This document shows positions 1-64,000 of a stretch of DNA of 64,000 nucleotides, in pieces. The translations under genes and the position numbers were made by a program. Positions within the stretch are counted from its first letter, which is position 1; each line of letters opens with the position of its first letter. This stretch comes from Bdellovibrio sp. GT3 (lineage in GTDB: Bacteria > Bdellovibrionota > Bdellovibrionia > Bdellovibrionales > Bdellovibrionaceae). The stretch is taken from positions 496,001-560,000 of the forward strand of contig NZ_JBBNAD010000004.1 in NCBI RefSeq assembly GCF_037996765.1. The letters are read 5' to 3'. A model generated the notes under the pieces. The model ran no database searches. It was not told the DNA's origin and worked only from the letters and a program-made list of their open reading frames with translations.

Positions 1-180
1 GCCGTGAAAGCCGCTGATGGAGCGGGTCGCGCGGCTCAGTTGGCCACAGCGCAAATCCTGTTGCAGCTGGGAGGAATGACTGTCGAGGAAGCCAAGTCTC
101 TCTCTAAATTCACTATGCCAGTTATCAACAATTGGAAGGGCGAGCCTGTCGGCAAGTTGCGGATTGCTAAGGACCAATAG
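1..180 (+). CDS. C-terminal end of an asparaginase II-like protein (partial)
   Basis: An open frame enters from the left edge and ends at TAG 178-180, giving the last 59 residues. The segment KAADGAGRAAQLATAQILLQLG followed by a C-terminus reading PVINNWKGEPVGKLR resembles the end of the asparaginase II family (PF06089), whose members finish with a short strand of the type NWxGxxVGxIR. The catalytic part lies outside the window, so the call rests on the tail only. It ends 19 bp before lpxC, so the two could be co-transcribed, although a functional link is not evident. Confidence 0.5.
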   Translation, partial: AVKAADGAGRAAQLATAQILLQLGGMTVEEAKSLSKFTMPVINNWKGEPVGKLRIAKDQ

Positions 181-199
181 TCAGTGCTAAACTGAGTTC

Positions 200-1111
200 A
201 TGTTCTTACAAAAAACTATTCGTAAAAAGACGGTGATTAATGGCATTGGGATCCACTCAGGTGACCCGTGCACATTAACATTCAAGCCAGCTCCTTCTGA
301 TACCGGTGTTTACTTTATTCGTAGAGATCTTCCGGGCAGCCCGTCTTTGAAAGTCACAGCAAGAAATGTTCAGGCGACAAGTCACCAAACCACTATCGGT
401 GGTGAGGCGTTTTCCGTTGCGACGATTGAGCACTGTCTGTCGGCGTTGTCGGCTCTTCGTATTGACAATATTTTTATTGAGCTTGATGGACCGGAAATTC
501 CAATTTGCGATGGCAGTGCCGGTGAGTTCCTAAAAGCTCTTTTGGATGTCGGTATTGTCGAGCAGGATCAACCTCGCAAGTATTGTTATATCACTGAGCC
601 TATTTATTTTAGTGAAGGCGAAAAGCACGCTTACGTGGTTCCGTACCATGGACTGCGTGTGACCGTGACGATTGATTTTGCGCATCCTCTTATTGGCAAA
701 CAGACAATTGACCTGGACATCAATGAGCAATCATTTGGACGGGATATCGCAAGCGCACGCACCTTTGGATTTCTGAAAGACGTTGAGGCTCTTCAGGCTC
801 GCGGTTTGGCAAAAGGTGGAAGTTTGGATAATTGCGTGGTTTTGGACACTGACGCCGTCGTTAATCCCGAGGGGTTGCGCTGGGCTGATGAGTTTGTCCG
901 CCACAAGGCTTTGGATGCATTGGGTGATCTGGTGACCTTGGAGATGCCATTGATGGGGCATGTGGTGCTTTATAAAGCGGGCCACGATGTGATGAACAAA
1001 CTGGTTCGTAAAATCTGGGATTCGCCAAATTCATACCGCCATGTGGAGCTGGGAGCTGATATCAGCGACGAAGTTCAAAAGTTCTCTGGCTGGACGATGG
1101 ATGCAAGGTAG
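200..1111 (+). CDS. lpxC: UDP-3-O-acyl-N-acetylglucosamine deacetylase LpxC
   Basis: LpxC removes the acetyl group from UDP-3-O-acyl-GlcNAc, the committed step of lipid A synthesis, in the cytoplasm. The 303-residue length is the family's usual size. Zinc-site landmarks are visible: His78 in TIEHCLSALSAL, and HKALDALGDL with His235 and Asp239, matching E. coli His79, His238 and Asp242. The DGSAGEF and ARTFGF motifs are also present. The ATG at 200 gives the standard N-terminus (MFLQKTIRKKTVINGIGIHSG). A bidirectional terminator follows at once. The assignment is secure. Confidence 0.97.
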   Translation: MFLQKTIRKKTVINGIGIHSGDPCTLTFKPAPSDTGVYFIRRDLPGSPSLKVTARNVQATSHQTTIGGEAFSVATIEHCLSALSALRIDNIFIELDGPEIPICDGSAGEFLKALLDVGIVEQDQPRKYCYITEPIYFSEGEKHAYVVPYHGLRVTVTIDFAHPLIGKQTIDLDINEQSFGRDIASARTFGFLKDVEALQARGLAKGGSLDNCVVLDTDAVVNPEGLRWADEFVRHKALDALGDLVTLEMPLMGHVVLYKAGHDVMNKLVRKIWDSPNSYRHVELGADISDEVQKFSGWTMDAR

Positions 1112-1131
1112 ATTGATACAAAGATTGAAAT

Positions 1132-1163
1132 AAAAAAGGCGCTCTCAGAAGCGCCTTTTTTTT
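1132..1163. terminator. Bidirectional intrinsic terminator between lpxC and the L,D-transpeptidase-like gene
   Basis: The 7-bp stem GGCGCTC/TCAGAAGCGCC forms from 1138 to 1155. It is preceded by A6 (1132-1137) and followed by T8 (1156-1163), so it can stop transcription from both convergent genes. The T-run overlaps the stop codon region of the minus-strand gene. Confidence 0.85.
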
Positions 1164-1947
1164 ATTTTCTTTTAGCGGGTTCGATCACGCTGACTTCGTT
1201 TCCGCTCATTGCGGCTTCCATCAGATCTTTATGATAGTGGTAAATCAAACTGCCTTTTTCCAAAACCGGAATTAGCTTTGTCGCAATTGACAGAGACAAA
1301 GCCGGGCATCCCCAAGAAACTCCCAGACGACCGAATGGCTGGCCCGTTTTTGGGTTTTTGGAGTTGATGAAGTTTTCACCCACATACCAGGCGCCGTGCA
1401 AAACGATGTCACGATTGAAGGCTTGATCGTTTGAAGACTGCAAGCCATACATGCGCAGTGTTTTGCCGTAAGATCCGTAATAGAAATCCCCCGTCAGGTA
1501 GAAACCCAACGAAGTCTGTTTGGAGTCTTTGATGTTTGAAAACTTAGTAGCCCAGTTGCTGTTGCCAGTGCCTTTGCCGTGGGAAACATAGTAACGAACC
1601 ACATCGCCGGTACGCATGTTGATCAAAAAGAAACGACGGTTGGTGGAGGGCTGGGAGTAATCAATGATCACGATTACTTCCGGGTTTTCCAGCGTCACCA
1701 CTTGAGTTGACGGTGAGCGGTCGGATTCTTCACAAGGTTTGATGCTACCTACGGGCCACTTGCCACATTGGTAAGTGCTTTGTTGGAAAGAGCGTCCTGC
1801 ATGCTCGTCCATAAAGCGAACCGTTCTTTCCAAAGCTTCCTGCGGAACGCCTTGCTGCAAAATTTTACTATAGATGGCTTGAGAAGGAGCGGCCACAGCC
1901 GATGTTGCAATCAAAGACAATAGCACGGTGACAAATTGTACTTTCAC
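1162..1947 (-). CDS. Secreted murein L,D-transpeptidase-like protein (YkuD_2 family)
   Basis: Proteins of this type carry the L,D-transpeptidase fold that cross-links peptidoglycan or attaches proteins to it in the periplasm. The visible core is VLHGAWYVG with the conserved His, then GRLGVSWGCPALS with the nucleophile Cys at about residue 214. The frame is open further upstream, but I choose the GTG at 1947: GGGGGA sits just before it and the protein then starts with a clean signal peptide (VKVQFVTVLLSLIATSAVAA). This gives 261 residues. In a predatory bacterium such enzymes may modify the prey wall or its own; the sequence cannot say which. Confidence 0.85.
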   Translation of the reverse strand: MKVQFVTVLLSLIATSAVAAPSQAIYSKILQQGVPQEALERTVRFMDEHAGRSFQQSTYQCGKWPVGSIKPCEESDRSPSTQVVTLENPEVIVIIDYSQPSTNRRFFLINMRTGDVVRYYVSHGKGTGNSNWATKFSNIKDSKQTSLGFYLTGDFYYGSYGKTLRMYGLQSSNDQAFNRDIVLHGAWYVGENFINSKNPKTGQPFGRLGVSWGCPALSLSIATKLIPVLEKGSLIYHYHKDLMEAAMSGNEVSVIEPAKRK

Positions 1948-2106
1948 AGATCCCCCACAGAATTTAGTGATAGTTCTTATTATGGATACTAGTGACGGGA
2001 TATAGGAGTGATCCCCCAAAGAATCAATGTTTCAGTGCAACCATTGCAAATTTCTCTCAGTTTCCACGAGTTTAGATTGCAGCGGATTAACTAAAAGGCC
2101 ATTTGA

Positions 2107-2127
2107 GCGAGACCAAGCCGGTCTCGC
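2107..2127 (-). terminator. Perfect hairpin downstream of the 552-residue secreted protein gene
   Basis: GCGAGACC-AAGCC-GGTCTCGC is an 8-bp perfect stem lying 38 bp beyond the stop codon of the minus-strand gene. Read on the minus strand it is followed by TCAAATGGCCTTTTAG, so the T-tract is weak. It may be a terminator or an RNA-stabilising 3' hairpin. Confidence 0.45.
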
Positions 2128-2164
2128 GTTATCGGTAGGTTTACTTTTGTCAGTTCTTGCGGGA

Positions 2165-3823
2165 CTACATTTGGGATTTTAAGTAGCCCACGATATCAAT
2201 ACTAGGGGCTGATTCAGTACCCACGCCTGGCTTTGGTCCACGGCTGAGTTGATCCAAAGTGTAATCCATGCGCACGTCATAGCGGCGCTCTGTTTGATTG
2301 CGCAACCATTTTTGAGCATCAAACCAAGCCTTCTTGTTTTGATCGTCAGTGCACGAAGCAAGCTCTTTCGGCATGCGGGCGCCCCAACGCATTTCCGGGC
2401 AGTGGTACGGGTCAAAGCTCATATTGAACAATCTTTGGCGAGCCGCCTCAAGATTCATCAACAATGTGTCCCCATTGGAAGTCGTATAAGAGAACTTACA
2501 CAATGTCGCTTCCTGGGAGTAAACCGCAAAAAGATCTTTCGCCAGATTGCTGCCGTTATAGCGAATCGTTCTGTCGTGTGCGCGCCATTTCTGGATCGCT
2601 TTTTGGGATTGGGCCAAAATATCCATAAAGGATGTTTTCAGACGGGCATCACGGGAAGGAGTGGCAAAAGATTCCCACTCTCCTGTCGCGCCAAAGATAT
2701 TTACCGGCAGGCGCTCAGGGTGTTGTTTCAAAGGAATGCCTTCACGACGAGCCAATTCCACCGCGGCAACACGGTCTTTCAAGGAAGAGCAGATATCGAT
2801 AACTTCGAATTTCATGTCCAAAAGAGGATCAATAACGGGCTCACCATTAGTCAGCTTCAATTGAACGTATTCAAAATAGTTGATCTCCTGGTTTCTGAAA
2901 ACGAATTTGCCTTTTTTCCAGTCGCCAGACGGATCCGGTTGATTGCCGTAGAACTGCTCAGTGCCGAAGGCCGGAAGATTACGGTTGTCAGCAGCCTGAA
3001 TTTGGCCTCCAACGAATACGCCACCTTCCTGAGAAGCACCAACCAGTTGCAAAGGACGGAAGTTTTTAAAGCCCGCGCCCTGACCTGGGATGGAGCGCAT
3101 GAACTTGGATGTGTAAAGACCCATAGTCAAAGTATTGTCAGGATGCGCATCGATATACAGCACGCGACCGGCTTCAGTGACGCGATAGATGATGGCTACG
3201 TGACCATTTGGATCATAAATAACAGTACCTGGGCGGATGCCCGTGCGATCCAAACGAGCGGGATAGAAGTCAGCGTAAGTTGCACCTTGAGAATCACCGA
3301 TCATGCGGAATGCAGCTGTTGAAACACTGTTGATCAAATCAGAGTTCAAAAAATCCACGGCATCAGGGTAAGTCGTGATGCGAAGTTTGTTTTTCTTGGT
3401 CAAAAGATCGCGACGATATTTCACCGAGTTGCCATTTGTGGAGTAGCGAATGTCTTTGTTGAAATCCTCTGGGCCGGCAGGGTTTGCAGTGAATCCCGTC
3501 GCGTGAGAGAAAGGCAATCCCATTTTCCAGGCAAAGTAAGCGCGAAGATAATAAGGCAAGTCAGCGCAGTCTGCGAAATAGCGGATGCCGCCTGGATCTG
3601 TTCCATAGAACATATTTGCAGAGCTGTTCAAACATTCAGTGACTGTCGCACATTTGCGGTTTTCGACAGCGACACCCAGTTTGGTGACGAATTGACCGAA
3701 TTGATATTCATGTTGTTCAGTCCAAACTGGCTGAGTAATACGCCAATCACGGGCGCCCGCCAATGCGGTGGTGGTAGCTGTAGTACCAAAAATCAGAAGG
3801 AACATCGCAAATGTTGATTTCAT
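2165..3823 (-). CDS. Large secreted protein with papain-fold-like (NlpC/transglutaminase-type) signature
   Basis: The 552-residue protein is exported: it begins MKSTFAMFLLIFGTTATTTALA, a typical signal peptide. GGAG lies 8 nt before the ATG at 3823; the in-frame TTG four codons upstream is less likely. After residue 80 comes YFADCADLPYYLRAYFAWKMG with a candidate nucleophile Cys86 at the start of a helix, later NGHVAIIYRV with a candidate His, and YIDAHPD. This Cys-helix, His-strand, Asp order is that of papain-like NlpC/P60 or transglutaminase folds. The C-terminal half has no recognised domain but several Cys residues. Substrate unknown; a wall peptidase or amidase role is an inference. Confidence 0.6.
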   Translation of the reverse strand: MKSTFAMFLLIFGTTATTTALAGARDWRITQPVWTEQHEYQFGQFVTKLGVAVENRKCATVTECLNSSANMFYGTDPGGIRYFADCADLPYYLRAYFAWKMGLPFSHATGFTANPAGPEDFNKDIRYSTNGNSVKYRRDLLTKKNKLRITTYPDAVDFLNSDLINSVSTAAFRMIGDSQGATYADFYPARLDRTGIRPGTVIYDPNGHVAIIYRVTEAGRVLYIDAHPDNTLTMGLYTSKFMRSIPGQGAGFKNFRPLQLVGASQEGGVFVGGQIQAADNRNLPAFGTEQFYGNQPDPSGDWKKGKFVFRNQEINYFEYVQLKLTNGEPVIDPLLDMKFEVIDICSSLKDRVAAVELARREGIPLKQHPERLPVNIFGATGEWESFATPSRDARLKTSFMDILAQSQKAIQKWRAHDRTIRYNGSNLAKDLFAVYSQEATLCKFSYTTSNGDTLLMNLEAARQRLFNMSFDPYHCPEMRWGARMPKELASCTDDQNKKAWFDAQKWLRNQTERRYDVRMDYTLDQLSRGPKPGVGTESAPSIDIVGYLKSQM

Positions 3824-3961
3824 CAGTAACTCCAATGACTTTAAAAATATCTCCGGATTTATAACAAGAACCCGGGTATTTTGCTTAGGAAAGTCGATTG
3901 GCTGTGTATATTTGCAGAACTTTCAGGGGTGTCAAAGAAGCTGACAGATTTTCCGTTAACA

Positions 3962-4609
3962 TTACGTTTTTGCAGGAAGAATTTTCTGCGCAAACTTCCA
4001 AAACTTGTTATCGGCTCCTAATTTCTTAAGCAGATAATCACGGGCTTCATCTTGGGAGATCGTAAGAGATTGATTCCACAGGGGTTCAAACAGGGTTTTG
4101 GTTGCACCCACAGCGGTAGATGGAAAGCTCGAGTCCTCGATTTCGCCATAGGCCACAATCAGAAGTTTTTGCCACAATGCTTTCATAGCTCGATTGTAAG
4201 TGGACTCCATATAACGCCCTTGAAGATCGGCAATTTCCTTAAGCTGTTTTGTTGAAAGAGGGGAGTCCATTTCCAGAGCCTCCAGAATTGTACGACTCTC
4301 GTGGGAAAGCGGGGCCTCGCTGCGCTGAAATGCCATCATATTGGCGAACGCCTCCTTCGAGAAAAAGGTCGCACGATTCTGGTACCATTTCGCATAAACA
4401 ACCTTGTTGGACCGGGAGAGCTCTTCCTTTAGCAGCCACAGATCCGACACCTTGTGATCTGCGTCGGCATCCCATTCCCAAACCATTTTCGAACGAGGCC
4501 ACAGATGGGCCCACAGGGAGTCCGGTTCCGAGCTGTTTTTGATCGGATATACGAGTAAAATTCCCTCTTGTTCGATCGCCTTCAAGGCCTTTTGCTTAAT
4601 CATATTCAC
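3962..4609 (-). CDS. AlkZ-related protein, function unproven
   Basis: The 215-residue soluble protein has the opening pattern KALKAIEQEGILLVYP...PDSLWAHLWPRSKMVWEWD, followed by DLWLLKEELSRSNKVVYAKWYQNRATFFS. I associate these with proteins labelled AlkZ-related, distant relatives of the YcaQ/AlkZ winged-helix DNA glycosylases. I see no catalytic residues that would confirm glycosylase activity. The frame starts at a GTG (4609) with an ATG two codons in (4603); neither has a clear ribosome binding site. It is divergent from the siderophore operon and shows no functional link to it. Confidence 0.45.
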   Translation of the reverse strand: MNMIKQKALKAIEQEGILLVYPIKNSSEPDSLWAHLWPRSKMVWEWDADADHKVSDLWLLKEELSRSNKVVYAKWYQNRATFFSKEAFANMMAFQRSEAPLSHESRTILEALEMDSPLSTKQLKEIADLQGRYMESTYNRAMKALWQKLLIVAYGEIEDSSFPSTAVGATKTLFEPLWNQSLTISQDEARDYLLKKLGADNKFWKFAQKILPAKT

Positions 4610-4741
4610 ATTAGAGCAAGTTCACAAAAGTTTGGCAATTTCCGACTCACTGTCAGGTCTTTTGACACTCGGAAAAAATCTTCCCAATAGGCTTTCAACA
4701 ACGAACTTCGCAGGCCAAATTTTTGAGATAATTCCCTCTGT

Positions 4742-6091
4742 ATGGTACCTATTTTAGCCAACTATATGGCATTAAAAAACACAGCATTCAGATTCTTTTA
4801 TAAGCTTCACATGTACGTCGGTCTTTTCGTGGCGGTGCATTTTATTTTCCTCAGCATCAGTGGATCCATTCTGCTTTTCAAAGAAGAAGTCGAAGGTGAG
4901 ATTCACACGGCCGCTGCGACGTCAGCCAGCGGTGCCCCTTTCTCATACTCCGGTTTGATGAATGAGGTTCTGAAAGAGTTCCCAGGGGAGCGACCTCTGG
5001 CGGTTTTCAAAGACGATGAAAACGAGAACATCATCAACGTGCGTCTGGGAATGAATGATTCCAAAATGTTCCGTGGTGCGCGCAAGCTGACGTACGATGC
5101 GAATACTGGCGCTGAGATCAACGTTGAAGCCAGCAAAAGCTCCTTCATGGATTGGATGCTAAGACTGCATCGTGAATTCTTCCTGGGATCCTACGGAAAA
5201 ATCTATGTGGGCCTGATTGGTCTTCTTTATTTTTTCGTGATGCTGTCCGGTTTTTTCATCTACGGAAATTTCGCAAAAAAAGTTGCATTCGGAGAAGTGC
5301 GCATCAAATCCCCACGTCATTGGTTTTCGGATTTGCATCGCTATATCGGGATGGGTGTTTTTGCCTGGGGTTTGATTATCGGTGCAACTGGATTCCTGCT
5401 GGGTATCAGTTCATCGTTGATCAAGTTCTATCAATATCAAGAATTGAAACAAATCACTTTGCAGTACAAAGACGTTCACGGTGACAACGATCATGTTCAT
5501 AACATGTCTGTGTTGGACAACGTCATTAAAACGGCAGAGACGTCTCTCCCGAACTCCAAAGTGGACTATATCGCTGTGCCAGACACGCAGTTTGCGCCAC
5601 CCAATCACTTTTTGGTGGTGATGGTTGGAAACACTCCAAAAACAGAGCGTATGACCCAATTGGTGGTGGTGGATGCCGCGACGGGCCTGCAAGGTGAAGT
5701 GCGTGAGCTTCCTTGGTATATGGAAATCACGCTGGCATCGGAGCCCCTGCATTTCGGCAATTACGGCGGACTTTTCCTGAAAATCGTATGGTTGGGATTC
5801 TCGATCTTCTCTCTGTTGCTGCCTGTGTTTGGTCTGGTTATCTGGTACAAACGCAAGAAAGCAAAACCTGCGGGAGCGGGTGTGACCATGGAAACGCGCA
5901 AGCTTTCAGAACATGCACTGTTTAAAAGTCGCTTTGCGATCCCGGTAATCCTGTTTGCCGTGACTTCTTTTATGATTATTGGCGCCTACATTTTTGGTGG
6001 CATGTTTGCCACCGTCTCTGGTGTGGTGCTTTTGATTCCTCTATATATTTGTGCCCAGATTCTTATTAAAGGTCGCAGGGGGCGTGATTGA
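4742..6091 (+). CDS. PepSY-associated TM-helix membrane protein, first gene of siderophore operon
   Basis: The 449-residue inner-membrane protein belongs to the PepSY-associated family (PiuB type) often found beside siderophore receptors, where it is thought to help ferric reduction or iron release. An N-terminal TM segment (VGLFVAVHFIFLSISGSILLF), a soluble PepSY-like stretch, paired TM segments around residues 155-225, another near 350-375 and two at the C-terminus are visible. The LHREFFLG and DLHRYIGMG histidines are candidate heme ligands. The ATG at 4742 or 4766 may be used; neither has a strong SD. It overlaps the MFS gene by 4 nt, so translation is probably coupled. Confidence 0.85.
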   Translation: MVPILANYMALKNTAFRFFYKLHMYVGLFVAVHFIFLSISGSILLFKEEVEGEIHTAAATSASGAPFSYSGLMNEVLKEFPGERPLAVFKDDENENIINVRLGMNDSKMFRGARKLTYDANTGAEINVEASKSSFMDWMLRLHREFFLGSYGKIYVGLIGLLYFFVMLSGFFIYGNFAKKVAFGEVRIKSPRHWFSDLHRYIGMGVFAWGLIIGATGFLLGISSSLIKFYQYQELKQITLQYKDVHGDNDHVHNMSVLDNVIKTAETSLPNSKVDYIAVPDTQFAPPNHFLVVMVGNTPKTERMTQLVVVDAATGLQGEVRELPWYMEITLASEPLHFGNYGGLFLKIVWLGFSIFSLLLPVFGLVIWYKRKKAKPAGAGVTMETRKLSEHALFKSRFAIPVILFAVTSFMIIGAYIFGGMFATVSGVVLLIPLYICAQILIKGRRGRD

Positions 6092-7296
6092 ATCTGGCTC
6101 TCCTTGCAAACCTTAACACCATCACTTTCAGTGCGTTGCAGATATTGCTGTTCACGCTTCTGCCTTATTTGGCAGAGGCGATGCATGTCAGTCTGTCGCT
6201 GGTTGTTGCGGTGTTCAGTGCAGGGTCGTTTTTGTTTTTATGGTCCTCTCCTTATTGGGCGGCAAAAAGCGACATTGCCGGCCGTCAGCCTATTTTGCTT
6301 GCGGGTATTCTGGGGTTGGGAGTTTCCACATTGATGTTGTGGTCCCTGACTCAATGGGGTGAAAAATGGGGAGCCACGGCGGTTGTGGTGATTTTAGTTC
6401 TAAGCCGCGTGATCTATGGACTGCTGGCTTCGGCGGTGGTCCCAGTTGCGCAGGCGTTGCAGGTGGATTTATCAGAATCCAGCTCCGGCTCTGCCATGAA
6501 GGCGATGATTTCCAATTCCATGAGCCTGAACATTGGCCGCTCCCTGGGGCCTATTTATGTTTTGCTTAGTGGCGGTCAGAATATGGACCGCGTCCTGGTG
6601 GGATTCATATTCTGGATTCTGCTTTTGGCGGGTATCAATGTTTGGGCGCTGGGAATCAAAGCGCCGCAAATGAAAACGGCGCCAGCCAAAGAGCAGGGAT
6701 TCCAGGCATGGGGAATGGCCTTCAATCGAATGCGCTGGGTGTTTTTGTTGGCAGTGCTGTTCACAAGCTTTATCGGCATTCTGAATTCCTCTTTGGCAGT
6801 GATTCTAAAGAACAGCTTCTCTTTAAGCAGTCAGGATTCAGGTCTGTTGATGGCGAAACTTCTATTGGTTAGCGCAGTGATTGCGGTTGCGACTCAATTC
6901 ATGGGTCGAATGTTTTTTAAGAATCCCTGGCAGGGAGCCCTGGTATTGGGCGTTCTGACTTTATTGGTGGGATCCGTGCTGTTGCTGGTGATGAATATGC
7001 AGTCGCATTTGTGGGCGGCCATTTTCTTTTTGTCGGTGGGAATTGCCCTGGTGCCGCCATGCTATCTGACTTTGATGACGACTGTGGATTCAGCTCATCT
7101 GGGTTTGGGGCGCAAAGCGGGCCTGGTCAGCGCCGCCAACACCATCGGTTATGCCGTTGGCGGCTCCCTGGCCGCAATCACTTTGAAGGCTCAGGCATTT
7201 TCGCTCGAGTCGCTCATGGTGTTTTTGGTTTTATTAATGATGTTGAGCATTGCGATCTTATATCGTCAGCGTTTTTCAGCTGCGGTGGAGACATAA
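6088..7296 (+). CDS. MFS transporter, probable siderophore exporter (ShiF-like position)
   Basis: The 402-residue protein is almost wholly hydrophobic with about 12 TM segments. It has MFS landmarks such as SPYWAAKSDIAGRQP in the loop between helices 2 and 3. It starts at TTG 6088, overlapping the PepSY stop codon (ATTGA). It lies directly before the iucA-like gene, the position held by shiF in enterobacterial aerobactin loci, so export of the finished siderophore is the natural inference. The family alone does not reveal the substrate. Confidence 0.85.
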   Translation: MNLALLANLNTITFSALQILLFTLLPYLAEAMHVSLSLVVAVFSAGSFLFLWSSPYWAAKSDIAGRQPILLAGILGLGVSTLMLWSLTQWGEKWGATAVVVILVLSRVIYGLLASAVVPVAQALQVDLSESSSGSAMKAMISNSMSLNIGRSLGPIYVLLSGGQNMDRVLVGFIFWILLLAGINVWALGIKAPQMKTAPAKEQGFQAWGMAFNRMRWVFLLAVLFTSFIGILNSSLAVILKNSFSLSSQDSGLLMAKLLLVSAVIAVATQFMGRMFFKNPWQGALVLGVLTLLVGSVLLLVMNMQSHLWAAIFFLSVGIALVPPCYLTLMTTVDSAHLGLGRKAGLVSAANTIGYAVGGSLAAITLKAQAFSLESLMVFLVLLMMLSIAILYRQRFSAAVET

Positions 7297-7297
7297 T

Positions 7298-9073
7298 ATG
7301 AACTTGCGTGAACTTTCACTTCGACATTCGGCTTCGTGTTTTTTCAATTCCCTTTTCAGAGAATGGTTTGATTATGCAATTCAATCCTCGCCGAATCAGA
7401 TTGCGATTGAGACGGGCTGCAAAGAGTCTCTGACCGTAAAATTGACCAACGGAGACGAACTGTATTTGCCACTGACCCGCAACTCCCTGATGGGCCGCCA
7501 TCAATACTCTTCCACCTTCTATGTGCATAGTGCCGGTATTCTGAAGGCCACTGATTTTTTGACGGTGGCGGAAGTTTTGGTCAAGCATCTGACAGCGGTT
7601 TTTCCAAACAGCACCGGCAACGATGCGGTTTTTATGGATCGCTTGAATAACAGTGTGGAAAATATCGAGCTGGCATTGGGTCATCGCAAGGCAGACTTGC
7701 AGTCCATTTACGAGCGTCCTATGAATTTTCAGCAAGCGGAACAGGGTTTGATGATCGGCCATAACTTTCACCCTTATCCAAAAATGCGTGAAGGTTTTGA
7801 CGAGGCCGACTATCGCCAGTACTCACCGGAAATGGCCGGGCAGTTCACTTTGCATTGGTTCCTGGCCAAGCCTGAAACGGTCGTTAACGAAAAAGCCCAA
7901 AAGTTCCAGATTGAACAATGGACTTTGGATGCCTTTTTGAAAGACTATTCCAGTTCTGAAGTGGCGATGGCAAAATTGAAAGCCGGCTATATCCCATTCC
8001 CGGTGCATCCCTGGCAAAAGCAGCACTTACTGAAAAATCCGGTTGTTCAGAATTATCTGAAAGAGGGATCGCTATTGGATCTGGGAGCGGCTGAAAAGCC
8101 CTGGTTCCCGACGACATCATTGCGATCCATTTATGCGTCTCACTCGCCATTTATGATGAAGTTTTCTTTGACCTTGCGACTTACCAATTCCATTCGTCAT
8201 TTGACAGCGGTGGAGGTCGTGCGTGGGTTACAGGTTTATGACGTTTTCATGACCTCCAAAGCCCAGGAGTTTTCGCGCAAACAGCCTCAGTTCCAAGTGG
8301 TTTTTGAACCGGCATTCATGGCACTCAAGGATCCGTCAGGTGAAATTTTGACGGAATCCATCGTCGTCTGCCGCGAAAATCCATTCACGGAAAGCAATCG
8401 CGAAGAAGCCGTGGTGCTTTCAACATTGGCGCAGGACAACCCGCTGGGTGGCGAAAACCTGATCCAAAAGTCCATTCGCAAGGAATCTGAAAAGACGGGT
8501 CGTCCGTTAAGTGAAATTTCAGAACAATGGTTTGCGCGTTACCTGGAAGTGGCCGTGAAACCTTTGGTATTAGCTCAGGCCAATTATGGAATCTTATTGG
8601 GTGCTCATCAGCAAAATCTGATTTTAAGCCTGAAGGCTAACTTTCCTGAAAAAGCTTACTTTCGCGATTGTCAGGGCACGGGGTACAGCCATTTTGGTTT
8701 CTCTTTGTATGGCAAAGATGTGGCCAGTCTGAAAATGGAGAACGGAAATATCCTGGATGATAAAGGGAATATTCTGTTTGCCTACTATTTGATGATCAAC
8801 TCCACGTTCAATGTGATAGCAGCCATTGCTGCCGATCATTGGGTGCGTGAAGAAGACCTGGTGCGCGACTTGCGCCAGTTCCTGATGTCCATTCGTGACA
8901 CGAATCCACAGGATCATTCCTGCTTGAACTACCTTTTGGATCAGGCGGAGATTTGGCACAAAGGAAACTTCACCTGCAGTTTGCAGAATATGAATGAAAA
9001 TACCGCGACAAACCCATTGTCGATTTACAACCTGATTAAAAACCCGATCGCAGCTGTTGCGGTCAAGGCTTAG
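7298..9073 (+). CDS. IucA-like NIS siderophore synthetase
   Basis: The 591-residue protein is an IucA/IucC-family (NRPS-independent siderophore, NIS) synthetase, which adenylates a citrate carboxylate and joins it to an amine. Visible motifs are GHNFHPYPKMREGF near residue 150 (the GHPxHPxxKxRxGF ATP-site motif), PFPVHPWQ, PTTSLRSIY, KFSLTLRLTNSIRHL, and GILLGAHQQNLIL. The AHQQN form is typical of type A enzymes such as IucA. The ATG at 7298 has GGTGGAG 9 nt upstream and sits one base after the MFS stop. In aerobactin synthesis IucA makes the first citryl-hydroxamate bond; the same role is inferred here from gene order. Confidence 0.92.
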   Translation: MNLRELSLRHSASCFFNSLFREWFDYAIQSSPNQIAIETGCKESLTVKLTNGDELYLPLTRNSLMGRHQYSSTFYVHSAGILKATDFLTVAEVLVKHLTAVFPNSTGNDAVFMDRLNNSVENIELALGHRKADLQSIYERPMNFQQAEQGLMIGHNFHPYPKMREGFDEADYRQYSPEMAGQFTLHWFLAKPETVVNEKAQKFQIEQWTLDAFLKDYSSSEVAMAKLKAGYIPFPVHPWQKQHLLKNPVVQNYLKEGSLLDLGAAEKPWFPTTSLRSIYASHSPFMMKFSLTLRLTNSIRHLTAVEVVRGLQVYDVFMTSKAQEFSRKQPQFQVVFEPAFMALKDPSGEILTESIVVCRENPFTESNREEAVVLSTLAQDNPLGGENLIQKSIRKESEKTGRPLSEISEQWFARYLEVAVKPLVLAQANYGILLGAHQQNLILSLKANFPEKAYFRDCQGTGYSHFGFSLYGKDVASLKMENGNILDDKGNILFAYYLMINSTFNVIAAIAADHWVREEDLVRDLRQFLMSIRDTNPQDHSCLNYLLDQAEIWHKGNFTCSLQNMNENTATNPLSIYNLIKNPIAAVAVKA

Positions 9074-9081
9074 GACGTATT

Positions 9082-10014
9082 ATGAGCAAACAAACTTACT
9101 TGCATGTTCAAGAAGGCACTCAATACCAGGCGGAAGTCGCTGGCAGTGTTTTGACGGTGACAGCAAATGAAACCGTTCAATTTCACCTTGAAGAACAAAC
9201 TGACAAAGCCCAGTTGATCACGCGGGAAAACGCCGCTTCTGGTTCAGTTATGGTGGCGATGGAGCATCTGTTTGGACTGAAGCCAGAGTTGAAATCCATT
9301 TCTGTGAATCAAACAACAACTCTGCGTCAGGATTTCTTCCAGAACCCATCCTTGTGGTGTGCTTTTGGAAAACAGTCCGTGGCTCCTGAACAATGGATGC
9401 ACACGGGGCAAGTGTATCACCCGGTGCGTCCTCAACCTCGTCCAGGGGATTTGCTCTATTCGCGTTTTGTTCCAAGCATCGGTAAAACAGTCAGCTTCCG
9501 TGTGGTTGATGTGGAGCGCGATCTTCAAACTTTCCACTTCTGGCACAATCAGCCCTATGTTGCAGAGTTCTGGGAGCTAGCGAAACCGGATTTTGAACTT
9601 AAAGAGTATCTTGAAAAAGGTCTGGTGGATTTGCACTCGATTCCAACATTTGTGGAATTTGATGGCGTGCCAGTGGGATATTTTGAAATGTATTGGACAT
9701 TGGAAGATCGCTTGGGTCCTTACTATGAATCAGAAGCGTTTGATCGTGGTTTCCATTTGTTGATCGGAAACAAAGAGTATTTGGGTTTTAACAACACCGA
9801 CGCGATTTTGAAATCCGCAAGTCACTACTTGTTCCTGGAAGAGCCGCGCACTCGTAAAATCATGGCGGAACCGCGCTCAGACAATCAACGTATCATCCGT
9901 TATGTCGAGACATTCCCGGCTTGGAGAAAAGTGAAGGAATTTGATTTCCCTCATAAGCGTGCGGCTTTGCTTGAATGCCGTCGTGAAAAATTCTTTATGG
10001 GGAATTTCCTGTGA
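9082..10014 (+). CDS. IucB-like N6-hydroxylysine acetyltransferase (GNAT)
   Basis: The 310-residue protein has a C-terminal half typical of the IucB/MbtK/RimJ-type acetyltransferases: FRVVDVERDLQTFHFWHNQPYVAEFWE, then VPVGYFEMYWTLEDRLGPYY, then DRGFHLLIGNKEYLGF and a final EPRSDNQRIIRYVETFPAW. In aerobactin synthesis IucB acetylates N6-hydroxylysine with acetyl-CoA to form the hydroxamate. It lies between the two NIS synthetases exactly as in iucABC. Its stop codon overlaps the GTG of the next gene (CTGTGA). Acyl donor choice cannot be read from sequence. Confidence 0.88.
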   Translation: MSKQTYLHVQEGTQYQAEVAGSVLTVTANETVQFHLEEQTDKAQLITRENAASGSVMVAMEHLFGLKPELKSISVNQTTTLRQDFFQNPSLWCAFGKQSVAPEQWMHTGQVYHPVRPQPRPGDLLYSRFVPSIGKTVSFRVVDVERDLQTFHFWHNQPYVAEFWELAKPDFELKEYLEKGLVDLHSIPTFVEFDGVPVGYFEMYWTLEDRLGPYYESEAFDRGFHLLIGNKEYLGFNNTDAILKSASHYLFLEEPRTRKIMAEPRSDNQRIIRYVETFPAWRKVKEFDFPHKRAALLECRREKFFMGNFL

Positions 10015-11789
10015 ATCTGACAGCGAACACACTTCATTCAGGATCCGCATGGGTGCGGGTGAATCAGAACCTGGTGGCTAAAAGCCTGCAGGAGCTGAGC
10101 TATGAACAGGTTCTGAAAGCCGTCACTTTGGACGGTCAGAACTTTGTGTTCGTTTTGCAAAATGGAATTGAATACCACTGTCAGGGCTGGCAGGGGATTT
10201 GGACAGACATAAAAGTTCAGGCGGACTCCATTGTTCGCGTGGTTGATGGAATCAAAATGCCGGTGAAAAGTGCCGGTCAGTTTTTTATCGACTGCCAAAA
10301 AGAGACAGGCATGGATGACATCATTCTGGGAAATTTTCTGGAAGAGATGCATAACACTTTGTTCTCGGATTTGCGTATTGAACAAAAACAGGCGGAACAA
10401 ACCTCTGCAGAAATGACCCAATGGACTGGTCTTAAGATTCAGTCCATTTTAAATGGCCATCCCAAGTTATTGTTGAACAAGGGGCGCATCACTTGGAGTG
10501 AAGGGGACCTTGCGGAGTTTGCTCCGGAAAGTCAGCCCGTGATTCGCTTAATGTGGTTGGCAGTTCGTAAAAATTCCGCTTTGGCAGCGCAAATGCCGGG
10601 CGTGACTCAAGATGTGATTTTAGCGCAAAGCATGGATTCAGCGGAGTTGAATCGTTTTGAACAGCACTTGGCAGAATTGAAGCTGGTGAAGTCCGAATAC
10701 GTTTTCGTTCCAGTGCATCCGTGGCAGTGGGATCGCTTTATCCAGGTTCAGTTTGCCGGAGAGCTGTCCACGGGCGTGATCAAAGCACTTGGGGTGTTCG
10801 GTGATAACTACCAACCTCAGATCTCTATTCGTACACTGTCAAATATCAGCCGCCCGGGGCTTTGGGATATCAAACTTCCGGTGACGATCCTGAACACCTC
10901 CAGCATCCGTGGAATTGCAGCAAAGTATATTCCAGTGGGTGTCGAGCTTTCGCAAAAAATGAATGACATTTGCGCTCAGGATCCGGTTCTTAAAAACGTT
11001 CAGATTTTAAGTGAAAAAGCCGGCGTCAGCTTTCAGCACCCGGTATTTAAACAGGTGGCTTTGGCCCCTTATCGCTATCACGAATATTTGGGCGCAATCT
11101 GGAGAGAATGTGCCGAGTCGAAAGCCGCAGCTGGCGAGACTTCTGTGCTTACTGGTAGCTTTTTTCATAAAGACGCAGAGGGACAGAGTTTACTGGGGGC
11201 TTATGTAAAGTCTTCAGGACTGTCTATGGATCAGTGGTTGCGTCAATACTTTGAAGTGGTGGTGGTGCCTTTGTATCACCTGCAGCTGAAGTATGGGATC
11301 GGCCTTGTTTCTCATGGCCAAAACATCGTGTTGAAACTGAAAGATCATGCCCCGGTGGGCTTGATTTTAAAGGACTTCCAAGGGGATTTACGCCTGGCTA
11401 AGGGCTCTCCCTTGGTTCAAGAGTCCGCTAACCTGGCGGCGCACTTGTTGCAGCTTCCACGCAATTATCTGATTCATGATTTGTTCACGGGACATTTTGT
11501 CACCGTTTTAAGGTTTATTTCCGAGGTTTTGAAGGAGTGCGACGGTTTCTCAGAATACGAGTTTTACGGGATTCTGGGGCAAACCCTTCGCGATTATCTT
11601 TCATCTAGCGGAAAAAACCTGAATGTGGATGACAGCGTCAACCTTCTGGCGGAAAAAATGCCTCGTGTGCTGGTAAATAGGGTGCGTTTTAAGATCGGTT
11701 ATGCCGACTCACACGAACGCCCGGTCCCCATGGTCGGAGACGAACTTCTGAATCCATTAGTAACGGGATTAAATAAAGGAGCACTGTAA
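10011..11789 (+). CDS. IucC-like NIS siderophore synthetase
   Basis: The 592-residue second IucA/IucC-family enzyme has the type C pattern: NGHPKLLLNKGRITWS near residue 145, FVPVHPWQWDRFIQ, SIRTLSNISRPGLWDIKLPVTI, and LVSHGQNIVLKL, where HGQN replaces the AHQQN of the preceding enzyme. In aerobactin synthesis IucC attaches the second hydroxamate to the citryl intermediate. It begins at a GTG that overlaps the stop of the acetyltransferase gene and ends one base before the hydroxylase start, so four biosynthetic genes are translationally packed. At about 22% of the length it has an HP motif deviation (GHPKLL) that is normal for this subtype. Confidence 0.92.
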   Translation: MNLTANTLHSGSAWVRVNQNLVAKSLQELSYEQVLKAVTLDGQNFVFVLQNGIEYHCQGWQGIWTDIKVQADSIVRVVDGIKMPVKSAGQFFIDCQKETGMDDIILGNFLEEMHNTLFSDLRIEQKQAEQTSAEMTQWTGLKIQSILNGHPKLLLNKGRITWSEGDLAEFAPESQPVIRLMWLAVRKNSALAAQMPGVTQDVILAQSMDSAELNRFEQHLAELKLVKSEYVFVPVHPWQWDRFIQVQFAGELSTGVIKALGVFGDNYQPQISIRTLSNISRPGLWDIKLPVTILNTSSIRGIAAKYIPVGVELSQKMNDICAQDPVLKNVQILSEKAGVSFQHPVFKQVALAPYRYHEYLGAIWRECAESKAAAGETSVLTGSFFHKDAEGQSLLGAYVKSSGLSMDQWLRQYFEVVVVPLYHLQLKYGIGLVSHGQNIVLKLKDHAPVGLILKDFQGDLRLAKGSPLVQESANLAAHLLQLPRNYLIHDLFTGHFVTVLRFISEVLKECDGFSEYEFYGILGQTLRDYLSSSGKNLNVDDSVNLLAEKMPRVLVNRVRFKIGYADSHERPVPMVGDELLNPLVTGLNKGAL

Positions 11790-11790
11790 G

Positions 11791-13068
11791 ATGGAACAAA
11801 AACACAATCTTATAGGTATCGGTATCGGCGTATTCAATCTTTCCCTGGCGGCTCTTGCTGATAAAACAGCAGGGGTGAGCAGCGCATTCTTCGATGGGAA
11901 GGCATACTTCGACTGGCACTCCGAAATCATGTTCGCAGACTCTGAAATGCAGACGTCCTTTTTGAAGGATCTGGTCATGGGAGCTGATCCGACAAATCCA
12001 TACAGCTTCATGAACTACCTGGTTTCCAATGGCTTGTATTACTCTTTCATGAACACGAATCGTTCCGTTGTTACACGTCGTGAATTTGAAATGTACTGCC
12101 AGTGGGTTAGCGAAAAATTGGCGCACCGTTTGAACTTTGGTTCAAAAATTGACGAAGTCAGCTTCAAAGATGGCCAGTTCGTGGTTCGCTCTGGAGACAA
12201 TATCGCAAAGGCTGCGAATATTTGTATCGGTACGGGTTTGACTCCGAACGTTCCTGATTTTGCCAAGGACTTTATCGGTCCGAAAGTATTCCATGCAAAA
12301 TCCCAGCACCTTAAAAATCTGGATGTCACTGGTAAGAACGTGGTCGTTATCGGCGGCGGTCAGACGGGTATCGAGATTTTCCGTAATTGCTTTAAAGGCA
12401 AATGGGGCCGTGCTCTGAGCACGCGCATGATCTCCAGCCGTGCTAATCTTGAACCGTTGGACAATTCTCCGTTCGTTAATGAGTATTTCACTCCTAACTA
12501 CGTGGAAGATTTCTTTGGTTTGGATCAGTCACAGAAAGATCCAATTGTGCGCCATCAGAAGATGGCTTCTGACGGCAACACTCCCGAGTATTTGGAAGCG
12601 CTTTACAATGACATCTACCAATTGCGCCACGTACTTCGTGATGAAGCGCTGATCGAGATTCTGCCGTCTCGCTGCATGGATCGTATTGAGGAAGCCGGCA
12701 ATGGCTACAAACTGACTGTGAGCAGCACTTTCTCAAACAAAACGGAAGTGCTGAATGCAGACATCGTGATTCTAAGCACGGGATTCAGAACTCGTATTCC
12801 ACAAATTATCGAACCGATTCAAAACATGATCGACTTCGATGAAAACGGACGCTTCATCCTGCAAAAGAATTTTGCAGTGCAATGGAAAGGTCCAAAGGAA
12901 AATAAAATCTACGCCATGAACTTCAGCCGTCATGGTCATGGAATTTCTGAACCACAAACCAGCTTGATGGCGTGGAGATCCGCGACCATTCTGAATGATT
13001 TGTTGGGTAAGGAACACTACAAGACTTCGAATATGGTTTCTAATTTTGTTAATTATAGAGGGTTATAG
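11791..13068 (+). CDS. IucD-like lysine N6-monooxygenase (SidA/IucD/PvdA family)
   Basis: The 425-residue flavin-dependent N-hydroxylase would convert lysine (or a related diamine amino group) to its N-hydroxy form, the first step of hydroxamate siderophore synthesis. The FAD site is GIGIGVFNLSLAAL at the N-terminus, followed by DWHSEIMFADSEMQTSFLKDLV, a family signature. The NADPH site is NVVVIGGGQTGIEIF near residue 190, and the late motif ILSTGFRTRIPQ corresponds to the ATGY-type motif. Lysine rather than ornithine is inferred from the iucABCD order. It is preceded by AAGGAGCACTGTAAG with AAGGAG as SD. Confidence 0.93.
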   Translation: MEQKHNLIGIGIGVFNLSLAALADKTAGVSSAFFDGKAYFDWHSEIMFADSEMQTSFLKDLVMGADPTNPYSFMNYLVSNGLYYSFMNTNRSVVTRREFEMYCQWVSEKLAHRLNFGSKIDEVSFKDGQFVVRSGDNIAKAANICIGTGLTPNVPDFAKDFIGPKVFHAKSQHLKNLDVTGKNVVVIGGGQTGIEIFRNCFKGKWGRALSTRMISSRANLEPLDNSPFVNEYFTPNYVEDFFGLDQSQKDPIVRHQKMASDGNTPEYLEALYNDIYQLRHVLRDEALIEILPSRCMDRIEEAGNGYKLTVSSTFSNKTEVLNADIVILSTGFRTRIPQIIEPIQNMIDFDENGRFILQKNFAVQWKGPKENKIYAMNFSRHGHGISEPQTSLMAWRSATILNDLLGKEHYKTSNMVSNFVNYRGL

Positions 13069-13090
13069 GAAGACCCAAGGAAAGAGAGAA

Positions 13091-15172
13091 ATGAGAATTT
13101 TCATCGCAGCTTTGTTCACCCTGCAGGCTTGCTTTGCGCAAGCCCAGACTCCGACAGAACAAACCACAACCGAGACGCCAGCCACTGAATCACAACCCTC
13201 TGAAACGTACCAACTGCAACAAGTACAGATCCTTGGTAACAAGGAAGAGAAGTCTTACCTTGAGAGTACTGAATCCATCTCTGTCTTAAAAGCAGATGAG
13301 TATGACAAGGGTGTCAAAACCGACTCTATCAAGGCCTTGAACGCCCTTCCCAACGTTCAGGTTAACAAAAACGACAACACCTTCAGCTTGCGCGGTATCA
13401 ATAATATCGGTGTGACGGGTTATCAAAAAGACAACTTGGCTTCCATCATCGTGGATGACGTTTTCCAAACGGACCTTGCAATTTCAGCGGGGGCCTTTGA
13501 TTTCTGGGACTTGGACCACGTGGAAATCTACCGTGGAGCTCAGAGCACCACTCAGGGTATCAATTCTTTGGCGGGTAGTATTCTTTTGTTCCACCGTAAA
13601 GCCGGGGAGCAAACGGAGGGCGCAGCCAAAGCCGGACTTGGTACTTACGGTTCTAAAGAAGTCGGCGCAGTCACTAACAACACCTTCCTGGATAAAAAAC
13701 TTCTGACTCGTTTCGCGGTGAATGTGGAACGCTATGATGGGTTCATCACGAACGTCACAACAGGCAATGATCGTTGGGGACATCAGGATAAGAACTATTT
13801 AACCGGTGATATGATTTATAAGATAAACGCCCATGATGAACTTCGTTGGAATGTGAAGATCATGCAGACCGAAAACGGGGGGACTTATTCTCAGTCCGCA
13901 GATCCGTTTAAGTACGAAGTGATCGAAAACGTAGATAGTCGTGCGTTGACCAACAATCAACAATCCAGCCTTCGTTACTCAACCAGGATCAATGAAAACT
14001 CCAGCAATGAAACGATCTTGGCCTATTCCCAGGCAGATCAGGATTCGACGGCGGACTCTGACGGCACATCTAATCCCGCATCGGGCATTCGATATGAGAA
14101 TCACACGGATAGCTATTTGAGTGTGGAAAACCTGTGGAAGTACCAAAGCGATAAAGTTAAGAACGTTTTGGGTGTGCATTATCACGACTACACAATTAAT
14201 AATGACTATGATTTTACGCTCCTGCCAGCTCCAGGGTATGTTCGTCAGAAAACTGAAAAGTATCAAAAATCATACGCGGTCTTCAATTCCGTGCTGTTCA
14301 AGTTTAACGAATCCCATGCAATGAATCTGGGGCTTCGTTATGAGTACATGGTGAACAAGTTTGATTCCTATGTCTTTGCCTTTGGTACGCCTCGAGTCGC
14401 CAACGGAAACGAAGAAGGCGGAATTCTACTGCCTAAAATTGCTTATACCATCACTGAAGGATTACACTCTTATGGGGCGTCCTACACTCAAGGATATCGT
14501 ACCGGTGGTGTCAGTGTGAATCGTTGGACTTCGGCAGTGTCACAGTATGACCCGGAAACAACAGACAATTTCGAGTTAAGTTATAAGTTCGTTCAGGAAA
14601 AATCCCGACTCGCGGCCAACATTTTCTATACCCACTGGAAAAATCAGCAGGTGTTGGTGCAATACAGCCCCGGCAATCCCTATGACTCTGCGACTGTGAA
14701 CGCCGCAAGTTCCGAGATCTATGGTGCCGAGCTGGAAGGTCAGTACAGTATCAATCCAAAGAATGTGATCAGTGCAGGGATTGGTTACAACCATACTCGT
14801 TTTATCGACTTCAAAAGTCCGACGGGCGTGGTCTATGACGGCAACCAATTCCCATTTGCAAGTCCGTGGACGGGGAACGTGAATTACACCTTCAAGCCCA
14901 ACGATGCGTGGACTTGGGACAACACCCTAAGATATTTGGCAGCTGGATATGGCGATGCTGCCAATTCGAATGCCAAAAAAACACCTGAGCAGTGGTACTT
15001 GGATACGTCGTTAAGTTACTTGCTGGCACAATGGAACTTGAATACCGAGTTCTACATCCGCAACGTGCTTGATCAAAAGTACGTGATCTTCGACGCCAGC
15101 GGCTCAAGCTTTAAGGCTTATCAAGTCAACGCGCCTCGCGAATTTGGTGCCCGCGTGACCTACTTCTGGTAG
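13091..15172 (+). CDS. TonB-dependent ferric siderophore receptor (IutA-like position)
   Basis: The 693-residue outer-membrane receptor begins with a signal peptide (MRIFIAALFTLQACFAQAQ), then a Thr/Glu/Pro-rich stretch, then a plug domain: LKALNALPNVQ-type SIKALNALPNVQVNK, FSLRGINNIG, IIVDDVFQ, VEIYRGAQSTTQGINSLAGSI. The rest is a beta-barrel ending in the aromatic YFW. The frame opens upstream inside the hydroxylase gene, but ATG 13091 has AAGGAAAGAGAG before it and gives the signal peptide. As the last gene of the locus it sits where iutA does in aerobactin operons. Transport across the outer membrane would need TonB/ExbBD, not encoded here. Confidence 0.92.
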   Translation: MRIFIAALFTLQACFAQAQTPTEQTTTETPATESQPSETYQLQQVQILGNKEEKSYLESTESISVLKADEYDKGVKTDSIKALNALPNVQVNKNDNTFSLRGINNIGVTGYQKDNLASIIVDDVFQTDLAISAGAFDFWDLDHVEIYRGAQSTTQGINSLAGSILLFHRKAGEQTEGAAKAGLGTYGSKEVGAVTNNTFLDKKLLTRFAVNVERYDGFITNVTTGNDRWGHQDKNYLTGDMIYKINAHDELRWNVKIMQTENGGTYSQSADPFKYEVIENVDSRALTNNQQSSLRYSTRINENSSNETILAYSQADQDSTADSDGTSNPASGIRYENHTDSYLSVENLWKYQSDKVKNVLGVHYHDYTINNDYDFTLLPAPGYVRQKTEKYQKSYAVFNSVLFKFNESHAMNLGLRYEYMVNKFDSYVFAFGTPRVANGNEEGGILLPKIAYTITEGLHSYGASYTQGYRTGGVSVNRWTSAVSQYDPETTDNFELSYKFVQEKSRLAANIFYTHWKNQQVLVQYSPGNPYDSATVNAASSEIYGAELEGQYSINPKNVISAGIGYNHTRFIDFKSPTGVVYDGNQFPFASPWTGNVNYTFKPNDAWTWDNTLRYLAAGYGDAANSNAKKTPEQWYLDTSLSYLLAQWNLNTEFYIRNVLDQKYVIFDASGSSFKAYQVNAPREFGARVTYFW

Positions 15173-15189
15173 TTTCAAAATTCAGATCT

Positions 15190-15228
15190 AAATCAAAAAA
15201 AGCTCCGGTGACCCCGGAGCTTTTTTTA
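15190..15228. terminator. Intrinsic terminator of the siderophore operon
   Basis: An 8-bp perfect stem AGCTCCGG (15201-15208) / CCGGAGCT (15214-15221) is flanked by A7 on the left and T7 on the right. It lies 30 bp after the receptor stop. Because of the A-run it can also act on the minus-strand HNH gene arriving from the right. Confidence 0.9.
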
Positions 15229-15310
15229 TTTCTGCGGCAAAGCATATGTGTAGATAGTCCGATAGTCATAGGTATAGCTTCAATCTGAAACGGCCCAATC
15301 ATTTCCCAGT

Positions 15311-16414
15311 CTATTCTGGCTTTGTGATTCGTACCGAATTCTCGATTCGATATTTATGCCGATTGTGCTGAGCGCACAACACCTGCAAATTCTGAATATC
15401 ATTCGTCCCACCAGCCCACACCGGCTGGATATGATCGATTTGCAGCAACCTTCGACTGCCACAGACCTTTCCGCTCGCGGGGTCCTTGAATTGGCAGTGA
15501 CCCTGTTCTCGAATAAGCATTTTTTTAGGTGCCGAACTCAGTGGCTTACGCGCTGCCGCACCCGCTACGGGTGTGGATGTTGCGAAAGTGAAATTGTCTT
15601 GAGGGGGTGGTAGCGGCAATGCACTTTTGCCATCCATTTCAAAACTGGAAATGCTATTTGAAATTGGTGTGGCCGAGACGGAATTTTTGACTGATTTTTT
15701 GTTCGTCCGACGCTGTAGTTCTCTTTGCGCCAAATACATAAAAGTATTGGCCCATACTTTTTCTGGTTCTGCATGCGCAATTAAGCCCTGAACTGTGCTT
15801 AAAGTGGAGAACTGGTCCTTACTGAACGTAACTGTTAAGGTGACGGATTCGTCTCCGTGAATTTTCTGTTTATGCTCAACCAAAGCAGGAATGGATAAGG
15901 TTTGGCTCAAGATAACTTCAGTTTGACGTTGAGTTGTGTGTTCAATGCGATTCAGAATTTCACTTTTCTCTCCAGGTTCCAGCTTGCGATCTTCGGTCTT
16001 CTGGACAGTTCGTATGGCTTGCTGTACTTGTGACAGCTGAGAAAGATTTAAAGCTCCGCTCTCAATTTTTTTGCCAAGCTCGGGTATTTCACGCAGCAAT
16101 CGCGCTGATTCAATTCGGCGAATGGCGGCCGATGAGCTGTAACCGAATTCATGCACCATAAACTCGAATAAACTGGGATAGGCTTTATCCAGGAACAATC
16201 TACGAGAATCGATTTCCGCAATGTACTCCAAAACCATGTGCGTGATTTTTCGCTCGGTTTGCACAAGTCGACCGAAGCGGGCAAGTAATTCGTCAGAGGG
16301 AAGATGACATAGACTGGGATGCGGTTGGAGGGTATTGTCGTTAGCTATTTCTCCAGTGCCGCTGCCGTTACTGCGACAGTCGCCGTCGCTCCCATTTCTT
16401 AAAATACTTTTCAT
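15311..16414 (-). CDS. HNH endonuclease-type protein
   Basis: The 367-residue protein has a helical N-terminal part (LFEFMVHEFGYSSSAAIRRIESARLLREIPELG, resembling the N-terminal domain of many HNH-type proteins) and a C-terminal HNH domain: GHCQFKDPASGKVCGSRRLLQIDHIQPVWAGGTNDIQNLQVLCAQHNRHK. The DH dyad, the NLQVLC strand and the final HNRHK fit an HNH nuclease with a Cys pair. GGAG lies 7 nt before the ATG at 16414. Proteins of this shape are repeated in Bdellovibrio genomes; they may be mobile or defensive nucleases, but no partner gene or methylase is next to it. Confidence 0.85.
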   Translation of the reverse strand: MKSILRNGSDGDCRSNGSGTGEIANDNTLQPHPSLCHLPSDELLARFGRLVQTERKITHMVLEYIAEIDSRRLFLDKAYPSLFEFMVHEFGYSSSAAIRRIESARLLREIPELGKKIESGALNLSQLSQVQQAIRTVQKTEDRKLEPGEKSEILNRIEHTTQRQTEVILSQTLSIPALVEHKQKIHGDESVTLTVTFSKDQFSTLSTVQGLIAHAEPEKVWANTFMYLAQRELQRRTNKKSVKNSVSATPISNSISSFEMDGKSALPLPPPQDNFTFATSTPVAGAAARKPLSSAPKKMLIREQGHCQFKDPASGKVCGSRRLLQIDHIQPVWAGGTNDIQNLQVLCAQHNRHKYRIENSVRITKPE

Positions 16415-16464
16415 TTTATCTCCATATTTCTAAGCACAAATTCTTTCGGGGCTTTTTTGATAAA

Positions 16465-17226
16465 CTATTTCTCAAACCAAATATTTCCCCAATCCTCCGT
16501 GCGCAGCAGGGGGATGTGGCGGGTCTTCAGGCGATGCACGACTTCGGCGTGAGGGTGTTTGTAGCGCTCGTAGCGGGCGGAGGCGATGGCAAGCTTCACG
16601 CCCGGCAGGCGTTGGAGCAGCTCATCCGAAGTGCTAGTGCGGCTGCCGTGGTGGCCCAATATCAGCACTCGCGCCGAGGACATCCATGACAGATTTTTCC
16701 ATTGCAGTTCTGACTTCATCGGGGAATCTCCGGGTAAAAGGAAGTCCCCATAGCGCACAACCTGACTCAGACCATTGCTGTCCTTGCGTTTGTTCTTTCC
16801 GGAACCAGCAGATGTGTTCACTTTTGTTTCCTGCCAAACGGGTAGTTCCACCGGTTCCGAACAGCGAGGGAATTTTTTAAGCATTTTCATTTTTCCCGAA
16901 GACGATTTGCCGATGGGTGGCAACGCAATGCAAGTATCCCAACTTCGTGGCCAGCGGGAAAGGGCACCGATGTGATCCCAATCCCAATGACTAAGGTAGA
17001 TGAAATTCTTTTTGCTGCGGCAAAGTCGTGCAACTTTTCCCCAGGCGAATCGTTCGCCGCCCACATCAAAATGTCGACAATGATTTTCCTCGACGGCGGT
17101 TATCCACAATCCCTGCCCCACGTTCCAAACGATGACGCCGCGGTGCTCGTTGCGGTTACTAACTGGAGTTGCACTAAAAGTAATCAGAAGAAAAGAGATC
17201 CACGCAAATCCTAAGAGTCTTACCAA
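16465..17226 (-). CDS. MBL-fold domain of a split ComEC
   Basis: The 253-residue product carries the metallo-beta-lactamase domain normally at the C-terminus of ComEC: VIVWNVGQGLWITAV (the VGQGD-type strand), FIYLSHWDWDHIGAL with the metal-binding HxDxDH, and VLILGHHGSRTSTSDELL, followed by LAIASARYERYKHPHAEVV. In natural transformation this domain is proposed to act on the non-transported strand. I choose TTG 17226 because AAAGGA precedes it and it overlaps the stop of the membrane-domain gene by 7 nt (TTGGTAA). The frame stays open to 17301, so an 82-nt out-of-frame overlap exists. Confidence 0.8.
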   Translation of the reverse strand: MVRLLGFAWISFLLITFSATPVSNRNEHRGVIVWNVGQGLWITAVEENHCRHFDVGGERFAWGKVARLCRSKKNFIYLSHWDWDHIGALSRWPRSWDTCIALPPIGKSSSGKMKMLKKFPRCSEPVELPVWQETKVNTSAGSGKNKRKDSNGLSQVVRYGDFLLPGDSPMKSELQWKNLSWMSSARVLILGHHGSRTSTSDELLQRLPGVKLAIASARYERYKHPHAEVVHRLKTRHIPLLRTEDWGNIWFEK

Positions 17227-18125
17227 GCGGAATCCTTTCCCTGGCGCAGTTTCAGACGAAGAAAATGCAACAGCACGTGCCAGGAGAATATCCACACCCA
17301 CAGGTAGGTGATCTCGACAGTCGAGGCCCTAGCTGTGGGCACCGGCTCAGATGTCCAAACCAACATCCAAGAAAAAAACTCGATCACAAAATCAAACACG
17401 CCAACAGTGATCGGGAATGCCATCGTAAGAAATCCTAGCGGTAGTAATAGGTAGGATACCAAAGGCCCTAGCAATAGATTGTAGAGGAGGGAGAGTGGAT
17501 GCAAAGAACTCAAGCCCCAAAGTGGAACCATCATGAAAACAAAAATGCACACTTGAGTGAACACAAGTCGATGTAAAGAATTTTTAATTTTTAAAAGTGA
17601 AACACTACTGAGTGCGAGGGCGGCACACCAACTCATCAAAAATGAAGTGGAGTTCCACCATTCAGGAAAAAGTATAAGTGTGAAACAACCCGCAATCAAC
17701 GTCATGGTGTCCGCAGGAAAAGGCCATTTAAATTTTTTGAATGAACCGCGCAAACCCAATGCAGACAAGGCTCTTACGGCGGGTGGTTGCCAGCCAACGA
17801 CCAAAGAGTAAAGACTCAAAAGTAAGAATCTTACAAAGAATGGAACGCGCAGAGTTGCGAATAGTTCGTCCAGCAAAAGTAAATGTGAACCGGAGATAAC
17901 GAAGATATGGATGAGTGATGTTTTCTGCAAATTCTGTTTCAGGTTCTGATCTTGAAGTTGCTCACCACATACGATTGAGGCCAATGCAGTGTGGTTTTCA
18001 GACTCGAGAGGCACGAGTGTAAGACACTTTTGTTGATAACTCTGGGAAAGGCGTGATGCATTATTCAGCAATGAGTTGGATGATGAAATGCTTAAGCCCG
18101 CAGCAAGTAGAAGTATAATAATCAT
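17220..18125 (-). CDS. Membrane (Competence) domain of a split ComEC/Rec2
   Basis: The 301-residue polytopic protein matches the ComEC membrane channel domain (PF03772), which carries single-stranded DNA across the inner membrane. The key segment ALASIVCGEQLQ...LIHIFVISGSHLLLLDELF corresponds to the family's ...THLLAISGLHV. It is followed by VGWQPPAVRALSALGLRG, equal to the PSxxRAxxM motif. Several TM helices follow. The usual N-terminal OB-like domain is largely absent and the MBL domain is a separate overlapping gene, so both parts together have about 554 residues against about 750 in full ComEC. No clear SD precedes the ATG. Confidence 0.8.
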   Translation of the reverse strand: MIIILLLAAGLSISSSNSLLNNASRLSQSYQQKCLTLVPLESENHTALASIVCGEQLQDQNLKQNLQKTSLIHIFVISGSHLLLLDELFATLRVPFFVRFLLLSLYSLVVGWQPPAVRALSALGLRGSFKKFKWPFPADTMTLIAGCFTLILFPEWWNSTSFLMSWCAALALSSVSLLKIKNSLHRLVFTQVCIFVFMMVPLWGLSSLHPLSLLYNLLLGPLVSYLLLPLGFLTMAFPITVGVFDFVIEFFSWMLVWTSEPVPTARASTVEITYLWVWIFSWHVLLHFLRLKLRQGKDSAW

Positions 18126-18439
18126 GAATTCGTGTACTTAGCAAAACTCGCTCCCAGCGCAGATTCTAAAATAATCTGTCTTGAGGTCTCTGCGTCCGTT
18201 TCATTCGGATTGTAAGATCTGAAATTGAGCTTTCTAAAAAAGAGGCGATTTTTCTAATTTATCAAGTGAATACATGTGTTTATGCTGTGCTTAAATTTCA
18301 TGCAAATCGCTGAAACCCTTGAAGTGCAACAGGTCTAAGGTCCAGCATTACAATAACTCAACATTTTGTGTGGATAAGTCTGCTTGTTTGCACTTCTCAT
18401 TGCATGTCATACTTAGAAAAGATCAAGGAGTGTCGAGAG
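18126..18439. other. Divergent intergenic region without a recognised gene
   Basis: This 314-bp AT-rich stretch separates the minus-strand comEC from the plus-strand TPR gene. I see no convincing ORF, RNA gene or -35/-10 pair. AAGGAG at its right end is the SD of the TPR gene. Confidence 0.5.
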
Positions 18440-18964
18440 ATGAAGCAACTAGGACGATTGGCAGCAACACTACTTTTAAGCTTACCTGTGACTGCGATGG
18501 CAAAGACAACAATGATGCCCAAGAACGCAGCGCCAACTTCGAAACAGCAAGCTTTGCTGGTTGAATTAACAGGTCAGGATTTTACCAAGCAGTCTGACAC
18601 AGAACTGTATGCTGAAATGATAGGCGCGTCACATCGCGATGATGAGATTGGCTTAAAAAGCCGCATGCAAAGCCTTTTGACACGTTTTCCGGCGAGTACA
18701 TATGCGGACAATGCATTGTTTCTTGCAGGTAGAATGGCTGTGGACCACGGTAACTTCCCAGAGGCGATTCGTTATTTCGGACGCATTGAAAAAGCTTATC
18801 CAAACAGTGACAAGGCAGCGAGTGCAAAGTTCGCAAAGGCGATGACGTATAAAAAAATGAATTTGCCACAGTTTGCAAAACGCACGTTGACGGAAGTCAG
18901 AGCGAAATACCCAGGCAGTCCTGAGTCTTTCAGAGCTGACGCGGAATTAAGACTGTTCAACTAG
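18440..18964 (+). CDS. Periplasmic TPR protein (CpoB/YbgF- or BamD-like repeats)
   Basis: The 174-residue protein starts with a signal peptide (MKQLGRLAATLLLSLPVTAMA) at ATG 18440, which has AAGGAG 9 nt upstream; the frame is open before it but that part lacks an SD. Two to three TPR-like units follow: STYADNALFLAGRMAVDHGNFPEAIRYFGRIEKAYP, then SAKFAKAMTYKKMNLPQFAKRTLTEVRAKYP, then SFRADAELRLF. This is the arrangement at the C-terminus of YbgF/CpoB and in BamD. There is no lipobox, so it is probably a soluble periplasmic protein. It lies 29 bp before a LysM-protein gene. Confidence 0.7.
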   Translation: MKQLGRLAATLLLSLPVTAMAKTTMMPKNAAPTSKQQALLVELTGQDFTKQSDTELYAEMIGASHRDDEIGLKSRMQSLLTRFPASTYADNALFLAGRMAVDHGNFPEAIRYFGRIEKAYPNSDKAASAKFAKAMTYKKMNLPQFAKRTLTEVRAKYPGSPESFRADAELRLFN

Positions 18965-18993
18965 AATAATCACCACTTGCAAGGATGCAAACA

Positions 18994-20607
18994 GTGACGA
19001 ACACGAAGTTCTCTGTATCATTGATTCTCATTTTTTGCGCGCTGTTGTTGCAGACGCCTATTGCGCATGGACAGGACGCTCCACCTCCGGATACGACGTG
19101 GGAAGCGGATCCGTTGGATGTTCTTGAACCTAAAAATGAAACTCCGGCAGAACCTTCTGTTCCGGAGTTTACGGAAATTCCAGATCCTGAAATTGTAACA
19201 CCGGATGTGCCGGCTCCAGAAATCGCTCCACCGATGAAATCCGCGCCGGAACCAACGCATGCTGATGCTTCGGCGACGATGTCATTCAGTGATGCAGGTG
19301 GTTCCGATCCTGACTTTAACAAAGAAAACTATTTCCATAACATCTACAAAAAATACAACCAGACTCCAACGTCTGATGAGGTTTGGGAAAAGGCAGTAGG
19401 AGAGCGCAAGTCCGAAGTTTACAAGGTTCAAAAAGGAAACACGCTTTGGGATATTTCCAATACGTTTTTCGGCGATCCAAATTTCTGGCCAAAGCTTTGG
19501 TCATTGAATGACGGCGCTATTTTGAATCCGCATGAAATCACACCGGATATGAATATCAAATTCTATCCGGGCACGATGGTGGATGCGCCAACTGTCGCAC
19601 TTGCTGAAAAAGAAGGTGCAGAAACTCCTGAAGGGGAAAAGGTTGTGGAAGCCAGCGTGGCAGAGCCTCCTGTTCCTCCGGCTCGTCGCAAATACAATCC
19701 CGTGTTAAAGAAACTTCCGCAAAGTTTGCCGCTGGGTCGTTTTGGGATCTATGACGACAGTACAAGCACAGAAATTGAATATCGCAAAATCAATCTGCCA
19801 ACACCATCGGAGTATCTGGGCTACTTTATCGCGGACAATGAAATCGTCGGTTCCGGTAAAGTAACTTCCACCGAACTGGATTCCAAGACCGCCAATGAAT
19901 ATCAGATCGTGTACGTGGAGATCACCGGTAATCCTGAAAAGAACTACATCGTACAAAAGAATCTTGGTGAGCTGGTTGATCCAGCAGCCAAACGTCGCAA
20001 AGCTCAGATGGTGGAAATCCAAGGCGAGCTGGAAATCATGGAGAAGGTCAATCCTACCAAGAATTTATATCGCGCCATTGTTCAAAAGGCGATTCAGCCT
20101 ATTGAGGTCGGTGCGCAGGTGATTCCGGGTAAGGTGCCGATGATTGATCCTCGCCCAGGAGTGGTGAACAACTCTGCAGGTGCCAAGATCATGGGTGGCG
20201 AGTTAATCACGAAGCGCGGTTTGTTCGGAGTTAATGAACTGGTGTTCCTGGATGCAGGCACATCACGTGGTTTGCAGGAAGGTCAGAACCTGACGATCTT
20301 TGCGGACAGTGCTCTTCGTAACGGTGAATCCAAGGCGGTCATGAATGATCGTGCTATCGGCAGTGTGAAAATCGTCAAGGCCACGCCGAACTTTGCGACG
20401 GCTTATGTGACGAAAGCCAGCGAGGATGTGAAGCTGGGGGACTATGTCGGTAACAGCGGCGCCAAGACAGCTTCCGCAGCCCCGGTCATTGAAAGTCACT
20501 CGCCTGAATCTCCAAGTGAGCTCGACACAGAATTTGAGTTGGAGGGGGCGCCGGAAGTCACGCCACCGCCGGACTCCGGATCTGAAGATCTTGATTTGGA
20601 ATTGTAA
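18994..20607 (+). CDS. LysM-domain envelope protein
   Basis: The 537-residue exported protein has a signal peptide (ending IAHG) and then a Pro/Glu-rich region of about 80 residues. A LysM domain follows near residues 135-190 (YKVQKGNTLWDISNTFFGDPNFWPKLWSLN). LysM binds peptidoglycan. The long C-terminal part contains strand-rich segments seen in other LysM envelope proteins of this group, and it ends with an acidic tail. I prefer GTG 18994 because AAGGA lies 8 nt before it; ATG 18985 would have AAGG only 2 nt away. Together with the preceding TPR gene it may form an envelope-related operon. Confidence 0.8.
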   Translation: MTNTKFSVSLILIFCALLLQTPIAHGQDAPPPDTTWEADPLDVLEPKNETPAEPSVPEFTEIPDPEIVTPDVPAPEIAPPMKSAPEPTHADASATMSFSDAGGSDPDFNKENYFHNIYKKYNQTPTSDEVWEKAVGERKSEVYKVQKGNTLWDISNTFFGDPNFWPKLWSLNDGAILNPHEITPDMNIKFYPGTMVDAPTVALAEKEGAETPEGEKVVEASVAEPPVPPARRKYNPVLKKLPQSLPLGRFGIYDDSTSTEIEYRKINLPTPSEYLGYFIADNEIVGSGKVTSTELDSKTANEYQIVYVEITGNPEKNYIVQKNLGELVDPAAKRRKAQMVEIQGELEIMEKVNPTKNLYRAIVQKAIQPIEVGAQVIPGKVPMIDPRPGVVNNSAGAKIMGGELITKRGLFGVNELVFLDAGTSRGLQEGQNLTIFADSALRNGESKAVMNDRAIGSVKIVKATPNFATAYVTKASEDVKLGDYVGNSGAKTASAAPVIESHSPESPSELDTEFELEGAPEVTPPPDSGSEDLDLEL

Positions 20608-20617
20608 AATAATTGAA

Positions 20618-20648
20618 GGGCTCAGCAGAATTGCAGAGCCCTTTTTTT
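20618..20648 (+). terminator. Intrinsic terminator after the LysM gene, abutting the dprA start
   Basis: GGGCTC (20618-20623) pairs with GAGCCC (20636-20641), extended inside by GCA/TGC, and T7 follows at 20642-20648. The next base begins the ATG of dprA, so the terminator occupies the place where the dprA ribosome binding site would be expected. Confidence 0.85.
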
Positions 20649-21590
20649 ATGATTGAAATTCTCGCCATCTCTCAACTTATAAAGTCACACCCCTTATACA
20701 GCCTTCATCGGGATGAAATTCACCAGATATATCTGCGCTTGGCCCGTCTTGAGTGCCTGACAGAAACTCATCTTCGTCAGGCCCTGGCCGAGTACTTTCC
20801 GATGCTGGGGGAGTTCATGGATAAAAATCACTCTCTGTTCAAAGATTTTCGCAGCGAGTTTTTGCGCTGGAATCTAAAGGGCTTTCAATTCGTCGTTTAT
20901 GGTGAATCCCTTTATCCCTCGCAGTGCTATCGCATGGCGGATCCCCCGTTAGTACTGAGTTACCGTGGCTCACCGGTGTGGATGATCGAAAGATCCTTGT
21001 CGATTGTGGGGAGTCGCGAACCCAGTGCGGAATCGTTGCGGTGGATGGAGCAAGAGTTGTCGATATTCCTGGATGCGCAATTGCCACTAGTGATCAGTGG
21101 GGGTGCTCGGGGAGTTGACCAAAAAGCCCATTCGTTGGCGCTGCGAAAGAACTGTCAAACGGCGGTGATATTGCCTTCCGGGCTGGATGAGATTTATCCC
21201 ACCAGCTTGAATGAATGGATGACGCCGGTGTTGGATCAGGGGGGATGCTTCATCAGTGAATACGATCCTGGTCAGAAGATGCACAAGCGACTGTTTCATC
21301 ATCGCAACCGTTTGATCGCGGCATTAGGGTGTGCCACTTTACTGGTGGAGGCGCGCCGGCGCAGTGGAACGTTGATTACTGCGAATCAGGCCGCAGAATT
21401 ATCGCGTCCAGTTTGGGTTGTGCCGGGTCATCCCTTGGATCCGCATTTTCAGGGCGGCTTGGATTTGTTATTGGATGGTGCGCAATTGGTACGCGATGCC
21501 CAAGATTTATCCACATTATTCCACTCCGAGTTATTATCGGAAAGATTCAAAGGGGTAGGTATTGTGGGTGAAGATGAAATATCCCACTAG
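20649..21590 (+). CDS. dprA: DNA processing protein DprA/Smf
   Basis: DprA protects incoming single-stranded DNA during transformation and loads RecA. The 313-residue product has the Rossmann-like core of the family: LSIVGSREPS, LPLVISGGARGVDQKAHSLAL, TAVILPSGLDEIYP, GCFISEYDPG, HHRNRLIAALGCATLLVEARRRSGTLITANQAAELSRPVWVVPG. No C-terminal winged helix is visible. The start is uncertain: ATG 20649 follows the terminator's T-run directly and no SD exists; TTG 20613 (before the hairpin) also lacks one. It lies 2.5 kb from the split comEC. Confidence 0.93.
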   Translation: MIEILAISQLIKSHPLYSLHRDEIHQIYLRLARLECLTETHLRQALAEYFPMLGEFMDKNHSLFKDFRSEFLRWNLKGFQFVVYGESLYPSQCYRMADPPLVLSYRGSPVWMIERSLSIVGSREPSAESLRWMEQELSIFLDAQLPLVISGGARGVDQKAHSLALRKNCQTAVILPSGLDEIYPTSLNEWMTPVLDQGGCFISEYDPGQKMHKRLFHHRNRLIAALGCATLLVEARRRSGTLITANQAAELSRPVWVVPGHPLDPHFQGGLDLLLDGAQLVRDAQDLSTLFHSELLSERFKGVGIVGEDEISH

Positions 21591-21661
21591 GGATAGTGGC
21601 GTGTTTCAAGTGACATACTGAGGACGAAAAAAGTGAAATCATCTAAAAAAATCTTTTGCAA

Positions 21662-21771
21662 GGGGCGGGGAATTGCTCTTACCATTTGATTCAAGGGAGG
21701 GGCGATGTGGTCAAGGATGACCGTGGTAGTAAGGATGCTGCTGCATCGCTCTTATTTGTAAAGACCGCCCC
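21662..21771 (+). ncRNA. Candidate structured RNA between dprA and the LptF/G gene
   Basis: This gene-free stretch folds on paper into a closed structure. GGGGCGG (21662-21668) pairs perfectly with CCGCCCC (21765-21771). Inside, GCGATG (21702-21707) pairs with CATCGC (21744-21749), and GGTCA-AGGA-TGACC (21709-21722) is a perfect hairpin. A competing hairpin GATGC-TGCT-GCATC (21734-21747) would break the middle stem. I do not recognise a known family: it is not tmRNA, SRP RNA or a GEMM riboswitch. Strand is uncertain; on the minus strand it would be the 3' region of the LptF/G gene. Confidence 0.35.
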
Positions 21772-21794
21772 AACCTTCAGATTCTAAGTTCTTC

Positions 21795-22937
21795 TTAATT
21801 CCAATTTTTTCTTAAAGTATACAGAGCAATCAAACCAAATATTGCATTCGGCGCCCAAATCGCAAGACCCGCAGGCATTGATCCATTTCGTGCGGCACCT
21901 TCAGCTGCCAAGTATAAAACCCAGTAAAAGATAATAATCCCGATACACAGAATCATACCACCGGCTTTGGCTGCACGACGATTTGTGGTTGTCCCCAATC
22001 CGACGCCGATCAAGGCGAAGACCAAACACAACACAGAGATTGCCGAGCGTTTATGAAACTCAGTCTGCATTATGCGCAGCTCTTCAGGATCTTTGATACC
22101 TTGTTTGAGGCGATTGCGAACTTCATCCAGGGTCAACGACGGCGGAGATTTAGCACGCTCCACGTGTTGGTCCGGTTCTGAAAAATGCACATCGTAAGTG
22201 TCAAAGCTGATTTTAGTGTGAGTTTTGGTTTGGCGATGGATTTCGCCATTCTGAAGGCGCAATAAAACTTCCTGTCCCGGGCGATCCGGATCAGGCAGCA
22301 TGCTTCCTTCTTTTGCGATGACTGTCAGTGGAACATCGCTGTTCTTTTCGTCATAGATAAAAACTTTACGAAGTTTGCCGTTTTTGGAATCCACTTCATT
22401 GGCATACACCACCATGTCAAAGAACCCCTCTGCAAAGGTTCCTTCTTTAATGACCGCGGTGGCTTTGGTGTTTGCCAGGCGCGTGTACAGAACCTCAAAC
22501 TGGCGATTCCCCCAAGGAGCGATCACATAAGAGGTTTGTGCAGACACAGTGCCCACAATCAATGCCAACAGGATTGCGGGTAGCAGCAGGGTGCCCATTG
22601 CAAGGCCTGAAGCTTTCATGGCGACGATCTCGGAATCTTGGCTCAGACGTCCGTATGTCAGCAGGACTGAAAACAAAAGTGCCATTGGGAATAAGACGGG
22701 CAGCAGGGAAATCACCACGTAGCCGATGATTTGTGCAATGGTTTTAATGGCTATCCCGTGAACAAGGGCGAACTCTGTCAATCGCAACACTTGAAACATC
22801 AAAATGATGGATATGAAAACCAGAAGCCCTAAAATGAAGCTAGGAAGCATCTCGAAAAAAATGTACTGAACGGCTTTTTTACCATTAAAGATACTGAACA
22901 TGCGCTCCATTGTAGACGGCAGGAAATCGTAAGTCAT
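21795..22937 (-). CDS. LptF/LptG-family permease (YjgP/YjgQ)
   Basis: LptF/G form the inner-membrane part of the LptB2FG exporter that lifts lipopolysaccharide to the outer membrane. The 380-residue product shows the family's layout: three N-terminal TM segments (YIFFEMLPSFILGLLVFISIILMFQVLRL and following), the motif LTYGRLSQDSEIVAMKASG, a large periplasmic beta-jellyroll region from about 130 to 300, and three C-terminal TM helices containing LCLVFALIGVGLGTTT. Several in-frame starts lie close together (22937, and Met codons 9 and 12 residues further); GGAG before the third favours a shorter form. The partner subunit is not adjacent. Confidence 0.9.
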   Translation of the reverse strand: MTYDFLPSTMERMFSIFNGKKAVQYIFFEMLPSFILGLLVFISIILMFQVLRLTEFALVHGIAIKTIAQIIGYVVISLLPVLFPMALLFSVLLTYGRLSQDSEIVAMKASGLAMGTLLLPAILLALIVGTVSAQTSYVIAPWGNRQFEVLYTRLANTKATAVIKEGTFAEGFFDMVVYANEVDSKNGKLRKVFIYDEKNSDVPLTVIAKEGSMLPDPDRPGQEVLLRLQNGEIHRQTKTHTKISFDTYDVHFSEPDQHVERAKSPPSLTLDEVRNRLKQGIKDPEELRIMQTEFHKRSAISVLCLVFALIGVGLGTTTNRRAAKAGGMILCIGIIIFYWVLYLAAEGAARNGSMPAGLAIWAPNAIFGLIALYTLRKNWN

Positions 22938-22992
22938 CGCGCCTATCGTCCAGTCTGCGGTTTGACCGAAGCTTAACCTTATCCGACAATAG

Positions 22993-24024
22993 ATGGGTAT
23001 GAGTAAAGTTCTTCTGGTGTATGAGGATTACGCAGATCTTATGAGCGTGGAGTCCACTTTGAAAAAAGTGGGTTTTGACGTCATTGGTTTGTCGAGCGAA
23101 TACGCCGTCTCTGACCAAATTATCAGTTTCAACCCCGATGTTGTGATTGGTTCCGGAAAAGGAGCCAAGGTTTCCTCATTGGGTGTTGGCAAACGTCTGA
23201 AAGAGATGTCCCGGTGGGGCGGCAAGGCTGTGCTTATTTTTCCAGCGAATTTCAAACCAGCGCCTCAGGATCTGATTAAGATCCGCGTTGATATGATTTT
23301 GGAGTCTCCTGTTGCGCCGCTGCGAATCGTCCAGGTGTTGGCAAAGCTTCTGGGGCAGGATGAAGGCGCTTTGTTGGAGAGGCTGAATAAAGCCAGCCAC
23401 CTTGAAGCTACGGGTGCAAAACCTGGAGCCGTTCCGGTGGGAAGTGGCGTTAAGTTTGCCACGGACAAAGAAGCTATTTTCGTTAAAGGAACCTCTCCTG
23501 AAGATCAAGAATCACCGGCGGGTGTTGGTTTTAATATCGATCAGGAATCTCAAGGTGAAGGTGTAGATTTCACGCTAAATAATGAAGAAGAGGCTGAAAT
23601 TCCGCGCTTTAAGTTCGGCGCGAAGTTTCAGAAAGCGGATCAGGAATCCGACAGTGAAGCGGCCGAGAGCAATGAGTTTCCTGATGTCGATTTGAAGGCC
23701 TTGGAGCAAGAGCTTCTGGGGACGGGAACTCCAGAAGTGGAGCGCGTTGAAGCGACACCTGTGCCCGCGGCCCCAGAAAAAACACCGGATGTGCCGCCTT
23801 CCAAGGCGCGTCAGGATTTGGAAGCGGCTTCAGCCAAGCTCGCGGAGCGGATGAAAAAATACGCAAAGCTTGTGGAGGATGTGAAAGTAGCTCCAGTTAG
23901 TACTATTTCTCGTGTGGAGTCCCGCAAGCGTCAAGTAGACATCGCGTCAGAGTGGGATAAGGAAAGCATCAAGGATCTCGATAAGTTGCGCCAAGATTTC
24001 GCAAAAGCCCTTTTTAAAAAGTAA
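22993..24024 (+). CDS. Degenerate receiver-domain protein with long acidic and coiled-coil tail
   Basis: The first 120 residues read like a response-regulator receiver (SKVLLVYEDYADLMSVESTLKKVGFDVIGLSSE... FNPDVVIGSGKGAKVSSLGVGKRLKEM...AVLIFPANFK). The acidic pair is only partly present, and the phospho-acceptor position after PDVVI is Gly rather than Asp, so phosphorylation is unlikely. The rest is an acidic, low-complexity linker followed by a Lys/Glu-rich helical region (ARQDLEAASAKLAERMKKYAKLVEDV). Such pseudo-receivers usually act as protein-protein adaptors. It is divergent from the LptF/G gene. Partner and role are unknown. Confidence 0.6.
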   Translation: MGMSKVLLVYEDYADLMSVESTLKKVGFDVIGLSSEYAVSDQIISFNPDVVIGSGKGAKVSSLGVGKRLKEMSRWGGKAVLIFPANFKPAPQDLIKIRVDMILESPVAPLRIVQVLAKLLGQDEGALLERLNKASHLEATGAKPGAVPVGSGVKFATDKEAIFVKGTSPEDQESPAGVGFNIDQESQGEGVDFTLNNEEEAEIPRFKFGAKFQKADQESDSEAAESNEFPDVDLKALEQELLGTGTPEVERVEATPVPAAPEKTPDVPPSKARQDLEAASAKLAERMKKYAKLVEDVKVAPVSTISRVESRKRQVDIASEWDKESIKDLDKLRQDFAKALFKK

Positions 24025-24103
24025 TTGCTCCTTTGGGGGCCTTGACTATAAGGTTTCCGTATTCAAATTAAGTATGGTAATTTGGTCTAATACGGAGGCC
24101 TTT

Positions 24104-24430
24104 ATGGGCGTTAATACTACAGCAGTAACAGATGGTTCTTTTGAAACAGAAGTTTTGAATTCTTCTACTCCAGTTCTTGTCGATTTCTGGGCTGAATGGT
24201 GCGGTCCTTGCCGTGCTTTGGCTCCAAAATTGGAAGAAGTGGCAAGCGAGTTGTCTGGCAAAGTTAAAATCGTAAAAGTAAACGTGGATGAGAACCCAGC
24301 GACTCCATCCAAATACGGCATCCGCGGTATTCCGGCGATGTTGTTGTTCAAAGGTGGCAGTGAAGTGGGTCAATTGGTTGGTAACCATCCAAAAGACGCT
24401 ATCGTTGATTTCTTGACGAAAAACACATAG
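24104..24430 (+). CDS. trxA: Thioredoxin
   Basis: The 108-residue protein is a standard cytoplasmic thioredoxin with the redox motif WCGPC in DFWAEWCGPCRALAPKLEEVA, then VNVDENPATPSKYGIRGIPAMLLFKGG including the cis-Pro loop (GIPA). GGAGG lies 6 nt before ATG 24104; the frame is open upstream but that part has no SD. It reduces protein disulfides with electrons from thioredoxin reductase, which is not encoded here. A strong terminator follows, so it is probably monocistronic. Confidence 0.96.
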   Translation: MGVNTTAVTDGSFETEVLNSSTPVLVDFWAEWCGPCRALAPKLEEVASELSGKVKIVKVNVDENPATPSKYGIRGIPAMLLFKGGSEVGQLVGNHPKDAIVDFLTKNT

Positions 24431-24468
24431 TTCATACACGAACCTGTTTAAAAAAATTAAGATTTTAA

Positions 24469-24502
24469 AAGAGGGAGCTTTTTCAAGTTCCCTCTTTTTT
24501 TT
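24469..24502 (+). terminator. Intrinsic terminator of trxA
   Basis: AAGAGGGAGCTT (24469-24480) pairs with AAGTTCCCTCTT (24485-24496) around a TTTC loop, with one G-U pair, and a T-run continues to 24502. It follows the trxA stop by about 40 bp. Confidence 0.88.
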
Positions 24503-24554
24503 CACCAAAACTCACTCTTCCGGGTTTCATAGTGGCGAGATTCTTTGCATTGCC

Positions 24555-24582
24555 AACTATTCGTGGTAGAAATTGAATAGTT
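24555..24582. promoter_or_regulatory. Inverted repeat overlapping a possible promoter of the 240-residue protein gene
   Basis: AACTATTC (24555-24562) and GAATAGTT (24575-24582) form a perfect 8-bp inverted repeat with a 12-bp spacer. It surrounds a weak -10-like TAGAAA (24567-24572) that is 16 bp from TTGCAT (24545-24550). The geometry suits an operator, but the promoter match is modest. Confidence 0.35.
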
Positions 24583-24602
24583 AGATTGGTGAATGGAACG
24601 TT

Positions 24603-25325
24603 ATGATTGATACTGCTTTAATCTCTGAAAACCACAGCGAATTGAACCTTGCTAAGGAGTCGTACCGACATTCTTTGGTTCAATTTCATTCTCTGCTGAC
24701 AAAACCACGTGCACTGAAGGGTGATTACCCGGGTTTGGCCTTTGACCGTATGCCGGTTCAGCATCAGGCACCAGTTGCCCAGGCTCTGGCAGAGTGGGTT
24801 GATTTTTTCCAGATGCACTCCACGGGCGAGGTCATTTCGGAAAAGCAGTTCTTGTGGCGCTTTTTGAAGAGATTCCGTTTGAAGGCTCATCCGGATTTTT
24901 TCTCTTCTGTGGACGATGAAACTTGTTTTGAAGTTGTGAATACCGAAGGTCGCCAGACATTCCGTAGTATCTCTGTGATGGATTTTTGCAGTTATTCACT
25001 GGATGAGTTGGTTTCGACGCCGTGGTTTGAGTTGTTCAGTCGTGATCAAAATATCACGGATCGTTACCTGGAGTTCCAGGAGCATTTGACCAGCGGGACA
25101 TTGGTGCATACGAATCTGGAAGGAATTATTCCGACTCACGATGTGTATGAGAACTTTGGATTCGACAAAATGGTTCTGACGATGAAGCCGCTTTATTTGT
25201 CTCCGATTTACGACATGGATGACAATGTGGTGGGTGTGATCAGCGCTATCAAGATTTTAAACTGCCGCAGTCGTCGCACGGAAAATAAAGAGCGCGCGAT
25301 GGTTGAGTTGGCAGCGGTTAAGTAA
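24603..25325 (+). CDS. Cytoplasmic protein of unknown function, PAS-like features
   Basis: The 240-residue soluble protein has no signal peptide or TM segment. The C-terminal portion (GTLVHTNLEGIIPTHDVYENFGFDKMVLTMKPLYLSPIYDMDDNVVGVISAIKIL) has the alternating pattern and final DDNVVGVISA strand often seen in PAS domains, but no confident match can be made by eye. The middle contains FFSSVDDETCFEVVNTEGRQTFRSISVMDFCSYSLDEL. It stands alone between terminators. A sensory or adaptor role is only a guess. An inverted repeat at its promoter region suggests regulation. Confidence 0.6.
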   Translation: MIDTALISENHSELNLAKESYRHSLVQFHSLLTKPRALKGDYPGLAFDRMPVQHQAPVAQALAEWVDFFQMHSTGEVISEKQFLWRFLKRFRLKAHPDFFSSVDDETCFEVVNTEGRQTFRSISVMDFCSYSLDELVSTPWFELFSRDQNITDRYLEFQEHLTSGTLVHTNLEGIIPTHDVYENFGFDKMVLTMKPLYLSPIYDMDDNVVGVISAIKILNCRSRRTENKERAMVELAAVK

Positions 25326-25347
25326 TTTAGCTTTTAAAAATAAATGC

Positions 25348-25382
25348 AAAAAGCCCTTGGTTTTCACCAAGGGCTTTTTTGT
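25348..25382. terminator. Bidirectional intrinsic terminator
   Basis: AAGCCCTTGGT (25351-25361) pairs perfectly with ACCAAGGGCTT (25366-25376) around a TTTC loop. A-rich and T-rich flanks lie on the two sides. It serves the convergent genes ending at 25325 and 25397. Confidence 0.9.
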
Positions 25383-25396
25383 TTTAAAGGTATATC

Positions 25397-26125
25397 TTAG
25401 TTTGTCGCCACTGTTGTGCGAGTAACTTCTGTGGTTGCAAGTTTCTTATAGAACTCACCGTAATTTTTCATTACGCGAGAGTTGTATTCTGCTGGCATCA
25501 CGTTTTTAGCTACCAGGCGGCGTACGTTGCGTGGACCCATGTTATAGGCGCTCACGTATTTAGTGGCTTTGCCTGGGAACTGCTTACGAAGGTAGTCCAT
25601 GTAAGCGGCACCGATGCGCACGTTGGAAACCGGGTTTTGCAAAGTCTTTTTACCCTTCCATGCGATACCGTATTTTTTAGCAATCCACTCAGCCGTGTCA
25701 GGCTTGATTTGCATCAGACCGATTTCACCGAAAGAACCCACGATCAAAGGATCGAATGAACTTTCAGTCTTAATGATGGCCAATACAAACACTGGATCCA
25801 AGTTGTACTTATCTGACTCAGAGATGATGACACTGGAGATGTCACCAGCACGGTTTTTCCATTGCGGAGCCAGGTAACCCTGAACTTTTTCGTAGATCAT
25901 CACATTAAGTGCGCTACGGCCCTCGATTTTTTGAGCAGCACTGCCTTTATAGCGTCCACCAAGAAGTTCTTTGGCGTGAGCTACGCGGGAAGCCTCATTA
26001 ACTGTTTCTACAAGCGGAAGCTTTAGAACCTTACTCCAGTCAACGAATTCGAAGTTATTAAACAGACCCATTACTAGAGTGGCGGTGACTAAAGCGAGTG
26101 TCGATTTGAGATGTTTCGTTTTCAT
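25397..26125 (-). CDS. Secreted lytic transglycosylase (SLT domain)
   Basis: The 242-residue protein cleaves the MurNAc-GlcNAc bond of peptidoglycan with formation of anhydro-MurNAc. The SLT core is complete: FVLAIIKTESSFDP with catalytic Glu, SFGEIGLMQIKPDTAEWI (the GLMQ motif), NVRIGAAYMDYLRKQF, and YVSAYNMGPRNVRRLV (the AYNxG motif). A hydrophobic N-terminus (LKSTLALVTATLVMGLF) is a signal peptide or anchor. AGGAGGA precedes the ATG. A predator uses several such enzymes on its own or the prey wall; which applies here cannot be told. Confidence 0.92.
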   Translation of the reverse strand: MKTKHLKSTLALVTATLVMGLFNNFEFVDWSKVLKLPLVETVNEASRVAHAKELLGGRYKGSAAQKIEGRSALNVMIYEKVQGYLAPQWKNRAGDISSVIISESDKYNLDPVFVLAIIKTESSFDPLIVGSFGEIGLMQIKPDTAEWIAKKYGIAWKGKKTLQNPVSNVRIGAAYMDYLRKQFPGKATKYVSAYNMGPRNVRRLVAKNVMPAEYNSRVMKNYGEFYKKLATTEVTRTTVATN

Positions 26126-26425
26126 TTCCCGTCCTCCTGTTACTGGTTAGGTAGTTCAAGGGTCGGGCCAACTGGTTAAGTCTGCGAAACTGTTGAAGTC
26201 CTTATTTGAGGCAGGAATCAGATGGAACGTGGGCGAATGTGAGGGTGGGGGTGTCAACCAATCACTGGACAGTGTCAGATCATTAGTTAGTCAAAACGAA
26301 TCAACTTCTCACAATGAAACATCCCAAAAGGCGCCTGCCGGTTTTTTGATACGCAATGCGTCTGGGTGCGAGTTTTTTTCTTTATTCTGCCCCGGGGGCA
26401 GGTTCGAGCCTACTATCACGAGGTC
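26126..26425. other. Intergenic region with one copy of a dispersed repeat
   Basis: This 300-bp divergent region between the transglycosylase and the MerR-fusion gene holds no recognisable ORF. At 26328-26348 it contains a 21-bp sequence (AAGGCGCCTGCCGG followed by T6G) that recurs exactly at 43872-43892. I see no clear promoter. Confidence 0.5.
26328..26348 (+). repeat. Dispersed repeat, copy 1 (AAGGCGCCTGCCGG-T6-G)
   Basis: The 21 bases are identical to 43872-43892. Both copies lie in intergenic DNA upstream of plus-strand genes. Here only the right part of the longer element at 43844-43892 is present; the flanking hairpin is absent. Confidence 0.75.
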
Positions 26426-27934
26426 ATGATGAAGAATTGGTTGTCTGTAGGGGAATTTGGGAAAAAAACGGGGCTTAGTCATAAGGCTCTGCGCATTTAC
26501 GAGGAAAAGGGCTTACTAGTCCCGCACACTCGCAGTGAGGGGCAGCACCGTGTTTATACCGAAACCCAGATAGTGATTGCCGAGAAAATCGTACAGTTTA
26601 AAAACTGGGGATTTTCTTTAGAGCAGATCAAGGTGCTTTTGGCTGAAACCAGCGAAGGCACGTTGAAGGAGTTGCTGGAGAGACGTCTTCAGGAAAGCCG
26701 TTCTGCTGCGGTTTCGCTGTCACAACAGATTAAAGCCTTGGAATCAGTGTTGGCCTCCTTAACCCTCGGTCACGAGTTGACCGAGCTTGAAAGGAGTCAA
26801 GTTATGGAAAATTTGTTGAATAGAAGTGTGAGTAATTTAAAGCGTCGCGGGGTGGTGGATTCTGAAGCCCTTTCGCGAGTGCAGAGCGAAGTCTCTTTGT
26901 ATTCCGATAGCAAAAAGGAATTGATCGCGGGGGTCCGCAAAATCGTCGACTTCGCAAAAGCCAATAGTCTTCTGTTGGGCCCGGGAAGAGGGAATTCGGC
27001 AAGTAGTTTGGTATTATACTCAGAAGGCTATGGTTATTTTAATCCACTGAAGTACGGTCTTGTGCCGGAGTATTTCTCTGCAACAAAAAGCGTTTGGATT
27101 GATGTTGAGTATTCTCGCAGTCAGGAAGTTGGCAGACTGGCTGATGAGATTGCACAAAAAACGGGAATCGAAGTTTACGCCTTTAAGAGTCCGGTTTTGG
27201 ATATTTTAAAGGATGTACAAAATCAGGTTGGAGAAATCGATTTCGATTCGTTCAGTGATGATGACCCGATGATTCTTTCGGCGCCTTCGAAGCTGGGTTT
27301 GGCTGGGCTCTGGGGAGTTGAGTACGGTGAAAACTATCATGCCTTTCAATCTCAGGATGAAGCTTCAAAAAAGAAATATTCCCTGAGTCACCTCGACTTT
27401 GAATCTTTGTATGCCAAGCCATTTAAATCTGCTTCTGACTTCATGATTAGAACAAGTTTGATTGGCTATAATCGGCTGAATAAGCTGGAGCTTTATAACT
27501 CCCGTAATGATGGAGAAGTAGATCCGCTCTATCCTGAGCTCAACGGCACCCGAGGTGTTATGATGTTTCATGAGGATTGGGATCGTGTTTTCTCCAGGGT
27601 TGCTGGAATTGACCTGACTGAGGCATCCCGAATTCGTCGACAAATTGTCAGCGAAATCATTGCCGATAAAGAACCCGAATCCGCTCAGCAGGTGCGTGCT
27701 CTGGTCAAAGACATGGCGACAGCGGATTTTCTGCTGGAGCACGTGGATAAGAACTTCATGAAAGCCCATGCCCTGACGGTGTGGTGGTACTACAAGCGTA
27801 CTGCGATTTTGAAGTCCCTATGGCCGAAAGAGTACCGTGCTGCCATTGATCGCTGGGAACAAAAGCATCAGATGTGGTGGCAGGAGTTTGGCTATAAGAT
27901 GGCTTCGGATGGGAAGCCTTATTTAAAGGCGTAA
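26426..27934 (+). CDS. MerR-type HTH fused to a degenerate DNA polymerase III alpha-like domain
   Basis: Residues 4-75 form a MerR-type HTH (SVGEFGKKTGLSHKALRIYEEKGLL...FSLEQIKVLL), then a coiled-coil helix to about 125, as in MerR regulators. From residue 160 the protein follows C-family DNA polymerase (DnaE) order: GPGRGNSASSLVLYS at 185 (DnaE GPGRGSxxGSLVAY), NPLKYGLVPEYF, WIDVEY at 224 (DnaE PDxDxDF), GVMMFHEDWDRVFSRVAG at 377 (DnaE GVIVYQEQVMQI), and KAHALTVWWYYKRTAILKSLWP at 446 (DnaE NKSHAAAYAxxxYxxAYLKxxYP). The first catalytic Asp is Trp and the third seems lost, so polymerase activity is unlikely. ATG 26426 gives 502 residues. Function unknown. Confidence 0.8.
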   Translation: MMKNWLSVGEFGKKTGLSHKALRIYEEKGLLVPHTRSEGQHRVYTETQIVIAEKIVQFKNWGFSLEQIKVLLAETSEGTLKELLERRLQESRSAAVSLSQQIKALESVLASLTLGHELTELERSQVMENLLNRSVSNLKRRGVVDSEALSRVQSEVSLYSDSKKELIAGVRKIVDFAKANSLLLGPGRGNSASSLVLYSEGYGYFNPLKYGLVPEYFSATKSVWIDVEYSRSQEVGRLADEIAQKTGIEVYAFKSPVLDILKDVQNQVGEIDFDSFSDDDPMILSAPSKLGLAGLWGVEYGENYHAFQSQDEASKKKYSLSHLDFESLYAKPFKSASDFMIRTSLIGYNRLNKLELYNSRNDGEVDPLYPELNGTRGVMMFHEDWDRVFSRVAGIDLTEASRIRRQIVSEIIADKEPESAQQVRALVKDMATADFLLEHVDKNFMKAHALTVWWYYKRTAILKSLWPKEYRAAIDRWEQKHQMWWQEFGYKMASDGKPYLKA

Positions 27935-27980
27935 AAATTACCCAAAAACAGTGCGTTGGATGGATTTTTAGCTGGTCATG

Positions 27981-28034
27981 GGCTATCTCTAGCGGTTCAA
28001 TATTTATACATATAACTGCCCGCAGGAGATAGCC
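27981..28034 (+). promoter_or_regulatory. Inverted repeat pairing with the ribosome binding site of the next gene
   Basis: GGCTATCTC (27981-27989) is the exact reverse complement of GAGATAGCC (28026-28034), which contains the SD of the gene starting at 28036. If both arms are transcribed, the SD would be masked; if the promoter (TATAAC at 28011 is a possible -10) lies between the arms, the repeat is instead a DNA-level operator. Confidence 0.4.
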
Positions 28035-28035
28035 T

Positions 28036-28419
28036 ATGAAATCACTTTTGATTGCTTCCCTTTTGATGATCGCAACAAGCGCACAAGCCTCTTTCCTTTG
28101 CACTAGCAAAGAAGTTCGCGAAGACGGAAAGCCTGCATACGGCATGACTGTGAACGAATCAGAAACTGTAAACACTCACGTGCAAATCGCGATCTGGGCG
28201 ACAGGCCGCGCTTCTGAAGCAGAGCAATTCGAATGTGTTCGTGAATCCATGGATTACGGCAATGGTCGTACTTCCCAGTATAAATGCGAAGCGAATGGCG
28301 ACAAAACTTTGCAAGTCTACGCGCAACGTTCCGGTCAAAAAATCTCTGCAACTGCTGATTTGAAATCTCCAGCAGGTCAGTTGATCCTTTCCAGCATGTA
28401 CTGCAAATCCATCGAATAG
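28036..28419 (+). CDS. Small secreted protein, unknown function
   Basis: The 127-residue protein has a clear signal peptide (MKSLLIASLLMIATSAQAS) and a mature part of about 108 residues with four cysteines (FLC, FEC, YKC, MYC), likely forming two disulfides in the periplasm or outside. No known domain is recognised. AGGAGA lies 8 nt before the ATG and a terminator follows, so it is monocistronic. The upstream inverted repeat suggests control of translation or transcription. Confidence 0.8.
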   Translation: MKSLLIASLLMIATSAQASFLCTSKEVREDGKPAYGMTVNESETVNTHVQIAIWATGRASEAEQFECVRESMDYGNGRTSQYKCEANGDKTLQVYAQRSGQKISATADLKSPAGQLILSSMYCKSIE

Positions 28420-28444
28420 TTTTTAGAAAAAAAATAGAATCCTT

Positions 28445-28476
28445 AAAGCCGCATCGGAAACTGTGCGGCTTTTTTA
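28445..28476 (+). terminator. Intrinsic terminator of the small secreted protein gene
   Basis: AAGCCGCA (28446-28453) pairs with TGCGGCTT (28464-28471), followed by a T-run. It lies immediately before the stop region of the convergent Mut7-C gene. Confidence 0.85.
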
Positions 28477-28479
28477 TTT

Positions 28480-29241
28480 TCAGCCAGCCAAAAATCTGAC
28501 AACGCCGTCGCGCAGGTTTTTCATGCTCTCAAAATGACTGCCTTCCCAGTACACGCGCTGGCAGTCCGGACAGATAGAAAACTCGCTGTAGGTTTCGGCG
28601 ACCAGGGGCGGGACCTGATCCAGAATTTGTTCTTTCGCGATGGGTTCCAGGGGAGTGTTGTCGTGAATACAGCGGGAGCAAAGTTGAGTTTCGCCTCCCA
28701 GATCATAACGTTTCATCACTTCCAGCAGTTGTTCCTGGGGAATATCACTGCGAACAAAATAACCCCGATCCACTTCGCGTCGTTTTAACAGGTTGCGGTC
28801 GCGAGTCAGCAGTAGACGATTTTCAAATTTTGAAATGCGCGCGATCTCCACATCATCCTGCAACCAGCGATCATAAATTACATCAAAGCCCATCATGCGC
28901 AGCAGGTGGGCGAGCTTACCCAGATTCACATCGACAATAAATTTGGGATCGTCACGTTGGTTGCGCAAAGGATCCTGCCGTAAGAGTGTCACATCTCCGA
29001 CATCGATTTCCTCAAACATCGGATAAACGCTGACTCGATCGCCATCTTTAACCAAATATGTGAACGGGCGGCTGTTGCCATTGACCAGAATCAGGTCGAT
29101 CTCGGTATGGGGGACTCCCAGGGACTCGATGGCATCCTTGACGGTGGTGGGCTGAAAAGTTTGAAAGATCACCTCTTGATGTCGATGCACCCGGGGCAGA
29201 AAATCATTCAGATCGTCATAGAATCTTAATTGCGCTTTCAT
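28480..29241 (-). CDS. Mut7-C RNase domain protein with N-terminal ubiquitin-like domain and zinc ribbon
   Basis: The 253-residue protein has three parts. Residues 1-80 are a ubiquitin-like beta-grasp (Mut7-C ubiquitin type) ending LVKDGDRVSVYPMFE. Residues 95-165 are a PIN-like Mut7-C RNase core: FIVDVNLGKLAHLLRMMGFDVIYD, then RLLLTRDRNLLKRR. The C-terminus is a zinc ribbon with CSRC and CPDC. PIN-like catalytic Asp residues (VDVN, LTRD) are present. These proteins are proposed to act on RNA, but their substrate is not established. The ATG at 29241 lies opposite the promoter region of the next gene. Confidence 0.88.
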   Translation of the reverse strand: MKAQLRFYDDLNDFLPRVHRHQEVIFQTFQPTTVKDAIESLGVPHTEIDLILVNGNSRPFTYLVKDGDRVSVYPMFEEIDVGDVTLLRQDPLRNQRDDPKFIVDVNLGKLAHLLRMMGFDVIYDRWLQDDVEIARISKFENRLLLTRDRNLLKRREVDRGYFVRSDIPQEQLLEVMKRYDLGGETQLCSRCIHDNTPLEPIAKEQILDQVPPLVAETYSEFSICPDCQRVYWEGSHFESMKNLRDGVVRFLAG

Positions 29242-29351
29242 ATCTTAGATTTTATTTGGATTCTTATTCATCCGCGAGACCTGTGCCAAAAGGCAAGTCT
29301 CTGCAAGTGGCTGGCTCTCACAGTATAATGGAAAGGTCCATGGGAGGTTTT

Positions 29352-29585
29352 ATGGCTGAAGCTAAAAAACAAAGTAAATTCTCTGATAACTTTTCGCCCG
29401 AGAAATTTGAAGATCCCGGCATTCCTCAGCGTGAACCTGAAGCTCCTGCCGGAGTTCAGGAAGCTGGACGTAAGAAAGCCTCCGAAGGAGCGCATCCTGT
29501 TCCAACCGAATGGGATCAGCCAGATGGGGAGTATTCGGAAGTGATGGACAGTGAGGGACATCGGGTGCGTATCAATCACTACTAA
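29352..29585 (+). CDS. Small hydrophilic protein, unknown function
   Basis: The 77-residue, highly charged protein (MAEAKKQSKFSDNFSPEKF..., ending EVMDSEGHRVRINHY) has no signal peptide, TM segment or recognised fold. Its middle is rich in Pro, Glu and Ala and is probably disordered. The start at ATG 29352 is set by GGGAGG 5 nt upstream. It stands alone between the divergent Mut7-C gene and a terminator. Confidence 0.65.
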   Translation: MAEAKKQSKFSDNFSPEKFEDPGIPQREPEAPAGVQEAGRKKASEGAHPVPTEWDQPDGEYSEVMDSEGHRVRINHY

Positions 29586-29621
29586 AAAAAAGGCTTCGAG
29601 TTGTCTCGAAGCCTTTTTGAA
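29583..29621. terminator. Bidirectional intrinsic terminator between the small protein gene and rodA
   Basis: AAGGCTTCGAG (29590-29600) pairs perfectly with CTCGAAGCCTT (29605-29615) around a TTGT loop, with A- and T-runs on either side. It ends both the 77-residue gene and the mreCD-mrdA-rodA operon. Confidence 0.92.
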
Positions 29622-29625
29622 ATGT

Positions 29626-30750
29626 CTAAAACAGGTATCTGCGGTAGGCGACGGAGGAGACTAATCCCAGGCCGGCCATCGTGGTTAACATACTCGAACC
29701 ACCGTAGGACAAGAGCGGTAACGGAACCCCTACGATTGGCAACAGTCCGATAACCATTCCTAGGTTCACGAACATATGCCAGAAGACATAGCAGAGGACC
29801 CCCACCGTCAGGAGAGCCCCGAACTTATCCCGGGCATTCGTGGCTATTCGAATTCCCGTGATGAAAAGGTAACAGAAAAGACCGATAACTAAAATAGAGC
29901 CGACGAAGCCGTGCTCTTCTGAAAGAACAGAATAAATAAAGTCCGTATGGCGCTCTGGCAGGAACTCAAGCTGGGATTGCGTCCCTTTCATAAAGCCCTT
30001 ACCGAAGAAGCGGCCGGAACCAACAGCAATCTTGGATTGAATCGAGTTATAACCAGTACCGCGCGGGTCACTTGTCGGAGACAAGAACGTCAATACACGA
30101 TTTTTTTGGTAGTCATGCAAAACGAATTTCCAGGCAATGGGAATTGCCACGATACCCGCAGCGATTGCCGTGACCACGATCCAACGACGAACCTTTGCAA
30201 ACAACACCATGGAGCTACCGATGGCTGCCAACATCATCGCCGTTCCCAAGTCGGGTTGTTCAACAACCAGCACGAAAGGAATGCCAAGAACAAACAAAGG
30301 ACCAATCATTTCCTTGAAGCCCATGCCTTGTCCGTGGGTTGTTTTGGTCGAAAGGATTTTTGCCATGAGCATAATCAGGGCAAGCTTCATCGTTTCAGAA
30401 GGTTGATAACGGAAGAATCCCAGATCAATCCAACGTTGCGCACCCAGGGCGACCTTACCAAAGAAGGTCACGTAAAGAATGGCTCCCAAATTGAGGAAGT
30501 AAATGATCAAGGCGATTCGCGTGACGATCGCATAATCCAGGATGGTCATCACCAGGAAAACTGTCCAACCCACTACGAGCCACATGATTTGTGAAATAAA
30601 TAGATTGGAAACGTCCACGGAGCTGGGTCCATGGGTCGCGCTGTAAAGATTGATCAATCCGATGATGTTCAATCCCAGGATCACAGCGATGAAATTGATG
30701 TCCAGTTTCTTGAAGAGCGTTCTCTCTTCAACGTGTAATGAGCTAAACAC
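29626..30750 (-). CDS. rodA: Rod-shape SEDS glycosyltransferase RodA
   Basis: RodA polymerises glycan strands for the elongasome together with PBP2. The 374-residue, about ten-TM protein shows SEDS features: FGKVALGAQRWIDLGFFRYQPSE near residue 100 (the GAxRWI...QPSE motif), VVEQPDLGTAMM with the catalytic-site Asp, and the C-terminal LPIVGVPLPLLSYGGSSML. It lies 2 bp after mrdA and is the last gene of the operon, followed by a strong terminator. Confidence 0.96.
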   Translation of the reverse strand: MFSSLHVEERTLFKKLDINFIAVILGLNIIGLINLYSATHGPSSVDVSNLFISQIMWLVVGWTVFLVMTILDYAIVTRIALIIYFLNLGAILYVTFFGKVALGAQRWIDLGFFRYQPSETMKLALIMLMAKILSTKTTHGQGMGFKEMIGPLFVLGIPFVLVVEQPDLGTAMMLAAIGSSMVLFAKVRRWIVVTAIAAGIVAIPIAWKFVLHDYQKNRVLTFLSPTSDPRGTGYNSIQSKIAVGSGRFFGKGFMKGTQSQLEFLPERHTDFIYSVLSEEHGFVGSILVIGLFCYLFITGIRIATNARDKFGALLTVGVLCYVFWHMFVNLGMVIGLLPIVGVPLPLLSYGGSSMLTTMAGLGLVSSVAYRRYLF

Positions 30751-30752
30751 GA

Positions 30753-32747
30753 TTACTCTCCCTCAGTCGTGGTCGCAGCTTCGACCTTTTTCTTAACGCC
30801 TTTTTGCTTCAGAGCATTGGCGATGATATCCGGATGGTATTTTTGGAAGTAGGCATTGTAAATGTCGCGGGCAATGGGAACACCTCCGGTATTACCGTGG
30901 CAAGAGTGCTCTGCCAATACCGCTACGACGATTTCCGGGTTGTCAGCCGGTGCATAGGATACAAACCAACCGTGATGTCGCATGTGAATCGGGCGAGCCG
31001 TACAGCTGGCATGGATTTGATCGGCAGAGAAACCCATGACTTGGGCTGTACCGGTTTTTCCTGCGAATTCAACGCCTGGAACTTTCCAGTAACGAGCTGT
31101 ACCGCGAGGACCATTTGCCACCAGGCGCATGCCTTCCTTCACAACTTTGAAGGTGTCAGCGGAAACCTTGATGCCGTTAGGTTGAGTCTGCTGAAGGTCG
31201 CGAACCACTTGCGGGAAGTTTTCACGCAAAACTTTTCCATCCTGATCCAGGACTTTGCGGATGATGAAAGGTTTCACAACTTTTCCTTCAGTCGCAATAG
31301 TATTGTAGGCGATCGCCATGGAAATTGGAGTTGTCGTAACGAAACCCTGTCCGATGGCGGTGCTTAGATTTTCCCCGGGTTGCCATTCTTCACCGACAGC
31401 GGATTTCTTCCATGCAGAATTCGGCATGATGCCGGCCACTTCACGGCTGAGCTCGATGCCGGTTTTTTGTCCGATACCCATCGGGTTGATGTAGTCGTAC
31501 ATTTTATCAACACCCAGTGCGATACCCATTTTATAGAAGAACACGTTCGAGGATTGTTCAATCGCCTGATAGACCGTGATGTTACCGTGACCTTGCTTCA
31601 AAGAGTCATGGTAAGGACGACGACCAAAGTAAAACACGCCCGGAGCAGGGACGATCGTGCTTGGGGTGATCACTTTTTCACTTAAAGCGGCTACTGCCAC
31701 CAATGGCTTAAATGTCGAGCCCGGTGGATTGTGATCCTGGATGATTTTATTACGAAGCGGTTTGAACGGATCGTTGATCAAGCGAGACCATGTGCCTGGT
31801 GTGATACCTGTCGAGAATTCATTCGGATCAAAGGATGGGGCGGAAACCCACGCCAAAACTTCGCCGTTTGTTTTCATAACCAGGATACTGCCGATGTGAC
31901 CACGATTGTCGATGCCGGTCACAGTGAAGGCTTTGTAAGCGGCTTCTTGAATTTCCCGGTCAATTGTCAGGACAGCATTGTTACCGTGAACTGGAACCTG
32001 ATCGCGGATTTGCTCACCATAAATATTAGGAGTCTGAGTCACGGCTTCGCGACCATGGGCATCGACCTGAATGAAGCTGATACCATCAGTTCCGCGAATG
32101 TCGCGTTCCAATGTTTCCTCAAGACCGCTCTTACCAATAATGTCACCTTGGTCAAACTTGATAAAGTCTTTGTACTGCTCGTTGAAAATAGGGATCTGAC
32201 GTTTGGAAATCTCACCCACATAGCCGAATAGCTGCGCGCCGTTCTCTCTAAGTGGATAGTAGCGAACGATGGACTCACGGATTTCAAGCCCCGGAGTATC
32301 CAGGCGAACGCGTTTCAGACGGAAGACTTCCTCGCGGCTTAAGTTTTCTTTCAGACGAATTTGCGCGAACGGACCATTTTGACGGCGGCTCTTTTGGACT
32401 TTCTGAATGACCTTTTCAGGTTCCATTCCCAGAATTGGACCAATGGTTTTTGCCAGATCCGGAAGTGCTTCAATATATTGAGGCGTCAACAGGACTTCAA
32501 AGCCCGGAAGGTTTTCCACCAGGACTTTGCCGTCACGATCCAGCATCAGACCACGAGGAGCCGTGATCTTGTTTTGTTTAATACGGTTCTTCTCCGAGAA
32601 TTCTCGGAGTTCATTTCCAGAAACAATTTGTAGATACCACAGACGCATTGTCAAAACGGTGAAAGTCAAAGCGATCACTATGTAGAACATGCGATAACGG
32701 CTGTGATATTCCTTAGCCTCATCAGGATTGCTGACGTAAGTACTCAT
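30753..32747 (-). CDS. mrdA: Penicillin-binding protein 2 (elongation transpeptidase)
   Basis: The 664-residue class B PBP has an N-terminal TM anchor (FYIVIALTFTVLTMRLWYLQIV), a pedestal region starting TAPRGLMLDRDGKVLVEN, and a C-terminal transpeptidase with all three active-site motifs: PPGSTFKPLVA (SxxK), IEQSSNVFFYKMG (SxN) and FAGKTGTAQVMG (KTG). It crosslinks peptidoglycan during elongation with RodA. Its ATG overlaps the mreD stop (ATGA), so expression is coupled. Confidence 0.96.
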   Translation of the reverse strand: MSTYVSNPDEAKEYHSRYRMFYIVIALTFTVLTMRLWYLQIVSGNELREFSEKNRIKQNKITAPRGLMLDRDGKVLVENLPGFEVLLTPQYIEALPDLAKTIGPILGMEPEKVIQKVQKSRRQNGPFAQIRLKENLSREEVFRLKRVRLDTPGLEIRESIVRYYPLRENGAQLFGYVGEISKRQIPIFNEQYKDFIKFDQGDIIGKSGLEETLERDIRGTDGISFIQVDAHGREAVTQTPNIYGEQIRDQVPVHGNNAVLTIDREIQEAAYKAFTVTGIDNRGHIGSILVMKTNGEVLAWVSAPSFDPNEFSTGITPGTWSRLINDPFKPLRNKIIQDHNPPGSTFKPLVAVAALSEKVITPSTIVPAPGVFYFGRRPYHDSLKQGHGNITVYQAIEQSSNVFFYKMGIALGVDKMYDYINPMGIGQKTGIELSREVAGIMPNSAWKKSAVGEEWQPGENLSTAIGQGFVTTTPISMAIAYNTIATEGKVVKPFIIRKVLDQDGKVLRENFPQVVRDLQQTQPNGIKVSADTFKVVKEGMRLVANGPRGTARYWKVPGVEFAGKTGTAQVMGFSADQIHASCTARPIHMRHHGWFVSYAPADNPEIVVAVLAEHSCHGNTGGVPIARDIYNAYFQKYHPDIIANALKQKGVKKKVEAATTTEGE

Positions 32748-33280
32748 AGATCCAATCCTCCCGGCTCATTCATAAGCTCGTCCTGCGTGAGCTTGTCTAT
32801 TCTAGCCAGGATCCAATACATCGGAAGGGCGAACGACGGTGTCAGAATGATCTGCACCAGGCGGTCGACAATCTCGAAACTTGCAGGGTTTTTCTCCAGC
32901 ACCATGGAGAGAAGAAAGTAAATCAGGTGATAAGCCACTGCCGAGAAACCACACATAATTGTATAGTATCCAGCGCCACTCCAAAAGACGCGACTTTTGA
33001 TTCCATAGACCAAGGTAAATAAAATCAAAAGTGAGAACAGCATCATTTTAAGAGGCATGGCTGTGAATATGAGCAAAATCGCACCCATCGCGTAAATCGT
33101 GAAGATCGCCGGGAATGGTTTGCGATAAAGAGTCAGATACACAATCAGATTCAACCACAATAAAGGAGCAGGCACATTTCCAAAGAACTGAAACCACAAT
33201 GTGGTTTGAATGCCTGCCACCAAAAGCAGGATCGTCAGAAAAATGAAAAAATTCAAAGTCGCGTTCCAGCGGATTTTCAC
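32744..33280 (-). CDS. mreD: Rod-shape protein MreD
   Basis: The 178-residue hydrophobic protein has about five TM segments. Its sequence is poorly conserved, as is normal for MreD, so the call rests mainly on its place between mreC and mrdA and on size and hydropathy. It starts at GTG 33280, overlapping the mreC stop (GTGA), and its stop overlaps the mrdA ATG. Confidence 0.85.
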   Translation of the reverse strand: MKIRWNATLNFFIFLTILLLVAGIQTTLWFQFFGNVPAPLLWLNLIVYLTLYRKPFPAIFTIYAMGAILLIFTAMPLKMMLFSLLILFTLVYGIKSRVFWSGAGYYTIMCGFSAVAYHLIYFLLSMVLEKNPASFEIVDRLVQIILTPSFALPMYWILARIDKLTQDELMNEPGGLDL

Positions 33281-34317
33281 TGTTGAGACTCCTGAGGTTT
33301 AGCTGCTGGAGTCGGAGACGGCTTAGGTGACGTAGCCGGAGATGCAGCCGGAGTCGCTTCCGGTTTTTTCAAAGTGGGAGTTGTCGTTGTTGCCGGTTGA
33401 TTGACTGGTGGTGCTGTGGTTCCAGGAGTCGGAGCGGCCAAAGCGGCAGCTTCTTCGGCACTGAGAGCAGCTTGCGGAGCAAACTTGTCGCCAAAGTCCT
33501 CTTTGGAGGAATCCAGAATAATAAACACTTCTTCAACTTTGTAAGGGTCCACAACAGGACGCAAATCCACTTTCAAAGAAACACTGAAGGTCTTTCTTTC
33601 AACGGATTCAACGATCGCAACAGGGAAACCTTTCGGGAAGATATTATCCAGGCCACCGGTGACAACAAGGTCGCCTTCTTTCACGTCTTCCGTGCGCTCG
33701 ACATATTTAAGAGCACAAATGGATTGGCTTTTGCCTTCGACGATCCCGTGAGCACGAGTGCGTTGAACAATACCATCAACCACGGCGTAGCGGTCGGTGA
33801 TCAACATAACGTGAGCCGTGAACGGTTCAGGTTTAAAGATATAACCCAGCACACCCGCGGTCGTGATGACTGCCATGCCGCTTTTCAAACCGTCATTGGT
33901 GCCTTTATTGATCGTGACAGTGTTGTGATCAATGACCAGGTCGCGGCCGATCACTTGCGCTGATGTCAGCTTCATTTTGGTGGTTTGCTTAAATTCCAGC
34001 AAGCCACGCAAACGATCGTTTTCGATTTGCAGTTCATTCATGGATTGCAGGCGGCTTTGCAATTCATTGTTCGTGCTGTGCAGCTGCTCGCTTTGTTTCT
34101 TGATATTAATCAAGTCCAAGTACATGGCTGTTGTGTCCTTGACGCCGTGGCTGAAGCCGAAGAACGTTTCGGACACAGCGCTACCCAGCATGCTGAAAGG
34201 TTTCACCAGCCAGTGAGATTCTTGAGGACGTTGCTGCATGTTGATGGAAATGAGTGGCAAAGCCAAAACGATTCCGATGAGCACCAGTTTTTTGAGATCA
34301 AAGTTGAAAAAGTTCAA
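33277..34317 (-). CDS. mreC: Rod-shape protein MreC
   Basis: The 346-residue protein has one N-terminal TM segment (LVLIGIVLALPLISI), a coiled coil (LINIKKQSEQLHSTNNELQSRLQSMNELQIENDRLRGLL), and the MreC beta-barrel core (SAQVIGRDLVIDHNTVTINKGTNDGLKSGMAVIT...GVLGYI). The last 75 residues are a low-complexity Ala/Pro/Thr tail. MreC organises the elongasome from the periplasm. It is the first gene of the operon here; mreB is not in the window, since the upstream gene is divergent. Confidence 0.96.
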   Translation of the reverse strand: MNFFNFDLKKLVLIGIVLALPLISINMQQRPQESHWLVKPFSMLGSAVSETFFGFSHGVKDTTAMYLDLINIKKQSEQLHSTNNELQSRLQSMNELQIENDRLRGLLEFKQTTKMKLTSAQVIGRDLVIDHNTVTINKGTNDGLKSGMAVITTAGVLGYIFKPEPFTAHVMLITDRYAVVDGIVQRTRAHGIVEGKSQSICALKYVERTEDVKEGDLVVTGGLDNIFPKGFPVAIVESVERKTFSVSLKVDLRPVVDPYKVEEVFIILDSSKEDFGDKFAPQAALSAEEAAALAAPTPGTTAPPVNQPATTTTPTLKKPEATPAASPATSPKPSPTPAAKPQESQQ

Positions 34318-34379
34318 ATGTCACCTACCTAATACTTTCCAACGCTATCAAAAGAGTTAAGGAATTCAACAATTTCCCC

Positions 34380-34408
34380 TTGAAAAAAAATAAAAATAGT
34401 TGGGTAAT
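34380..34408 (+). promoter_or_regulatory. Sigma-70-like promoter of the SurA/PpiD-like gene
   Basis: TTGAAA (34380-34385) and GGTAAT (34403-34408) match the -35 and -10 consensus at 5/6 and 4/6 positions with a 17-bp spacer. The spacer is A-rich. Transcription would start about 35 nt before the ATG at 34450. Confidence 0.45.
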
Positions 34409-34449
34409 GGAGCGGCTTGTTTTGAAGATTGTTTCAGGAAGGAATATTT

Positions 34450-35484
34450 ATGAGCGAAAATTTGGCAGATAAGATGAAGAGAAAGCTCAGTGCAAAGAGC
34501 ACTGTCGCGATTCTTGTATTCGGTGCGATCATTCTTACTTTCGTGTTCACAGGGACTCAGGGCGGAATGAGCCTGGGTGTTGGTTCTGTAGCTCGTGTAA
34601 ACAACGCGTTGATCTCAGTTGCTGACTTTCAAAACGAAGAAAACCGTGTTTCTGAATACTACAAATCGATCTTTGGCGATCAAATGGACTTTGGCTCTCA
34701 GCGTCAGCTGCTTCGCCAGCAAGCTATCGAGAATTTGATCCGTATGGAGCTGGTTTCTCAAGCTGCTCAAAGCGAAGGCATTTTGGCGACTGACGCAGAA
34801 GTACGCGACTTTATCGTTAAGGATGTGCCTTTCTTCCAGCAAAACGGTCAATTCCAACGTGAGTTCTACAATCGTTACCTGGAAGGGACTCGTACATCTC
34901 CAGGTGATTTCGAAAATAAAATCAGAAAAGACATCTCCAATATCCGCACGCGTCACTTGTTTGAAATCGCAAGTCGCACATCCGCTGCTGAAGCTGCAAA
35001 AATGCAGGAGCTTCGTGGCAGCAAAATCAACGTGGCTTTCGTAAGAATTGACGAAGAAGCTGTGACAAAAGCGATGACCAAGGAAAAAGCAGAAGCTGCT
35101 ATCAAGGCTTTGGATGAAGCTTTGGCTAAAGGTGACGAAGCGGCAGTGAATGCTCAGTTGAAAGAAATGAAAGCAACTTGGGACGAAACAGGTTTCGTTG
35201 AAGTTGGAGCGGATTCTTTCCCGAAAATCACAAGCCGTGTGGCGACAGACTCAATCTTTGAGTTGAGCAAAGCACAGCCGACGTTGAAACGTCTGGTTCG
35301 CGATGGCAACCAAAAGTTCGTTTTGAAATTGAAAGAGGTTAAAATGGAAGGTGCGAAAGCACTGGAGCCAATGACTCTTGAAATGGCGCAAAAACGTCGT
35401 GGCGATGGTATGTTTGAGACTTGGATCAACCAATTCCGCAAAGACTCTCACGTTTCCATGAACAAACAAGTATTGGAAATGTAA
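34450..35484 (+). CDS. SurA/PpiD-like periplasmic chaperone without a PPIase domain
   Basis: The 344-residue protein has an N-terminal TM anchor (STVAILVFGAIILTFVFTG) and then a SurA_N/PpiD-like region: VARVNNALISVADFQNEENRVSEYY... LRQQAIENLIRMELVSQAAQSEGILATDAEVRDFI...FQREFYNRYLEG. This is the chaperone part of SurA/PpiD, which binds unfolded outer-membrane proteins. A parvulin domain is not evident in the remaining 150 residues. GGAAGGA lies 8 nt before ATG 34450. It is divergent from mreC. Confidence 0.75.
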   Translation: MSENLADKMKRKLSAKSTVAILVFGAIILTFVFTGTQGGMSLGVGSVARVNNALISVADFQNEENRVSEYYKSIFGDQMDFGSQRQLLRQQAIENLIRMELVSQAAQSEGILATDAEVRDFIVKDVPFFQQNGQFQREFYNRYLEGTRTSPGDFENKIRKDISNIRTRHLFEIASRTSAAEAAKMQELRGSKINVAFVRIDEEAVTKAMTKEKAEAAIKALDEALAKGDEAAVNAQLKEMKATWDETGFVEVGADSFPKITSRVATDSIFELSKAQPTLKRLVRDGNQKFVLKLKEVKMEGAKALEPMTLEMAQKRRGDGMFETWINQFRKDSHVSMNKQVLEM

Positions 35485-35488
35485 ACCA

Positions 35489-36127
35489 ATGCTTCAGTTT
35501 GTACGAGAAATTCCTGTTTCCATCGTACTTCAATCAGCCTCGTCCGCAAGACGGGGCTTTTTGTTTAAGATGGCGGCTGGTTTTTCAAAACCTGTCAATC
35601 CCATGTCTGGAATGACCGTCAATTTGATGGTGGTGGATGAGTGGTTGGCTAAATTGAAATCGGACCTTGAGGGTTCGGTTTTTGAATCAAAGTCCGATAG
35701 CTTGAGTCGTGCTTTTGCCGAAGTGATGGCAGTGGCACGATTGAATCTTATCGAACAATGTGAATCCGAAGAAGCCCAGCTGATCAGTCTTTCTTTCGGG
35801 GAAGAACGGGGATGGGGCTTTAGTTGGCAACATCTGCAATCACCGCAAGTGATGACCGTTTCGCACGCACACTTTCTGGAAGCATTTTTACAGAACGCTG
35901 CTGATTTCGGATTGCTTAAAGTGGAGTTGAACTGGAATCGGGTTGCCAATTGCGAGGCCGATTTTTCGCATGAGGGATTCAAATTGCTAAAATCTTTGAG
36001 TGCACGAAACCTGACTGAGCTTTCCCAGAAGCTTGCACCTTTGAAAGAATTTCGTCTCTCCAGTGGCAGTTTTTTGCAGGAAATACACATTCAAAACCTC
36101 TCTGGACAGTACAGTTTAAAGCTCTAA
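35489..36127 (+). CDS. Possible T-fold (6-carboxytetrahydropterin synthase-like) protein lacking zinc ligands
   Basis: The 212-residue soluble protein contains FKMAAGFSKPVNPMSGMTVNLMVVDEWLAKL, which resembles the pterin synthase (QueD/PTPS) segment VxGPVDPxTGMVxNLxDL. The HGH zinc motif normally just before it is missing, and the N-terminus is short. If the call is right the protein would not be a classical enzyme. It starts 4 bp after the previous stop (ATG 35489); a terminator-like hairpin then lies inside its coding region, and ATG 35570 just after the hairpin is an alternative start. A weak assignment. Confidence 0.45.
   Translation: MLQFVREIPVSIVLQSASSARRGFLFKMAAGFSKPVNPMSGMTVNLMVVDEWLAKLKSDLEGSVFESKSDSLSRAFAEVMAVARLNLIEQCESEEAQLISLSFGEERGWGFSWQHLQSPQVMTVSHAHFLEAFLQNAADFGLLKVELNWNRVANCEADFSHEGFKLLKSLSARNLTELSQKLAPLKEFRLSSGSFLQEIHIQNLSGQYSLKL
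35537..35564 (+). terminator. Terminator-like hairpin inside the start of the T-fold candidate gene
   Basis: AGCC-t-CGTC-CGCAA-GACG-g-GGCT forms an 8-bp stem with one mismatch, followed by T5 and G T3. It is placed as expected for the SurA/PpiD-like gene but would fall in the coding region of the next frame if that gene starts at 35489. Confidence 0.5.
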
Positions 36128-36194
36128 AAGCATATATTCGACCCAAGCTGACTCTTTGCGTTTTATGTCGATTCTTGAGTGAAACCATGAGCAT

Positions 36195-36220
36195 ACTCCC
36201 CGGGAAACTTCGGGGGGAGT
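36195..36220 (+). promoter_or_regulatory. Hairpin masking the ribosome binding site of the EEP-family gene
   Basis: ACTCCCC (36195-36201) pairs perfectly with GGGGAGT (36214-36220). The right arm is the SD of the gene whose ATG is at 36225. No T-run follows, so it is not a terminator; sequestering of the SD is the simplest reading. Confidence 0.5.
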
Positions 36221-36224
36221 GTTC

Positions 36225-37310
36225 ATGAAAGCATTGATTGGCATTTTGGTGATGTTATCTGCGACTTTGACTGCGACTGCATCTCGCGCAGAAATGGTTT
36301 TGTCTCCTGTGCAAACACCGCAGTTTTGTATGCAAAACTTCAACGCTTACGGTCCCATTTATGCTCCGGATACTTACCAGCGCATGGAGTGGATTGGTTC
36401 TCTGTTGCAGGCAGCACCTCGTTGCGGTGTGATTCAGCTGCAGGAAGTTTGGAACAGCTCCAATATCGATCAAATTGAAAATGCTCTAAAGTACAACTAT
36501 CAAATCAGTTCTCCTAATCGTGATAATAAAATTGGCGTGATGTCCTTGTTTGATGGCGACATCAAGGGCGCTTGGACTTATCAGTTCAGAATCAACAATC
36601 TGGGTGGATTTCTGGATGAGATCCGCGAAACCTTTGGTGTGACCAAGGCTTTTCACATTGTTCAGACCCGACTTCCGGGAATTGACGAGGACTTTTACTT
36701 CGTAAACACTCACTTGCATCCCACCAGCACGGAAATTCGTATCACCCAAATCCTGGATATCTTGAAGTGGCGCCTGCAGAATCCTTCTTTGAAAATGTTG
36801 ATGTCCGGGGATTTCAACGCCAACGAAAAGTCTTTTGAACGTGACTTTATGATGGCAGTGATGGGACTTCATGATTCTTTCGCAGACGCTTTGGGGGGCA
36901 GCTATCCTCCGGGTTATTGTTCGTACTGTGAAACCAATCCTCACAGCTGGATGCCAGGTAATCACATGCTGGATTATATTTTCGTCTCCAATGCCGGCGG
37001 GGCAAACTCCAAAATTCAGGCGGTGGCGGGGGAGCTTAATATGCGAGGCCCTTTACGTGATCCATTGTCAGATCACTACGGTGTGCGCGTGAGCTTTAAG
37101 CTGGTGCCGGGTGGCGTGGATTCCTTGACAGGTTCTCAGTGGATTCAGCGCCGTGATAAGGTTCTGGCCGTGCTATCCCAGGCCCAGCAGATTCTGGTCT
37201 CTTATGATGATGGTGATTTGGATCCCTATATTGCTGAGATCCAAGGGCTAAGTGCGCAGATTCAGAGCCAACAGGGCCCTTACTATCAATATTTTGGACA
37301 GTTCCGATAG
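36225..37310 (+). CDS. Secreted endonuclease/exonuclease/phosphatase (EEP) family enzyme
   Basis: The 361-residue protein has a signal peptide (MKALIGILVMLSATLTATASRAE) and the EEP fold in order: MQNFNAYGPIY, CGVIQLQEVW with the metal-binding Glu, FYFVNTHLHPTS, LKMLMSGDFNANEKSFERDF with the GDFN motif, HMLDYIFVSN, and PLSDHYGVRVSF with the catalytic SDH. Members include DNase I, sphingomyelinases and phosphoinositide phosphatases. Export suggests action on prey or environmental DNA or lipids, but the substrate cannot be read. The last 60 residues are helical. Confidence 0.88.
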   Translation: MKALIGILVMLSATLTATASRAEMVLSPVQTPQFCMQNFNAYGPIYAPDTYQRMEWIGSLLQAAPRCGVIQLQEVWNSSNIDQIENALKYNYQISSPNRDNKIGVMSLFDGDIKGAWTYQFRINNLGGFLDEIRETFGVTKAFHIVQTRLPGIDEDFYFVNTHLHPTSTEIRITQILDILKWRLQNPSLKMLMSGDFNANEKSFERDFMMAVMGLHDSFADALGGSYPPGYCSYCETNPHSWMPGNHMLDYIFVSNAGGANSKIQAVAGELNMRGPLRDPLSDHYGVRVSFKLVPGGVDSLTGSQWIQRRDKVLAVLSQAQQILVSYDDGDLDPYIAEIQGLSAQIQSQQGPYYQYFGQFR

Positions 37311-37316
37311 ATATTA

Positions 37317-37345
37317 CAGACGGGGGCGCAATCGCCCTGTTTCAT
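37317..37345 (+). terminator. Hairpin after the EEP-family gene
   Basis: GGGCG-CAAT-CGCCC (37324-37337) is followed by TGTTTC, a weak T-run. It lies just after the stop of the EEP gene and upstream of the next secreted protein gene. Confidence 0.45.
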
Positions 37346-37381
37346 GATAAGTTCCCATTCGATCTACTTAAGGAGATATCC

Positions 37382-37786
37382 ATGAATAAAGCTCTTTCTA
37401 TGCTTGCGGTATTGGCAGTTTCTGCCTTCACTTTCTCTGCAAATGCAGATGTTAAAAAGCCCACTTTGGTTTGTAACTTCACTGAACCATTCATCCAGAT
37501 CGTTGTTTTGGCTAAAACTCAAACAATCGGTACAGTAGGTGACCATGTAGCTTTGCGTTCCCCAGGTAAAGACACTGTGATGGGTGCCATTGAAAGCACT
37601 TCTTACCATGAAGGTGTGAACTCCTGGAAATTGTCCGGCGAGGGCCTTGATCAATACGTGCTGGATATCGTTTTCGGCAAAAAAGGCAACGACGGCATGT
37701 CCGATAAAGAATACGAATTCGAAGGCATCCTAAAAACGGCAGGCGATGAATTCGTCCTATACGGTGGTTGTGACCTGGTAAAATAG
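37382..37786 (+). CDS. Small secreted protein, FTEPF/DGMSD paralogue A
   Basis: The 134-residue protein has a signal peptide (MNKALSMLAVLAVSAFTFSANA). Its mature part shares three blocks with the protein at 40692-41141: LVCNFTEPFIQI (other copy LHCTFTEPFFNI), KGNDGMSDKEYEF (KGSDGMSDEVYDM) and a final GGCDLVK (GGCNFGK). The two conserved Cys probably form a disulfide. The C-x-FTEPF motif recalls the GTEPFW motif of COG3650-type envelope proteins, whose function is unknown. AAGGAG lies 8 nt before the ATG. A terminator follows. Confidence 0.82.
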   Translation: MNKALSMLAVLAVSAFTFSANADVKKPTLVCNFTEPFIQIVVLAKTQTIGTVGDHVALRSPGKDTVMGAIESTSYHEGVNSWKLSGEGLDQYVLDIVFGKKGNDGMSDKEYEFEGILKTAGDEFVLYGGCDLVK

Positions 37787-37790
37787 TTTA

Positions 37791-37823
37791 AAAAAAGGCT
37801 GGATGATCTCCAGCCTTTTTTTA
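37791..37823 (+). terminator. Intrinsic terminator after paralogue A
   Basis: AAGGCTGGA (37795-37803) pairs with TCCAGCCTT (37809-37817), with T7 behind and A6 before it. Strong in both directions. Confidence 0.9.
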
Positions 37824-37833
37824 TGCGTTCTGA

Positions 37834-37860
37834 TGCGGCAGTTTTGCCGCACTTTGCGGC
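37834..37860. promoter_or_regulatory. Tripartite operator-like repeat, copy 1
   Basis: TGCGGCA (37834-37840), four bases, TGCCGCA (37845-37851), two bases, TTGCGGC (37854-37860). The first two boxes are an inverted repeat and the third is a direct repeat of the first. The same spacing recurs at 38297-38323. It lies 74 bp before the ATG at 37934. Confidence 0.7.
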
Positions 37861-37933
37861 TCCAAAATTGGATTTTCAGCTCGTCCAGCTGCTACATTTC
37901 TTCTGAAGTTAAATCGAACCTTCAGGAGTATCC

Positions 37934-38275
37934 ATGAAATATCTTATTCTACTTTTAAGTCTTTTGGCGTCCACAGTCGTTTCTGCACAACCCATTGATG
38001 ATGATGTAAAAATCCTGGCAGTGACATGCCATGAGTTGCGTACTGAAAACTACATGTATGCAAGCGTTGGCGTAGCTCAGGTTCAAGGTGAATCTGGTGA
38101 ACGTTTTGCTTTGAAGTTGTGGGTAGACCGCTTTGCCGAAGATGCCGATGTCCATGCGGATAAGCTATGTAAAGACCTAAAGCAGGCTCTGAAAGAAAAC
38201 ACACTGGTCGAAGTTCGATATGATCTGTGGTTGGATTCCAACGACACCCTTCATAAATATATCGTGGCTGAGTAG
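37934..38275 (+). CDS. Small secreted protein, unknown function
   Basis: The 113-residue protein has a signal peptide (MKYLILLLSLLASTVVSAQ) and a mature part with two Cys (VTCHEL and KLCKDL). No known domain is recognised. AGGAG lies 7 nt before the ATG. It is preceded by operator-like repeat copy 1 and followed after 21 bp by copy 2, so its expression is probably tied to the TIGR02147 regulator next to it. Confidence 0.78.
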   Translation: MKYLILLLSLLASTVVSAQPIDDDVKILAVTCHELRTENYMYASVGVAQVQGESGERFALKLWVDRFAEDADVHADKLCKDLKQALKENTLVEVRYDLWLDSNDTLHKYIVAE

Positions 38276-38296
38276 TATTTGGTGAAAATTTACATC

Positions 38297-38323
38297 TGCG
38301 GCACTTTTGCCGCGGATTGCGGC
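38297..38323. promoter_or_regulatory. Tripartite operator-like repeat, copy 2, at the TIGR02147 start
   Basis: TGCGGCA (38297-38303), four bases, TGCCGCG (38308-38314), two bases, TTGCGGC (38317-38323). The spacing is identical to copy 1. It ends only 14 bp before the chosen regulator start (ATG 38338), a position that suits autoregulation. Confidence 0.7.
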
Positions 38324-38337
38324 AAAATAAGTGGAAA

Positions 38338-39108
38338 ATGAGTCAATTACCTATTAAAAGCATCCCCATGCTAATCAATCATCTACAGTCGGTTTTTGCA
38401 GAACGCAGTCGCAAGAACCCTTCTTATTCACTTCGAGCTTTTTCCAAGTCATTGGACATGGACTCTTCGACGTTGTCAGCGCTTCTTAGTGGCAAGCGTC
38501 CGATGACCACGAAAACAGCGATGAAGATCATCGATCGTCTGGAGATCAATGAGCCTTTGCAGGTGCAAAAACTATTGATGGGAGTCCTGGGAGCTGAGGA
38601 CGCCCCTCAGTCTTATTCAGATATTGATTTGGATTCTGCGGAAATGATCAGCTCGTGGGAGCATTTTGCGATTCTGGCAGTCCTGGAATTGCCAAAGGCA
38701 AAAACAGACACGACCTCCATCGCTAAGCGCTTGAACATTCCTATGGGAGTCGCGTTGGAATGCCTGGTTCGCTTGCAAAAGCTGGGATTGGTCGCAAAAG
38801 ACACGACTCAGTGGAAGCTGACCGGCAATAATATGTCCACACCCAAGAATATCCCGAGCTCGAAGATCCGCGAGGGTCATCGTCAGTTTATTCACAGGGC
38901 GATCGAGTCCTTGGAAAGTCACTCAGTCGATCAGCGTGATATTACGGGCATCACCATGGCGATCAATAAAAAGAAATTGGTTGAAGCCAAAGGTCTGATC
39001 GAAGACTTCCGTCGCCGTTTGTCCGCTTTCCTTGAAACAGGGAATAGGGATTCTGTTTATCGTTTGAACGTTCAATTGTTTCCCTTAACTCAGGAGAACC
39101 AGAAATGA
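38338..39108 (+). CDS. TIGR02147/DUF4423-family putative transcriptional regulator
   Basis: The 256-residue protein has an N-terminal helical region like an HTH: YSLRAFSKSLDMDSSTLSALLSGKRPMTTKTAMKIIDRL. A middle winged-helix-like domain follows (FAILAVLELPKAKTDTTSIAKRLNIPMGVALECLVRLQKLGLVAKD), and the C-terminus is RQFIHRAIESLESHSVDQRDITGITMAINKKKLVEAKGLIEDFRRRL, typical of the family. I choose ATG 38338 (GGAAA upstream) rather than a TTG inside the operator repeat. It overlaps the next gene by 4 nt (ATGA). It is the likely binder of the repeats around it (inference). Confidence 0.85.
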   Translation: MSQLPIKSIPMLINHLQSVFAERSRKNPSYSLRAFSKSLDMDSSTLSALLSGKRPMTTKTAMKIIDRLEINEPLQVQKLLMGVLGAEDAPQSYSDIDLDSAEMISSWEHFAILAVLELPKAKTDTTSIAKRLNIPMGVALECLVRLQKLGLVAKDTTQWKLTGNNMSTPKNIPSSKIREGHRQFIHRAIESLESHSVDQRDITGITMAINKKKLVEAKGLIEDFRRRLSAFLETGNRDSVYRLNVQLFPLTQENQK

Positions 39109-40007
39109 TGAAGCGAACCACTTCGCGGCTCATAATGGCGATTCTCATCCTCTCGGTCGTGGGAGCGGATCTGGTACAGGCTAAACCTGTAAGCAGACAG
39201 CGCGTAACCACTTGGGCCATGAGAGAGGGATGGGATCACGGCAATGCAGGGGATTCCTTTGCTGCCGAATTTATCATGACTGCCAAGGACTTGGTTCAAC
39301 ATCTGAAAACTCTGCCAAGCACAGAATTAAAGGGATTCAAAATTGAAACCCTGATTGGTGCGATTGAAACCACTACAGTGCGCAGTGAGCCGGTGCTTTA
39401 CTATGAAGACGGCCGCGAAGTAGAGGGTATTAATAAGCCAGAGCAAAAGTTAATCCTGATCAATCGTCGCATGTGGCGTGAAAATCGCGTCGAAACCGAG
39501 ACGTTGCATCGCTATACATTCGTTTTGCACGAATACCTGTGGATTATGGGTATTGATGATACTCAGTACAAGGTTTCGGCACCCATCGTGGCTTTGTTGC
39601 CGGTGAAAAATTACGATCCATCCAAATGGTGGAATCCACTGAATCCGGTCAACTATTTGACGTTGAACCTGATCTACAACAGTGGTGGTTGCTCCCTTGA
39701 AGGTGCTTCTTTTAATTTGGCGAAGACCGAAGAAATGGTCATGGTCGAAACCAAAGGCGACTGCGGTGATGACTACAGAAAAGTGGTTATAGCCAAGAGC
39801 TCGTTGACAGCTCCTCCATCATCCAACGCGCGTGGTACGTTCCATCGTTATCAAGTGGCAGTTCTGGATCGCGATGGAAACAATCTGGGACAGTTGACCT
39901 ACGAACCCGAGTGGGGTCGTTGTCTTGGTCCACAAACCGGGGCTTGTGCCTCGTCCGGCAAGATGCTTGTCGGTGGTGTTGAAATTATTTTTTGGCTAAG
40001 ACCGTAA
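39105..40007 (+). CDS. Secreted protein with HEYL motif, unknown function
   Basis: The 300-residue protein has a signal peptide (TSRLIMAILILSVVGADLVQA). The segment KLILINRRMWRE...HRYTFVLHEYLWIMGIDDTQYKVS carries an HEYL(x)xxGIDDxxY motif that I associate with a recurrent secreted family of Bdellovibrio-type genomes. It contains His-Glu but not HExxH, so metallopeptidase activity is not shown. Four Cys in the C-terminal half suggest disulfides. Its start overlaps the regulator's stop, so the two are translationally coupled. Confidence 0.78.
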   Translation: MMKRTTSRLIMAILILSVVGADLVQAKPVSRQRVTTWAMREGWDHGNAGDSFAAEFIMTAKDLVQHLKTLPSTELKGFKIETLIGAIETTTVRSEPVLYYEDGREVEGINKPEQKLILINRRMWRENRVETETLHRYTFVLHEYLWIMGIDDTQYKVSAPIVALLPVKNYDPSKWWNPLNPVNYLTLNLIYNSGGCSLEGASFNLAKTEEMVMVETKGDCGDDYRKVVIAKSSLTAPPSSNARGTFHRYQVAVLDRDGNNLGQLTYEPEWGRCLGPQTGACASSGKMLVGGVEIIFWLRP

Positions 40008-40017
40008 GGATACTCGT

Positions 40018-40482
40018 ATGAAATTAAATTTATTTATTCTAATCAGTGCATTGATGATGACTCCCAAAGTATTTGCTTACTCTGCTTGTGTGGGCGAAAC
40101 CTATCAGGGAAAAATCGTGATCGTGGAAATCATCACGGATGGCCCTTTGGCAAAAGCGCAAAGCGGTGTGGTTACAGTTGCTGAGGCGGGTGTCGGCAAA
40201 TACACTTACCAACTGAAGCAAGAAGAAATCGCCCAGTACTTTGAAGGTGGCGACACAAATACCGCGATGGTGGGTTTAGCCGCTTATCAGGCAGGTAACA
40301 ATCCAGTATGGATCATGTATCGTGGAATCAACTATCACGGTGACCTGGTCGCAGTTCTTCGTGATCCCGCCCGCGTAAAACAACCAGGCAATGAAATGCG
40401 CGTATGGCGCGGCCCGGGTTACCCGGCAGACCAACAAAGTCAATTTACCGACGTCATCTGCAATTTCTCTTTGGAGCAATAA
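40018..40482 (+). CDS. Small secreted protein, unknown function
   Basis: The 154-residue protein has a signal peptide (MKLNLFILISALMMTPKVFAYS) and two Cys, one near each end (SACVGE and VICNFS), likely a disulfide. No domain is recognised. It begins 10 bp after the previous gene with AAGGA as SD, so it is the third gene of the regulator operon. Its 3' untranslated region carries one copy of a 39-bp element also found after cdd. Confidence 0.78.
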   Translation: MKLNLFILISALMMTPKVFAYSACVGETYQGKIVIVEIITDGPLAKAQSGVVTVAEAGVGKYTYQLKQEEIAQYFEGGDTNTAMVGLAAYQAGNNPVWIMYRGINYHGDLVAVLRDPARVKQPGNEMRVWRGPGYPADQQSQFTDVICNFSLEQ

Positions 40483-40483
40483 C

Positions 40484-40522
40484 CTAAAAGGTCGCGCCAG
40501 AGGTGAAGACACACCTTCTCCA
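40484..40522 (+). repeat. 39-bp 3'-end element, copy 1
   Basis: The first 28 bases (CTAAAAGGTCGCGCCAGAGG..., ending GAAGACA) are the exact reverse complement of 41206-41233; the next 11 match with two C/T differences. It contains AGGTG-AAGACA-CACCT, a 5-bp hairpin. It follows the stop of the 40018-40482 gene. Confidence 0.85.
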
Positions 40523-40541
40523 TATATTAAAATCTTCCAAG

Positions 40542-40567
40542 CCCTGCCTAACCAGCAGGGTTTTTTT
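40542..40567 (+). terminator. Intrinsic terminator of the regulator operon
   Basis: CCCTGC (40542-40547) pairs with GCAGGG (40555-40560), followed by T7. It ends the TIGR02147 operon just after the 39-bp element. Confidence 0.85.
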
Positions 40568-40580
40568 ATTGTTTTCATCG

Positions 40581-40605
40581 TGCGGCAAAGTTGCCGCGGT
40601 TTCGG
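40581..40605. promoter_or_regulatory. Operator-like repeat, copy 3 (third box degenerate)
   Basis: TGCGGCA (40581-40587), four bases, TGCCGCG (40592-40598) repeat the inverted pair of copies 1 and 2. The third box is only partly kept (TTCGG at 40601). It lies about 90 bp before the ATG at 40692. Confidence 0.6.
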
Positions 40606-40691
40606 TTTCCAGATTTAGGGGTTTTCATAGAGTCGATGTTAAAAAGGTCCCATCGAAAGATAACAACCTTAACTAAGAACACGGAGTCACT

Positions 40692-41141
40692 ATGAAAACA
40701 TTGATTTTTGCGACACTCTTACTAATCGGAACATCGGCATTTGCGGGGCCCGCAACGCCGCCAGTGGGAGAACGAGTTACTTTGCACTGTACGTTTACGG
40801 AACCCTTCTTTAATATCACGATTGTGGGCTTTGATGTCTATGAAGGGTACACGACTGGGATTGTAAACAAAGGTGATGTCGTTATTTACCAGGATCCATA
40901 CACATCTGAGGATGGTGTCTATCGCAAAGAAACGACAGTCCTCGCGGCCTCTACAAAAGAAGAAAATGTTGTTGTGAAATTTGATTTGGGTGAGCCTTTG
41001 GGGATGCTGGTTCTGCATATGGATCGCCAAGAAAAAGGCTCCGACGGAATGTCAGACGAGGTCTATGATATGTCTGTTACTTCGATTCACCTGAACGGAT
41101 CACGTTTGAGCAATATCGGCGGCTGTAATTTTGGAAAATAG
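40692..41141 (+). CDS. Small secreted protein, FTEPF/DGMSD paralogue B
   Basis: The 149-residue protein has a signal peptide (MKTLIFATLLLIGTSAFAG). It is a diverged copy of the protein at 37382-37786, sharing the CxFTEPF block, the KGxDGMSD block and the final GGC. The middle part differs and is slightly longer. It has its own promoter region with operator-like repeat copy 3 and its own terminator. Function unknown; duplication plus shared operator suggests a coordinated secreted set. Confidence 0.82.
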   Translation: MKTLIFATLLLIGTSAFAGPATPPVGERVTLHCTFTEPFFNITIVGFDVYEGYTTGIVNKGDVVIYQDPYTSEDGVYRKETTVLAASTKEENVVVKFDLGEPLGMLVLHMDRQEKGSDGMSDEVYDMSVTSIHLNGSRLSNIGGCNFGK

Positions 41142-41160
41142 AAGCTGAGAAGTTTACTAA

Positions 41161-41190
41161 AAAAAAAGCCCGGGAAACCGGGCTTTTTTT
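41161..41190. terminator. Bidirectional terminator with GAAA tetraloop
   Basis: GCCCGG (41168-41173), GAAA loop, CCGGGC (41178-41183), with A7 before and T7 after. It serves paralogue B and the convergent cdd gene. Confidence 0.92.
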
Positions 41191-41194
41191 GCAG

Positions 41195-41233
41195 TGGAGA
41201 AAGTATGTCTTCACCTCTGGCGCGACCTTTTAG
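41195..41233 (-). repeat. 39-bp 3'-end element, copy 2
   Basis: On the minus strand this is the same 39-bp element as at 40484-40522, placed directly at the cdd stop codon and before the GAAA-loop terminator. The two differences change CACCT to TACTT, which still pairs with AGGTG through two G-U pairs. Confidence 0.85.
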
Positions 41234-41634
41234 TCCAAATGCTTTGGCGTGAAGGCCTCCGGGAAGATGTCGCCAAACTTGAAAGTCTTCATTTTACCAG
41301 AAAGGTTCGCTGTGTAGATAACAGTCTCTTCGCTACCGAACTCCGCGATCACCTGGCGGCAGAAGCCACACGGTGGCCATGGTTTGTCAGCATCACTGAT
41401 CACCATCACTTCTTTGACAGATTTGGAAGCGCCTTCGCTGACAGCTTTCCACAAAGCCACGCGCTCAGCGCAGACCGTTCCGCCGTAAGAGGCGTTTTCG
41501 ACATTGCAGCCGTTAAAAATTTGACCATCCGCCATCAAAACAGCAGCACCGATATGGGCGCCAGAGTAAGGGGCATGGGCGCGTTTTTGGGCAACACAAG
41601 CGGCATCGTATAGTTTCTTTTGCATGTCGTTCAT
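41230..41634 (-). CDS. cdd: Cytidine deaminase
   Basis: The 134-residue protein is a short homotetrameric-type cytidine deaminase of pyrimidine salvage. Zinc and catalytic motifs are complete: GCNVENASYGGTVCAERVALWKA (CAE) and PWPPCGFCRQVIAEF (PCxxC). The ATG at 41634 has AGGAG 8 nt upstream. The maf gene lies 21 bp before it on the same strand, so the two probably form an operon for nucleotide housekeeping. Confidence 0.95.
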   Translation of the reverse strand: MNDMQKKLYDAACVAQKRAHAPYSGAHIGAAVLMADGQIFNGCNVENASYGGTVCAERVALWKAVSEGASKSVKEVMVISDADKPWPPCGFCRQVIAEFGSEETVIYTANLSGKMKTFKFGDIFPEAFTPKHLD

Positions 41635-41655
41635 AGGTAACTCCTGAAGGTGCGC

Positions 41656-42225
41656 TTAAAGCGGACTACAAGTCTCCAGTATTTTGGATAGTTCAATCAA
41701 GGGTAATCCTTGGATCGCCGTAAAATCCTGGGATTCGATCTTGGAAAACAGCATAATCCCATGCTTTTCGATCTTATAGCTTCCGGCGCAGTCCGTCGGC
41801 ATGTCCAAATCGACATAGCGTTCAATTTGTTCGCGGCTCATGGACTTCATGTGCATGCGGGTGATGTCGGTGTAGGGAATTGCTTTTTCGCCATCGAAAA
41901 CGCAGATGGCCGTCACTAGTTCGTGAGTTTTCCCCTGCATGCTTAATAATTGCTCAATGGCCTTTTCGCGAGTGTGCGCTTTGCCAATAATCCGGCCCTC
42001 AAAGGAGACCAGCTGATCCCCGCCGATGACCACTTTTCCTTCACCTTTAAGGCTGGCCGCTTTTAGGCGCGCCAGATGCTCCGCCAAGGCGCGGGGAGCC
42101 AATGACGGGTCTTTCTCTTTATCTTCATCAATGAGGGGAGGTTGTGCAGTAAAAGGCACAGCCAAACGAGAGAGAAGTTCTTGTCTGTACTTGGAAGTCG
42201 AAGCCAGGATCAGTTGCTTTTTCAT
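41656..42225 (-). CDS. Maf-family nucleotide pyrophosphatase, YceF type
   Basis: Maf proteins hydrolyse non-canonical nucleoside triphosphates. The 189-residue protein has LILASTSKYRQELLSRL at the N-terminus (the SxxRxxLL motif), VVIGGDQLVSFEGRIIGKA in the middle, and DCAGSYKIEKHGIMLFSKIESQDFTAIQGLPLIELSKIL at the C-terminus. The CAGS...GLPL wording agrees better with YceF (m7GTP preference) than with YhdE. It starts at ATG 42225 and is upstream of cdd on the same strand. Confidence 0.9.
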   Translation of the reverse strand: MKKQLILASTSKYRQELLSRLAVPFTAQPPLIDEDKEKDPSLAPRALAEHLARLKAASLKGEGKVVIGGDQLVSFEGRIIGKAHTREKAIEQLLSMQGKTHELVTAICVFDGEKAIPYTDITRMHMKSMSREQIERYVDLDMPTDCAGSYKIEKHGIMLFSKIESQDFTAIQGLPLIELSKILETCSPL

Positions 42226-42306
42226 GTTATCGGTTATATTTCATTTTGCCTGTAAAAACTATAAAAACGGAGTCTTTACAGGGATTTTGCGGTAGAAGGC
42301 TGAGCT

Positions 42307-43218
42307 ATGACGAACAAACATCTTCCAGACGTCGCTAAGGAAACTCATACAGAAAAATTCGCTCCCATTGACTGGGTGGGTATGGGTTCCATCGAACTTC
42401 CGATTTTGCTGAAACAAGCAGACGGTGTGTATCGTATTCCTGCGCGCGCCGACGCAAAAGTCAGCCTTGATAAAAAACCTTCTCGCGGTATTCACATGTC
42501 GCGCTTGTATTTGATCACTCAAGAGACATTGTCCAAAAACGAAATGTCCCTGGGGTTGCTCGGGCAGGCGACAGATGAGTTTTTGAAAACTCACGAAGAC
42601 CTTTCCACGCAAGCTTTGATTCAGGTTCAGTTTGAAGCTCCCTTGGTTCGCAAGGCTTTGAAAAGTGCCAACCAAGCATGGCGCTCGTATCCCGTGGTGC
42701 TTTCCGCCTTCAACGAAAATGGCGTTAAGAAATACTACGTGGAAGCAGTGATCACTTATTCTTCCACGTGCCCGGCATCAGCAGCTCTTTCTCGTCAGTT
42801 GATTCAGGATAATTTCAAACAGCAATTTGGTGCACAGTCTTTGGATTTCGATGTGGTTCACCAGTGGTTGGGAACAACACAAGGGATCGTGGCGACTCCG
42901 CATGCGCAACGCAGTTTTGCTCGCGTGAAAGTGGAAGTCGGACCGAACTATGACTACGCAAAAATCATCGACGTGATCGAGGACGCTTTGCAGACGGCAG
43001 TTCAAGGTGCTGTGAAACGTGAAGACGAACAGGAGTTCGCGCTTCGCAACGGACAGAACTTGATGTTCTGCGAAGATGCGGCACGCCGTGGCAAAGAAGC
43101 TCTTGATAAAGAGAATGATATTTTGGATTACGTGGTTGAGTTCAGCCATGTGGAGAGTTTGCATCCGCATAATGCAGTTTCCCATATCTCGGCCGGGAAA
43201 AATTTACGTACTTTTTGA
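42307..43218 (+). CDS. folE2: GTP cyclohydrolase FolE2
   Basis: FolE2 (GCYH-IB) converts GTP to dihydroneopterin triphosphate for folate or queuosine synthesis and can use metals other than zinc. The 303-residue length fits. Landmarks are DWVGMGSIELPI, SRGIHMSRLY, ITYSSTCPASAALSRQL with the active-site Cys, and VVEFSHVESLHPHNAVS. It precedes fur by 80 bp; folE2 is often under metal-dependent control, but the Fur box between them lies after folE2 and belongs to fur. Confidence 0.93.
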   Translation: MTNKHLPDVAKETHTEKFAPIDWVGMGSIELPILLKQADGVYRIPARADAKVSLDKKPSRGIHMSRLYLITQETLSKNEMSLGLLGQATDEFLKTHEDLSTQALIQVQFEAPLVRKALKSANQAWRSYPVVLSAFNENGVKKYYVEAVITYSSTCPASAALSRQLIQDNFKQQFGAQSLDFDVVHQWLGTTQGIVATPHAQRSFARVKVEVGPNYDYAKIIDVIEDALQTAVQGAVKREDEQEFALRNGQNLMFCEDAARRGKEALDKENDILDYVVEFSHVESLHPHNAVSHISAGKNLRTF

Positions 43219-43226
43219 AATCTAAG

Positions 43227-43241
43227 TGATAATGATTGTCA
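43227..43241. promoter_or_regulatory. Fur box upstream of fur
   Basis: TGATAAT-G-ATTGTCA fits the 7-1-7 Fur palindrome TGATAATnATTATCA with one mismatch. It lies 57 bp before the fur ATG at 43299, so autoregulation is likely. Confidence 0.75.
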
Positions 43242-43298
43242 GAACTATGGACTTTAACCCGCCGGGCGTCCTATATATCTTTGTTCGAGGAGCCATGA

Positions 43299-43799
43299 AT
43301 GGGTAGAGATTCAGTACCAGTTTTACCAAGACAACATGATGAAGACATCGTGATCCATCACGATCCATTTGATGAGGCTGAACTTAAAAAGATCATTCGT
43401 GCGCTTAACCTTAAAGTCACCAGCCAACGTATGGCGATCCTTAAAACTCTTCATGAAGGCCGTCGCCACGTAACAGCTCAAGAGCTTTACGAAAAATTGG
43501 CGAAAGACCATCCTGAAATCGGTTTTGCCACTGTTTACCGCTTCCTTCGTACATTGACTGAAGGCGCTTTCGTCACTGAAGTGCGCATGGGCGGTTTGCC
43601 AGCTCGATATGAACTTACTCCTAAAGGTCACCATGACCATCTGACTTGCGTGAAGTGCGGTAAGATCTGCGAATTCGAAAATCGCGCGATCGAGCAACTT
43701 CAGGAAAAAGTCGCGAATCAATTTGGTTTCGCACTAACCCATCACATCCTGGAACTATACGGCGTCTGCCCAGACTGCCAAGCAAAAGCGGCCCGCTGA
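43299..43799 (+). CDS. fur: Fur-family ferric uptake regulator
   Basis: The 166-residue protein has the Fur winged helix (LKVTSQRMAILKTLHEGRRHVTAQELYEKLAKDHPEIGFATVYRFLRTLTEGAFVTEV) and the metal-binding dimer domain: HHDHLTCVKCGKICEFEN and LYGVCPDCQ, the two CxxC pairs of the structural zinc site. It would repress iron uptake genes when iron is sufficient. The N-terminal 25 residues are acidic and His-rich. Fur rather than Zur or PerR is inferred from the Fur box in its own promoter. Confidence 0.88.
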   Translation: MGRDSVPVLPRQHDEDIVIHHDPFDEAELKKIIRALNLKVTSQRMAILKTLHEGRRHVTAQELYEKLAKDHPEIGFATVYRFLRTLTEGAFVTEVRMGGLPARYELTPKGHHDHLTCVKCGKICEFENRAIEQLQEKVANQFGFALTHHILELYGVCPDCQAKAAR

Positions 43800-43843
43800 A
43801 AAGAACCCATCTGACTGCGTTGTCGGGCCTGCGCTTGCTCTTC

Positions 43844-43892
43844 GGCGTACTTTGAGTACGCCTGCGTAGGGAAGGCGCCTGCCGGTTTTTTG
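43844..43892. repeat. Dispersed repeat, copy 2, with palindromic hairpin
   Basis: GGCGTACT-TTG-AGTACGCC (43844-43862) is a perfect 8-bp hairpin. It is followed by the 21-bp sequence at 43872-43892 that is identical to 26328-26348. The element fills most of the 200-bp gap after fur, which holds no gene. The layout resembles REP-like extragenic elements. Confidence 0.7.
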
Positions 43893-43998
43893 GGATGCGG
43901 TGCGGAACCGATGTTGGTTCTGCGGTGCGGTTTTATTATGTGTTGAGTTGGGGATGGGTTTTGCAGACACTCTTTGAGTCTTTGCAAAGGATCCCGTT

Positions 43999-44664
43999 TT
44001 GTCCGTCGAAAGTCTTTACCAACATTTTTTTAAACCTGAGGTGCGTAAGCAAGGTCACGAAGATTTTGCGGCAGGGCTCGCGGTACTTTCAGTGGCGGGT
44101 GATGCTCGAATTGAAGGTTATGTAAAGGCATCCAAGCCGGTAAAGGTTTTGTTTGTTGCAGAAAGCATTGCGAGCAACACCTTCACGGTGGATTGCATGT
44201 GCTCTTCGGCGGCGAAGGGGACTTTCTGTAAGCACATCTGGGCGATTCTTTTGCAAACCGAGAAAAAGCATTCGGACTTTTTAGATTCAAAAACGAATCT
44301 GGAAAAGGGCTCCTTGTTTGAGGTGGTTGAGTCACCATTCAAGGCCAAGCAAGCAGAGTTCAAAAAAATCCAATATCAAAAACAAAAAGAGCGCGCGAAA
44401 ATTCAACGCCAAGAAATCAAAAACAAAGCAAAAGGAATTTCCAGCAAAACCTCCAAGGGAACCACGTTTTCCCAAGACGTGAACGAGGCCTTTGCATACT
44501 TCTCCCTGAACGGTTTTCCAATGGAAAGTGCTTTGGATGAAGAATCACTGAAGAATGCAAAGAAAGTTCTGGCTCGGGTTTTTCACCCGGATAAAGGCGG
44601 AACACATGACGAGTCGGTGACATTAAATTATCACTACCAAATTCTGATGGATTATTTGACTTAA
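43999..44664 (+). CDS. SWIM-like zinc finger and J-domain fusion protein
   Basis: The 221-residue protein joins two domains rarely seen together. Residues 1-90 read as a SWIM-type zinc finger, with CMCSSAAKGTFCKHIWAILL giving CxC...CxH. Residues 115-150 are a basic linker. The C-terminus is a J-domain-like helix pair with VFHPDKGGTHDE (HPD motif) near residue 195. HPD stimulates Hsp70 ATPase; SWIM domains bind nucleic acids or proteins. The start is TTG 43999 with AAAGGA upstream. A role in guiding Hsp70 to a nucleic-acid-bound client is only an inference. Confidence 0.75.
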   Translation: MSVESLYQHFFKPEVRKQGHEDFAAGLAVLSVAGDARIEGYVKASKPVKVLFVAESIASNTFTVDCMCSSAAKGTFCKHIWAILLQTEKKHSDFLDSKTNLEKGSLFEVVESPFKAKQAEFKKIQYQKQKERAKIQRQEIKNKAKGISSKTSKGTTFSQDVNEAFAYFSLNGFPMESALDEESLKNAKKVLARVFHPDKGGTHDESVTLNYHYQILMDYLT

Positions 44665-44692
44665 AGGGACCTGAGTTTTCGGAGGGGTTAAA

Positions 44693-44773
44693 ATGACCCC
44701 GGAATTTGTGGCATGGCTGTTGCTAAGGGGATTCTCACAACTAAAAAAGGGAGAATTTCATGAAACTTGGTAA
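44693..44773 (+). CDS. Very small ORF (26 residues) overlapping the start of the next secreted protein gene
   Basis: ATG 44693 is preceded by GGAGGGG, a strong SD, and the frame ends at TAA 44771-44773, 14 nt inside the next gene (ATG 44760). The peptide (MTPEFVAWLLLRGF...) is partly hydrophobic. GGGGT-TAAAATG-ACCCC forms a 5-bp hairpin that covers the SD edge and the ATG. It may be a leader peptide coupling translation to the 44760 gene; it may also be chance. Confidence 0.35.
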   Translation: MTPEFVAWLLLRGFSQLKKGEFHETW

Positions 44774-45005
44774 AATGTTTCTAGCGACGGCTATAGTTTT
44801 GGCTTCAACTCAATCATTCGCAGCAAGTGTTTGCACACTAAGCCGTAATTACCATAGCTGCGATGGCAAACAAGTAGCGGCCGATCCGATTAAATCACTG
44901 AATACAACAGGGATCCTTCAAGACCTATTGAACCGTGGCTATAAAATCGTGTCCGTAAACACCCCGAGCGCTACCAGCGTGTACTATACCCTGGTAAAAG
45001 AATAG
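44760..45005 (+). CDS. Small secreted protein, unknown function
   Basis: The 81-residue protein has a signal peptide (MKLGKMFLATAIVLASTQSFAA) and a short mature part with two Cys (VCTLS and SCDGK) that could form a disulfide. GGGAG lies 8 nt before the ATG. No domain is recognised. A GGTGGGG/CCCCACC hairpin follows the stop. Confidence 0.75.
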   Translation: MKLGKMFLATAIVLASTQSFAASVCTLSRNYHSCDGKQVAADPIKSLNTTGILQDLLNRGYKIVSVNTPSATSVYYTLVKE

Positions 45006-45027
45006 TGTAGAGGGGCGGAATATCTGT

Positions 45028-45048
45028 CCCCACCACCATTAGGTGGGG
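45028..45048 (+). other. Perfect hairpin between two small protein genes
   Basis: CCCCACC (45028-45034) pairs with GGTGGGG (45042-45048) around a 7-nt loop. No T-run follows directly. It could be a weak terminator, a processing site or part of the leader of the 45127 gene. Confidence 0.5.
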
Positions 45049-45126
45049 CGGTGTCGCGCTTTTAAATTGACGAAAGCCCCTTGTACGGCCCATTGTGTGG
45101 GGCATAACAACACTCGGGGAGAGTCT

Positions 45127-45567
45127 ATGAAATCAGTAACTGAATTTCCGTATTTTACATTGAATAAAGGTCTTTCTGCAAAAGCAGAATTGACTGGCAA
45201 AACACCTGAGGAAATTCAGGCTAGCTTGGGTGAGACTTTCAAATTCGAAGGCGAAAAATTGACTCACTTCATGCACGCTCTTGAAGTTGCAGCGACAAAC
45301 TCTGGTGCAAATCTTCGCCGTGTCTTGGTAGTGACTTTCGCTGAAGGCGAAAAGGTACCTGCTAAAGCAATCCAAGCAGAAGCTTTCCACTATGTTCCTG
45401 ACTTTGTTCCAACTGCTAAACCAGCAGCTGAAGCGCCAACTGGTAAGGGCGGTCCTCGTAAAGGTGGCGGCGGTAAAGGTGGCGATAAAAAAGGCGGTTC
45501 TCCATGGGGTATGTCTCCTGAAGAATTGGCTGCAAAAAAAGGTAAAGGCGCTGCTGCAAAAGCTTAA
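45127..45567 (+). CDS. Small basic protein with Gly/Lys-rich tail, unknown function
   Basis: The 146-residue cytoplasmic protein has an N-terminal folded part (KSVTEFPYFTLNKGL...LTHFMHALEVAATNSGANLRRVLVVTFAEGEKVPAKAIQAEAFHYVPDF). The tail alternates GKGGPRKGGGGKGG and ends GKGAAAKA, a low-complexity basic sequence common in RNA- or DNA-binding proteins. ATG 45127 has GGGGAGAG upstream. Strong SD, codon use rich in common codons and a good terminator hint at high expression (inference). Confidence 0.75.
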   Translation: MKSVTEFPYFTLNKGLSAKAELTGKTPEEIQASLGETFKFEGEKLTHFMHALEVAATNSGANLRRVLVVTFAEGEKVPAKAIQAEAFHYVPDFVPTAKPAAEAPTGKGGPRKGGGGKGGDKKGGSPWGMSPEELAAKKGKGAAAKA

Positions 45568-45591
45568 GTCTTTGTACTTTAAAAGTTACCG

Positions 45592-45626
45592 AAAAGGGGA
45601 CGCTAAAAGCGGCCCCTTTTTTTTTG
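45592..45626 (+). terminator. Intrinsic terminator after the Gly/Lys-rich protein gene
   Basis: AAAAGGGG-a-CGCT pairs with AGCG-g-CCCCTTTT around AAA, with one A/G mismatch, and a run of ten T follows. Confidence 0.88.
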
Positions 45627-45723
45627 AGCAGGATACAAATGTTGCTCAAAGACACTCTTGATGCGCCAAGGCGTTGGGCCAGAAAGTTGTGCGGCTTACC
45701 CAACAGGCGTACACTTTCAGGCT

Positions 45724-48324
45724 ATGTCACAAGCAGAAGATGGAATCGTAGTAAAAGGCGCCAATGAACATAATCTGAAGAATGTCAGTGTGACCATTCC
45801 TCGGAACAAAATCACCGTGTTCACCGGGCTCAGTGGCTCCGGGAAATCCTCTTTGGCTTTTGATACGGTCTATGCCGAAGGTCAACGTCGTTACGTTGAA
45901 AGTCTTTCCGCCTATGCTCGTAACTTTTTGGAGCAACTTAAAAAGCCCGAAGTCGATTCCATCACCGGCCTGTCGCCAGCAATCGCCATAGATCAAAAAT
46001 CTGTCAGTAATAATCCGCGTTCGACGGTGGGCACAGTCACTGAAATTTATGATTTCCTGCGCTTGCTTTATGCCAAAGTGGGCGTGCCTGAATGTCCAAC
46101 ACATCATATTCCGGTCAGCTCTCAAACTCCGCAGCAGATCATCGATGAAGTCGCCAAGAAAGGCCAGGGAGCAAAGTTTTATGTCTTGGCCCCTATGGCA
46201 TCCGGGAAAAAAGGGGAGTTCTTAGCTGAGTTCCAACGCTGGGCTAAAAAAGGTTTCGTTAAAGCCAAAGTCGACGGAAAAATGATCGACCTTGATAAGG
46301 CCACCAAGCTTGCGAAAACCAAAACCCATGACATCGACCTGGTCGTGGATCAATTGATTTTGAAAGACTCCCTGAAGCTTCGCCTTAGCGAAAGTATTAA
46401 TACAGCACTTTCCATGGCAAATGGCCGTGTGATTATTGAAACTTTGGATGGCAACCGAACGAATTACTCCCTGCATTCTGCGTGTCCAATTTGTGGCTAT
46501 AGCTTTCCGGAAATAGAACCACGCATGTTCAGCTTCAATAATCCGCGCGGCGCCTGTCAGACCTGCAACGGCCTGGGGACTTTGGATTTGGTGGAAGAGG
46601 AATCCTTTTCTGATGGTGAAGTGGGCGGTAAAAAACTTGATAAAGTGGTTTACAAATACAAAGGCAAAAAAACTTCTGACGAGGACGATGAAGAAGGCGA
46701 GGACATGGTTCTGCATGACTGCCCTGATTGTCATGGCTCCCGCTTAAGACCTGAAGCCTTGAATATCAAAGTCGCCGAAAAAACAATTTCTGAGATGGCA
46801 ACCATGAGCGCTGCTGATCTGCGCGAATTTGTTGGTGATATCAAGTGGACTAAAAAGAACGAAATGGTGGCAGAAAAGATCACCAAGCAGATTTCGGATC
46901 GTTTGGATTACCTGATTCGTGTGGGAACAAGTTATCTGTCGATGAATCGCTCTTCGCGCACATTGTCGGGTGGGGAAGCACAACGTATTCGTTTAGCCAG
47001 TCAGTTGGGATCCTCCTTGATTGGTGTTTTGTATGTGATGGATGAGCCTAGTATCGGTTTGCATCCGCGCGATCATCATCGCCTGTTGGATATCATCGGT
47101 GAACTCAAGGAGCGTGGAAACACGATCCTTTTGGTGGAGCATGATGAAGACACTATTCGTTATGCGGATTTCGTTGTGGACCTGGGACCTCGTGCAGGTC
47201 GCTTGGGTGGCGAGAAAATGGCGCAAGGCACTCCGGAGGAGTTGGAAAACAATCCCAACTCTTTGACCGGTAAATACCTCAAAGGCGAAGTGCGCATTCC
47301 TGTGCCAAAAAAACGCCGCACAGGCAATGGCCAGTTCCTTGAACTCAAAGGTGCGACGGGAAACAATCTGCAAAACGTGGATTTGAAAATTCCGCTGGGA
47401 ACTTTGACTGCGGTGACCGGGGTTTCTGGTTCCGGCAAATCGACGTTGATCATCGATACTCTTTACAAGATTCTGGCGCAGAAGTTTTATAAAGCTCTGG
47501 CGGAACCGGCACCGTTTAAGAAAATCGAAGGCCTGGATAAAATTGATAAAGTTATCGATATCAATCAACGCCCTATCGGGCGTACGCCGCGCTCCACACC
47601 AGCGACCTACGTGGCGTTGTTTCCGATGATTCGTGATCTGTTCGCCAATCTTCCGGATTCTAAATTGCGAGGTTACGAACCAGGGCGATTTAGTTTCAAT
47701 GTTAAGGGCGGCCGCTGCGAAACGTGTATGGGACACGGGCAGATCCGCGTGGAGATGCACTTTTTAAGTGACGTGTTTGTGACCTGCGATACCTGTTTGG
47801 GGAAACGCTACAACCGCGAGACTTTGAACATTAAGTACAAGGAAAAGTCCATCGCCGATGTGCTGGATATGAGTGTGGGTGATGCGCTGGAGTTTTTCAA
47901 AAACCACAGCCACATCCATCGCAAGCTGGAAACTCTTCACAGAGTCGGTTTGGATTACATGACCCTGGGGCAAAGCTCGACAACATTGTCGGGCGGTGAG
48001 GCGCAACGGGTGAAGCTTTCCAAAGAGCTGTCGCGCCGTGGAACCGGCAAAACTCTGTACATTTTGGATGAGCCAACAACGGGATTACATTTCGATGACG
48101 TCAGAAAGCTGGTCGAATTGCTGCAGGAATTGGCAGATCAGGGCAATACTGTCCTGGTTATCGAACACGCGATGGAGGTGGTTAAAACTGCCGATCACGT
48201 GATTGATTTGGGACCTGATGGTGGCAAGTACGGTGGGCGCATTGTCGCGGCCGGAACTCCTGAAGAAGTCGCCAAAATTAAAGACAGCGAAACCGGAAAG
48301 TTCTTGAAAAAGATCCTTAAATAG
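45724..48324 (+). CDS. uvrA: Excinuclease ABC subunit A
   Basis: UvrA is the damage sensor of nucleotide excision repair. The 866-residue product has two ABC modules: Walker A GLSGSGKSSLAFDT near residue 40 and GVSGSGKSTLIIDT near 570, signatures LSGGEAQRIRLA and LSGGEAQRVKLS, and Walker B VLYVMDEPSIGLHP and LYILDEPTTGLHF. Zinc-binding pairs CPIC...CQTC and CETC...CDTC are intact. It is about 70 residues shorter than E. coli UvrA. I choose ATG 45724 although the frame is open from 45658; neither start has a strong SD. No SOS box was recognised. Confidence 0.97.
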   Translation: MSQAEDGIVVKGANEHNLKNVSVTIPRNKITVFTGLSGSGKSSLAFDTVYAEGQRRYVESLSAYARNFLEQLKKPEVDSITGLSPAIAIDQKSVSNNPRSTVGTVTEIYDFLRLLYAKVGVPECPTHHIPVSSQTPQQIIDEVAKKGQGAKFYVLAPMASGKKGEFLAEFQRWAKKGFVKAKVDGKMIDLDKATKLAKTKTHDIDLVVDQLILKDSLKLRLSESINTALSMANGRVIIETLDGNRTNYSLHSACPICGYSFPEIEPRMFSFNNPRGACQTCNGLGTLDLVEEESFSDGEVGGKKLDKVVYKYKGKKTSDEDDEEGEDMVLHDCPDCHGSRLRPEALNIKVAEKTISEMATMSAADLREFVGDIKWTKKNEMVAEKITKQISDRLDYLIRVGTSYLSMNRSSRTLSGGEAQRIRLASQLGSSLIGVLYVMDEPSIGLHPRDHHRLLDIIGELKERGNTILLVEHDEDTIRYADFVVDLGPRAGRLGGEKMAQGTPEELENNPNSLTGKYLKGEVRIPVPKKRRTGNGQFLELKGATGNNLQNVDLKIPLGTLTAVTGVSGSGKSTLIIDTLYKILAQKFYKALAEPAPFKKIEGLDKIDKVIDINQRPIGRTPRSTPATYVALFPMIRDLFANLPDSKLRGYEPGRFSFNVKGGRCETCMGHGQIRVEMHFLSDVFVTCDTCLGKRYNRETLNIKYKEKSIADVLDMSVGDALEFFKNHSHIHRKLETLHRVGLDYMTLGQSSTTLSGGEAQRVKLSKELSRRGTGKTLYILDEPTTGLHFDDVRKLVELLQELADQGNTVLVIEHAMEVVKTADHVIDLGPDGGKYGGRIVAAGTPEEVAKIKDSETGKFLKKILK

Positions 48325-48338
48325 AATTACGTGGTGGA

Positions 48339-49370
48339 ATGCTTAAATATTTCACTGGTTCTATTTTAATTACGATTATTGGTTTAATTGCGTCTTTCTT
48401 CGTCGGTCAATATTACGGCGGAACAGTGGCTGCGGGCTTGCAGGCTTTGTTCATCGCTTCGGTGTTGGCGGTGCTAGAGATTTCACTTTCATTTGATAAT
48501 GCCATCGTGAATGCGACGGTTCTTAAAGACATGACTCCGGTTTGGCGTCATCGCTTTTTGACCTGGGGTATGTTGATCGCGGTCTTCGGGATGCGTTTGG
48601 TATTCCCTTTGGCCATCGTCGGAGTCATGGCTCATATCAATCCGTGGGAAGCCCTGGTTATGGCGGCGACACGTCCGGATGAATATGCGGCGTTGATGCT
48701 AGCGGCCCATTTGGAAGTCGCAGCCTTCGGTGGAACTTTCTTGTTGATGGTGGCGTTAAGATTCTTCTTTGATGCGGAAAAAATCGAACACTGGGTGTCG
48801 TCAGTCGAAAAACCCATGTCGTTTTTGGGACGTATTGAAGCCATTGAAATCGGTGCCGCATTAATCATCCTGATTACGATTTCTCATTTTATGCCGCAGC
48901 AAAACGAAGCCCATGCCTTCCTGAAAGCAGGTTTGGCAGGGTTGATCGTTTTCGTCGCTGTCGACGGAATTGGTGCCTTCATGGAGGCCTCTGAAGAAAC
49001 AATGCACAATGTGCACAAAGCAAGTGCTGCAAGCTTCCTGTATCTGGAAGTACTGGATGCATCCTTCAGTTTCGATGGTGTCGTGGGTGCATTCGCGATC
49101 ACGCACAATCTTTTCATCATTATGATTGGTCTTTCCATCGGCGCATTCTTTGTCAGAAGTTTGACGATCATGTTCGTGGAAAAAGAAGCCCTGGCGAAAT
49201 TCGCATACCTTGAGCATGGCGCTTTTTACGCGATCTTTGTGCTTTCGATGGTGATGCTAACGGCGCCGTTCCTGCATATTCCAGAGTGGGTGACGGGTCT
49301 TTCTGGCGCGATTATTCTTGGGGTTGCTTTCCTGTGGTCTTTGAAGAAGGGTCCGCAAGAATCTGTATAG
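48339..49370 (+). CDS. DUF475/TerC-type integral membrane protein
   Basis: The 343-residue protein has about nine TM helices. The intramembrane motifs LEISLSFDNAIVNATVLKDM near residue 47 and EVLDASFSFDGVVGAFAIT near residue 235 are the paired acidic FDN/FDG motifs of the TerC/DUF475 family, associated with metal (often manganese) export or tellurite resistance. Glu and His-rich helices in the middle (EAHAFLKAGL, EASEETMHNVHKAS) fit this. It starts 14 bp after uvrA. Its last 59 bp overlap the convergent EamA gene. Confidence 0.88.
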   Translation: MLKYFTGSILITIIGLIASFFVGQYYGGTVAAGLQALFIASVLAVLEISLSFDNAIVNATVLKDMTPVWRHRFLTWGMLIAVFGMRLVFPLAIVGVMAHINPWEALVMAATRPDEYAALMLAAHLEVAAFGGTFLLMVALRFFFDAEKIEHWVSSVEKPMSFLGRIEAIEIGAALIILITISHFMPQQNEAHAFLKAGLAGLIVFVAVDGIGAFMEASEETMHNVHKASAASFLYLEVLDASFSFDGVVGAFAITHNLFIIMIGLSIGAFFVRSLTIMFVEKEALAKFAYLEHGAFYAIFVLSMVMLTAPFLHIPEWVTGLSGAIILGVAFLWSLKKGPQESV

Positions 49371-50208
49371 CCGAAGCTGCCATGATAATCAGAGCGCCGA
49401 AAGCCTGAAACCAGGAAAGGCGCTCTTGCAGCAGTAAAAATCCAAACAGTGCCGCAAACGGGGATTCCAGCAGGAAAATCATGCTCGCTGTAGAGTCCGA
49501 CAAAACCTTTTGCGCCCTGATCTGAATCGAAAAAGCAATGATACTGGAACCTAAACCCAACATTGCAACTCCCGCCCAAGCCTCCCACGGAGCTGTCATG
49601 TTGACTGACTTTTGCGTCAATAACAGTGGACTTAGCAGGAGTAAAACCCAAATCGACTGAAAATTGTTAAAGCGAAAGGCATTGTCCACTTTGTGGGTGA
49701 TTCTGCCGATGTAAATGATATGTCCTGCCGCCAGTACGGAGCAGGCCAGTGTCCAAAGGTCACCGGTGTTAACGTCAGTGACATTCGCATCCATCAACAC
49801 GAAGGTTCCCGCCAAGGCCACAAAAGCCAAAGCATAATTCAGCAGACTGCTGCGGGTTTTGAAAATCAGCGTATTGATCAAAGGCACCAGAATCACATAA
49901 AGGCTGGTGATGAATCCGCTTTTGGTGGCGGTGGTGTATTGCAGTCCGATCGTTTGCAGGATCAGCATGCCGCCCAAAAAGAATCCTGCCGGGAGAGCTT
50001 TTTTAAAGTCCGATTTCATGGAGGGAAGGCCTGCAGGTCTGAAATACAGGTAGATCAACTCCCCAAAAACAGAGGCGATTAAAAAACGATAGACCATCGC
50101 TTCGACAGGTGAGAATGCACGAAGGGCAAATACGGTCGCGACGAAGCCAAAGCCCCAAAGAGCTCCGGCCAGAATCAATTCAATGGCGGCGCGATTTTTC
50201 GTCAGCAC
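49312..50208 (-). CDS. EamA-family (DMT) transporter
   Basis: The 298-residue protein has ten TM helices in two EamA halves (ELILAGALWGFGFVATVFALRAFSPVEAMVYRFLIAS and LLLSPLLLTQKS...GLGSSIIAFSIQIRAQKVLSDSTASMIFLLESPFAALFGFLLLQERLS). The ESPFAAL and LxExL motifs are typical. Such carriers export metabolites or amino acids, but the substrate cannot be inferred. It starts at GTG 50208 with weak SD, 3 bp after the reductase gene, and overlaps the convergent DUF475 gene by 59 bp. Confidence 0.9.
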   Translation of the reverse strand: MLTKNRAAIELILAGALWGFGFVATVFALRAFSPVEAMVYRFLIASVFGELIYLYFRPAGLPSMKSDFKKALPAGFFLGGMLILQTIGLQYTTATKSGFITSLYVILVPLINTLIFKTRSSLLNYALAFVALAGTFVLMDANVTDVNTGDLWTLACSVLAAGHIIYIGRITHKVDNAFRFNNFQSIWVLLLLSPLLLTQKSVNMTAPWEAWAGVAMLGLGSSIIAFSIQIRAQKVLSDSTASMIFLLESPFAALFGFLLLQERLSWFQAFGALIIMAASAIQILADPSSKTTGKQPQE

Positions 50209-50211
50209 AAC

Positions 50212-50934
50212 CTAGTCGAAAGCTTCCGACCAGATCTTGTTTTTTTCGATACCATCAACTTCGATCAGCTGATGTTTAACTTCTTTGATCATTCCACCAT
50301 TGCCACACATGTAGAATGTCGTCGGGATGTTTTTGTAATCAAACTCTGAAATGAAGTTTTGGATGTAACCCTTTTTTCCGGTCCATGATTCCTGAGGGCG
50401 ACTTAGAACAAACTCAAATTTGAAATCAGGAAGTTCTTTGGCAAGGGCCTCCAGCTCGGGCTGATAGTACATGTCTTTTTCGCTGCGAACACCAAAAAGC
50501 ATGCGATAGCGTAAATTTGGATACTGCTCTTTCTTGGAAAGCAGGTAGCAAATGTGCTGGGAAAGTCCTGTGCCCGTATTCAGGAAAACAATTTGTTCAG
50601 TCGGTGGCTCCTGGAAGAAGACTTTGCCGAAGGGGCCGGTGAAATTCACGGTTTCGCCGCCTTTAAGATTCCAAACAAACGTCGAGGCGATTCCGTTTTC
50701 CACGAATTTGAAAAGGAGACGGAAGCCGTTGGGCGTTCTGTCATCACTTGCGATAGAGTAGGCACGCAAAACAGGTTTTGCTTCGCCTTGTGGAACATTC
50801 AACATTACAAATTGACCAGCTTTAAATTTGAATTCAGCAGGAGTTTCTGTCTTTAGCACCAATTCGCGAACTGTCGGCGTGTGATCGATGATTTGTTCGA
50901 CTTTCATGTGATAGACGGTGCGTGCTGAAGACAT
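50212..50934 (-). CDS. Ferredoxin-NADP reductase-like FAD/NAD(P) oxidoreductase
   Basis: The 240-residue protein has the FNR fold: FKFKAGQFVMLNVPQG and VLRAYSIASDD (FAD-binding RxYSxxS), then FTGPFGKVFF, IVFLNTGTGLSQHICYLL (pyridine nucleotide site, GTGxxP-like), YRMLFGVRSEKDMYY and the C-terminal YMCGNGGMIKEVKHQL. No iron-sulfur motif is present, so it likely passes electrons between NAD(P)H and a separate ferredoxin, flavodoxin or other partner. AAGGAG lies before ATG 50934; the frame is open further upstream without SD. Confidence 0.87.
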   Translation of the reverse strand: MSSARTVYHMKVEQIIDHTPTVRELVLKTETPAEFKFKAGQFVMLNVPQGEAKPVLRAYSIASDDRTPNGFRLLFKFVENGIASTFVWNLKGGETVNFTGPFGKVFFQEPPTEQIVFLNTGTGLSQHICYLLSKKEQYPNLRYRMLFGVRSEKDMYYQPELEALAKELPDFKFEFVLSRPQESWTGKKGYIQNFISEFDYKNIPTTFYMCGNGGMIKEVKHQLIEVDGIEKNKIWSEAFD

Positions 50935-51048
50935 TTTTTCTCCTTCGGATAAGAGCCAGTCATAATCCGAAAATACCAGACAGTCCAACAATTTAGCTTG
51001 TTGATTACGAATCAATTAAATAAACTTATGGGCAGTGAGGGAGTCTTC

Positions 51049-53088
51049 GTGAATAGTGCACAGCATCTGATTTTATCTCTTATTGCAGTATTGAGTTTGT
51101 CTGCTCAAGCACAAGAAAATCTGGAAACGGCAGCTACTGCCGACGAAATTCCTGCTCCGCAGCAGTCCCTGATGAAGTCGGCGGCAAATAAGGAATACCC
51201 TAAACCTATGTTCTTTGATCAGCTCGATAATGGTGTTTTATTGCCGCCTCTTGAGCTGGAGTACGATTTATCGATCCAAAACGGCAAAACCTTGAAGTTG
51301 GGGCCGGTTTTCATCAATCAAAGCACATTTAATTTTCAATTAAAGCCGTTAGGGCAGGCACACCCTCAGCTGGCGAAAGTTTTGTCTCCAGAGCAAAGAA
51401 ATTTAGAAACCCTGATCATTGATTGGCCTGTGGAGCTTTTGGGATCTGCAAATCTGGAAATGATCTCCAGAACAGGAAACGTCCTTTGGCAGTACGAAAT
51501 CACAGAGGTTGAGCAGAAAAAATGGAGTGCGCAGACCCAGGCTTGGCGTGCGAGTTTGATGGCACAAAAAGTTCCCGCAGCAGAGCTGACCAACGCAGGA
51601 TTTTTTGGCAGCGCCTTTGCGATTCCGAACTTCAAAGCCGCGGGCAGTCCTTTTGGAAAGCTAAATGAGATCTTTCGTTTCTGTTTGTCCCACCAGGTGG
51701 GGCGTGGTTACACACGTCTTTGTTCTCAGTGGTACGGGAATCAAAAACTTGAAGACGGAAAAATGGTTTTGGGGAAAGCACGTGTCGACGTCACAACTCC
51801 ACGGGTTTTGTTAAACAACCAGGAATCCTTGATGCGTCAGTCTGTGCCGGCGCAGTCGGAAGGACCGACGGCTTTCTTTGCGGAGTTGGCGACGGGCGAA
51901 AGTTATGAGTTCCTGGTTGAACCCAACAAATTGCAGCTGATGGATATTGCCGATACAGCACGTCCGGGCACGTTGCGTATTGTGGGTTATGAAACCCGTC
52001 CCATCGGGCGTTCGGTGCTGCTGAATCCGGATCAGTATCTTAAAATCACCAAGATGTTTGGTTTTGAGTCGACAATCGGGGACGATCGTAAGTATTGGGC
52101 CGCGGCTTTGCAAAAAGATGACGCCAAAGTTTATCTTCCGGGCAAAGGCGGCGGCGTATTCAAGCAGCGCTTTGAATTGTCTGTCATTCCACGTCGTCAG
52201 GCTCGTCTTTATTTGCACGAACGTACTCCGACAGGAACGTACAACGATAACATCAAGATCTTTGGTCGTAAGCTTAAAGACGTGGCTTTGAATACGGATC
52301 AAAACTCGGTTTCAGTCGAAAAGAATGAACCGGATGAATTCACCTGGAGATTCAAAGCGACAGAGCGTGGTGAAATCAACCGCTCTTACATGAATTTGAA
52401 TTTCGAAGGTCAGCAATACCGTTCGTATTTTGAAATTTACAAAGGCTTTCCACGAGAGCTTTCAGCGCGTCTGTCCGTAGCGAAGTCCTCAGCGGATTTT
52501 GTTTTCATGAGTGAGGTGGCTTACAATCAGTGGTTCGAGGATCTGTTCACTTGGACGAACTACTGGATTTCCCGCCAACGCTGGGGGATCAGTGCCAAGT
52601 ATTTCCGCTCTATGAATGAAATCAAAGTCAGCACTGCCGGTCGTACAGCCCCGTTGGATGTGTTAACGGTGGATCTGAAGTACCGATTTGTTCCCGGTCT
52701 TTGGAATCGTGATGAAACAGTCGGTATGATGGCCTCTTATCAGAACGTGAACTTTGGTGATCTTGCGGCTCCCATGGTGGGTGGCGGTATTTTCTGGGCG
52801 CGTTCCATGCCGAAACTTTTTGATGATCTATTCAATCTGGTTCCGTTGTTCCGTTATCCAAAATGGGTGGATGTTGAGTTCATTTACTATGCGCAAAGTA
52901 TGAAGGAAAATGTGAAGTTGAATTCCTCCATGTCCCTGAACTTCCACGGTAAGGTGCTTTGGACGGATACTTTGTTCGGTGAGGCGGGCTTTGGTATCAA
53001 ACGATATGCCTTTGTTGATTCTGAAAAAAATCAAAAAGCGGAGCTGAACACCTTCTACGGTACCGTGGGAATGGGCCTTAGTTTCTAA
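51049..53088 (+). CDS. Large exported protein with predicted C-terminal outer-membrane barrel
   Basis: The 679-residue protein starts at GTG 51049 (GAGGGAG upstream) with a signal peptide (VNSAQHLILSLIAVLSLSAQAQ). The N-terminal 450 residues are strand-rich, with sugar- or Ig-like beta patterns but no recognised family. The last 220 residues alternate hydrophobic and polar residues and end in GMGLSF with terminal Phe, as outer-membrane barrels do. I do not recognise the family. The GTG start is a choice over ATG 51028, which would put the signal peptide deeper in the protein. Confidence 0.65.
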   Translation: MNSAQHLILSLIAVLSLSAQAQENLETAATADEIPAPQQSLMKSAANKEYPKPMFFDQLDNGVLLPPLELEYDLSIQNGKTLKLGPVFINQSTFNFQLKPLGQAHPQLAKVLSPEQRNLETLIIDWPVELLGSANLEMISRTGNVLWQYEITEVEQKKWSAQTQAWRASLMAQKVPAAELTNAGFFGSAFAIPNFKAAGSPFGKLNEIFRFCLSHQVGRGYTRLCSQWYGNQKLEDGKMVLGKARVDVTTPRVLLNNQESLMRQSVPAQSEGPTAFFAELATGESYEFLVEPNKLQLMDIADTARPGTLRIVGYETRPIGRSVLLNPDQYLKITKMFGFESTIGDDRKYWAAALQKDDAKVYLPGKGGGVFKQRFELSVIPRRQARLYLHERTPTGTYNDNIKIFGRKLKDVALNTDQNSVSVEKNEPDEFTWRFKATERGEINRSYMNLNFEGQQYRSYFEIYKGFPRELSARLSVAKSSADFVFMSEVAYNQWFEDLFTWTNYWISRQRWGISAKYFRSMNEIKVSTAGRTAPLDVLTVDLKYRFVPGLWNRDETVGMMASYQNVNFGDLAAPMVGGGIFWARSMPKLFDDLFNLVPLFRYPKWVDVEFIYYAQSMKENVKLNSSMSLNFHGKVLWTDTLFGEAGFGIKRYAFVDSEKNQKAELNTFYGTVGMGLSF

Positions 53089-53185
53089 GCTGAGTGCCCC
53101 TCATTGTTCCCTGTCTAAGCTTTAAACAACTGTAAACGCTCTTAGTGCTGCTCGGGCTGGTCCCGAGTTTGCTCCATGGGAGTCC

Positions 53186-54184
53186 ATGGATAAATTCATA
53201 AAAATATGGATGGTGGCCGCTTTGTCAGCTGTGTGTTTTCAAACGGCGCATGGCGCGGATTCAAAGGTAATCAATGACTCGCTGGTGAAGGATCTTTCCT
53301 GCCGGAACTTGTCTGTGGATTCCATTTATTCCGCAATCTATCCTCGCACGGCATTTCATACTTATTATCATTTGCCGGTCCAAAACTGGTATTTCAAATC
53401 CGGTGGCCCGGCGTTGGGCGTTTGCTGGGGACTGGCCAGTGCCCAAAGAAAAATGTTCTACCTTGCGCGATTTGACGAGAAAGAAGAGCTTTCCAAGGAT
53501 GAGCTGATGCGCAGAACCCTTAATATGGTTCGTGGTCATGATCTGAGCCCGCAACAAGTGGGTGAGGGTAACGTGCGTATGGTGAAATCACCCATAAATC
53601 GCTACGAAGTCTTAAAGTATGCCGATGATTCGTTATTGCATTCGTGGATTAGAGAGCCAATAAACCCAGAGGGTATTTTTCCTTTGATCAACAAAGGGTA
53701 CAAAGAGGAAGTCCGTGGTAAATCTTATTGGAAGACCTTCAAGCTGGATGTGGAACGGGCCCAGCAAGAGCGTTTCTTCAGGTTTTCGAACTTATCCATG
53801 GTGGTTGGCGACGAGGATGATCGTGGGACAGTGGAGAACATGCTGACTTTCAGTGCGTTGAAAAAGAATCTTGAGACCCATCGCCTGACCCTTTTGAATT
53901 TGCGTTTTGGGCGAATGGATCAACACGTTGTTGTAGCCAAAGATTTGAAGGTTTTTGACAATAAGGTTGCCATCTTCGTTTATGATTCGAATCAGCCACT
54001 GACTGAAAACGTCATCTGGTACGACATGGAAAAGAAATCCTTTCACTCGCCGGGAGTATATCAGGGAGTGAAAAGTGAGGGTGACCCCAAGCGTGCCATC
54101 GGTGTATACATAATGGATGAAGAAGAACGTGGGCCGATTGAGGCCGCGATGTTGCGACATTATCAAAAAGAGTGCACTAAGTAG
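53186..54184 (+). CDS. Secreted protein with papain-like Cys/His/Asp order, unknown substrate
   Basis: The 332-residue protein has a signal peptide (ending TAHGAD). Candidate catalytic landmarks are GVCWGLASAQRKMFYLARF with Cys80 at a helix start, MDQHVVVAKDL with His247, and FVYDSNQPLTEN with Asp/Asn about 20 residues later; this is the order of C39-like and other papain-fold peptidases. No family match by eye. A GGGAG precedes the ATG at 53186. It may be functionally analogous to the secreted papain-like protein at 2165-3823, but the two are not obviously homologous. Confidence 0.6.
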   Translation: MDKFIKIWMVAALSAVCFQTAHGADSKVINDSLVKDLSCRNLSVDSIYSAIYPRTAFHTYYHLPVQNWYFKSGGPALGVCWGLASAQRKMFYLARFDEKEELSKDELMRRTLNMVRGHDLSPQQVGEGNVRMVKSPINRYEVLKYADDSLLHSWIREPINPEGIFPLINKGYKEEVRGKSYWKTFKLDVERAQQERFFRFSNLSMVVGDEDDRGTVENMLTFSALKKNLETHRLTLLNLRFGRMDQHVVVAKDLKVFDNKVAIFVYDSNQPLTENVIWYDMEKKSFHSPGVYQGVKSEGDPKRAIGVYIMDEEERGPIEAAMLRHYQKECTK

Positions 54185-54201
54185 GTTGGACCGGAGAGAG
54201 C

Positions 54202-54267
54202 ATGGCGATTAAAATAGTAATAGCGTGTGCTCTTGTCCTGATTGCCCTCGCGATGTATACAGCTTAG
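54202..54267 (+). CDS. Predicted 21-residue membrane peptide
   Basis: ATG 54202 has GGAGAGAG immediately upstream and the frame ends at TAG 54265-54267. The peptide starts MAIKIVIACALVLIALAM, a single TM segment with one Lys at the N-terminal side. It follows the papain-like gene by 17 bp, so they may be co-transcribed. Its stop overlaps the stop of the convergent barrel gene. SD quality and hydrophobicity support it; size makes it uncertain. Confidence 0.4.
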   Translation: MAIKIVIACALVLIALAMYTA

Positions 54268-54923
54268 AAATAGGCGAAGATTCCGGCGCTACCTGTGAAG
54301 CCCGTATTTGCGTAATAGCCACCCGTGACGGTCTGGCGTTCATACATATAGCCCAATTCAATACGAAAACATGCCGAGCTTGAAGTCGGAAACCATTTTA
54401 CCACCATGCCACCAAAAGCATCAGCAATGTCAAATTTGGTTCCGTTACCGCGATCGGTGTTGCCAAATGCACCCCATGCCGTCAGACCATAAATAAAAGC
54501 TTCCCCGGTGATATTGGGAATTAAGTTATAGTCGCCAAAGGCGCCGACTTTCCAGGTGCTGGAAGTAACGTCATTGGCGTGATTCATAGTAAATTGCAGC
54601 AATGGGCCGAATTCATAGGTTGCAAGATTCCATCCATAGCGCGCAGTCAAGCTCATGGAAGATTCGCTTGTCGCATTCTCAGCATCAGACTTGGTGTTGG
54701 AAAATCCAAAATTCAATCCGATGGAGTTATCCCGTGTGGGCATCCCATCGTTGTCACCAAACTGATCCTGGGAAATCAGGTCGTAAACGGCCCCCGGTGC
54801 AAGTGGGGCATTGCTTTCAATGATGGCAGTGTTGCCTTTGACTTTACGAACCTTGATTTTCTGTGCATACGCGGAGCCAGCAGACAGAGATATCAGTGTG
54901 AAAATCAAAAAAAGCAGTCTCAT
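54264..54923 (-). CDS. Small outer-membrane beta-barrel protein
   Basis: The 219-residue protein has a signal peptide (MRLLFLIFTLISLSAGSAYA) and AAGGAG 7 nt before ATG 54923. After a short region (KVRKVKGNTAIIESNAPLAPGAVYDLI) the remaining 150 residues form amphipathic strands (SIGLNFGFS, SMSLTARYGWN, YEFGPLLQFTMN...) ending IFAYF with terminal Phe. It is an opacity- or OmpW-like 8-strand barrel by size. Function unknown. Confidence 0.72.
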   Translation of the reverse strand: MRLLFLIFTLISLSAGSAYAQKIKVRKVKGNTAIIESNAPLAPGAVYDLISQDQFGDNDGMPTRDNSIGLNFGFSNTKSDAENATSESSMSLTARYGWNLATYEFGPLLQFTMNHANDVTSSTWKVGAFGDYNLIPNITGEAFIYGLTAWGAFGNTDRGNGTKFDIADAFGGMVVKWFPTSSSACFRIELGYMYERQTVTGGYYANTGFTGSAGIFAYF

Positions 54924-55075
54924 CTTGGCTCCTTGTATTAGCGGTATCTTTATTTTTAGAGTGAACCATAAGGGAGTCAACGGGAACTTGTCTCACTCTG
55001 AGAATCTGCGTCTCAGGGAGGTTAAGTTTATCCAGACCAAGGCCGATGAGTTTTTAAGGGAATGAAGGGAGTGGC

Positions 55076-55723
55076 ATGTCTTCGAAATGGGGAAATATTC
55101 CGTCGTGGGCTTATGATTCCGCGAAATCGTTGATGCAAACTTTGAAAATTGTCGACCCGGAAACCTATGCGCACTGCTGCCGTGTCGGAGAGTTGTCACG
55201 CAAGCTGGCCCGGGATGCGGGATTGAATGAATACGAACAAAAGCTCGCTGAGTTTGCCGGACTCTTTCATGACATCGGCAAAATGGGTGTTTCTCAAAGC
55301 ATTATTGCCAAACCAGGAAAACTGGATCCCAAAGAGCAGGAGATCATGCGCTCACACCCGGTAATGAGCGAAGAAATCATTCAGCCACTGGCCTCTCATA
55401 AGTTCTTTGAAACCATCCTGCCGGCGATTCGTGGACACCACGAACGTGTCGATGGGACGGGATATCCTGATAAAATTGCCGGAGATAAAATCGATATCCT
55501 GGCGCGTGTGATTCTGGTGGTGGATACCTACGATGCGATGTCGCAGACCCGTGCTTACCGTAAAGGACTTCCTGACGAAGTGGTGTACGAGGAACTTGTG
55601 CGTTGTTCCGGCACGCAGTTTGACTCTCAGTTGGTTAAGATATTCCTGCAGGCTCATCCGCATTGGGCGGATCAGGGGAATGATCAGGAAACCGAACATC
55701 TGATCATCCGCAAAATTGCATAA
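55076..55723 (+). CDS. HD-GYP-type phosphodiesterase
   Basis: The 215-residue protein consists of an HD-GYP domain alone: HCCRVGELSRKLA, FAGLFHDIGKMGV (HD), LPAIRGHHERVDGTGYP (the HHExxDGxGYP motif) and ILVVDTYDAMSQTRAYRKGLP. Such enzymes degrade cyclic di-GMP, and c-di-GMP controls the predatory life cycle in Bdellovibrio. No receiver or sensor domain is attached. GGGAGTGGC precedes the ATG. The final 25 residues are charged. Confidence 0.92.
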   Translation: MSSKWGNIPSWAYDSAKSLMQTLKIVDPETYAHCCRVGELSRKLARDAGLNEYEQKLAEFAGLFHDIGKMGVSQSIIAKPGKLDPKEQEIMRSHPVMSEEIIQPLASHKFFETILPAIRGHHERVDGTGYPDKIAGDKIDILARVILVVDTYDAMSQTRAYRKGLPDEVVYEELVRCSGTQFDSQLVKIFLQAHPHWADQGNDQETEHLIIRKIA

Positions 55724-55752
55724 AAAAAGCCTCCGATCAGGAGGCTTTTTTG
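55722..55752. terminator. Bidirectional intrinsic terminator after the HD-GYP gene
   Basis: AGCCTCC (55728-55734) pairs with GGAGGCT (55740-55746) around GATCA, with A7 and T6 flanks. It serves the convergent DUF1338 gene too. Confidence 0.9.
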
Positions 55753-55769
55753 TTTTTAGGAAAGAACAA

Positions 55770-56570
55770 TTACTTTTGTTTGTTCGTGCTTTCAAAGATC
55801 TTGTCAGCCGATTTGGCGACGAAGCCCTGATAGAACTTTCCGTTTTCCATTTTATAGCGTTTTGCAAATTCATAGTAGCAACCTGGAATGTTATGGGTGC
55901 CATCGTTGAACTTCACCGGAATTTCAGATGCCATCGTGGAGGATTGCTCCAGGTAATCCGCCTGAGTGCCTTTTACCAAACCACCTGATTTATTCAAAAC
56001 AACGCCTTTGTCTTGCAGGTAATCATTCAGATAGTTGATGTCCTGAAACTTTTTAAGATTGTTGATGTTCACAGTGAAATGGTTGGGACGGAAGCCATAA
56101 GCCGCCACCCATGAAGCGTATTCGGATTCTTTAGCCAGCTCCGAGTACAATTCAAAGGAAATATCCCAAGGGCGACCACACATCGAGAAGTCTTCGCTGT
56201 CGATCACGCTTTGTGGAATGGAATCAGCCAGTTTGTTCAGTGTTTCGCGAATGAACGGAGACACCTTTTCCAGTTCCAGCTCGGAAATGAAAATTTTTGG
56301 CATCTTTTCATCAGGATGTTCGAAGTGAAGTGCAAAAAGCTTTTTTTCAGTGAAGATGTAGGGTTCGCCTTTTTGTTCGTAACCGAATTTTTTGAACTGT
56401 TTGGCCAAAGACTCGATACCAAGGCGAGGATGATTAAAGGTACGAAGGGCAATGTGGTCATTCAAGACAGTTTCGCCTTCAGCGACAAACATGTCGTGAA
56501 TGCGTTTGGCTGCCGGATTTAGTTTGCAGTAATCTGCCCACATATTTTCTAGTAATGTATCAAGGGTCAT
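55770..56570 (-). CDS. DUF1338-family protein (2-oxoadipate dioxygenase/decarboxylase type)
   Basis: The 266-residue protein has the family start VLNDHIALRTFNHPRLGIESLAKQF and later ELYSELAKESEYASWVAAYGFRPNHFTVNINNL, in which His in NDHIAL and PNHFTV and a Glu are candidate Fe(II) ligands. A known member (HglS/YdcJ) converts 2-oxoadipate to D-2-hydroxyglutarate in lysine catabolism. This copy is much shorter than the about 450-residue HglS, so the exact reaction is uncertain. GGGAG lies 8 nt before the ATG. Confidence 0.85.
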   Translation of the reverse strand: MTLDTLLENMWADYCKLNPAAKRIHDMFVAEGETVLNDHIALRTFNHPRLGIESLAKQFKKFGYEQKGEPYIFTEKKLFALHFEHPDEKMPKIFISELELEKVSPFIRETLNKLADSIPQSVIDSEDFSMCGRPWDISFELYSELAKESEYASWVAAYGFRPNHFTVNINNLKKFQDINYLNDYLQDKGVVLNKSGGLVKGTQADYLEQSSTMASEIPVKFNDGTHNIPGCYYEFAKRYKMENGKFYQGFVAKSADKIFESTNKQK

Positions 56571-56660
56571 GTTGTCTCCCGTTTAGAAATAAAGGATACT
56601 TCTGTTGGCAATTCGGAGCAATGGAAGCACTTGGCTTAAAGCGTTAATGTCGGAGCGTAA

Positions 56661-57677
56661 ATGAGTACAATTCCTGAGATCCAACAAATTGAATCCCGCA
56701 TCCTGAGCTTGGGTAATTCTGTGCGTTCTGAGGTTCTGGCCTACAGCCAGGATGGAGACAGTAAATTGCCAATTTATAAAATTACATTCGGTTCTGAGGA
56801 TCCCCAGGCTCCGGTTTTGGGAATCGTGGGCGGGGTCCATGGACTTGAGCGCATCGGTGCACAGGTGACTGTTGCGATGATGAATTCATTCTCTGAACTT
56901 GTGCGCTGGGATCGACAATTGCAAAGAACCCTGCAGGATGTTCGGGTGTTTTTCATTCCGACCGTGAATCCGATTGGAATTTTGCGCAAAACCAGATGCA
57001 ATCCACGGGGTGTGGATTTGATGCGAAATGCTCCGGTTGATGCAGATAAACCAGCGCGCTGGCTGGGTGGGCATCGTTACTCCAATAAACTTCCGTGGTA
57101 TCGTGGCAAAGAAAACGAACCGATGGAAGTCGAATCTTTGGCGCTGATCAAGGGAGTACAAAAGGAAATCGCAAGCAGCCGCCTGGCGATCACTTTGGAT
57201 TGTCATTCGGGATTTGGCTTGCAGGATCGACTGTGGTTTCCTTATGCCAAAACTCAAAAACCGTTTCCGGAGTTGGGCTTGGTTCATTCCTTTAAAAATC
57301 TGTTGGATCAAACCTATCCACATCACTTTTACAAAGTGGAGCCTCAGGCGGGAACGTACACCACACATGGAGATTTGTGGGATTACCTGTACTTGCAGCA
57401 CAACGGTGTTGCGCAGGGAAAACAATACCTGCCATTGTGTCTGGAAATGGGTTCCTGGATGTGGGTGAAAAAACATCCGTCTCAGTTATTCAGAGCGGAT
57501 GGTCCGTTTAATCCATTGATTGGTCATCGTCATCAGCGGACTTTGCGTCGTCATAACACTCTTTTAGAGCTGATGATTCGCGCCGTTTCCAATCCTGAAG
57601 CGTGGGCGACTTTGACCTCAGAGCAGAAACTTCACCATGAAGAAAAGGCGCAGGAGTTGTGGTATGCAGGCACCTAG
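56661..57677 (+). CDS. M14-like zinc carboxypeptidase/succinylglutamate desuccinylase-type protein
   Basis: The 338-residue cytoplasmic protein (no signal peptide) shows LGIVGGVHGLERIGAQV with the zinc HxxE, IPTVNPIGILRKTRCNPRGVDLMRN (the NPxGxxxxxRxNxxxxDLNRN pattern), and LDCHSGFGLQDRLW with the third zinc His. These are landmarks of the M14/AstE family. The catalytic Glu is probably in LCLEMGSWMW near residue 260. It may trim peptides or peptidoglycan fragments, but the substrate is not known. The SD GGAG precedes the ATG. The next gene overlaps its end by 14 nt. Confidence 0.85.
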   Translation: MSTIPEIQQIESRILSLGNSVRSEVLAYSQDGDSKLPIYKITFGSEDPQAPVLGIVGGVHGLERIGAQVTVAMMNSFSELVRWDRQLQRTLQDVRVFFIPTVNPIGILRKTRCNPRGVDLMRNAPVDADKPARWLGGHRYSNKLPWYRGKENEPMEVESLALIKGVQKEIASSRLAITLDCHSGFGLQDRLWFPYAKTQKPFPELGLVHSFKNLLDQTYPHHFYKVEPQAGTYTTHGDLWDYLYLQHNGVAQGKQYLPLCLEMGSWMWVKKHPSQLFRADGPFNPLIGHRHQRTLRRHNTLLELMIRAVSNPEAWATLTSEQKLHHEEKAQELWYAGT

Positions 57678-58404
57678 AAAGTGGATTTTGTTACGAGGGC
57701 TTGGTCGCGGTAAGGGACACTGGGGGACATTCCCTCAGGAAATGCAAAAATTTTTTCCTGAAGATCAAATTGAGATGATCGATCTGCCTGGAAACGGGGA
57801 GCGCAATCACGAGCAAAGTCCTCTCGCGATCAAACAGTATGTCAAAGATCTGCGTGCAAATTCCAAATTTGTCTCTCAAGGAGAGTCGTTTCATTTATTG
57901 GCGATTTCCCTCGGTGCCATGATTGCAGCGCAGTGGTTGCACGATCATCCGGATGAAATCATCAAAGCGCATTTGATTTGCACCAGTTCGTCCGGCACCT
58001 CTCCATTTTATCATCGCTATCAGATGCATAACTATCTTCCGACCTTGAAGTTATTTTTGGCCGGGACAGATCCGGTGGCCTACGAGCGAGCCATCCTGGA
58101 AATGACGACGAACGATCTGAATAGACGGGCGGCAGAGTTTCCTGGATTTGTGGAGTATACAAGAAAGTATCCGGAGGCCCGCGGAAATGTCCTTCGTCAG
58201 TTGTTGGCGGCGTCACGATTCAAAATTCCTAAAAAGCTTCCCAAGGAAGTGAACTTAATGGGCAGCTATGGCGATCGCCTGGTTTCCCCGCACTGCACTT
58301 TGCAATTGGGAAGACTGTGGGGAGTGCAGCCCAAGATGCACGATTCTGCAGGACATGATCTGCCCATCGATGCCCCCCAATGGGTGCTGGAGCAGTTACT
58401 CTAA
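57664..58404 (+). CDS. Alpha/beta hydrolase
   Basis: The 246-residue protein has the fold's landmarks: WILLRGLGRGKGHWG, IDLPGNGER, HLLAISLGAMIAAQWL with nucleophile Ser in AxSxG, NLMGSYGDRLVSP with the likely Asp, and HDSAGHDLPID with the catalytic His. ATG 57664 has GGAG 9 nt upstream and overlaps the end of the M14 gene by 14 nt, so the pair is translationally coupled. Size and look are close to BioH/MenH-type hydrolases, but no pathway context supports biotin synthesis here. Confidence 0.88.
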   Translation: MQAPRKWILLRGLGRGKGHWGTFPQEMQKFFPEDQIEMIDLPGNGERNHEQSPLAIKQYVKDLRANSKFVSQGESFHLLAISLGAMIAAQWLHDHPDEIIKAHLICTSSSGTSPFYHRYQMHNYLPTLKLFLAGTDPVAYERAILEMTTNDLNRRAAEFPGFVEYTRKYPEARGNVLRQLLAASRFKIPKKLPKEVNLMGSYGDRLVSPHCTLQLGRLWGVQPKMHDSAGHDLPIDAPQWVLEQLL

Positions 58405-58493
58405 ATAAGGGTGCCTTAGTTCACAGAAAGATTTTCAGAAGAGTCCTCAGGTCTATTGTATTCGATCTGATGGTTTTGGGAAACAGGGTGTCG

Positions 58494-58520
58494 TTGACAG
58501 CTTTTCACTCTTAATATTCT
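58494..58520 (+). promoter_or_regulatory. Possible promoter of the 479-residue outer-membrane gene
   Basis: TTGACA (58494-58499) is a perfect -35, followed after 15 bp by TATTCT (58515-58520). The spacer is shorter than ideal, so this is tentative. It lies 32 bp before the GTG start at 58552. Confidence 0.3.
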
Positions 58521-58551
58521 CTACTGGCTGGACTTAAATCCAGAGGAGAAC

Positions 58552-59991
58552 GTGAGGGGAACAACCTATCTGCTGGCGCTGTTAATCAGTGTTTTTGCAG
58601 GCTCCAATTCCATCGCCGCTGAATCCAGCCTAAGAATTCCGAAGTCGGAGGGCGTCAGCAAAGTCAAGAATCCTGAGAAATCAGAGGATTCCAGGCCGGC
58701 GTACGTCTACGGCCAAATTCGTATGGAAGGGATGCAGTACTTCACGGCTATTCCGGATTCTCCGCAACTTTCAAACTCTCAGCTTTTATCCGCGCGACTT
58801 TCTGTTCTTAAGGAAGCAAGTTGGATCGATGGTGCGTTCGATGTGACTGGTGGTACTTACTTTGCCCGTGGTCAGAATCACATGATTTTGCACGAGGCTT
58901 ACGTGGCTTCCAAGGGTGATGAGTTCAAAGTTTTTGTCGGTCGCAAAAAAAAGGACTGGAGTGACATCGATCACCGCTGGAACCTGGGTTTGTGGCAACC
59001 GTATTTGACTTTGGATGCGCTTCGTCCCGAGGAAGAGGGGCTGACCGGTATCTTCTTTGATTATAACAAAAAGAACTATCAGGTTTTGTTGATGGTCACT
59101 CCCATGTTTATTCCAAGCATGGGGCCGGATGTTCGCGAGGAAGGCGGCGGCTTGGTTGCTGACAATCGCTGGTATCGAGCACCATCACGCGATTACGCAT
59201 TCAACTCCCGTATTAATCAGATTACATACAAATTGGATATTCCCGAGCAAGCGAAACTCGTAAATAACGGTGGCGCTTCCATGATGACTCGAATCGGGGA
59301 TAAATCAAAAGGGACTTGGGTTGTGGCCAGCGCCGGGTACCTGCCAGTGAATGATCTGTTGTTGAAACGTCAGGCGTTTAAGCAAACATCGGCAGATAAA
59401 GTCGATGTGACGGTTTCACCAGCGGTGACGTATCACAAGATCGCTTCCGTGGACGTCGGTTATTCTTTTAAAGCTGTTAAAACCACGATTTCCGCCTTAA
59501 CAGATGAGCCTGAAGCGAAATTGCCGGAGGAAGAGTGGAGTATGCAAAGCTTGAAGCCACTGCAGGCTTATTCTGCAGCGGTGGATTTTGCTTTGAACGA
59601 TATTATCACTCGCCCGATTGCCGTGCAGATTTCTTACTTGAAAGTGGTGGGTGGCTCCATCGTGGATATCGATTCCACGGGCGTTCCTGATGATTTCACA
59701 CTTTATGATTCACGTATGAAGTTTTCCAACAGCTTGATGTTGCAGTTGGAAGGTCAGGTGGCAACCTGGTTCAGACGTCCGTTGGTGACGCGAATCAAAT
59801 ACCGCTATGACTATGATCAACGGGGCTCTTTGTTGAACACAGAGTTTCAATATTTCCCCACGCAGAAATGGGCCGTGGTGCTGGGCGGAGACGTTCTGGG
59901 TGTTCAGGATGAAGGGCATTTGCCTTCCAGTTTCCTGAATCAGTTCCGTGCCAACGACCGTTTCTATGGAGGCATGACATATGTTTTCTAA
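58552..59991 (+). CDS. Outer-membrane barrel-like protein, unknown function
   Basis: The 479-residue protein starts at GTG 58552 (GAGGAG upstream) with a signal peptide (ending SNSIAAES). The rest is a regular series of amphipathic strands such as YVYGQIRMEGMQYF, GAFDVTGGTYFARG, YKVFVGRKKKDW and TRIKYRYDYDQRGSLLNTEFQYF. It ends in YGGMTYVF with terminal Phe, as barrel proteins do, so it is a porin-like candidate with about 16 strands. Its end overlaps the start of the next gene by 11 nt, so the two are coupled. Confidence 0.7.
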   Translation: MRGTTYLLALLISVFAGSNSIAAESSLRIPKSEGVSKVKNPEKSEDSRPAYVYGQIRMEGMQYFTAIPDSPQLSNSQLLSARLSVLKEASWIDGAFDVTGGTYFARGQNHMILHEAYVASKGDEFKVFVGRKKKDWSDIDHRWNLGLWQPYLTLDALRPEEEGLTGIFFDYNKKNYQVLLMVTPMFIPSMGPDVREEGGGLVADNRWYRAPSRDYAFNSRINQITYKLDIPEQAKLVNNGGASMMTRIGDKSKGTWVVASAGYLPVNDLLLKRQAFKQTSADKVDVTVSPAVTYHKIASVDVGYSFKAVKTTISALTDEPEAKLPEEEWSMQSLKPLQAYSAAVDFALNDIITRPIAVQISYLKVVGGSIVDIDSTGVPDDFTLYDSRMKFSNSLMLQLEGQVATWFRRPLVTRIKYRYDYDQRGSLLNTEFQYFPTQKWAVVLGGDVLGVQDEGHLPSSFLNQFRANDRFYGGMTYVF

Positions 59992-62900
59992 GAACTCTTT
60001 GATCGCCACTTTGATGGCGGCTGTGGTTGTATTTACTGCGGGATGTGATTCTAAAATCGGTGAGGCCCCACCTGAAACTGAAGCTCACGAGTATGCGGGT
60101 GCCTCTTGCCTTTCCAATACCGGTCCGGTGATTCAGGATTTTATCGCTGGCGAAGCACAAGATGGCGAGATCAATGCCCTGTGGAATTGCTTGAGTGGGG
60201 CAGTGCACAGTTTTCAGAGATATGTGCGTGGTAGCGACAAGTCCCGCTATACTTCTCAGGAGCTTGCGACGTTCATTGAAAAGAACTTCATGGACCAGAC
60301 CAAGTCTCCGCATATCAGCCCGGAACTACAACTTGAGTTCATGAAGCTTAAGCAGTTGTTCTTGGGTGGAAATGTCAATTACCTGACGCAAAAAGAACTG
60401 ACTCGTTTGCAGGATGTATTTGCTCTGCTTAACGGCATCACTCTGCGCATGAATCCGTACATGAAAATCATGGTTCTGAAGTGGGCTGTATCGGAAACAA
60501 ACCAGGTTCAAAGGGACATGCAGTTTTTTGAAGATGCCAATAAGGAATTGCAGAACTCTGCAAAATCCCTGGCCGTGCATATCGAAAACAATGGTCAGGC
60601 ATACAACATGTCTGATTTCGTCGCATTCCTGGATCAGTTGTCAGTGGCTTTGAAAGAAGACTGGTCGGCGGTGGAGTTGGTTCGCACCTACATGCCGGTG
60701 GTTAAAAAAGTTAAAAAAGCCCTGGCGGGTGGTAATGAACATGCCATTGCTCCCAATGAATGGCGTCGTTTCAGTTTGTTGGGTGCCCGTGGTTACATTC
60801 AGTACCTGCGATATCACTATTTTATCGAGGAAGTCCCGGAAACCGACACGGGTTATCGTCTGACCTATCTGGCGCGCACAATGGAAGATGTGCTTTCCGT
60901 ATTCCATGATCTGGTTTCTGAAAAACCAGAGGGCGTGGTTTCTCGCGAGGAAGTAAATGATCTGTTGCTGACTTTCTCAAAGGTTTGGCCAGAATTTAAA
61001 ATCTCCTCAAAAATGATCATGGAATCCATGAAGGTGAAACAGCTGATCTTTGGTGGCAGTATGGACTCATTTACCACAAATGATTTCAAGACCGCTCGGA
61101 TGAAGGTGAACCGCCTGAAGGTGTTGGTTGAAAAGTTCCTGCCATATTATCCGATCTACAGTCGTGACTGGGATCCTCAGATGTATTCCTTCGAGGAAGC
61201 CCAGAAGTATTTCGCGGACGCGCAAAGTGTTTTGGAAAATTCTGGCACTGAGCTCGGGGCTTTGGTTGAAGGTCCTTACGACCTCAATGACCTGATTGTG
61301 CTTTTGCGCGAATACGAAAAACTTTATCCTTACAAACCAAAAACAGGGGATGCGAAAAAAGACTATGTTCCTTTAAGCGAACAGCTGCAAAAATTAATGC
61401 CGCTGATAGTGGATGGCAAGAACATGGTCTTTGGCGGCAATGACTCCACGTTGTCGAAAAAAGTCTGGAGCCCTTTGATGGCCCTGGGGGCTCGTGTTTA
61501 CATGAGTTCCTTGTACCACCATTACTTTGTGTCGGGTAAGGCTTTGGATGAGGCGCAGACGCTTACGTCGGTTTCCATTTTCACCAATCAAAGTTTGAAT
61601 CTGGCCCGGGATATTCTGGTTAAAAAATCGTCTCATCAGTTGTCGATCAAAGAAATCATGTTGATTGCGAACCGTCTGAATCAGGCAGGGTATATGCCTG
61701 AAAAAACCAAGATGGACTCCTTAAAGACCTTGATTGATCTTGTGGTGAACAATGTTCTGGTTTCGCCGGAAGACCGTCTGGGGAATTACGTTCCGAATGC
61801 GATCACGATGCACTCCCTGGAGTTGTTGCGTGAAGAAGTGCAGATCTGGGTGGATACAGAGATCTTCTTTTCCAAGCTGACTCGCAAGTTCAATAAAAAC
61901 GATGGCCTGCGCCCTCGTGATTTTGCTGAGGCTATTGAAAAAGGTCGTACCAATATTGATAGCTCAGCGGCTCTGCGCGAAGGTTTGAAAGAGCTGGGCT
62001 TTGCTGTCAACACTCCGGCGCCGATGACGATTGATTCCAAAGGTCGTTTGTATATTTCCCGTGAACTGGCTCAGGTCTATGACCGTGCCTCCATGGCACA
62101 GCTGAATTTGAATCGTATGTTGGCGCGTGTGATGATGCGCTCGTTTGCTGGCAATCTGTCCCGTATCAAGGCCTATGCGGGCGTGACGCTGGAGGAAGTA
62201 AACGCCGTATTTAAAACGGTGAAACCATTCTTTGTGGATCTTGAGATGCTGGAACCGGAAAACGACACCTTCGGGGATGCGCGCTTCCGTGATGCCAATA
62301 TCTTTATGGGGCATTCAGACGGCAACAAGTACGCTTCATTTACTGAGCTGACGGATTTGGTCGGGATGTTGTGGTCCGGTGTGACTGTGAATACCATGCT
62401 GACAGAAACTTTGCCTAAAGACTGTCAGTTTGAAGAGTGGGTAAAGAACAAGAAAACCGGCAAAGCCAAGCTTGAGAAAATGGTGAAGGTTGATTGCGCA
62501 GCCAATGCGTATCGATTCTCATTGATGGATTCCATGACGGCGACACCGGCATTCCGCAGTTACCTGAAGTCTGCGAACAAAGAACTGACTTTGGAGTTTA
62601 TCAATAACATCTTCAAGTCCTCGGGCTATATTCCGAACAAATCCCGCACGACGAAGCTTGCGGATTTGGGGCAGGTTCCTCATGCCATCCAGTACGTGGA
62701 AATTCTATTTGCACGCTTTGATATGGATAACGACGGTTATTTGACTCAGTACGAAGCGTCCAAGGCCTTTGATCTGTTCGCGGATTTGCTAAAGCAATAC
62801 GCCGGTGATCAAGTGGCTCCGAAAGATTTGGAATCCGTGTTCATGTTCCTGCTTCGTTACGGAAAAGCCCCAACAACGCTAAAAGAAAAAGCGACGTGGT

Positions 62901-63049
62901 TCCTGCGTTGGAAGGGCAAGCCCCACAACTGGCAAGTGGCCGCAGATCGCGGTCAGCTGGCACGCATCCTGGGCTACATCGCCGACATGAGCAACGCCTC
63001 AACAGCCGCATCAGTGCCAGAAATCTCCGAACAGGATCTGGCTCTTTAA
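59981..63049 (+). CDS. Large repeat-containing lipoprotein with EF-hand
   Basis: The 1022-residue lipoprotein has the lipobox VFTAGC at residues 17-22, so Cys22 is lipidated. Four similar motifs occur near residues 120, 243, 350 and 479: KLKQLFLGGNVNYL, KKVKKALAGGNEHAI, MKVKQLIFGGSMDSF and GKNMVFGGNDSTL. Motifs 2 and 4 continue into near-identical LGARxYxxxLxxHYF. This gives two tandem units of about 233 residues. Near residue 905 RFDMDNDGYLTQYEAS is a canonical EF-hand loop for calcium. It follows the barrel gene with an 11-nt overlap and ends overlapping the convergent TIGR02147 gene by 4 nt. Family not recognised. Confidence 0.75.
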   Translation: MFSKNSLIATLMAAVVVFTAGCDSKIGEAPPETEAHEYAGASCLSNTGPVIQDFIAGEAQDGEINALWNCLSGAVHSFQRYVRGSDKSRYTSQELATFIEKNFMDQTKSPHISPELQLEFMKLKQLFLGGNVNYLTQKELTRLQDVFALLNGITLRMNPYMKIMVLKWAVSETNQVQRDMQFFEDANKELQNSAKSLAVHIENNGQAYNMSDFVAFLDQLSVALKEDWSAVELVRTYMPVVKKVKKALAGGNEHAIAPNEWRRFSLLGARGYIQYLRYHYFIEEVPETDTGYRLTYLARTMEDVLSVFHDLVSEKPEGVVSREEVNDLLLTFSKVWPEFKISSKMIMESMKVKQLIFGGSMDSFTTNDFKTARMKVNRLKVLVEKFLPYYPIYSRDWDPQMYSFEEAQKYFADAQSVLENSGTELGALVEGPYDLNDLIVLLREYEKLYPYKPKTGDAKKDYVPLSEQLQKLMPLIVDGKNMVFGGNDSTLSKKVWSPLMALGARVYMSSLYHHYFVSGKALDEAQTLTSVSIFTNQSLNLARDILVKKSSHQLSIKEIMLIANRLNQAGYMPEKTKMDSLKTLIDLVVNNVLVSPEDRLGNYVPNAITMHSLELLREEVQIWVDTEIFFSKLTRKFNKNDGLRPRDFAEAIEKGRTNIDSSAALREGLKELGFAVNTPAPMTIDSKGRLYISRELAQVYDRASMAQLNLNRMLARVMMRSFAGNLSRIKAYAGVTLEEVNAVFKTVKPFFVDLEMLEPENDTFGDARFRDANIFMGHSDGNKYASFTELTDLVGMLWSGVTVNTMLTETLPKDCQFEEWVKNKKTGKAKLEKMVKVDCAANAYRFSLMDSMTATPAFRSYLKSANKELTLEFINNIFKSSGYIPNKSRTTKLADLGQVPHAIQYVEILFARFDMDNDGYLTQYEASKAFDLFADLLKQYAGDQVAPKDLESVFMFLLRYGKAPTTLKEKATWFLRWKGKPHNWQVAADRGQLARILGYIADMSNASTAASVPEISEQDLAL

Positions 63050-63861
63050 ACTTCCAGCCAATCTAAATTTAAAAGATACAGGGTTTCCGACGGTGATGGG
63101 TCGGAAACTTCGCGGACTTTTTTGATGGAATCCAAAAGCAGGCTGCGCACTTTCGATACGTCCTCTTTGGAAAGGCAAATCGCCAAACTATAGGCAAGCT
63201 CGCTGGTGCTTTCCATTGATGCGTGACGGGACATCGCTTGCAGGCGCCACTGACTGTGATGGGTGCCGATCTGATAAGAGTCATGACCCAAGTGCATGTG
63301 CGTGGGGCCTACGTTAAAGCGCGTGCCTTCCTGTATGCAAAGTCCTTTGTCCAACAGAAAGTCCATGGCATCGGAGCATTCTTTAACTGGTATACCCAGG
63401 CGTTTTGCAATGTCTTCGATGGAGTTGCACTCGGGGAGCACGGACGCCAGGCGAATGGCTGCATAAACCCAGGAAGAATAAAATCGAGTGTTGTCTTCCG
63501 AAGACAATAAAACATTTTCATGGGGAACAACGCCGGAAATTTGATTGTGCTTCAATCTGAGCTCTTCAAGTTCACGGGACAACTCCTGACGAAGTTCTTC
63601 GGAACCTGCGCGATCGTAGTCAGCCATTCGTAAGAAATAACGTTTTTGCCATGTACCCAGACTCATATAGTTTGCGATGCCCAGGGCTTGTTCTGCATTT
63701 AATGAGCGCTCGCCGCTTAAAATCAGACTGAAATACGACGGGAAGACGCCAGCGGCTTTTGACAGACGTCCATTGATTCCACGACGTTCCGTCGGTGAAA
63801 GGCTTTCGATATAGGCCTTCACGAAATCGACGGGTTTTTTGAAAAGGAAGATGTCAGTCAT
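63046..63861 (-). CDS. Second TIGR02147/DUF4423-family putative regulator
   Basis: The 271-residue protein begins MTDIFLFKKPVDFVKAYIESLSPTERRGINGRLSKAAGVFPSYFSLILSGERSLNAEQALGIANYMSLG, a TIGR02147-type HTH-like region. The middle is a winged-helix segment (YSSWVYAAIRLASVLPECNSIEDIAKRLGIPVKECSDAMDFLLDKGLCIQEG) and the C-terminus is LAYSLAICLSKEDVSKVRSLLLDSIKKVREV. ATG 63861 is chosen; a TTG at 63870 is the alternative. Neither has an SD. AT-rich palindromes lie directly upstream. It is a paralogue of 38338-39108. Confidence 0.83.
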   Translation of the reverse strand: MTDIFLFKKPVDFVKAYIESLSPTERRGINGRLSKAAGVFPSYFSLILSGERSLNAEQALGIANYMSLGTWQKRYFLRMADYDRAGSEELRQELSRELEELRLKHNQISGVVPHENVLLSSEDNTRFYSSWVYAAIRLASVLPECNSIEDIAKRLGIPVKECSDAMDFLLDKGLCIQEGTRFNVGPTHMHLGHDSYQIGTHHSQWRLQAMSRHASMESTSELAYSLAICLSKEDVSKVRSLLLDSIKKVREVSDPSPSETLYLLNLDWLEV

Positions 63862-63869
63862 GGCGCGCA

Positions 63870-63918
63870 ATTAATCAAATGATTAATGAAAACACAATTA
63901 ATTAGTTAATAATTAATT
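63870..63918. promoter_or_regulatory. Two AT-rich palindromes upstream of the second TIGR02147 gene
   Basis: ATTAATCA-AA-TGATTAAT (63870-63887) and AATTAATTA-GTTAA-TAATTAATT (63896-63918) are perfect inverted repeats. They fill the space between the regulator start (63861) and the divergent gene starting at 63973. They look like operator sites for autoregulation and/or control of the divergent gene. Confidence 0.6.
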
Positions 63919-63972
63919 TACGCGCATCGCAGCACTGTGCTAGAACCCTTCTCATTCAAGGAGTTCAAGGTG

Positions 63973-64000
63973 ATGAAGCATCTTTTGCTAACGGCAGTTC
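63973..64000 (+). CDS. Start of an exported protein gene (partial)
   Basis: ATG 63973 has AAGGAG (63958-63963) 9 nt upstream. The first residues (MKHLLLTAV) look like a signal peptide. The gene runs off the right edge and cannot be identified. It diverges from the second TIGR02147 gene across the AT-rich palindromes. Confidence 0.6.

Follow-up and report, generated by a model that had tools for sequence, protein, structure and literature searches.

Why would a cell join the DNA-binding part of a transcription factor to the core of a replicative DNA polymerase that appears unable to polymerize? This question is raised by a gene in the window, by which we mean the whole 64,000-nucleotide stretch of Bdellovibrio sp. 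GT3 DNA analyzed here. A first-pass annotation had described its product as a MerR-type helix-turn-helix (HTH) fused to a DNA polymerase III alpha-like domain that had lost catalytic Asp residues. We found that the encoded protein does combine a MerR HTH with a C-family palm/fingers core that is catalytically dead. The further claim that such a fusion is undescribed also stands, as none was found in our literature searches, including word finds in the available text of PMC3919608 and PMC12926913.

The features of the gene are listed in Table 1. The start codon at 26426 is backed by the alignment of relatives; the start at 26366 given in the ORF list, which lies upstream of the dyad described below, was not preferred. 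The N-terminal part has the winged HTH and dimer helix of the MerR family, as had been proposed, and matched the MerR structure 3hh0 with a Z of 13.1. In the C-terminal part, Pfam DNA_pol3_alpha matched residues 144–218 above the cut-off (6e-8) and DNA_pol3_finger matched residues 366–410 slightly under it (3.8e-4); two divergent members (L091 and L095) were over the cut-off for both. NCBIfam DnaE models gave E values as low as 1.8e-11, and phmmer against the PDB found Taq Pol III alpha at 1.3e-9. Using hhalign against a profile of 21 DnaE1/DnaE2 proteins taken from the phylum, residues 126–477 aligned with DnaE 301–791 (99.9%, E 5.3e-31). An AlphaFold model based on an alignment of 13 members (pLDDT 85.9, pTM 0.70) had Pol III alpha as its top Foldseek match (2.4e-10), and VIA-align placed 334 residues on residues 301–848 of Taq Pol III alpha (4iqj_A; Z 29.9, rmsd 3.1), with 16 polymerase rows ranking above the first MerR row among the matches listed. 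The proposed fold could have failed in these profile and structure searches and did not: homology to the palm and fingers of C-family polymerases is present, and the motifs that the first-pass annotation had quoted in DnaE order lie where it had placed them. A frameshift artefact or chance resemblance is ruled out by the profile match, the fold, and the occurrence in 22 genomes.

Table 1. Features of the fusion gene and its upstream region (positions in the window; SD, Shine–Dalgarno)
Feature	Position	Strand	Basis
Promoter/operator-like CTTTATT + perfect 15-bp dyad CTGCCCCGGGGGCAG	26380..26401 (dyad 26387–26401)	+	7/7 pairs
MerR–DnaE-like fusion gene, 502 aa	26426..27934	+	Start MMKNWL, ATG 26426; in-frame translation
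MerR HTH, residues 7–74	26444..26647	+	PF13411 (MerR_1) 4.6e-15
Long helix (dimer coiled coil), residues 80–113	26663..26764	+	AlphaFold model secondary structure
Internal RBS GAAAGGAG + start codon ATG (26804, residue 127)	26789..26806	+	AGG 19/19; best internal SD pairing
DnaE-like palm + fingers domain, residues 127–484	26804..27877	+	hhalign 126–477; VIA Z 29.9
Putative free short product, residues 127–502	start 26804	+	Internal start, sequence evidence
GPGRG loop, residues 185–189	26978..26992	+	G185, R188, G189 in 19/19
WIDVEY, residues 224–229, at catalytic DxD site	27095..27112	+	224 W/H, D226 in 19/19
AFKSP, residues 252–256, at catalytic D555 site	27179..27193	+	No acidic residue 19/19; strand match
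Fingers motif GVMMFHED, residues 377–384	27554..27577	+	G377, E383, D384 in 19/19
KAH (DnaE KSH), residues 446–448	27761..27769	+	H448 in 19/19 = own DnaE H762

The domain shares its palm and fingers fold, the GRG loop, and the KSH histidine with DnaE1 and DnaE2, but it differs from them in the attached MerR HTH and in the loss of catalytic Asp residues, thumb, PHP, and C-terminal clamp-binding parts. The alignment ends at DnaE 791, and its confinement to DnaE 301–791 in a 502-aa protein bears out the claim that the tau- and beta-binding parts are absent. Only 28 residues separate D226 from the D555 equivalent, versus 149 in the organism's own DnaE. Fragment 118–272 matched the fold of E. coli residues 283–587 (best model pLDDT 80.2, other four 57–70), and the chain therefore skips the thumb.

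Residue counts below refer to 19 of the 22 fusion-bearing genomes; left out were a copy with an internal stop (G154), a contig-edge fragment (G054), and G010, which was checked apart and agrees. For C-family polymerases, absolute conservation of D401, D403, and D555 has been reported (PMC3919608, section 18, within the text available). In the fusion family, at least two of the three are missing in 19/19 members, whichever register is used. In the phmmer register, W224 coincides with or adjoins E. coli D401, the first catalytic Asp, and D226 corresponds to D403; the hhalign register equates S222 with D401, W224 with D403, and D226 with a further conserved Asp (D405), and also lines up a Pro found in 8/19 members. 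Position 222 is Asp in 3/19, and position 224 is Trp in 9 members and His in 10. The claim that Trp replaces the first catalytic Asp must be amended in one point, as W224 has an ambiguous register, at D401 or at D403. The apparent loss of the third Asp, also suggested, was found as well: residues 252–256 hold no acidic residue in any member, and the D555-equivalent position 254 is Lys, Arg, or Gln. It is the fold match of fragment 118–272 that assigns strand 249–255 to the D555 strand; two thumb-deleted hhalign templates were tied (281.1 vs 282.1). Judged by its residues, the domain is catalytically dead as a polymerase.

Eight of the 76 aligned positions that are invariant in the 21 DnaE proteins are kept in 19/19 members (R188, G189, E215, D226, L372, G377, E383, and H448), and at another 23 no member keeps the DnaE residue. 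P214, V227, P256, and Y470 are invariant in the family and differ from DnaE; D384 and K457 are likewise invariant in the family. The GPGRG loop, Lys553, the fingers Arg pair, and the KSH His have roles in binding the incoming nucleotide. Lys553 is lost in the family, and the two Arg are kept in 13/19 and 11/19 members. No usable nucleotide contacts were found in the text of PMC12592400 that was available. In four close pairs, dN/dS was 0.08–0.11 (0.06–0.12 for the C-terminal part), and a pseudogene is rejected for these pairs. Because of these ratios, the family pattern looks like a remodeled binding site rather than decay.

We investigated the distribution of the fusion using the C-terminal part as the query, counting matches that scored far above the ordinary DnaE level. 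Such matches were found in 22/368 genomes and 10/181 genera of the phylum, including 15/66 genomes of the family and 10/24 of the genus; the search for the same fusion in other genomes thus revealed a conserved family. Among the 22 are the edge fragment of G054 and the G154 copy (L096:9236–10813), in which one in-frame stop lies in the DnaE-like part, 3' of the internal start; in the remaining 20, the match extends into the MerR part. With strict patterns across 84,980 species, the named records comprised Bdellovibrio, Bdellovibrionaceae, and Bdellovibrionales assemblies (at least 8 loci). A mobile or phage origin gained no support: 83 pattern matches in a scan of viral contigs included no confirmed relative, 123 plasmid records matched but none over 80% of the query (in each of the 8 listed, the match starts within the MerR part, and in one it runs to residue 185), and neither of two phage records (DnaE-like 174–293; HTH) covered 80%.

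The gene order at the window locus is common to G022 and G011 among the loci compared. Elsewhere, neighbors differ among the loci listed, with none conserved beyond close relatives, and no operon partner was recognized there. A DEAD-box helicase gene adjoins the fusion in three genomes (G018, G001, and G105) in differing orientations, possibly by chance, and no link to defense genes was seen in the neighborhoods listed, which were inspected by eye. Between the window and G022/G011, seven flanking genes are 76–96% identical (except a small secreted-protein gene, 68–85%), whereas the fusion is 52–54% identical; DnaE of the window's genome (G000) and of G022 are 96.7% identical. In G021, both flanks are kept and the fusion is absent (window ~26321–28022 missing; L164:4038–4533), leaving an empty site. 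Given this empty site, the low identity relative to the flanks, and the differing neighbors, the fusion gene is accessory and fast-diverging, and it is selected.

Other variation was observed downstream. In G011 and G021, the place of the small secreted-protein gene (28036–28419) is taken by two copies in tandem. A gene for a Mut7-C RNase with a ubiquitin-like N-terminus (28480–29241) is poorly conserved in G022/G011, where only an ORF of ~100 aa matches it among the ORFs listed, and ORF 29256–29585 is also poorly conserved there.

Within the fusion gene, the codon for R123 is AGG in 19/19 aligned genes. AGG accounts for 65/557 Arg codons in these genes, and each of the four remaining well-conserved Arg columns has it in at most one sequence. 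The codon before that of R123 is GAA, GAG, CAA, or CAG, and nine bases past the AGG stands ATG in 18 genes and GTG in one; two further copies, from G010 (AGG + ATG) and the broken G154 gene (AGG + GTG), agree. The 19 rows are akin, some being 93–95% identical and others sharing as little as 23%. Since silent sites should be saturated at 23% identity, the conservation of this codon is not explained by the protein. Predicted SD pairing of the start at residue 127 was the best among all internal starts in 13/19 genes, including the window gene, and ranked 4th to 7th in the remaining 6. This start coincides with the border of the DnaE-like domain (hhalign 126), and therefore the domain alone would be released. 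These features suggest a free dead-polymerase domain as a second gene product. The possible decoy role that the first-pass annotation had mentioned gains a specific form, because the conserved internal start would release the dead domain separately.

Upstream of the gene, the window dyad was matched by 0/300 shuffles and lies at the same place in relatives, and the whole element has no other exact pattern match in the genome. Ten of the 19 genes have TTGAMM, 19 bp, and [TC]ATNNT upstream (per-gene chance <1% in shuffles), and the usual MerR promoter spacer is 19–20 bp. In several of these 19-bp-type elements, the spacer holds the dyad TTGCCGTTACGTCAA, or a dyad close to it in sequence, always at the same position. 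The window's group instead has TTTA(C/T)(C/T) and then a dyad of the CTGCCC-GGGGC type (L085 has a different palindrome); in 7 members a TATA-like hexamer comes 25 bp further on, an arrangement absent from the window itself. Both the 19-bp and 25-bp patterns were composed after the sites were seen, and the promoters of the window and L086 fit neither; the L086 element is the group B operator with 2 mismatches. The dyads outside the window, mostly not significant singly in shuffles, count as evidence because of their fixed position.

Genomes were scanned with operator patterns built from these sites (up to 3 mismatches), which would miss degenerate sites. A match at the own gene holds by construction, and the informative part is rarity elsewhere. 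The exact group A site occurred once per genome, at the fusion gene itself, in 7/7 genomes; 13 further matches with 2–3 mismatches compare with 10 in the reversed control, at 1–3 per genome, and one of the 13 is the window's own dyad read in reverse. For group B, 8/11 genomes had a match, with 6 exact and 2 two-mismatch sites at the own gene and two further sites, one of them before the MerR–Lon gene of G014 (see below); 3/11 genomes had none, and reversed controls gave 0 in 11 genomes. Near-exact copies are essentially limited to the own gene, so a wide regulon is not indicated, and the sites suggest that the fusion genes are autoregulated.

This plan resembles that of TipA and AlbA. According to the available text of the sources, TipA has two start codons and forms a minimal autoregulated system in which the short TipAS sequesters the antibiotic (PMC7762955), and AlbA is assumed to follow the same two-start plan (PMC6078987). 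Like TipA (TipAL/TipAS) and AlbA, the fusion has a MerR HTH, a coiled coil, a putative C-terminal binding domain, an own promoter element, and a second in-frame start at the domain border, the last known for the fusion from sequence alone. Unlike in TipA and AlbA, a DNA polymerase III alpha core forms its C-terminal domain in place of TipAS (PF07739), which was not among the Pfam matches of the protein. We tentatively propose, at somewhat less than an even chance, that the fusion gene follows the TipA/AlbA plan as a self-contained and autoregulated gene that responds to a ligand, with the dead polymerase core as a ligand domain that is also made alone and soaks up the ligand. As a MerR dimer, the full-length protein would occupy the promoter of its own gene. 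The C-terminal core, having lost catalysis and thumb and kept part of the nucleotide site, would bind a ligand of the polymerase active site, such as a DnaE-directed small molecule or a nucleotide, and in the bound state the MerR part would activate the promoter. Two proteins would then be translated from the mRNA: the regulator at full length and, by way of the start at residue 127, the dead domain alone, which would soak up the ligand and spare the real DnaE. We infer the making of both products, positive autoregulation, ligand binding, and sequestration from five lines of evidence: AGG with ATG or GTG at the domain border in all 19 genes and the two further copies; conserved promoter/operator elements with near-exact copies rare elsewhere; the lack, among the loci listed, of a conserved neighbor beyond close relatives; invariant R188, G189, and H448 under purifying selection with the catalytic Asp gone; and the precedents of TipA, AlbA, and, as far as its source text goes, a DnaE homolog proposed as a nargenicin decoy. 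The missing TipAS domain, a window promoter that fits neither pattern, and better SD pairing at other internal starts in 6/19 genes count against the proposal.

A polymerase inhibitor is a plausible ligand by analogy, because the DnaE homolog beside the nargenicin cluster, NarR/NgnU, has been proposed as a decoy (PMC8922275, available text). As described there, NarR/NgnU is not a MerR fusion, and the likeness lies in the putative decoy role, by description only. Against such a ligand, the same text reports that nargenicin binding to DnaE1 requires DNA, and the fusion lacks the thumb; of three contact residues reported for Mtb DnaE1, the family keeps the His in 19/19, the Arg in 10/19, and the Gln in 4/19 members, with equivalence taken from numbering. 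The main alternative ligand is a nucleotide, against which stand the lost Lys553 and the partly kept fingers Arg pair. A protein is a possible ligand.

Similar MerR modules also carry other domains. We examined 20 hand-picked stretches from the search matches, plus L002; the MerR parts of the Mur-like and Lon-type sister fusions described next are 34–45% identical to that of the DnaE-like fusion. In one type (L002:1501–2505, G000:C5:580169; relatives L147 and L149–L157), the MerR part is followed by a domain that we take to be Mur-like from its motifs, with an NADD motif and no intact P-loop. Its profile homology is weak (MurD E 0.59; murF 0.02 in 1/10 members), and a Pfam search up to E 1 with 4 members gave no Mur family match. 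Within these genes, an AGG precedes an ATG at the corresponding domain border (at −4 in 9/11, at −3 in one, and not so in one). In the window's own genome, a site at G000:C5:580122–580143, 25 bp before the Mur-like gene, has 3 mismatches to the window operator. The Mur-like fusion is possibly a second pseudoenzyme-type regulator. In another type (L138:542–1627, G014:C1:1016241), full-length in 1/24 genus genomes, the partner is a Lon substrate-binding domain (PF02190, 3.2e-24); an operator-like palindrome lies upstream of the gene, and the internal ATG has no good SD. The sister fusions thus resemble the DnaE-like fusion in the MerR part and, in G000 and G014, in the upstream sites, but differ in the captured domain.

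Other explanations should be weighed against the TipA/AlbA-like reading. We consider it rather unlikely that the fusion is a physiological nucleotide sensor, in which the dead domain would read a dNTP or another nucleotide, the MerR part would control a gene set (e.g., genes serving replication or the supply of nucleotides during the predatory growth cycle), and the short form would tune the response. MerR proteins commonly carry ligand domains, which fits such a sensor, and the GRG loop and KSH histidine are kept in 19/19 members, but the rarity of near-exact operator copies away from the fusion gene speaks against a controlled gene set. For a core sensor, the sparse spread (22/368 genomes) and the fast divergence (54% vs 96.7% for DnaE) would also be odd, and Lys553 is lost. 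Less probable still is an integrated decoy for proteins, to which replicase-attacking phage or competitor proteins would bind, be titrated, and trigger the gene. An accessory, fast-diverging, selected gene with present and absent sites, and sister fusions with pieces of other housekeeping proteins, fit such a decoy, but the neighborhoods and viral contigs covered above gave no defense-gene link and no confirmed relative. A replication-coupled regulator, in line with the suggestion of the first-pass annotation, whose domain would contact primer-template or parts of the replisome and link fork state to transcription, is very improbable: although fingers and palm are kept, the missing thumb (28 vs 149 residues), PHP, and C-terminal clamp-binding modules leave fork binding less supported as the main role. 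It is more improbable again that a changed metal site (D226, E228, and others) supports some other nucleotidyl-transfer chemistry, for although in a shifted register D226 (19/19) and E228 (17/19) could form a Dx[DE] pair, at least two catalytic Asp are missing throughout and Lys, Arg, or Gln occupies the site of D555.

A conserved, selected, yet dead Pol III alpha core is surprising, as the catalytic Asp residues are reported to be absolutely conserved (PMC3919608, available text). If the domain senses or traps active-site ligands, the gene would be a natural reporter and decoy for replicase-acting compounds or nucleotides, and the replicase is a drug target. Because of the internal start, a single gene suffices to put the idea to a direct test. 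More broadly, and in our view rather unlikely as a whole, Bdellovibrionota may possess a class of target-mimic regulators, in which copies of housekeeping proteins without catalytic function (DNA polymerase III alpha, a Mur-ligase-like domain, and the Lon substrate-binding domain) would have been captured by one MerR module. Each gene would be a self-regulating sensor with a free mimic made from a conserved internal start, detecting and soaking up agents aimed at those machines. Such a class, if true, would be a bacterial counterpart of integrated-decoy immune receptors.

Follow-up and report, generated by a model that had tools for sequence, protein, structure and literature searches.

A three-box DNA element before a Bdellovibrio TIGR02147/DUF4423 regulator is very probably its binding site and one case of a family-wide operator design

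The repeated three-box element of Bdellovibrio sp. GT3 is very probably the binding site of the adjoining regulator. We hold with high confidence that the TIGR02147/DUF4423 protein of gene 38368–39108 uses it as its DNA site, likely an activating one, and that it is one case of a design found in many members of the family. The initial annotation had proposed the element as the operator of this regulator; conservation with its orthologues, its presence and absence along with them, and the family-wide covariation of recognition helix and half-site all speak for that proposal. The main gain beyond the confirmed element appears, from sequence comparison, to be a family-wide and partly decodable operator design.

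Results

The element and its occurrence in the genome

The window is a stretch of 64,000 nucleotides (contig 4, positions 496001–560000) from a genome of 3.58 Mb in six contigs. It contains three copies of the element, all on the plus strand. Copy 1 (37834–37861) reads TGCGGCA-gttt-TGCCGCA-ctt-TGCGGCT, with box1 at 37834–37840, box2 at 37845–37851 and box3 at 37855–37861. Copy 2 (38297–38324; boxes at 38297–38303, 38308–38314 and 38318–38324) reads TGCGGCA-cttt-TGCCGCG-gat-TGCGGCA and stands before the regulator gene, where it is putatively autoregulatory. Copy 3 (40581–40608) reads TGCGGCA-aagt-TGCCGCG-gtt-TCGGTTT; box1 (40581–40587) and box2 (40592–40598) are intact and box3 is lost, its position (40602–40608) being degenerate. 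Thus, the identical box order and spacing reported for the copies at 37834 and 38297, and the inverted pair reported as kept at 40581, are all found at those positions.

The exact inverted pair, TGCGGCA-n4-TGCCGC, occurs at 5 places in the genome, where an order-2 model of the window predicts 0.07, and the reversed control motif gives zero genome matches at 0 mismatches. Besides the three copies in the window there are two unlinked sites, both on the minus strand, at C5:1506758–1506784 and C6:418051–418077, each of which keeps box3 with one mismatch. Every one of the five lies before the regulator or a secreted-protein gene, the latter in four cases. This is the result of the genome-wide search that the initial annotation had suggested; a motif that is common and randomly placed, the outcome it had set against its own proposal, was looked for across the genome and not found. 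A search of the whole genome with all three boxes and up to 3 mismatches returned 4 of the 5 exact sites and one weak extra, besides the reverse reading of one of them. The one-mismatch matches were partly inspected, and two were rejected as further targets: GGCGGCA at C5:918671 is terminator-like and the match at C4:1067995 apparently lies inside a coding sequence.

Promoter architecture and the start of the regulator gene

Fifteen promoters from five genomes, aligned on box1, match without gaps, and a sixteenth (in G035) fits the same arrangement. All 16 have one fixed layout, box1-n4-box2-n3-box3-n7-weak −35-n17-−10, the aligned sequences ending in box3-n7-T.....-n17-TAnAA or similar, with a weaker −10 in G010 and a shift of one base in a few. 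The predicted regulator promoter (38332–38360, plus strand) has a −35 of TGGAAA (38332–38337) and a −10 of TAAAAG (38355–38360), at +14 and +37 from box3, in the common phase. For copy 1 the phase shared by the 15 others predicts a promoter at 37869–37897 on the plus strand, with a weak −35, TGGATT (37869–37874), and a −10, CTACAT (37892–37897). That of copy 3 is predicted at 40616–40644, also on the plus strand (−35 TAGGGG, 40616–40621; −10 TTAAAA, 40639–40644).

The initial annotation placed copy 2 at 14 bp before the regulator start, a distance that depends on the ATG at 38338. This ATG falls between the −35 and the −10, so that the −10 lies between two ATGs, and the G035 orthologue has no such upstream start; we have therefore rejected it. 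The fixed promoter phase and the orthologues indicate instead that the true start is probably 38368. The −10, TAAAAG, lies about 7–8 bases before this ATG, so the message is probably leaderless. The centre of the dyad is about 52 bases before the leaderless start.

The same phase can be seen in the wider family. An in-frame ATG follows the start of box3 by 48–52 bases in 35 of 59 family promoters, with a peak of 18 at 50 bases. Prominent bases family-wide are T (+14), G (+16) and TA (+37/38), none of which had served in the choice of promoters. Most operator-bearing TIGR02147 genes (L025–L212) are apparently leaderless, with an ATG about 8 bases after the −10. Leaderless messages could cause the annotated starts of TIGR02147 genes to be mis-set.

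Target and neighbouring genes

All the genes in this paragraph are on the plus strand. Copy 1 precedes a gene (37934–38275), upstream of the regulator, for a secreted protein of 113 residues that matches no family over its cut-off. Behind the regulator, a gene for a 300-residue protein with an N-terminal hydrophobic segment (39105–40007) starts within the regulator stop and probably belongs to the same operon, as probably does the gene of a 154-residue secreted protein (40018–40482), which begins 10 bases after the preceding stop. Copy 3 precedes the gene (40692–41141) of a 149-residue secreted protein of the “CxFTEPF...GSDGMSD” kind. This product had been described as a secreted protein paralogous to that behind copy 1; it is secreted, but has no similarity to the copy-1 protein, and its relatives are the product of the gene at 37382, which lacks the element (32% identity, E = 3e-10), and the 153-residue secreted protein behind the C5 site (50% identity, E = 7e-51). 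The target of the C6 site is likewise a gene for a small secreted protein. The idea of a local regulon of secreted proteins is borne out as regards the nature of the targets, but the regulon is not purely local, since two unlinked secreted-protein genes also carry the element.

The paralogue at 37382–37786 is a secreted CNFTEPF protein with no element upstream, although proteins of this kind are preceded by one in the regulons of G010 and G035.

Conservation in relatives

Clear orthologues of the regulator were found among 80 relatives in G022 (90% identity), G011 (89%), G010 (80–85%, in two pieces), G035 (70%) and G020 (59%). In the first four of these, at 70–90% identity, the exact motif lies directly before the orthologue, while genomes with no orthologue contain it 0–2 times, which is the rate of the reversed control. 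Extra copies stand before other secreted-protein genes in G011, G022 and G010 and, with one change, in G035; the element-bearing secreted protein in G010 and G035 is again of the CxFTEPF kind. In G020, the orthologue of which has the same helix residues, no site above background was found; its regulator gene lies behind another gene, with no room for a promoter of its own.

In G011 (L051) and G022, two complete operators about 180 bp apart precede the regulator, and between them an inverted repeat (ATATCGTTTC ... GAAACGATAT) replaces the gene of the 113-residue protein.

The regulator protein

Read from M38368, the regulator has 246 residues (38368–39108, plus strand; start re-assigned from 38338). 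It scores 112.5 bits (E = 2.4e-32) against TIGR02147 of NCBIfam, over the curated cut-off of 50 bits, and 152.3 bits against DUF4423 (PF14394; residues 95–250 of the 256-residue reading), over the gathering cut-off of 30 bits. The score for HTH_3 (PF01381), 17.7 bits, is below the gathering cut-off of 23 bits. The predicted structure (AlphaFold2, mean pLDDT 91) has HTH helices at 22–28 and 33–41, the latter being the recognition helix, a winged-helix-like domain at about 97–151, and C-terminal helices. By sequence no relative was found among the solved structures, and comparison of the fold with them gave weak winged-helix matches only, of the MarR and IclR types, with E = 5e-3 or worse. This second, winged-helix-like domain might serve in binding DNA, a ligand or a partner.

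DUF4423 genes number 24 in this genome, and 14 control genomes have none; the large TIGR02147/DUF4423 family appears to be expanded in the predatory Bdellovibrionota. Two of the DUF4423 paralogues are found some 4 kb away from the unlinked sites on C5 and C6. The window itself contains a second DUF4423/TIGR02147 paralogue, at about 63052–63501 on the minus strand. Its N-terminus differs, lacking NPSYSLRAF, and the dyads upstream of it are AT-rich; a three-box operator was looked for there and not found.

A three-box design across the family

Perfect 7-bp dyads with a 3-bp spacer occur in 35 of 159 upstream regions of TIGR02147/DUF4423 genes, compared with 3.25 expected from dinucleotide shuffles. 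The next commonest spacer, 5, is found in 21 of the 159 promoters and represents in part the same sites less one inner pair. We define the tripartite operator here as inverted and direct half-sites before the gene in the arrangement box1-n(3–9)-box2-n3-box3, to which copy 2, with gaps of n4 and n3, conforms. Several examples are perfect in all three boxes: TGTTTAC-n4-GTAAACA-ctt-TGTTTAC, TGTGGAC-n7-GTCCACA-ctt-TGTGGAC, TGTAGCA-n7-TGCTACA-ctt-TGTAGCA, TGGTTCA-n6-TGAACCA-gtt-TGGTTCA, TGTGACA-n7-TGTCACA-ctt-TGTGACA and TGATTCA-n6-TGAATCA-ctt-TGATTCA. The second gap is fixed at 3 in the family; the first ranges from 4 to 9 among high-scoring regulators and is always 4 in the focal set. In the focal regulon the strict pair is box1–box2, and box3 has decayed at several targets. 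In the family as a whole, by contrast, it is the box2-n3-box3 spacing that is most constant, with box1 as the addition to this pair.

An operator was found from DNA alone in 44 of 83 new TIGR02147 promoters, and about half of the family promoters yield none by this test. The three-box threshold is reached by 13 of 49 in an independent set of named records and by 2 of 127 control promoters, although seven or eight of the records duplicate genomes that had already been covered; the combined score gives 21 of 51 and 2 of 133. The scan returned Bdellovibrio-like, Oligoflexia, Silvanigrella and loosely named proteobacterial records, and no Fibrobacter, to which the NCBIfam short name (Fsuc) points. 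Judged by these upstream regions, between a third and a half of the related regulators examined from predatory bacteria have the same three-box design in other letters.

Recognition helix and half-site letters

Operators were assigned from the DNA only. When HTH columns were compared with half-site bases in 44 non-redundant regulators, the eight strongest associations all involved residues 32, 33, 34, 35 and 38, which in the structure model form the start of the recognition helix (33–41). With 57 non-redundant regulators the six strongest are again in this helix, largely confirming the discovery. Base 3 follows residue 33: where this is Pro or Ala, the base is T in 85 of 89 boxes, while Gln is accompanied by A in 15 of 15, His by G in 16 of 20 and Ser by C in 22 of 33. 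Asp 32 goes with G at base 5 (14 of 14 boxes). Where residue 38 is Glu, base 4 is T in 13 of 13 boxes and base 5 is C in 11 of 13. The focal regulator fits the rule, with D32, S33 and S34 alongside C, G and G at bases 3, 4 and 5 of TGCGGCA. The nearest neighbour by the five helix residues predicts 68% of the variable bases, compared with 51% for the rest of the HTH and 39% at random.

The held-out set consisted of 83 unused promoters, of which 44 were assigned from DNA and 39 were non-redundant. Here residue 33 predicts base 3 in 33 of 37 cases (mean of 20,000 shuffles 17.3, maximum 27), and C at base 5 accompanies E38 in 6 of 6 regulators as against 3 of 33 that have no E38. Some of the proteins held out have a moderate relationship to those of the discovery set. 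A tree-based independent-pairs test of residue and base changes gave almost no pair in the wrong direction; with few well-supported branches, significance was not reached. Because of this kinship and the small number of such branches, the support for the rule is strong but not free of shared descent. On these associations the half-site letters are largely predictable from the protein, and the design is partly decodable.

Discussion

Proposed mechanism and alternatives

We propose that the protein would read 7-bp half-sites (TGCGGCA) through the N-terminal end of its recognition helix (D32 S33 S34 T35 .. A38). Equivalent bases of the three half-sites are separated by 11 and 10 bp, one helical turn each time; all three would thus lie on the same face of the DNA helix, a spacing that seems suited to a dimer plus a third subunit; the extra half-site is possibly, as the initial annotation took it, a hint of cooperative binding. 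Placed directly upstream of a weak −35 and at a fixed distance from the −10, the sites would allow the regulator to touch RNA polymerase from upstream and so activate its own leaderless gene together with the two that follow, and in the same way a small set of secreted-protein genes. We infer both direct binding and direct autoregulation. Many regulators of the family have their own version of box1-n(3–9)-box2-n3-box3 before their own gene, with letters that would be set by the recognition helix.

The direction of control is the less certain part. Activation is favoured over repression, with some reserve, because of where the sites lie, upstream of the −35 as is usual for activators: they never overlap the −35, the −10 or the start, they keep one fixed upstream distance in 16 promoters, and the focal set has poor −35 boxes, which is what activator-dependent promoters should have. 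That the same protein acts on the same site as a repressor, of its own gene and of the secreted proteins, is the less likely reading but carries real weight. Many small HTH_3-type regulators repress their own genes, a usable −35 (T at +14, G at +16) occurs in some promoters of the family, one of the regulator's own paralogues has two tandem perfect dyads before its gene, and an upstream placement is compatible with repression.

It is very unlikely that the sites belong to another DNA-binding protein, of which the TIGR02147 gene is just one target. The two paralogues near the C5 and C6 sites might be thought of in this connection, but the motif tracks the presence of this orthologue, the half-site letters across the family agree better with the neighbouring regulator's recognition helix than with the rest of its HTH, and prediction works in the held-out set. 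Still less credit can be given to GC-rich inverted repeats of another kind, such as terminators, REP-like repeats or RNA hairpins. Copies 1 and 3 do follow terminator-like sequences of the upstream genes, and the boxes could form hairpins; however, REP/BIME-type repeats would have many intergenic copies and no tie to promoters, whereas here there are only five, all at promoters in one phase, with letters that change with the regulator. The element also lies upstream of the predicted transcription start and so would be absent from the RNA of the target, which argues against a hairpin, and copy number and promoter phase together lead us to reject this reading. A lack of promoter phase or of conservation would have spoken in its favour, but both are present. 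Chance repeats, given the excess over expectation and the conservation in other genomes, have a negligible probability.

Returning to activation by the regulator from its own site, we consider it rather probable, a little less so than activation itself, that the family is a set of private self-activating switches, each protein having a private three-box site that precedes its leaderless gene and a small number of secreted-protein genes, and that the site is readable from five residues by a nearly one-to-one rule of residue and base.

Relation to known systems

In the literature searched, which left most subscription papers outside its scope, no DNA site, target or function was found for TIGR02147/DUF4423, and no paper names TIGR02147. 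DUF4423 is mentioned once there, as the label of Bd3700, a protein that is raised in the exit phase of predation, by 2.67 log2 units.

The operators of the lambda/434 type (cI, 434 repressor) resemble the present ones in the HTH_3-like N-terminus of the protein and in inverted half-sites spaced by about one turn of the helix. It is with the beginning of its recognition helix that the 434 repressor contacts bases, and this is the region where the residues vary here. The present system differs in its three half-sites, variable first gap, position upstream of the −35 and HTH_3 score below the cut-off. Class I/II activator sites (e.g. those of CRP) also adjoin a weak −35 on its upstream side and keep a fixed distance from it; here the dyad centre is near −52 from the predicted start, and the half-sites and protein are unrelated. 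For the LacI, IclR and MocR families, regulator sites and regulons have been derived by genome comparison (PMC4052901, PMC8222616, PMC5320631). Those families have characterised members, whereas here there was no prior site, and one residue position sorts with all four bases.

A readable site code would make regulons predictable from genome sequence and so provide a pointer to the secreted proteins at each step of predation. It would also be a clean and testable residue-to-base recognition rule in a natural protein family.

A different arrangement is seen at the paralogue at C5:313905, which has two tandem perfect dyads, CGGGACA-n3-TGTCCCG, 28 bp apart (G000:C5:314674-314718; L264, L265). These tandem dyads occur nowhere else in this genome, and a similar pair stands before the orthologues in several Bdellovibrio genomes.
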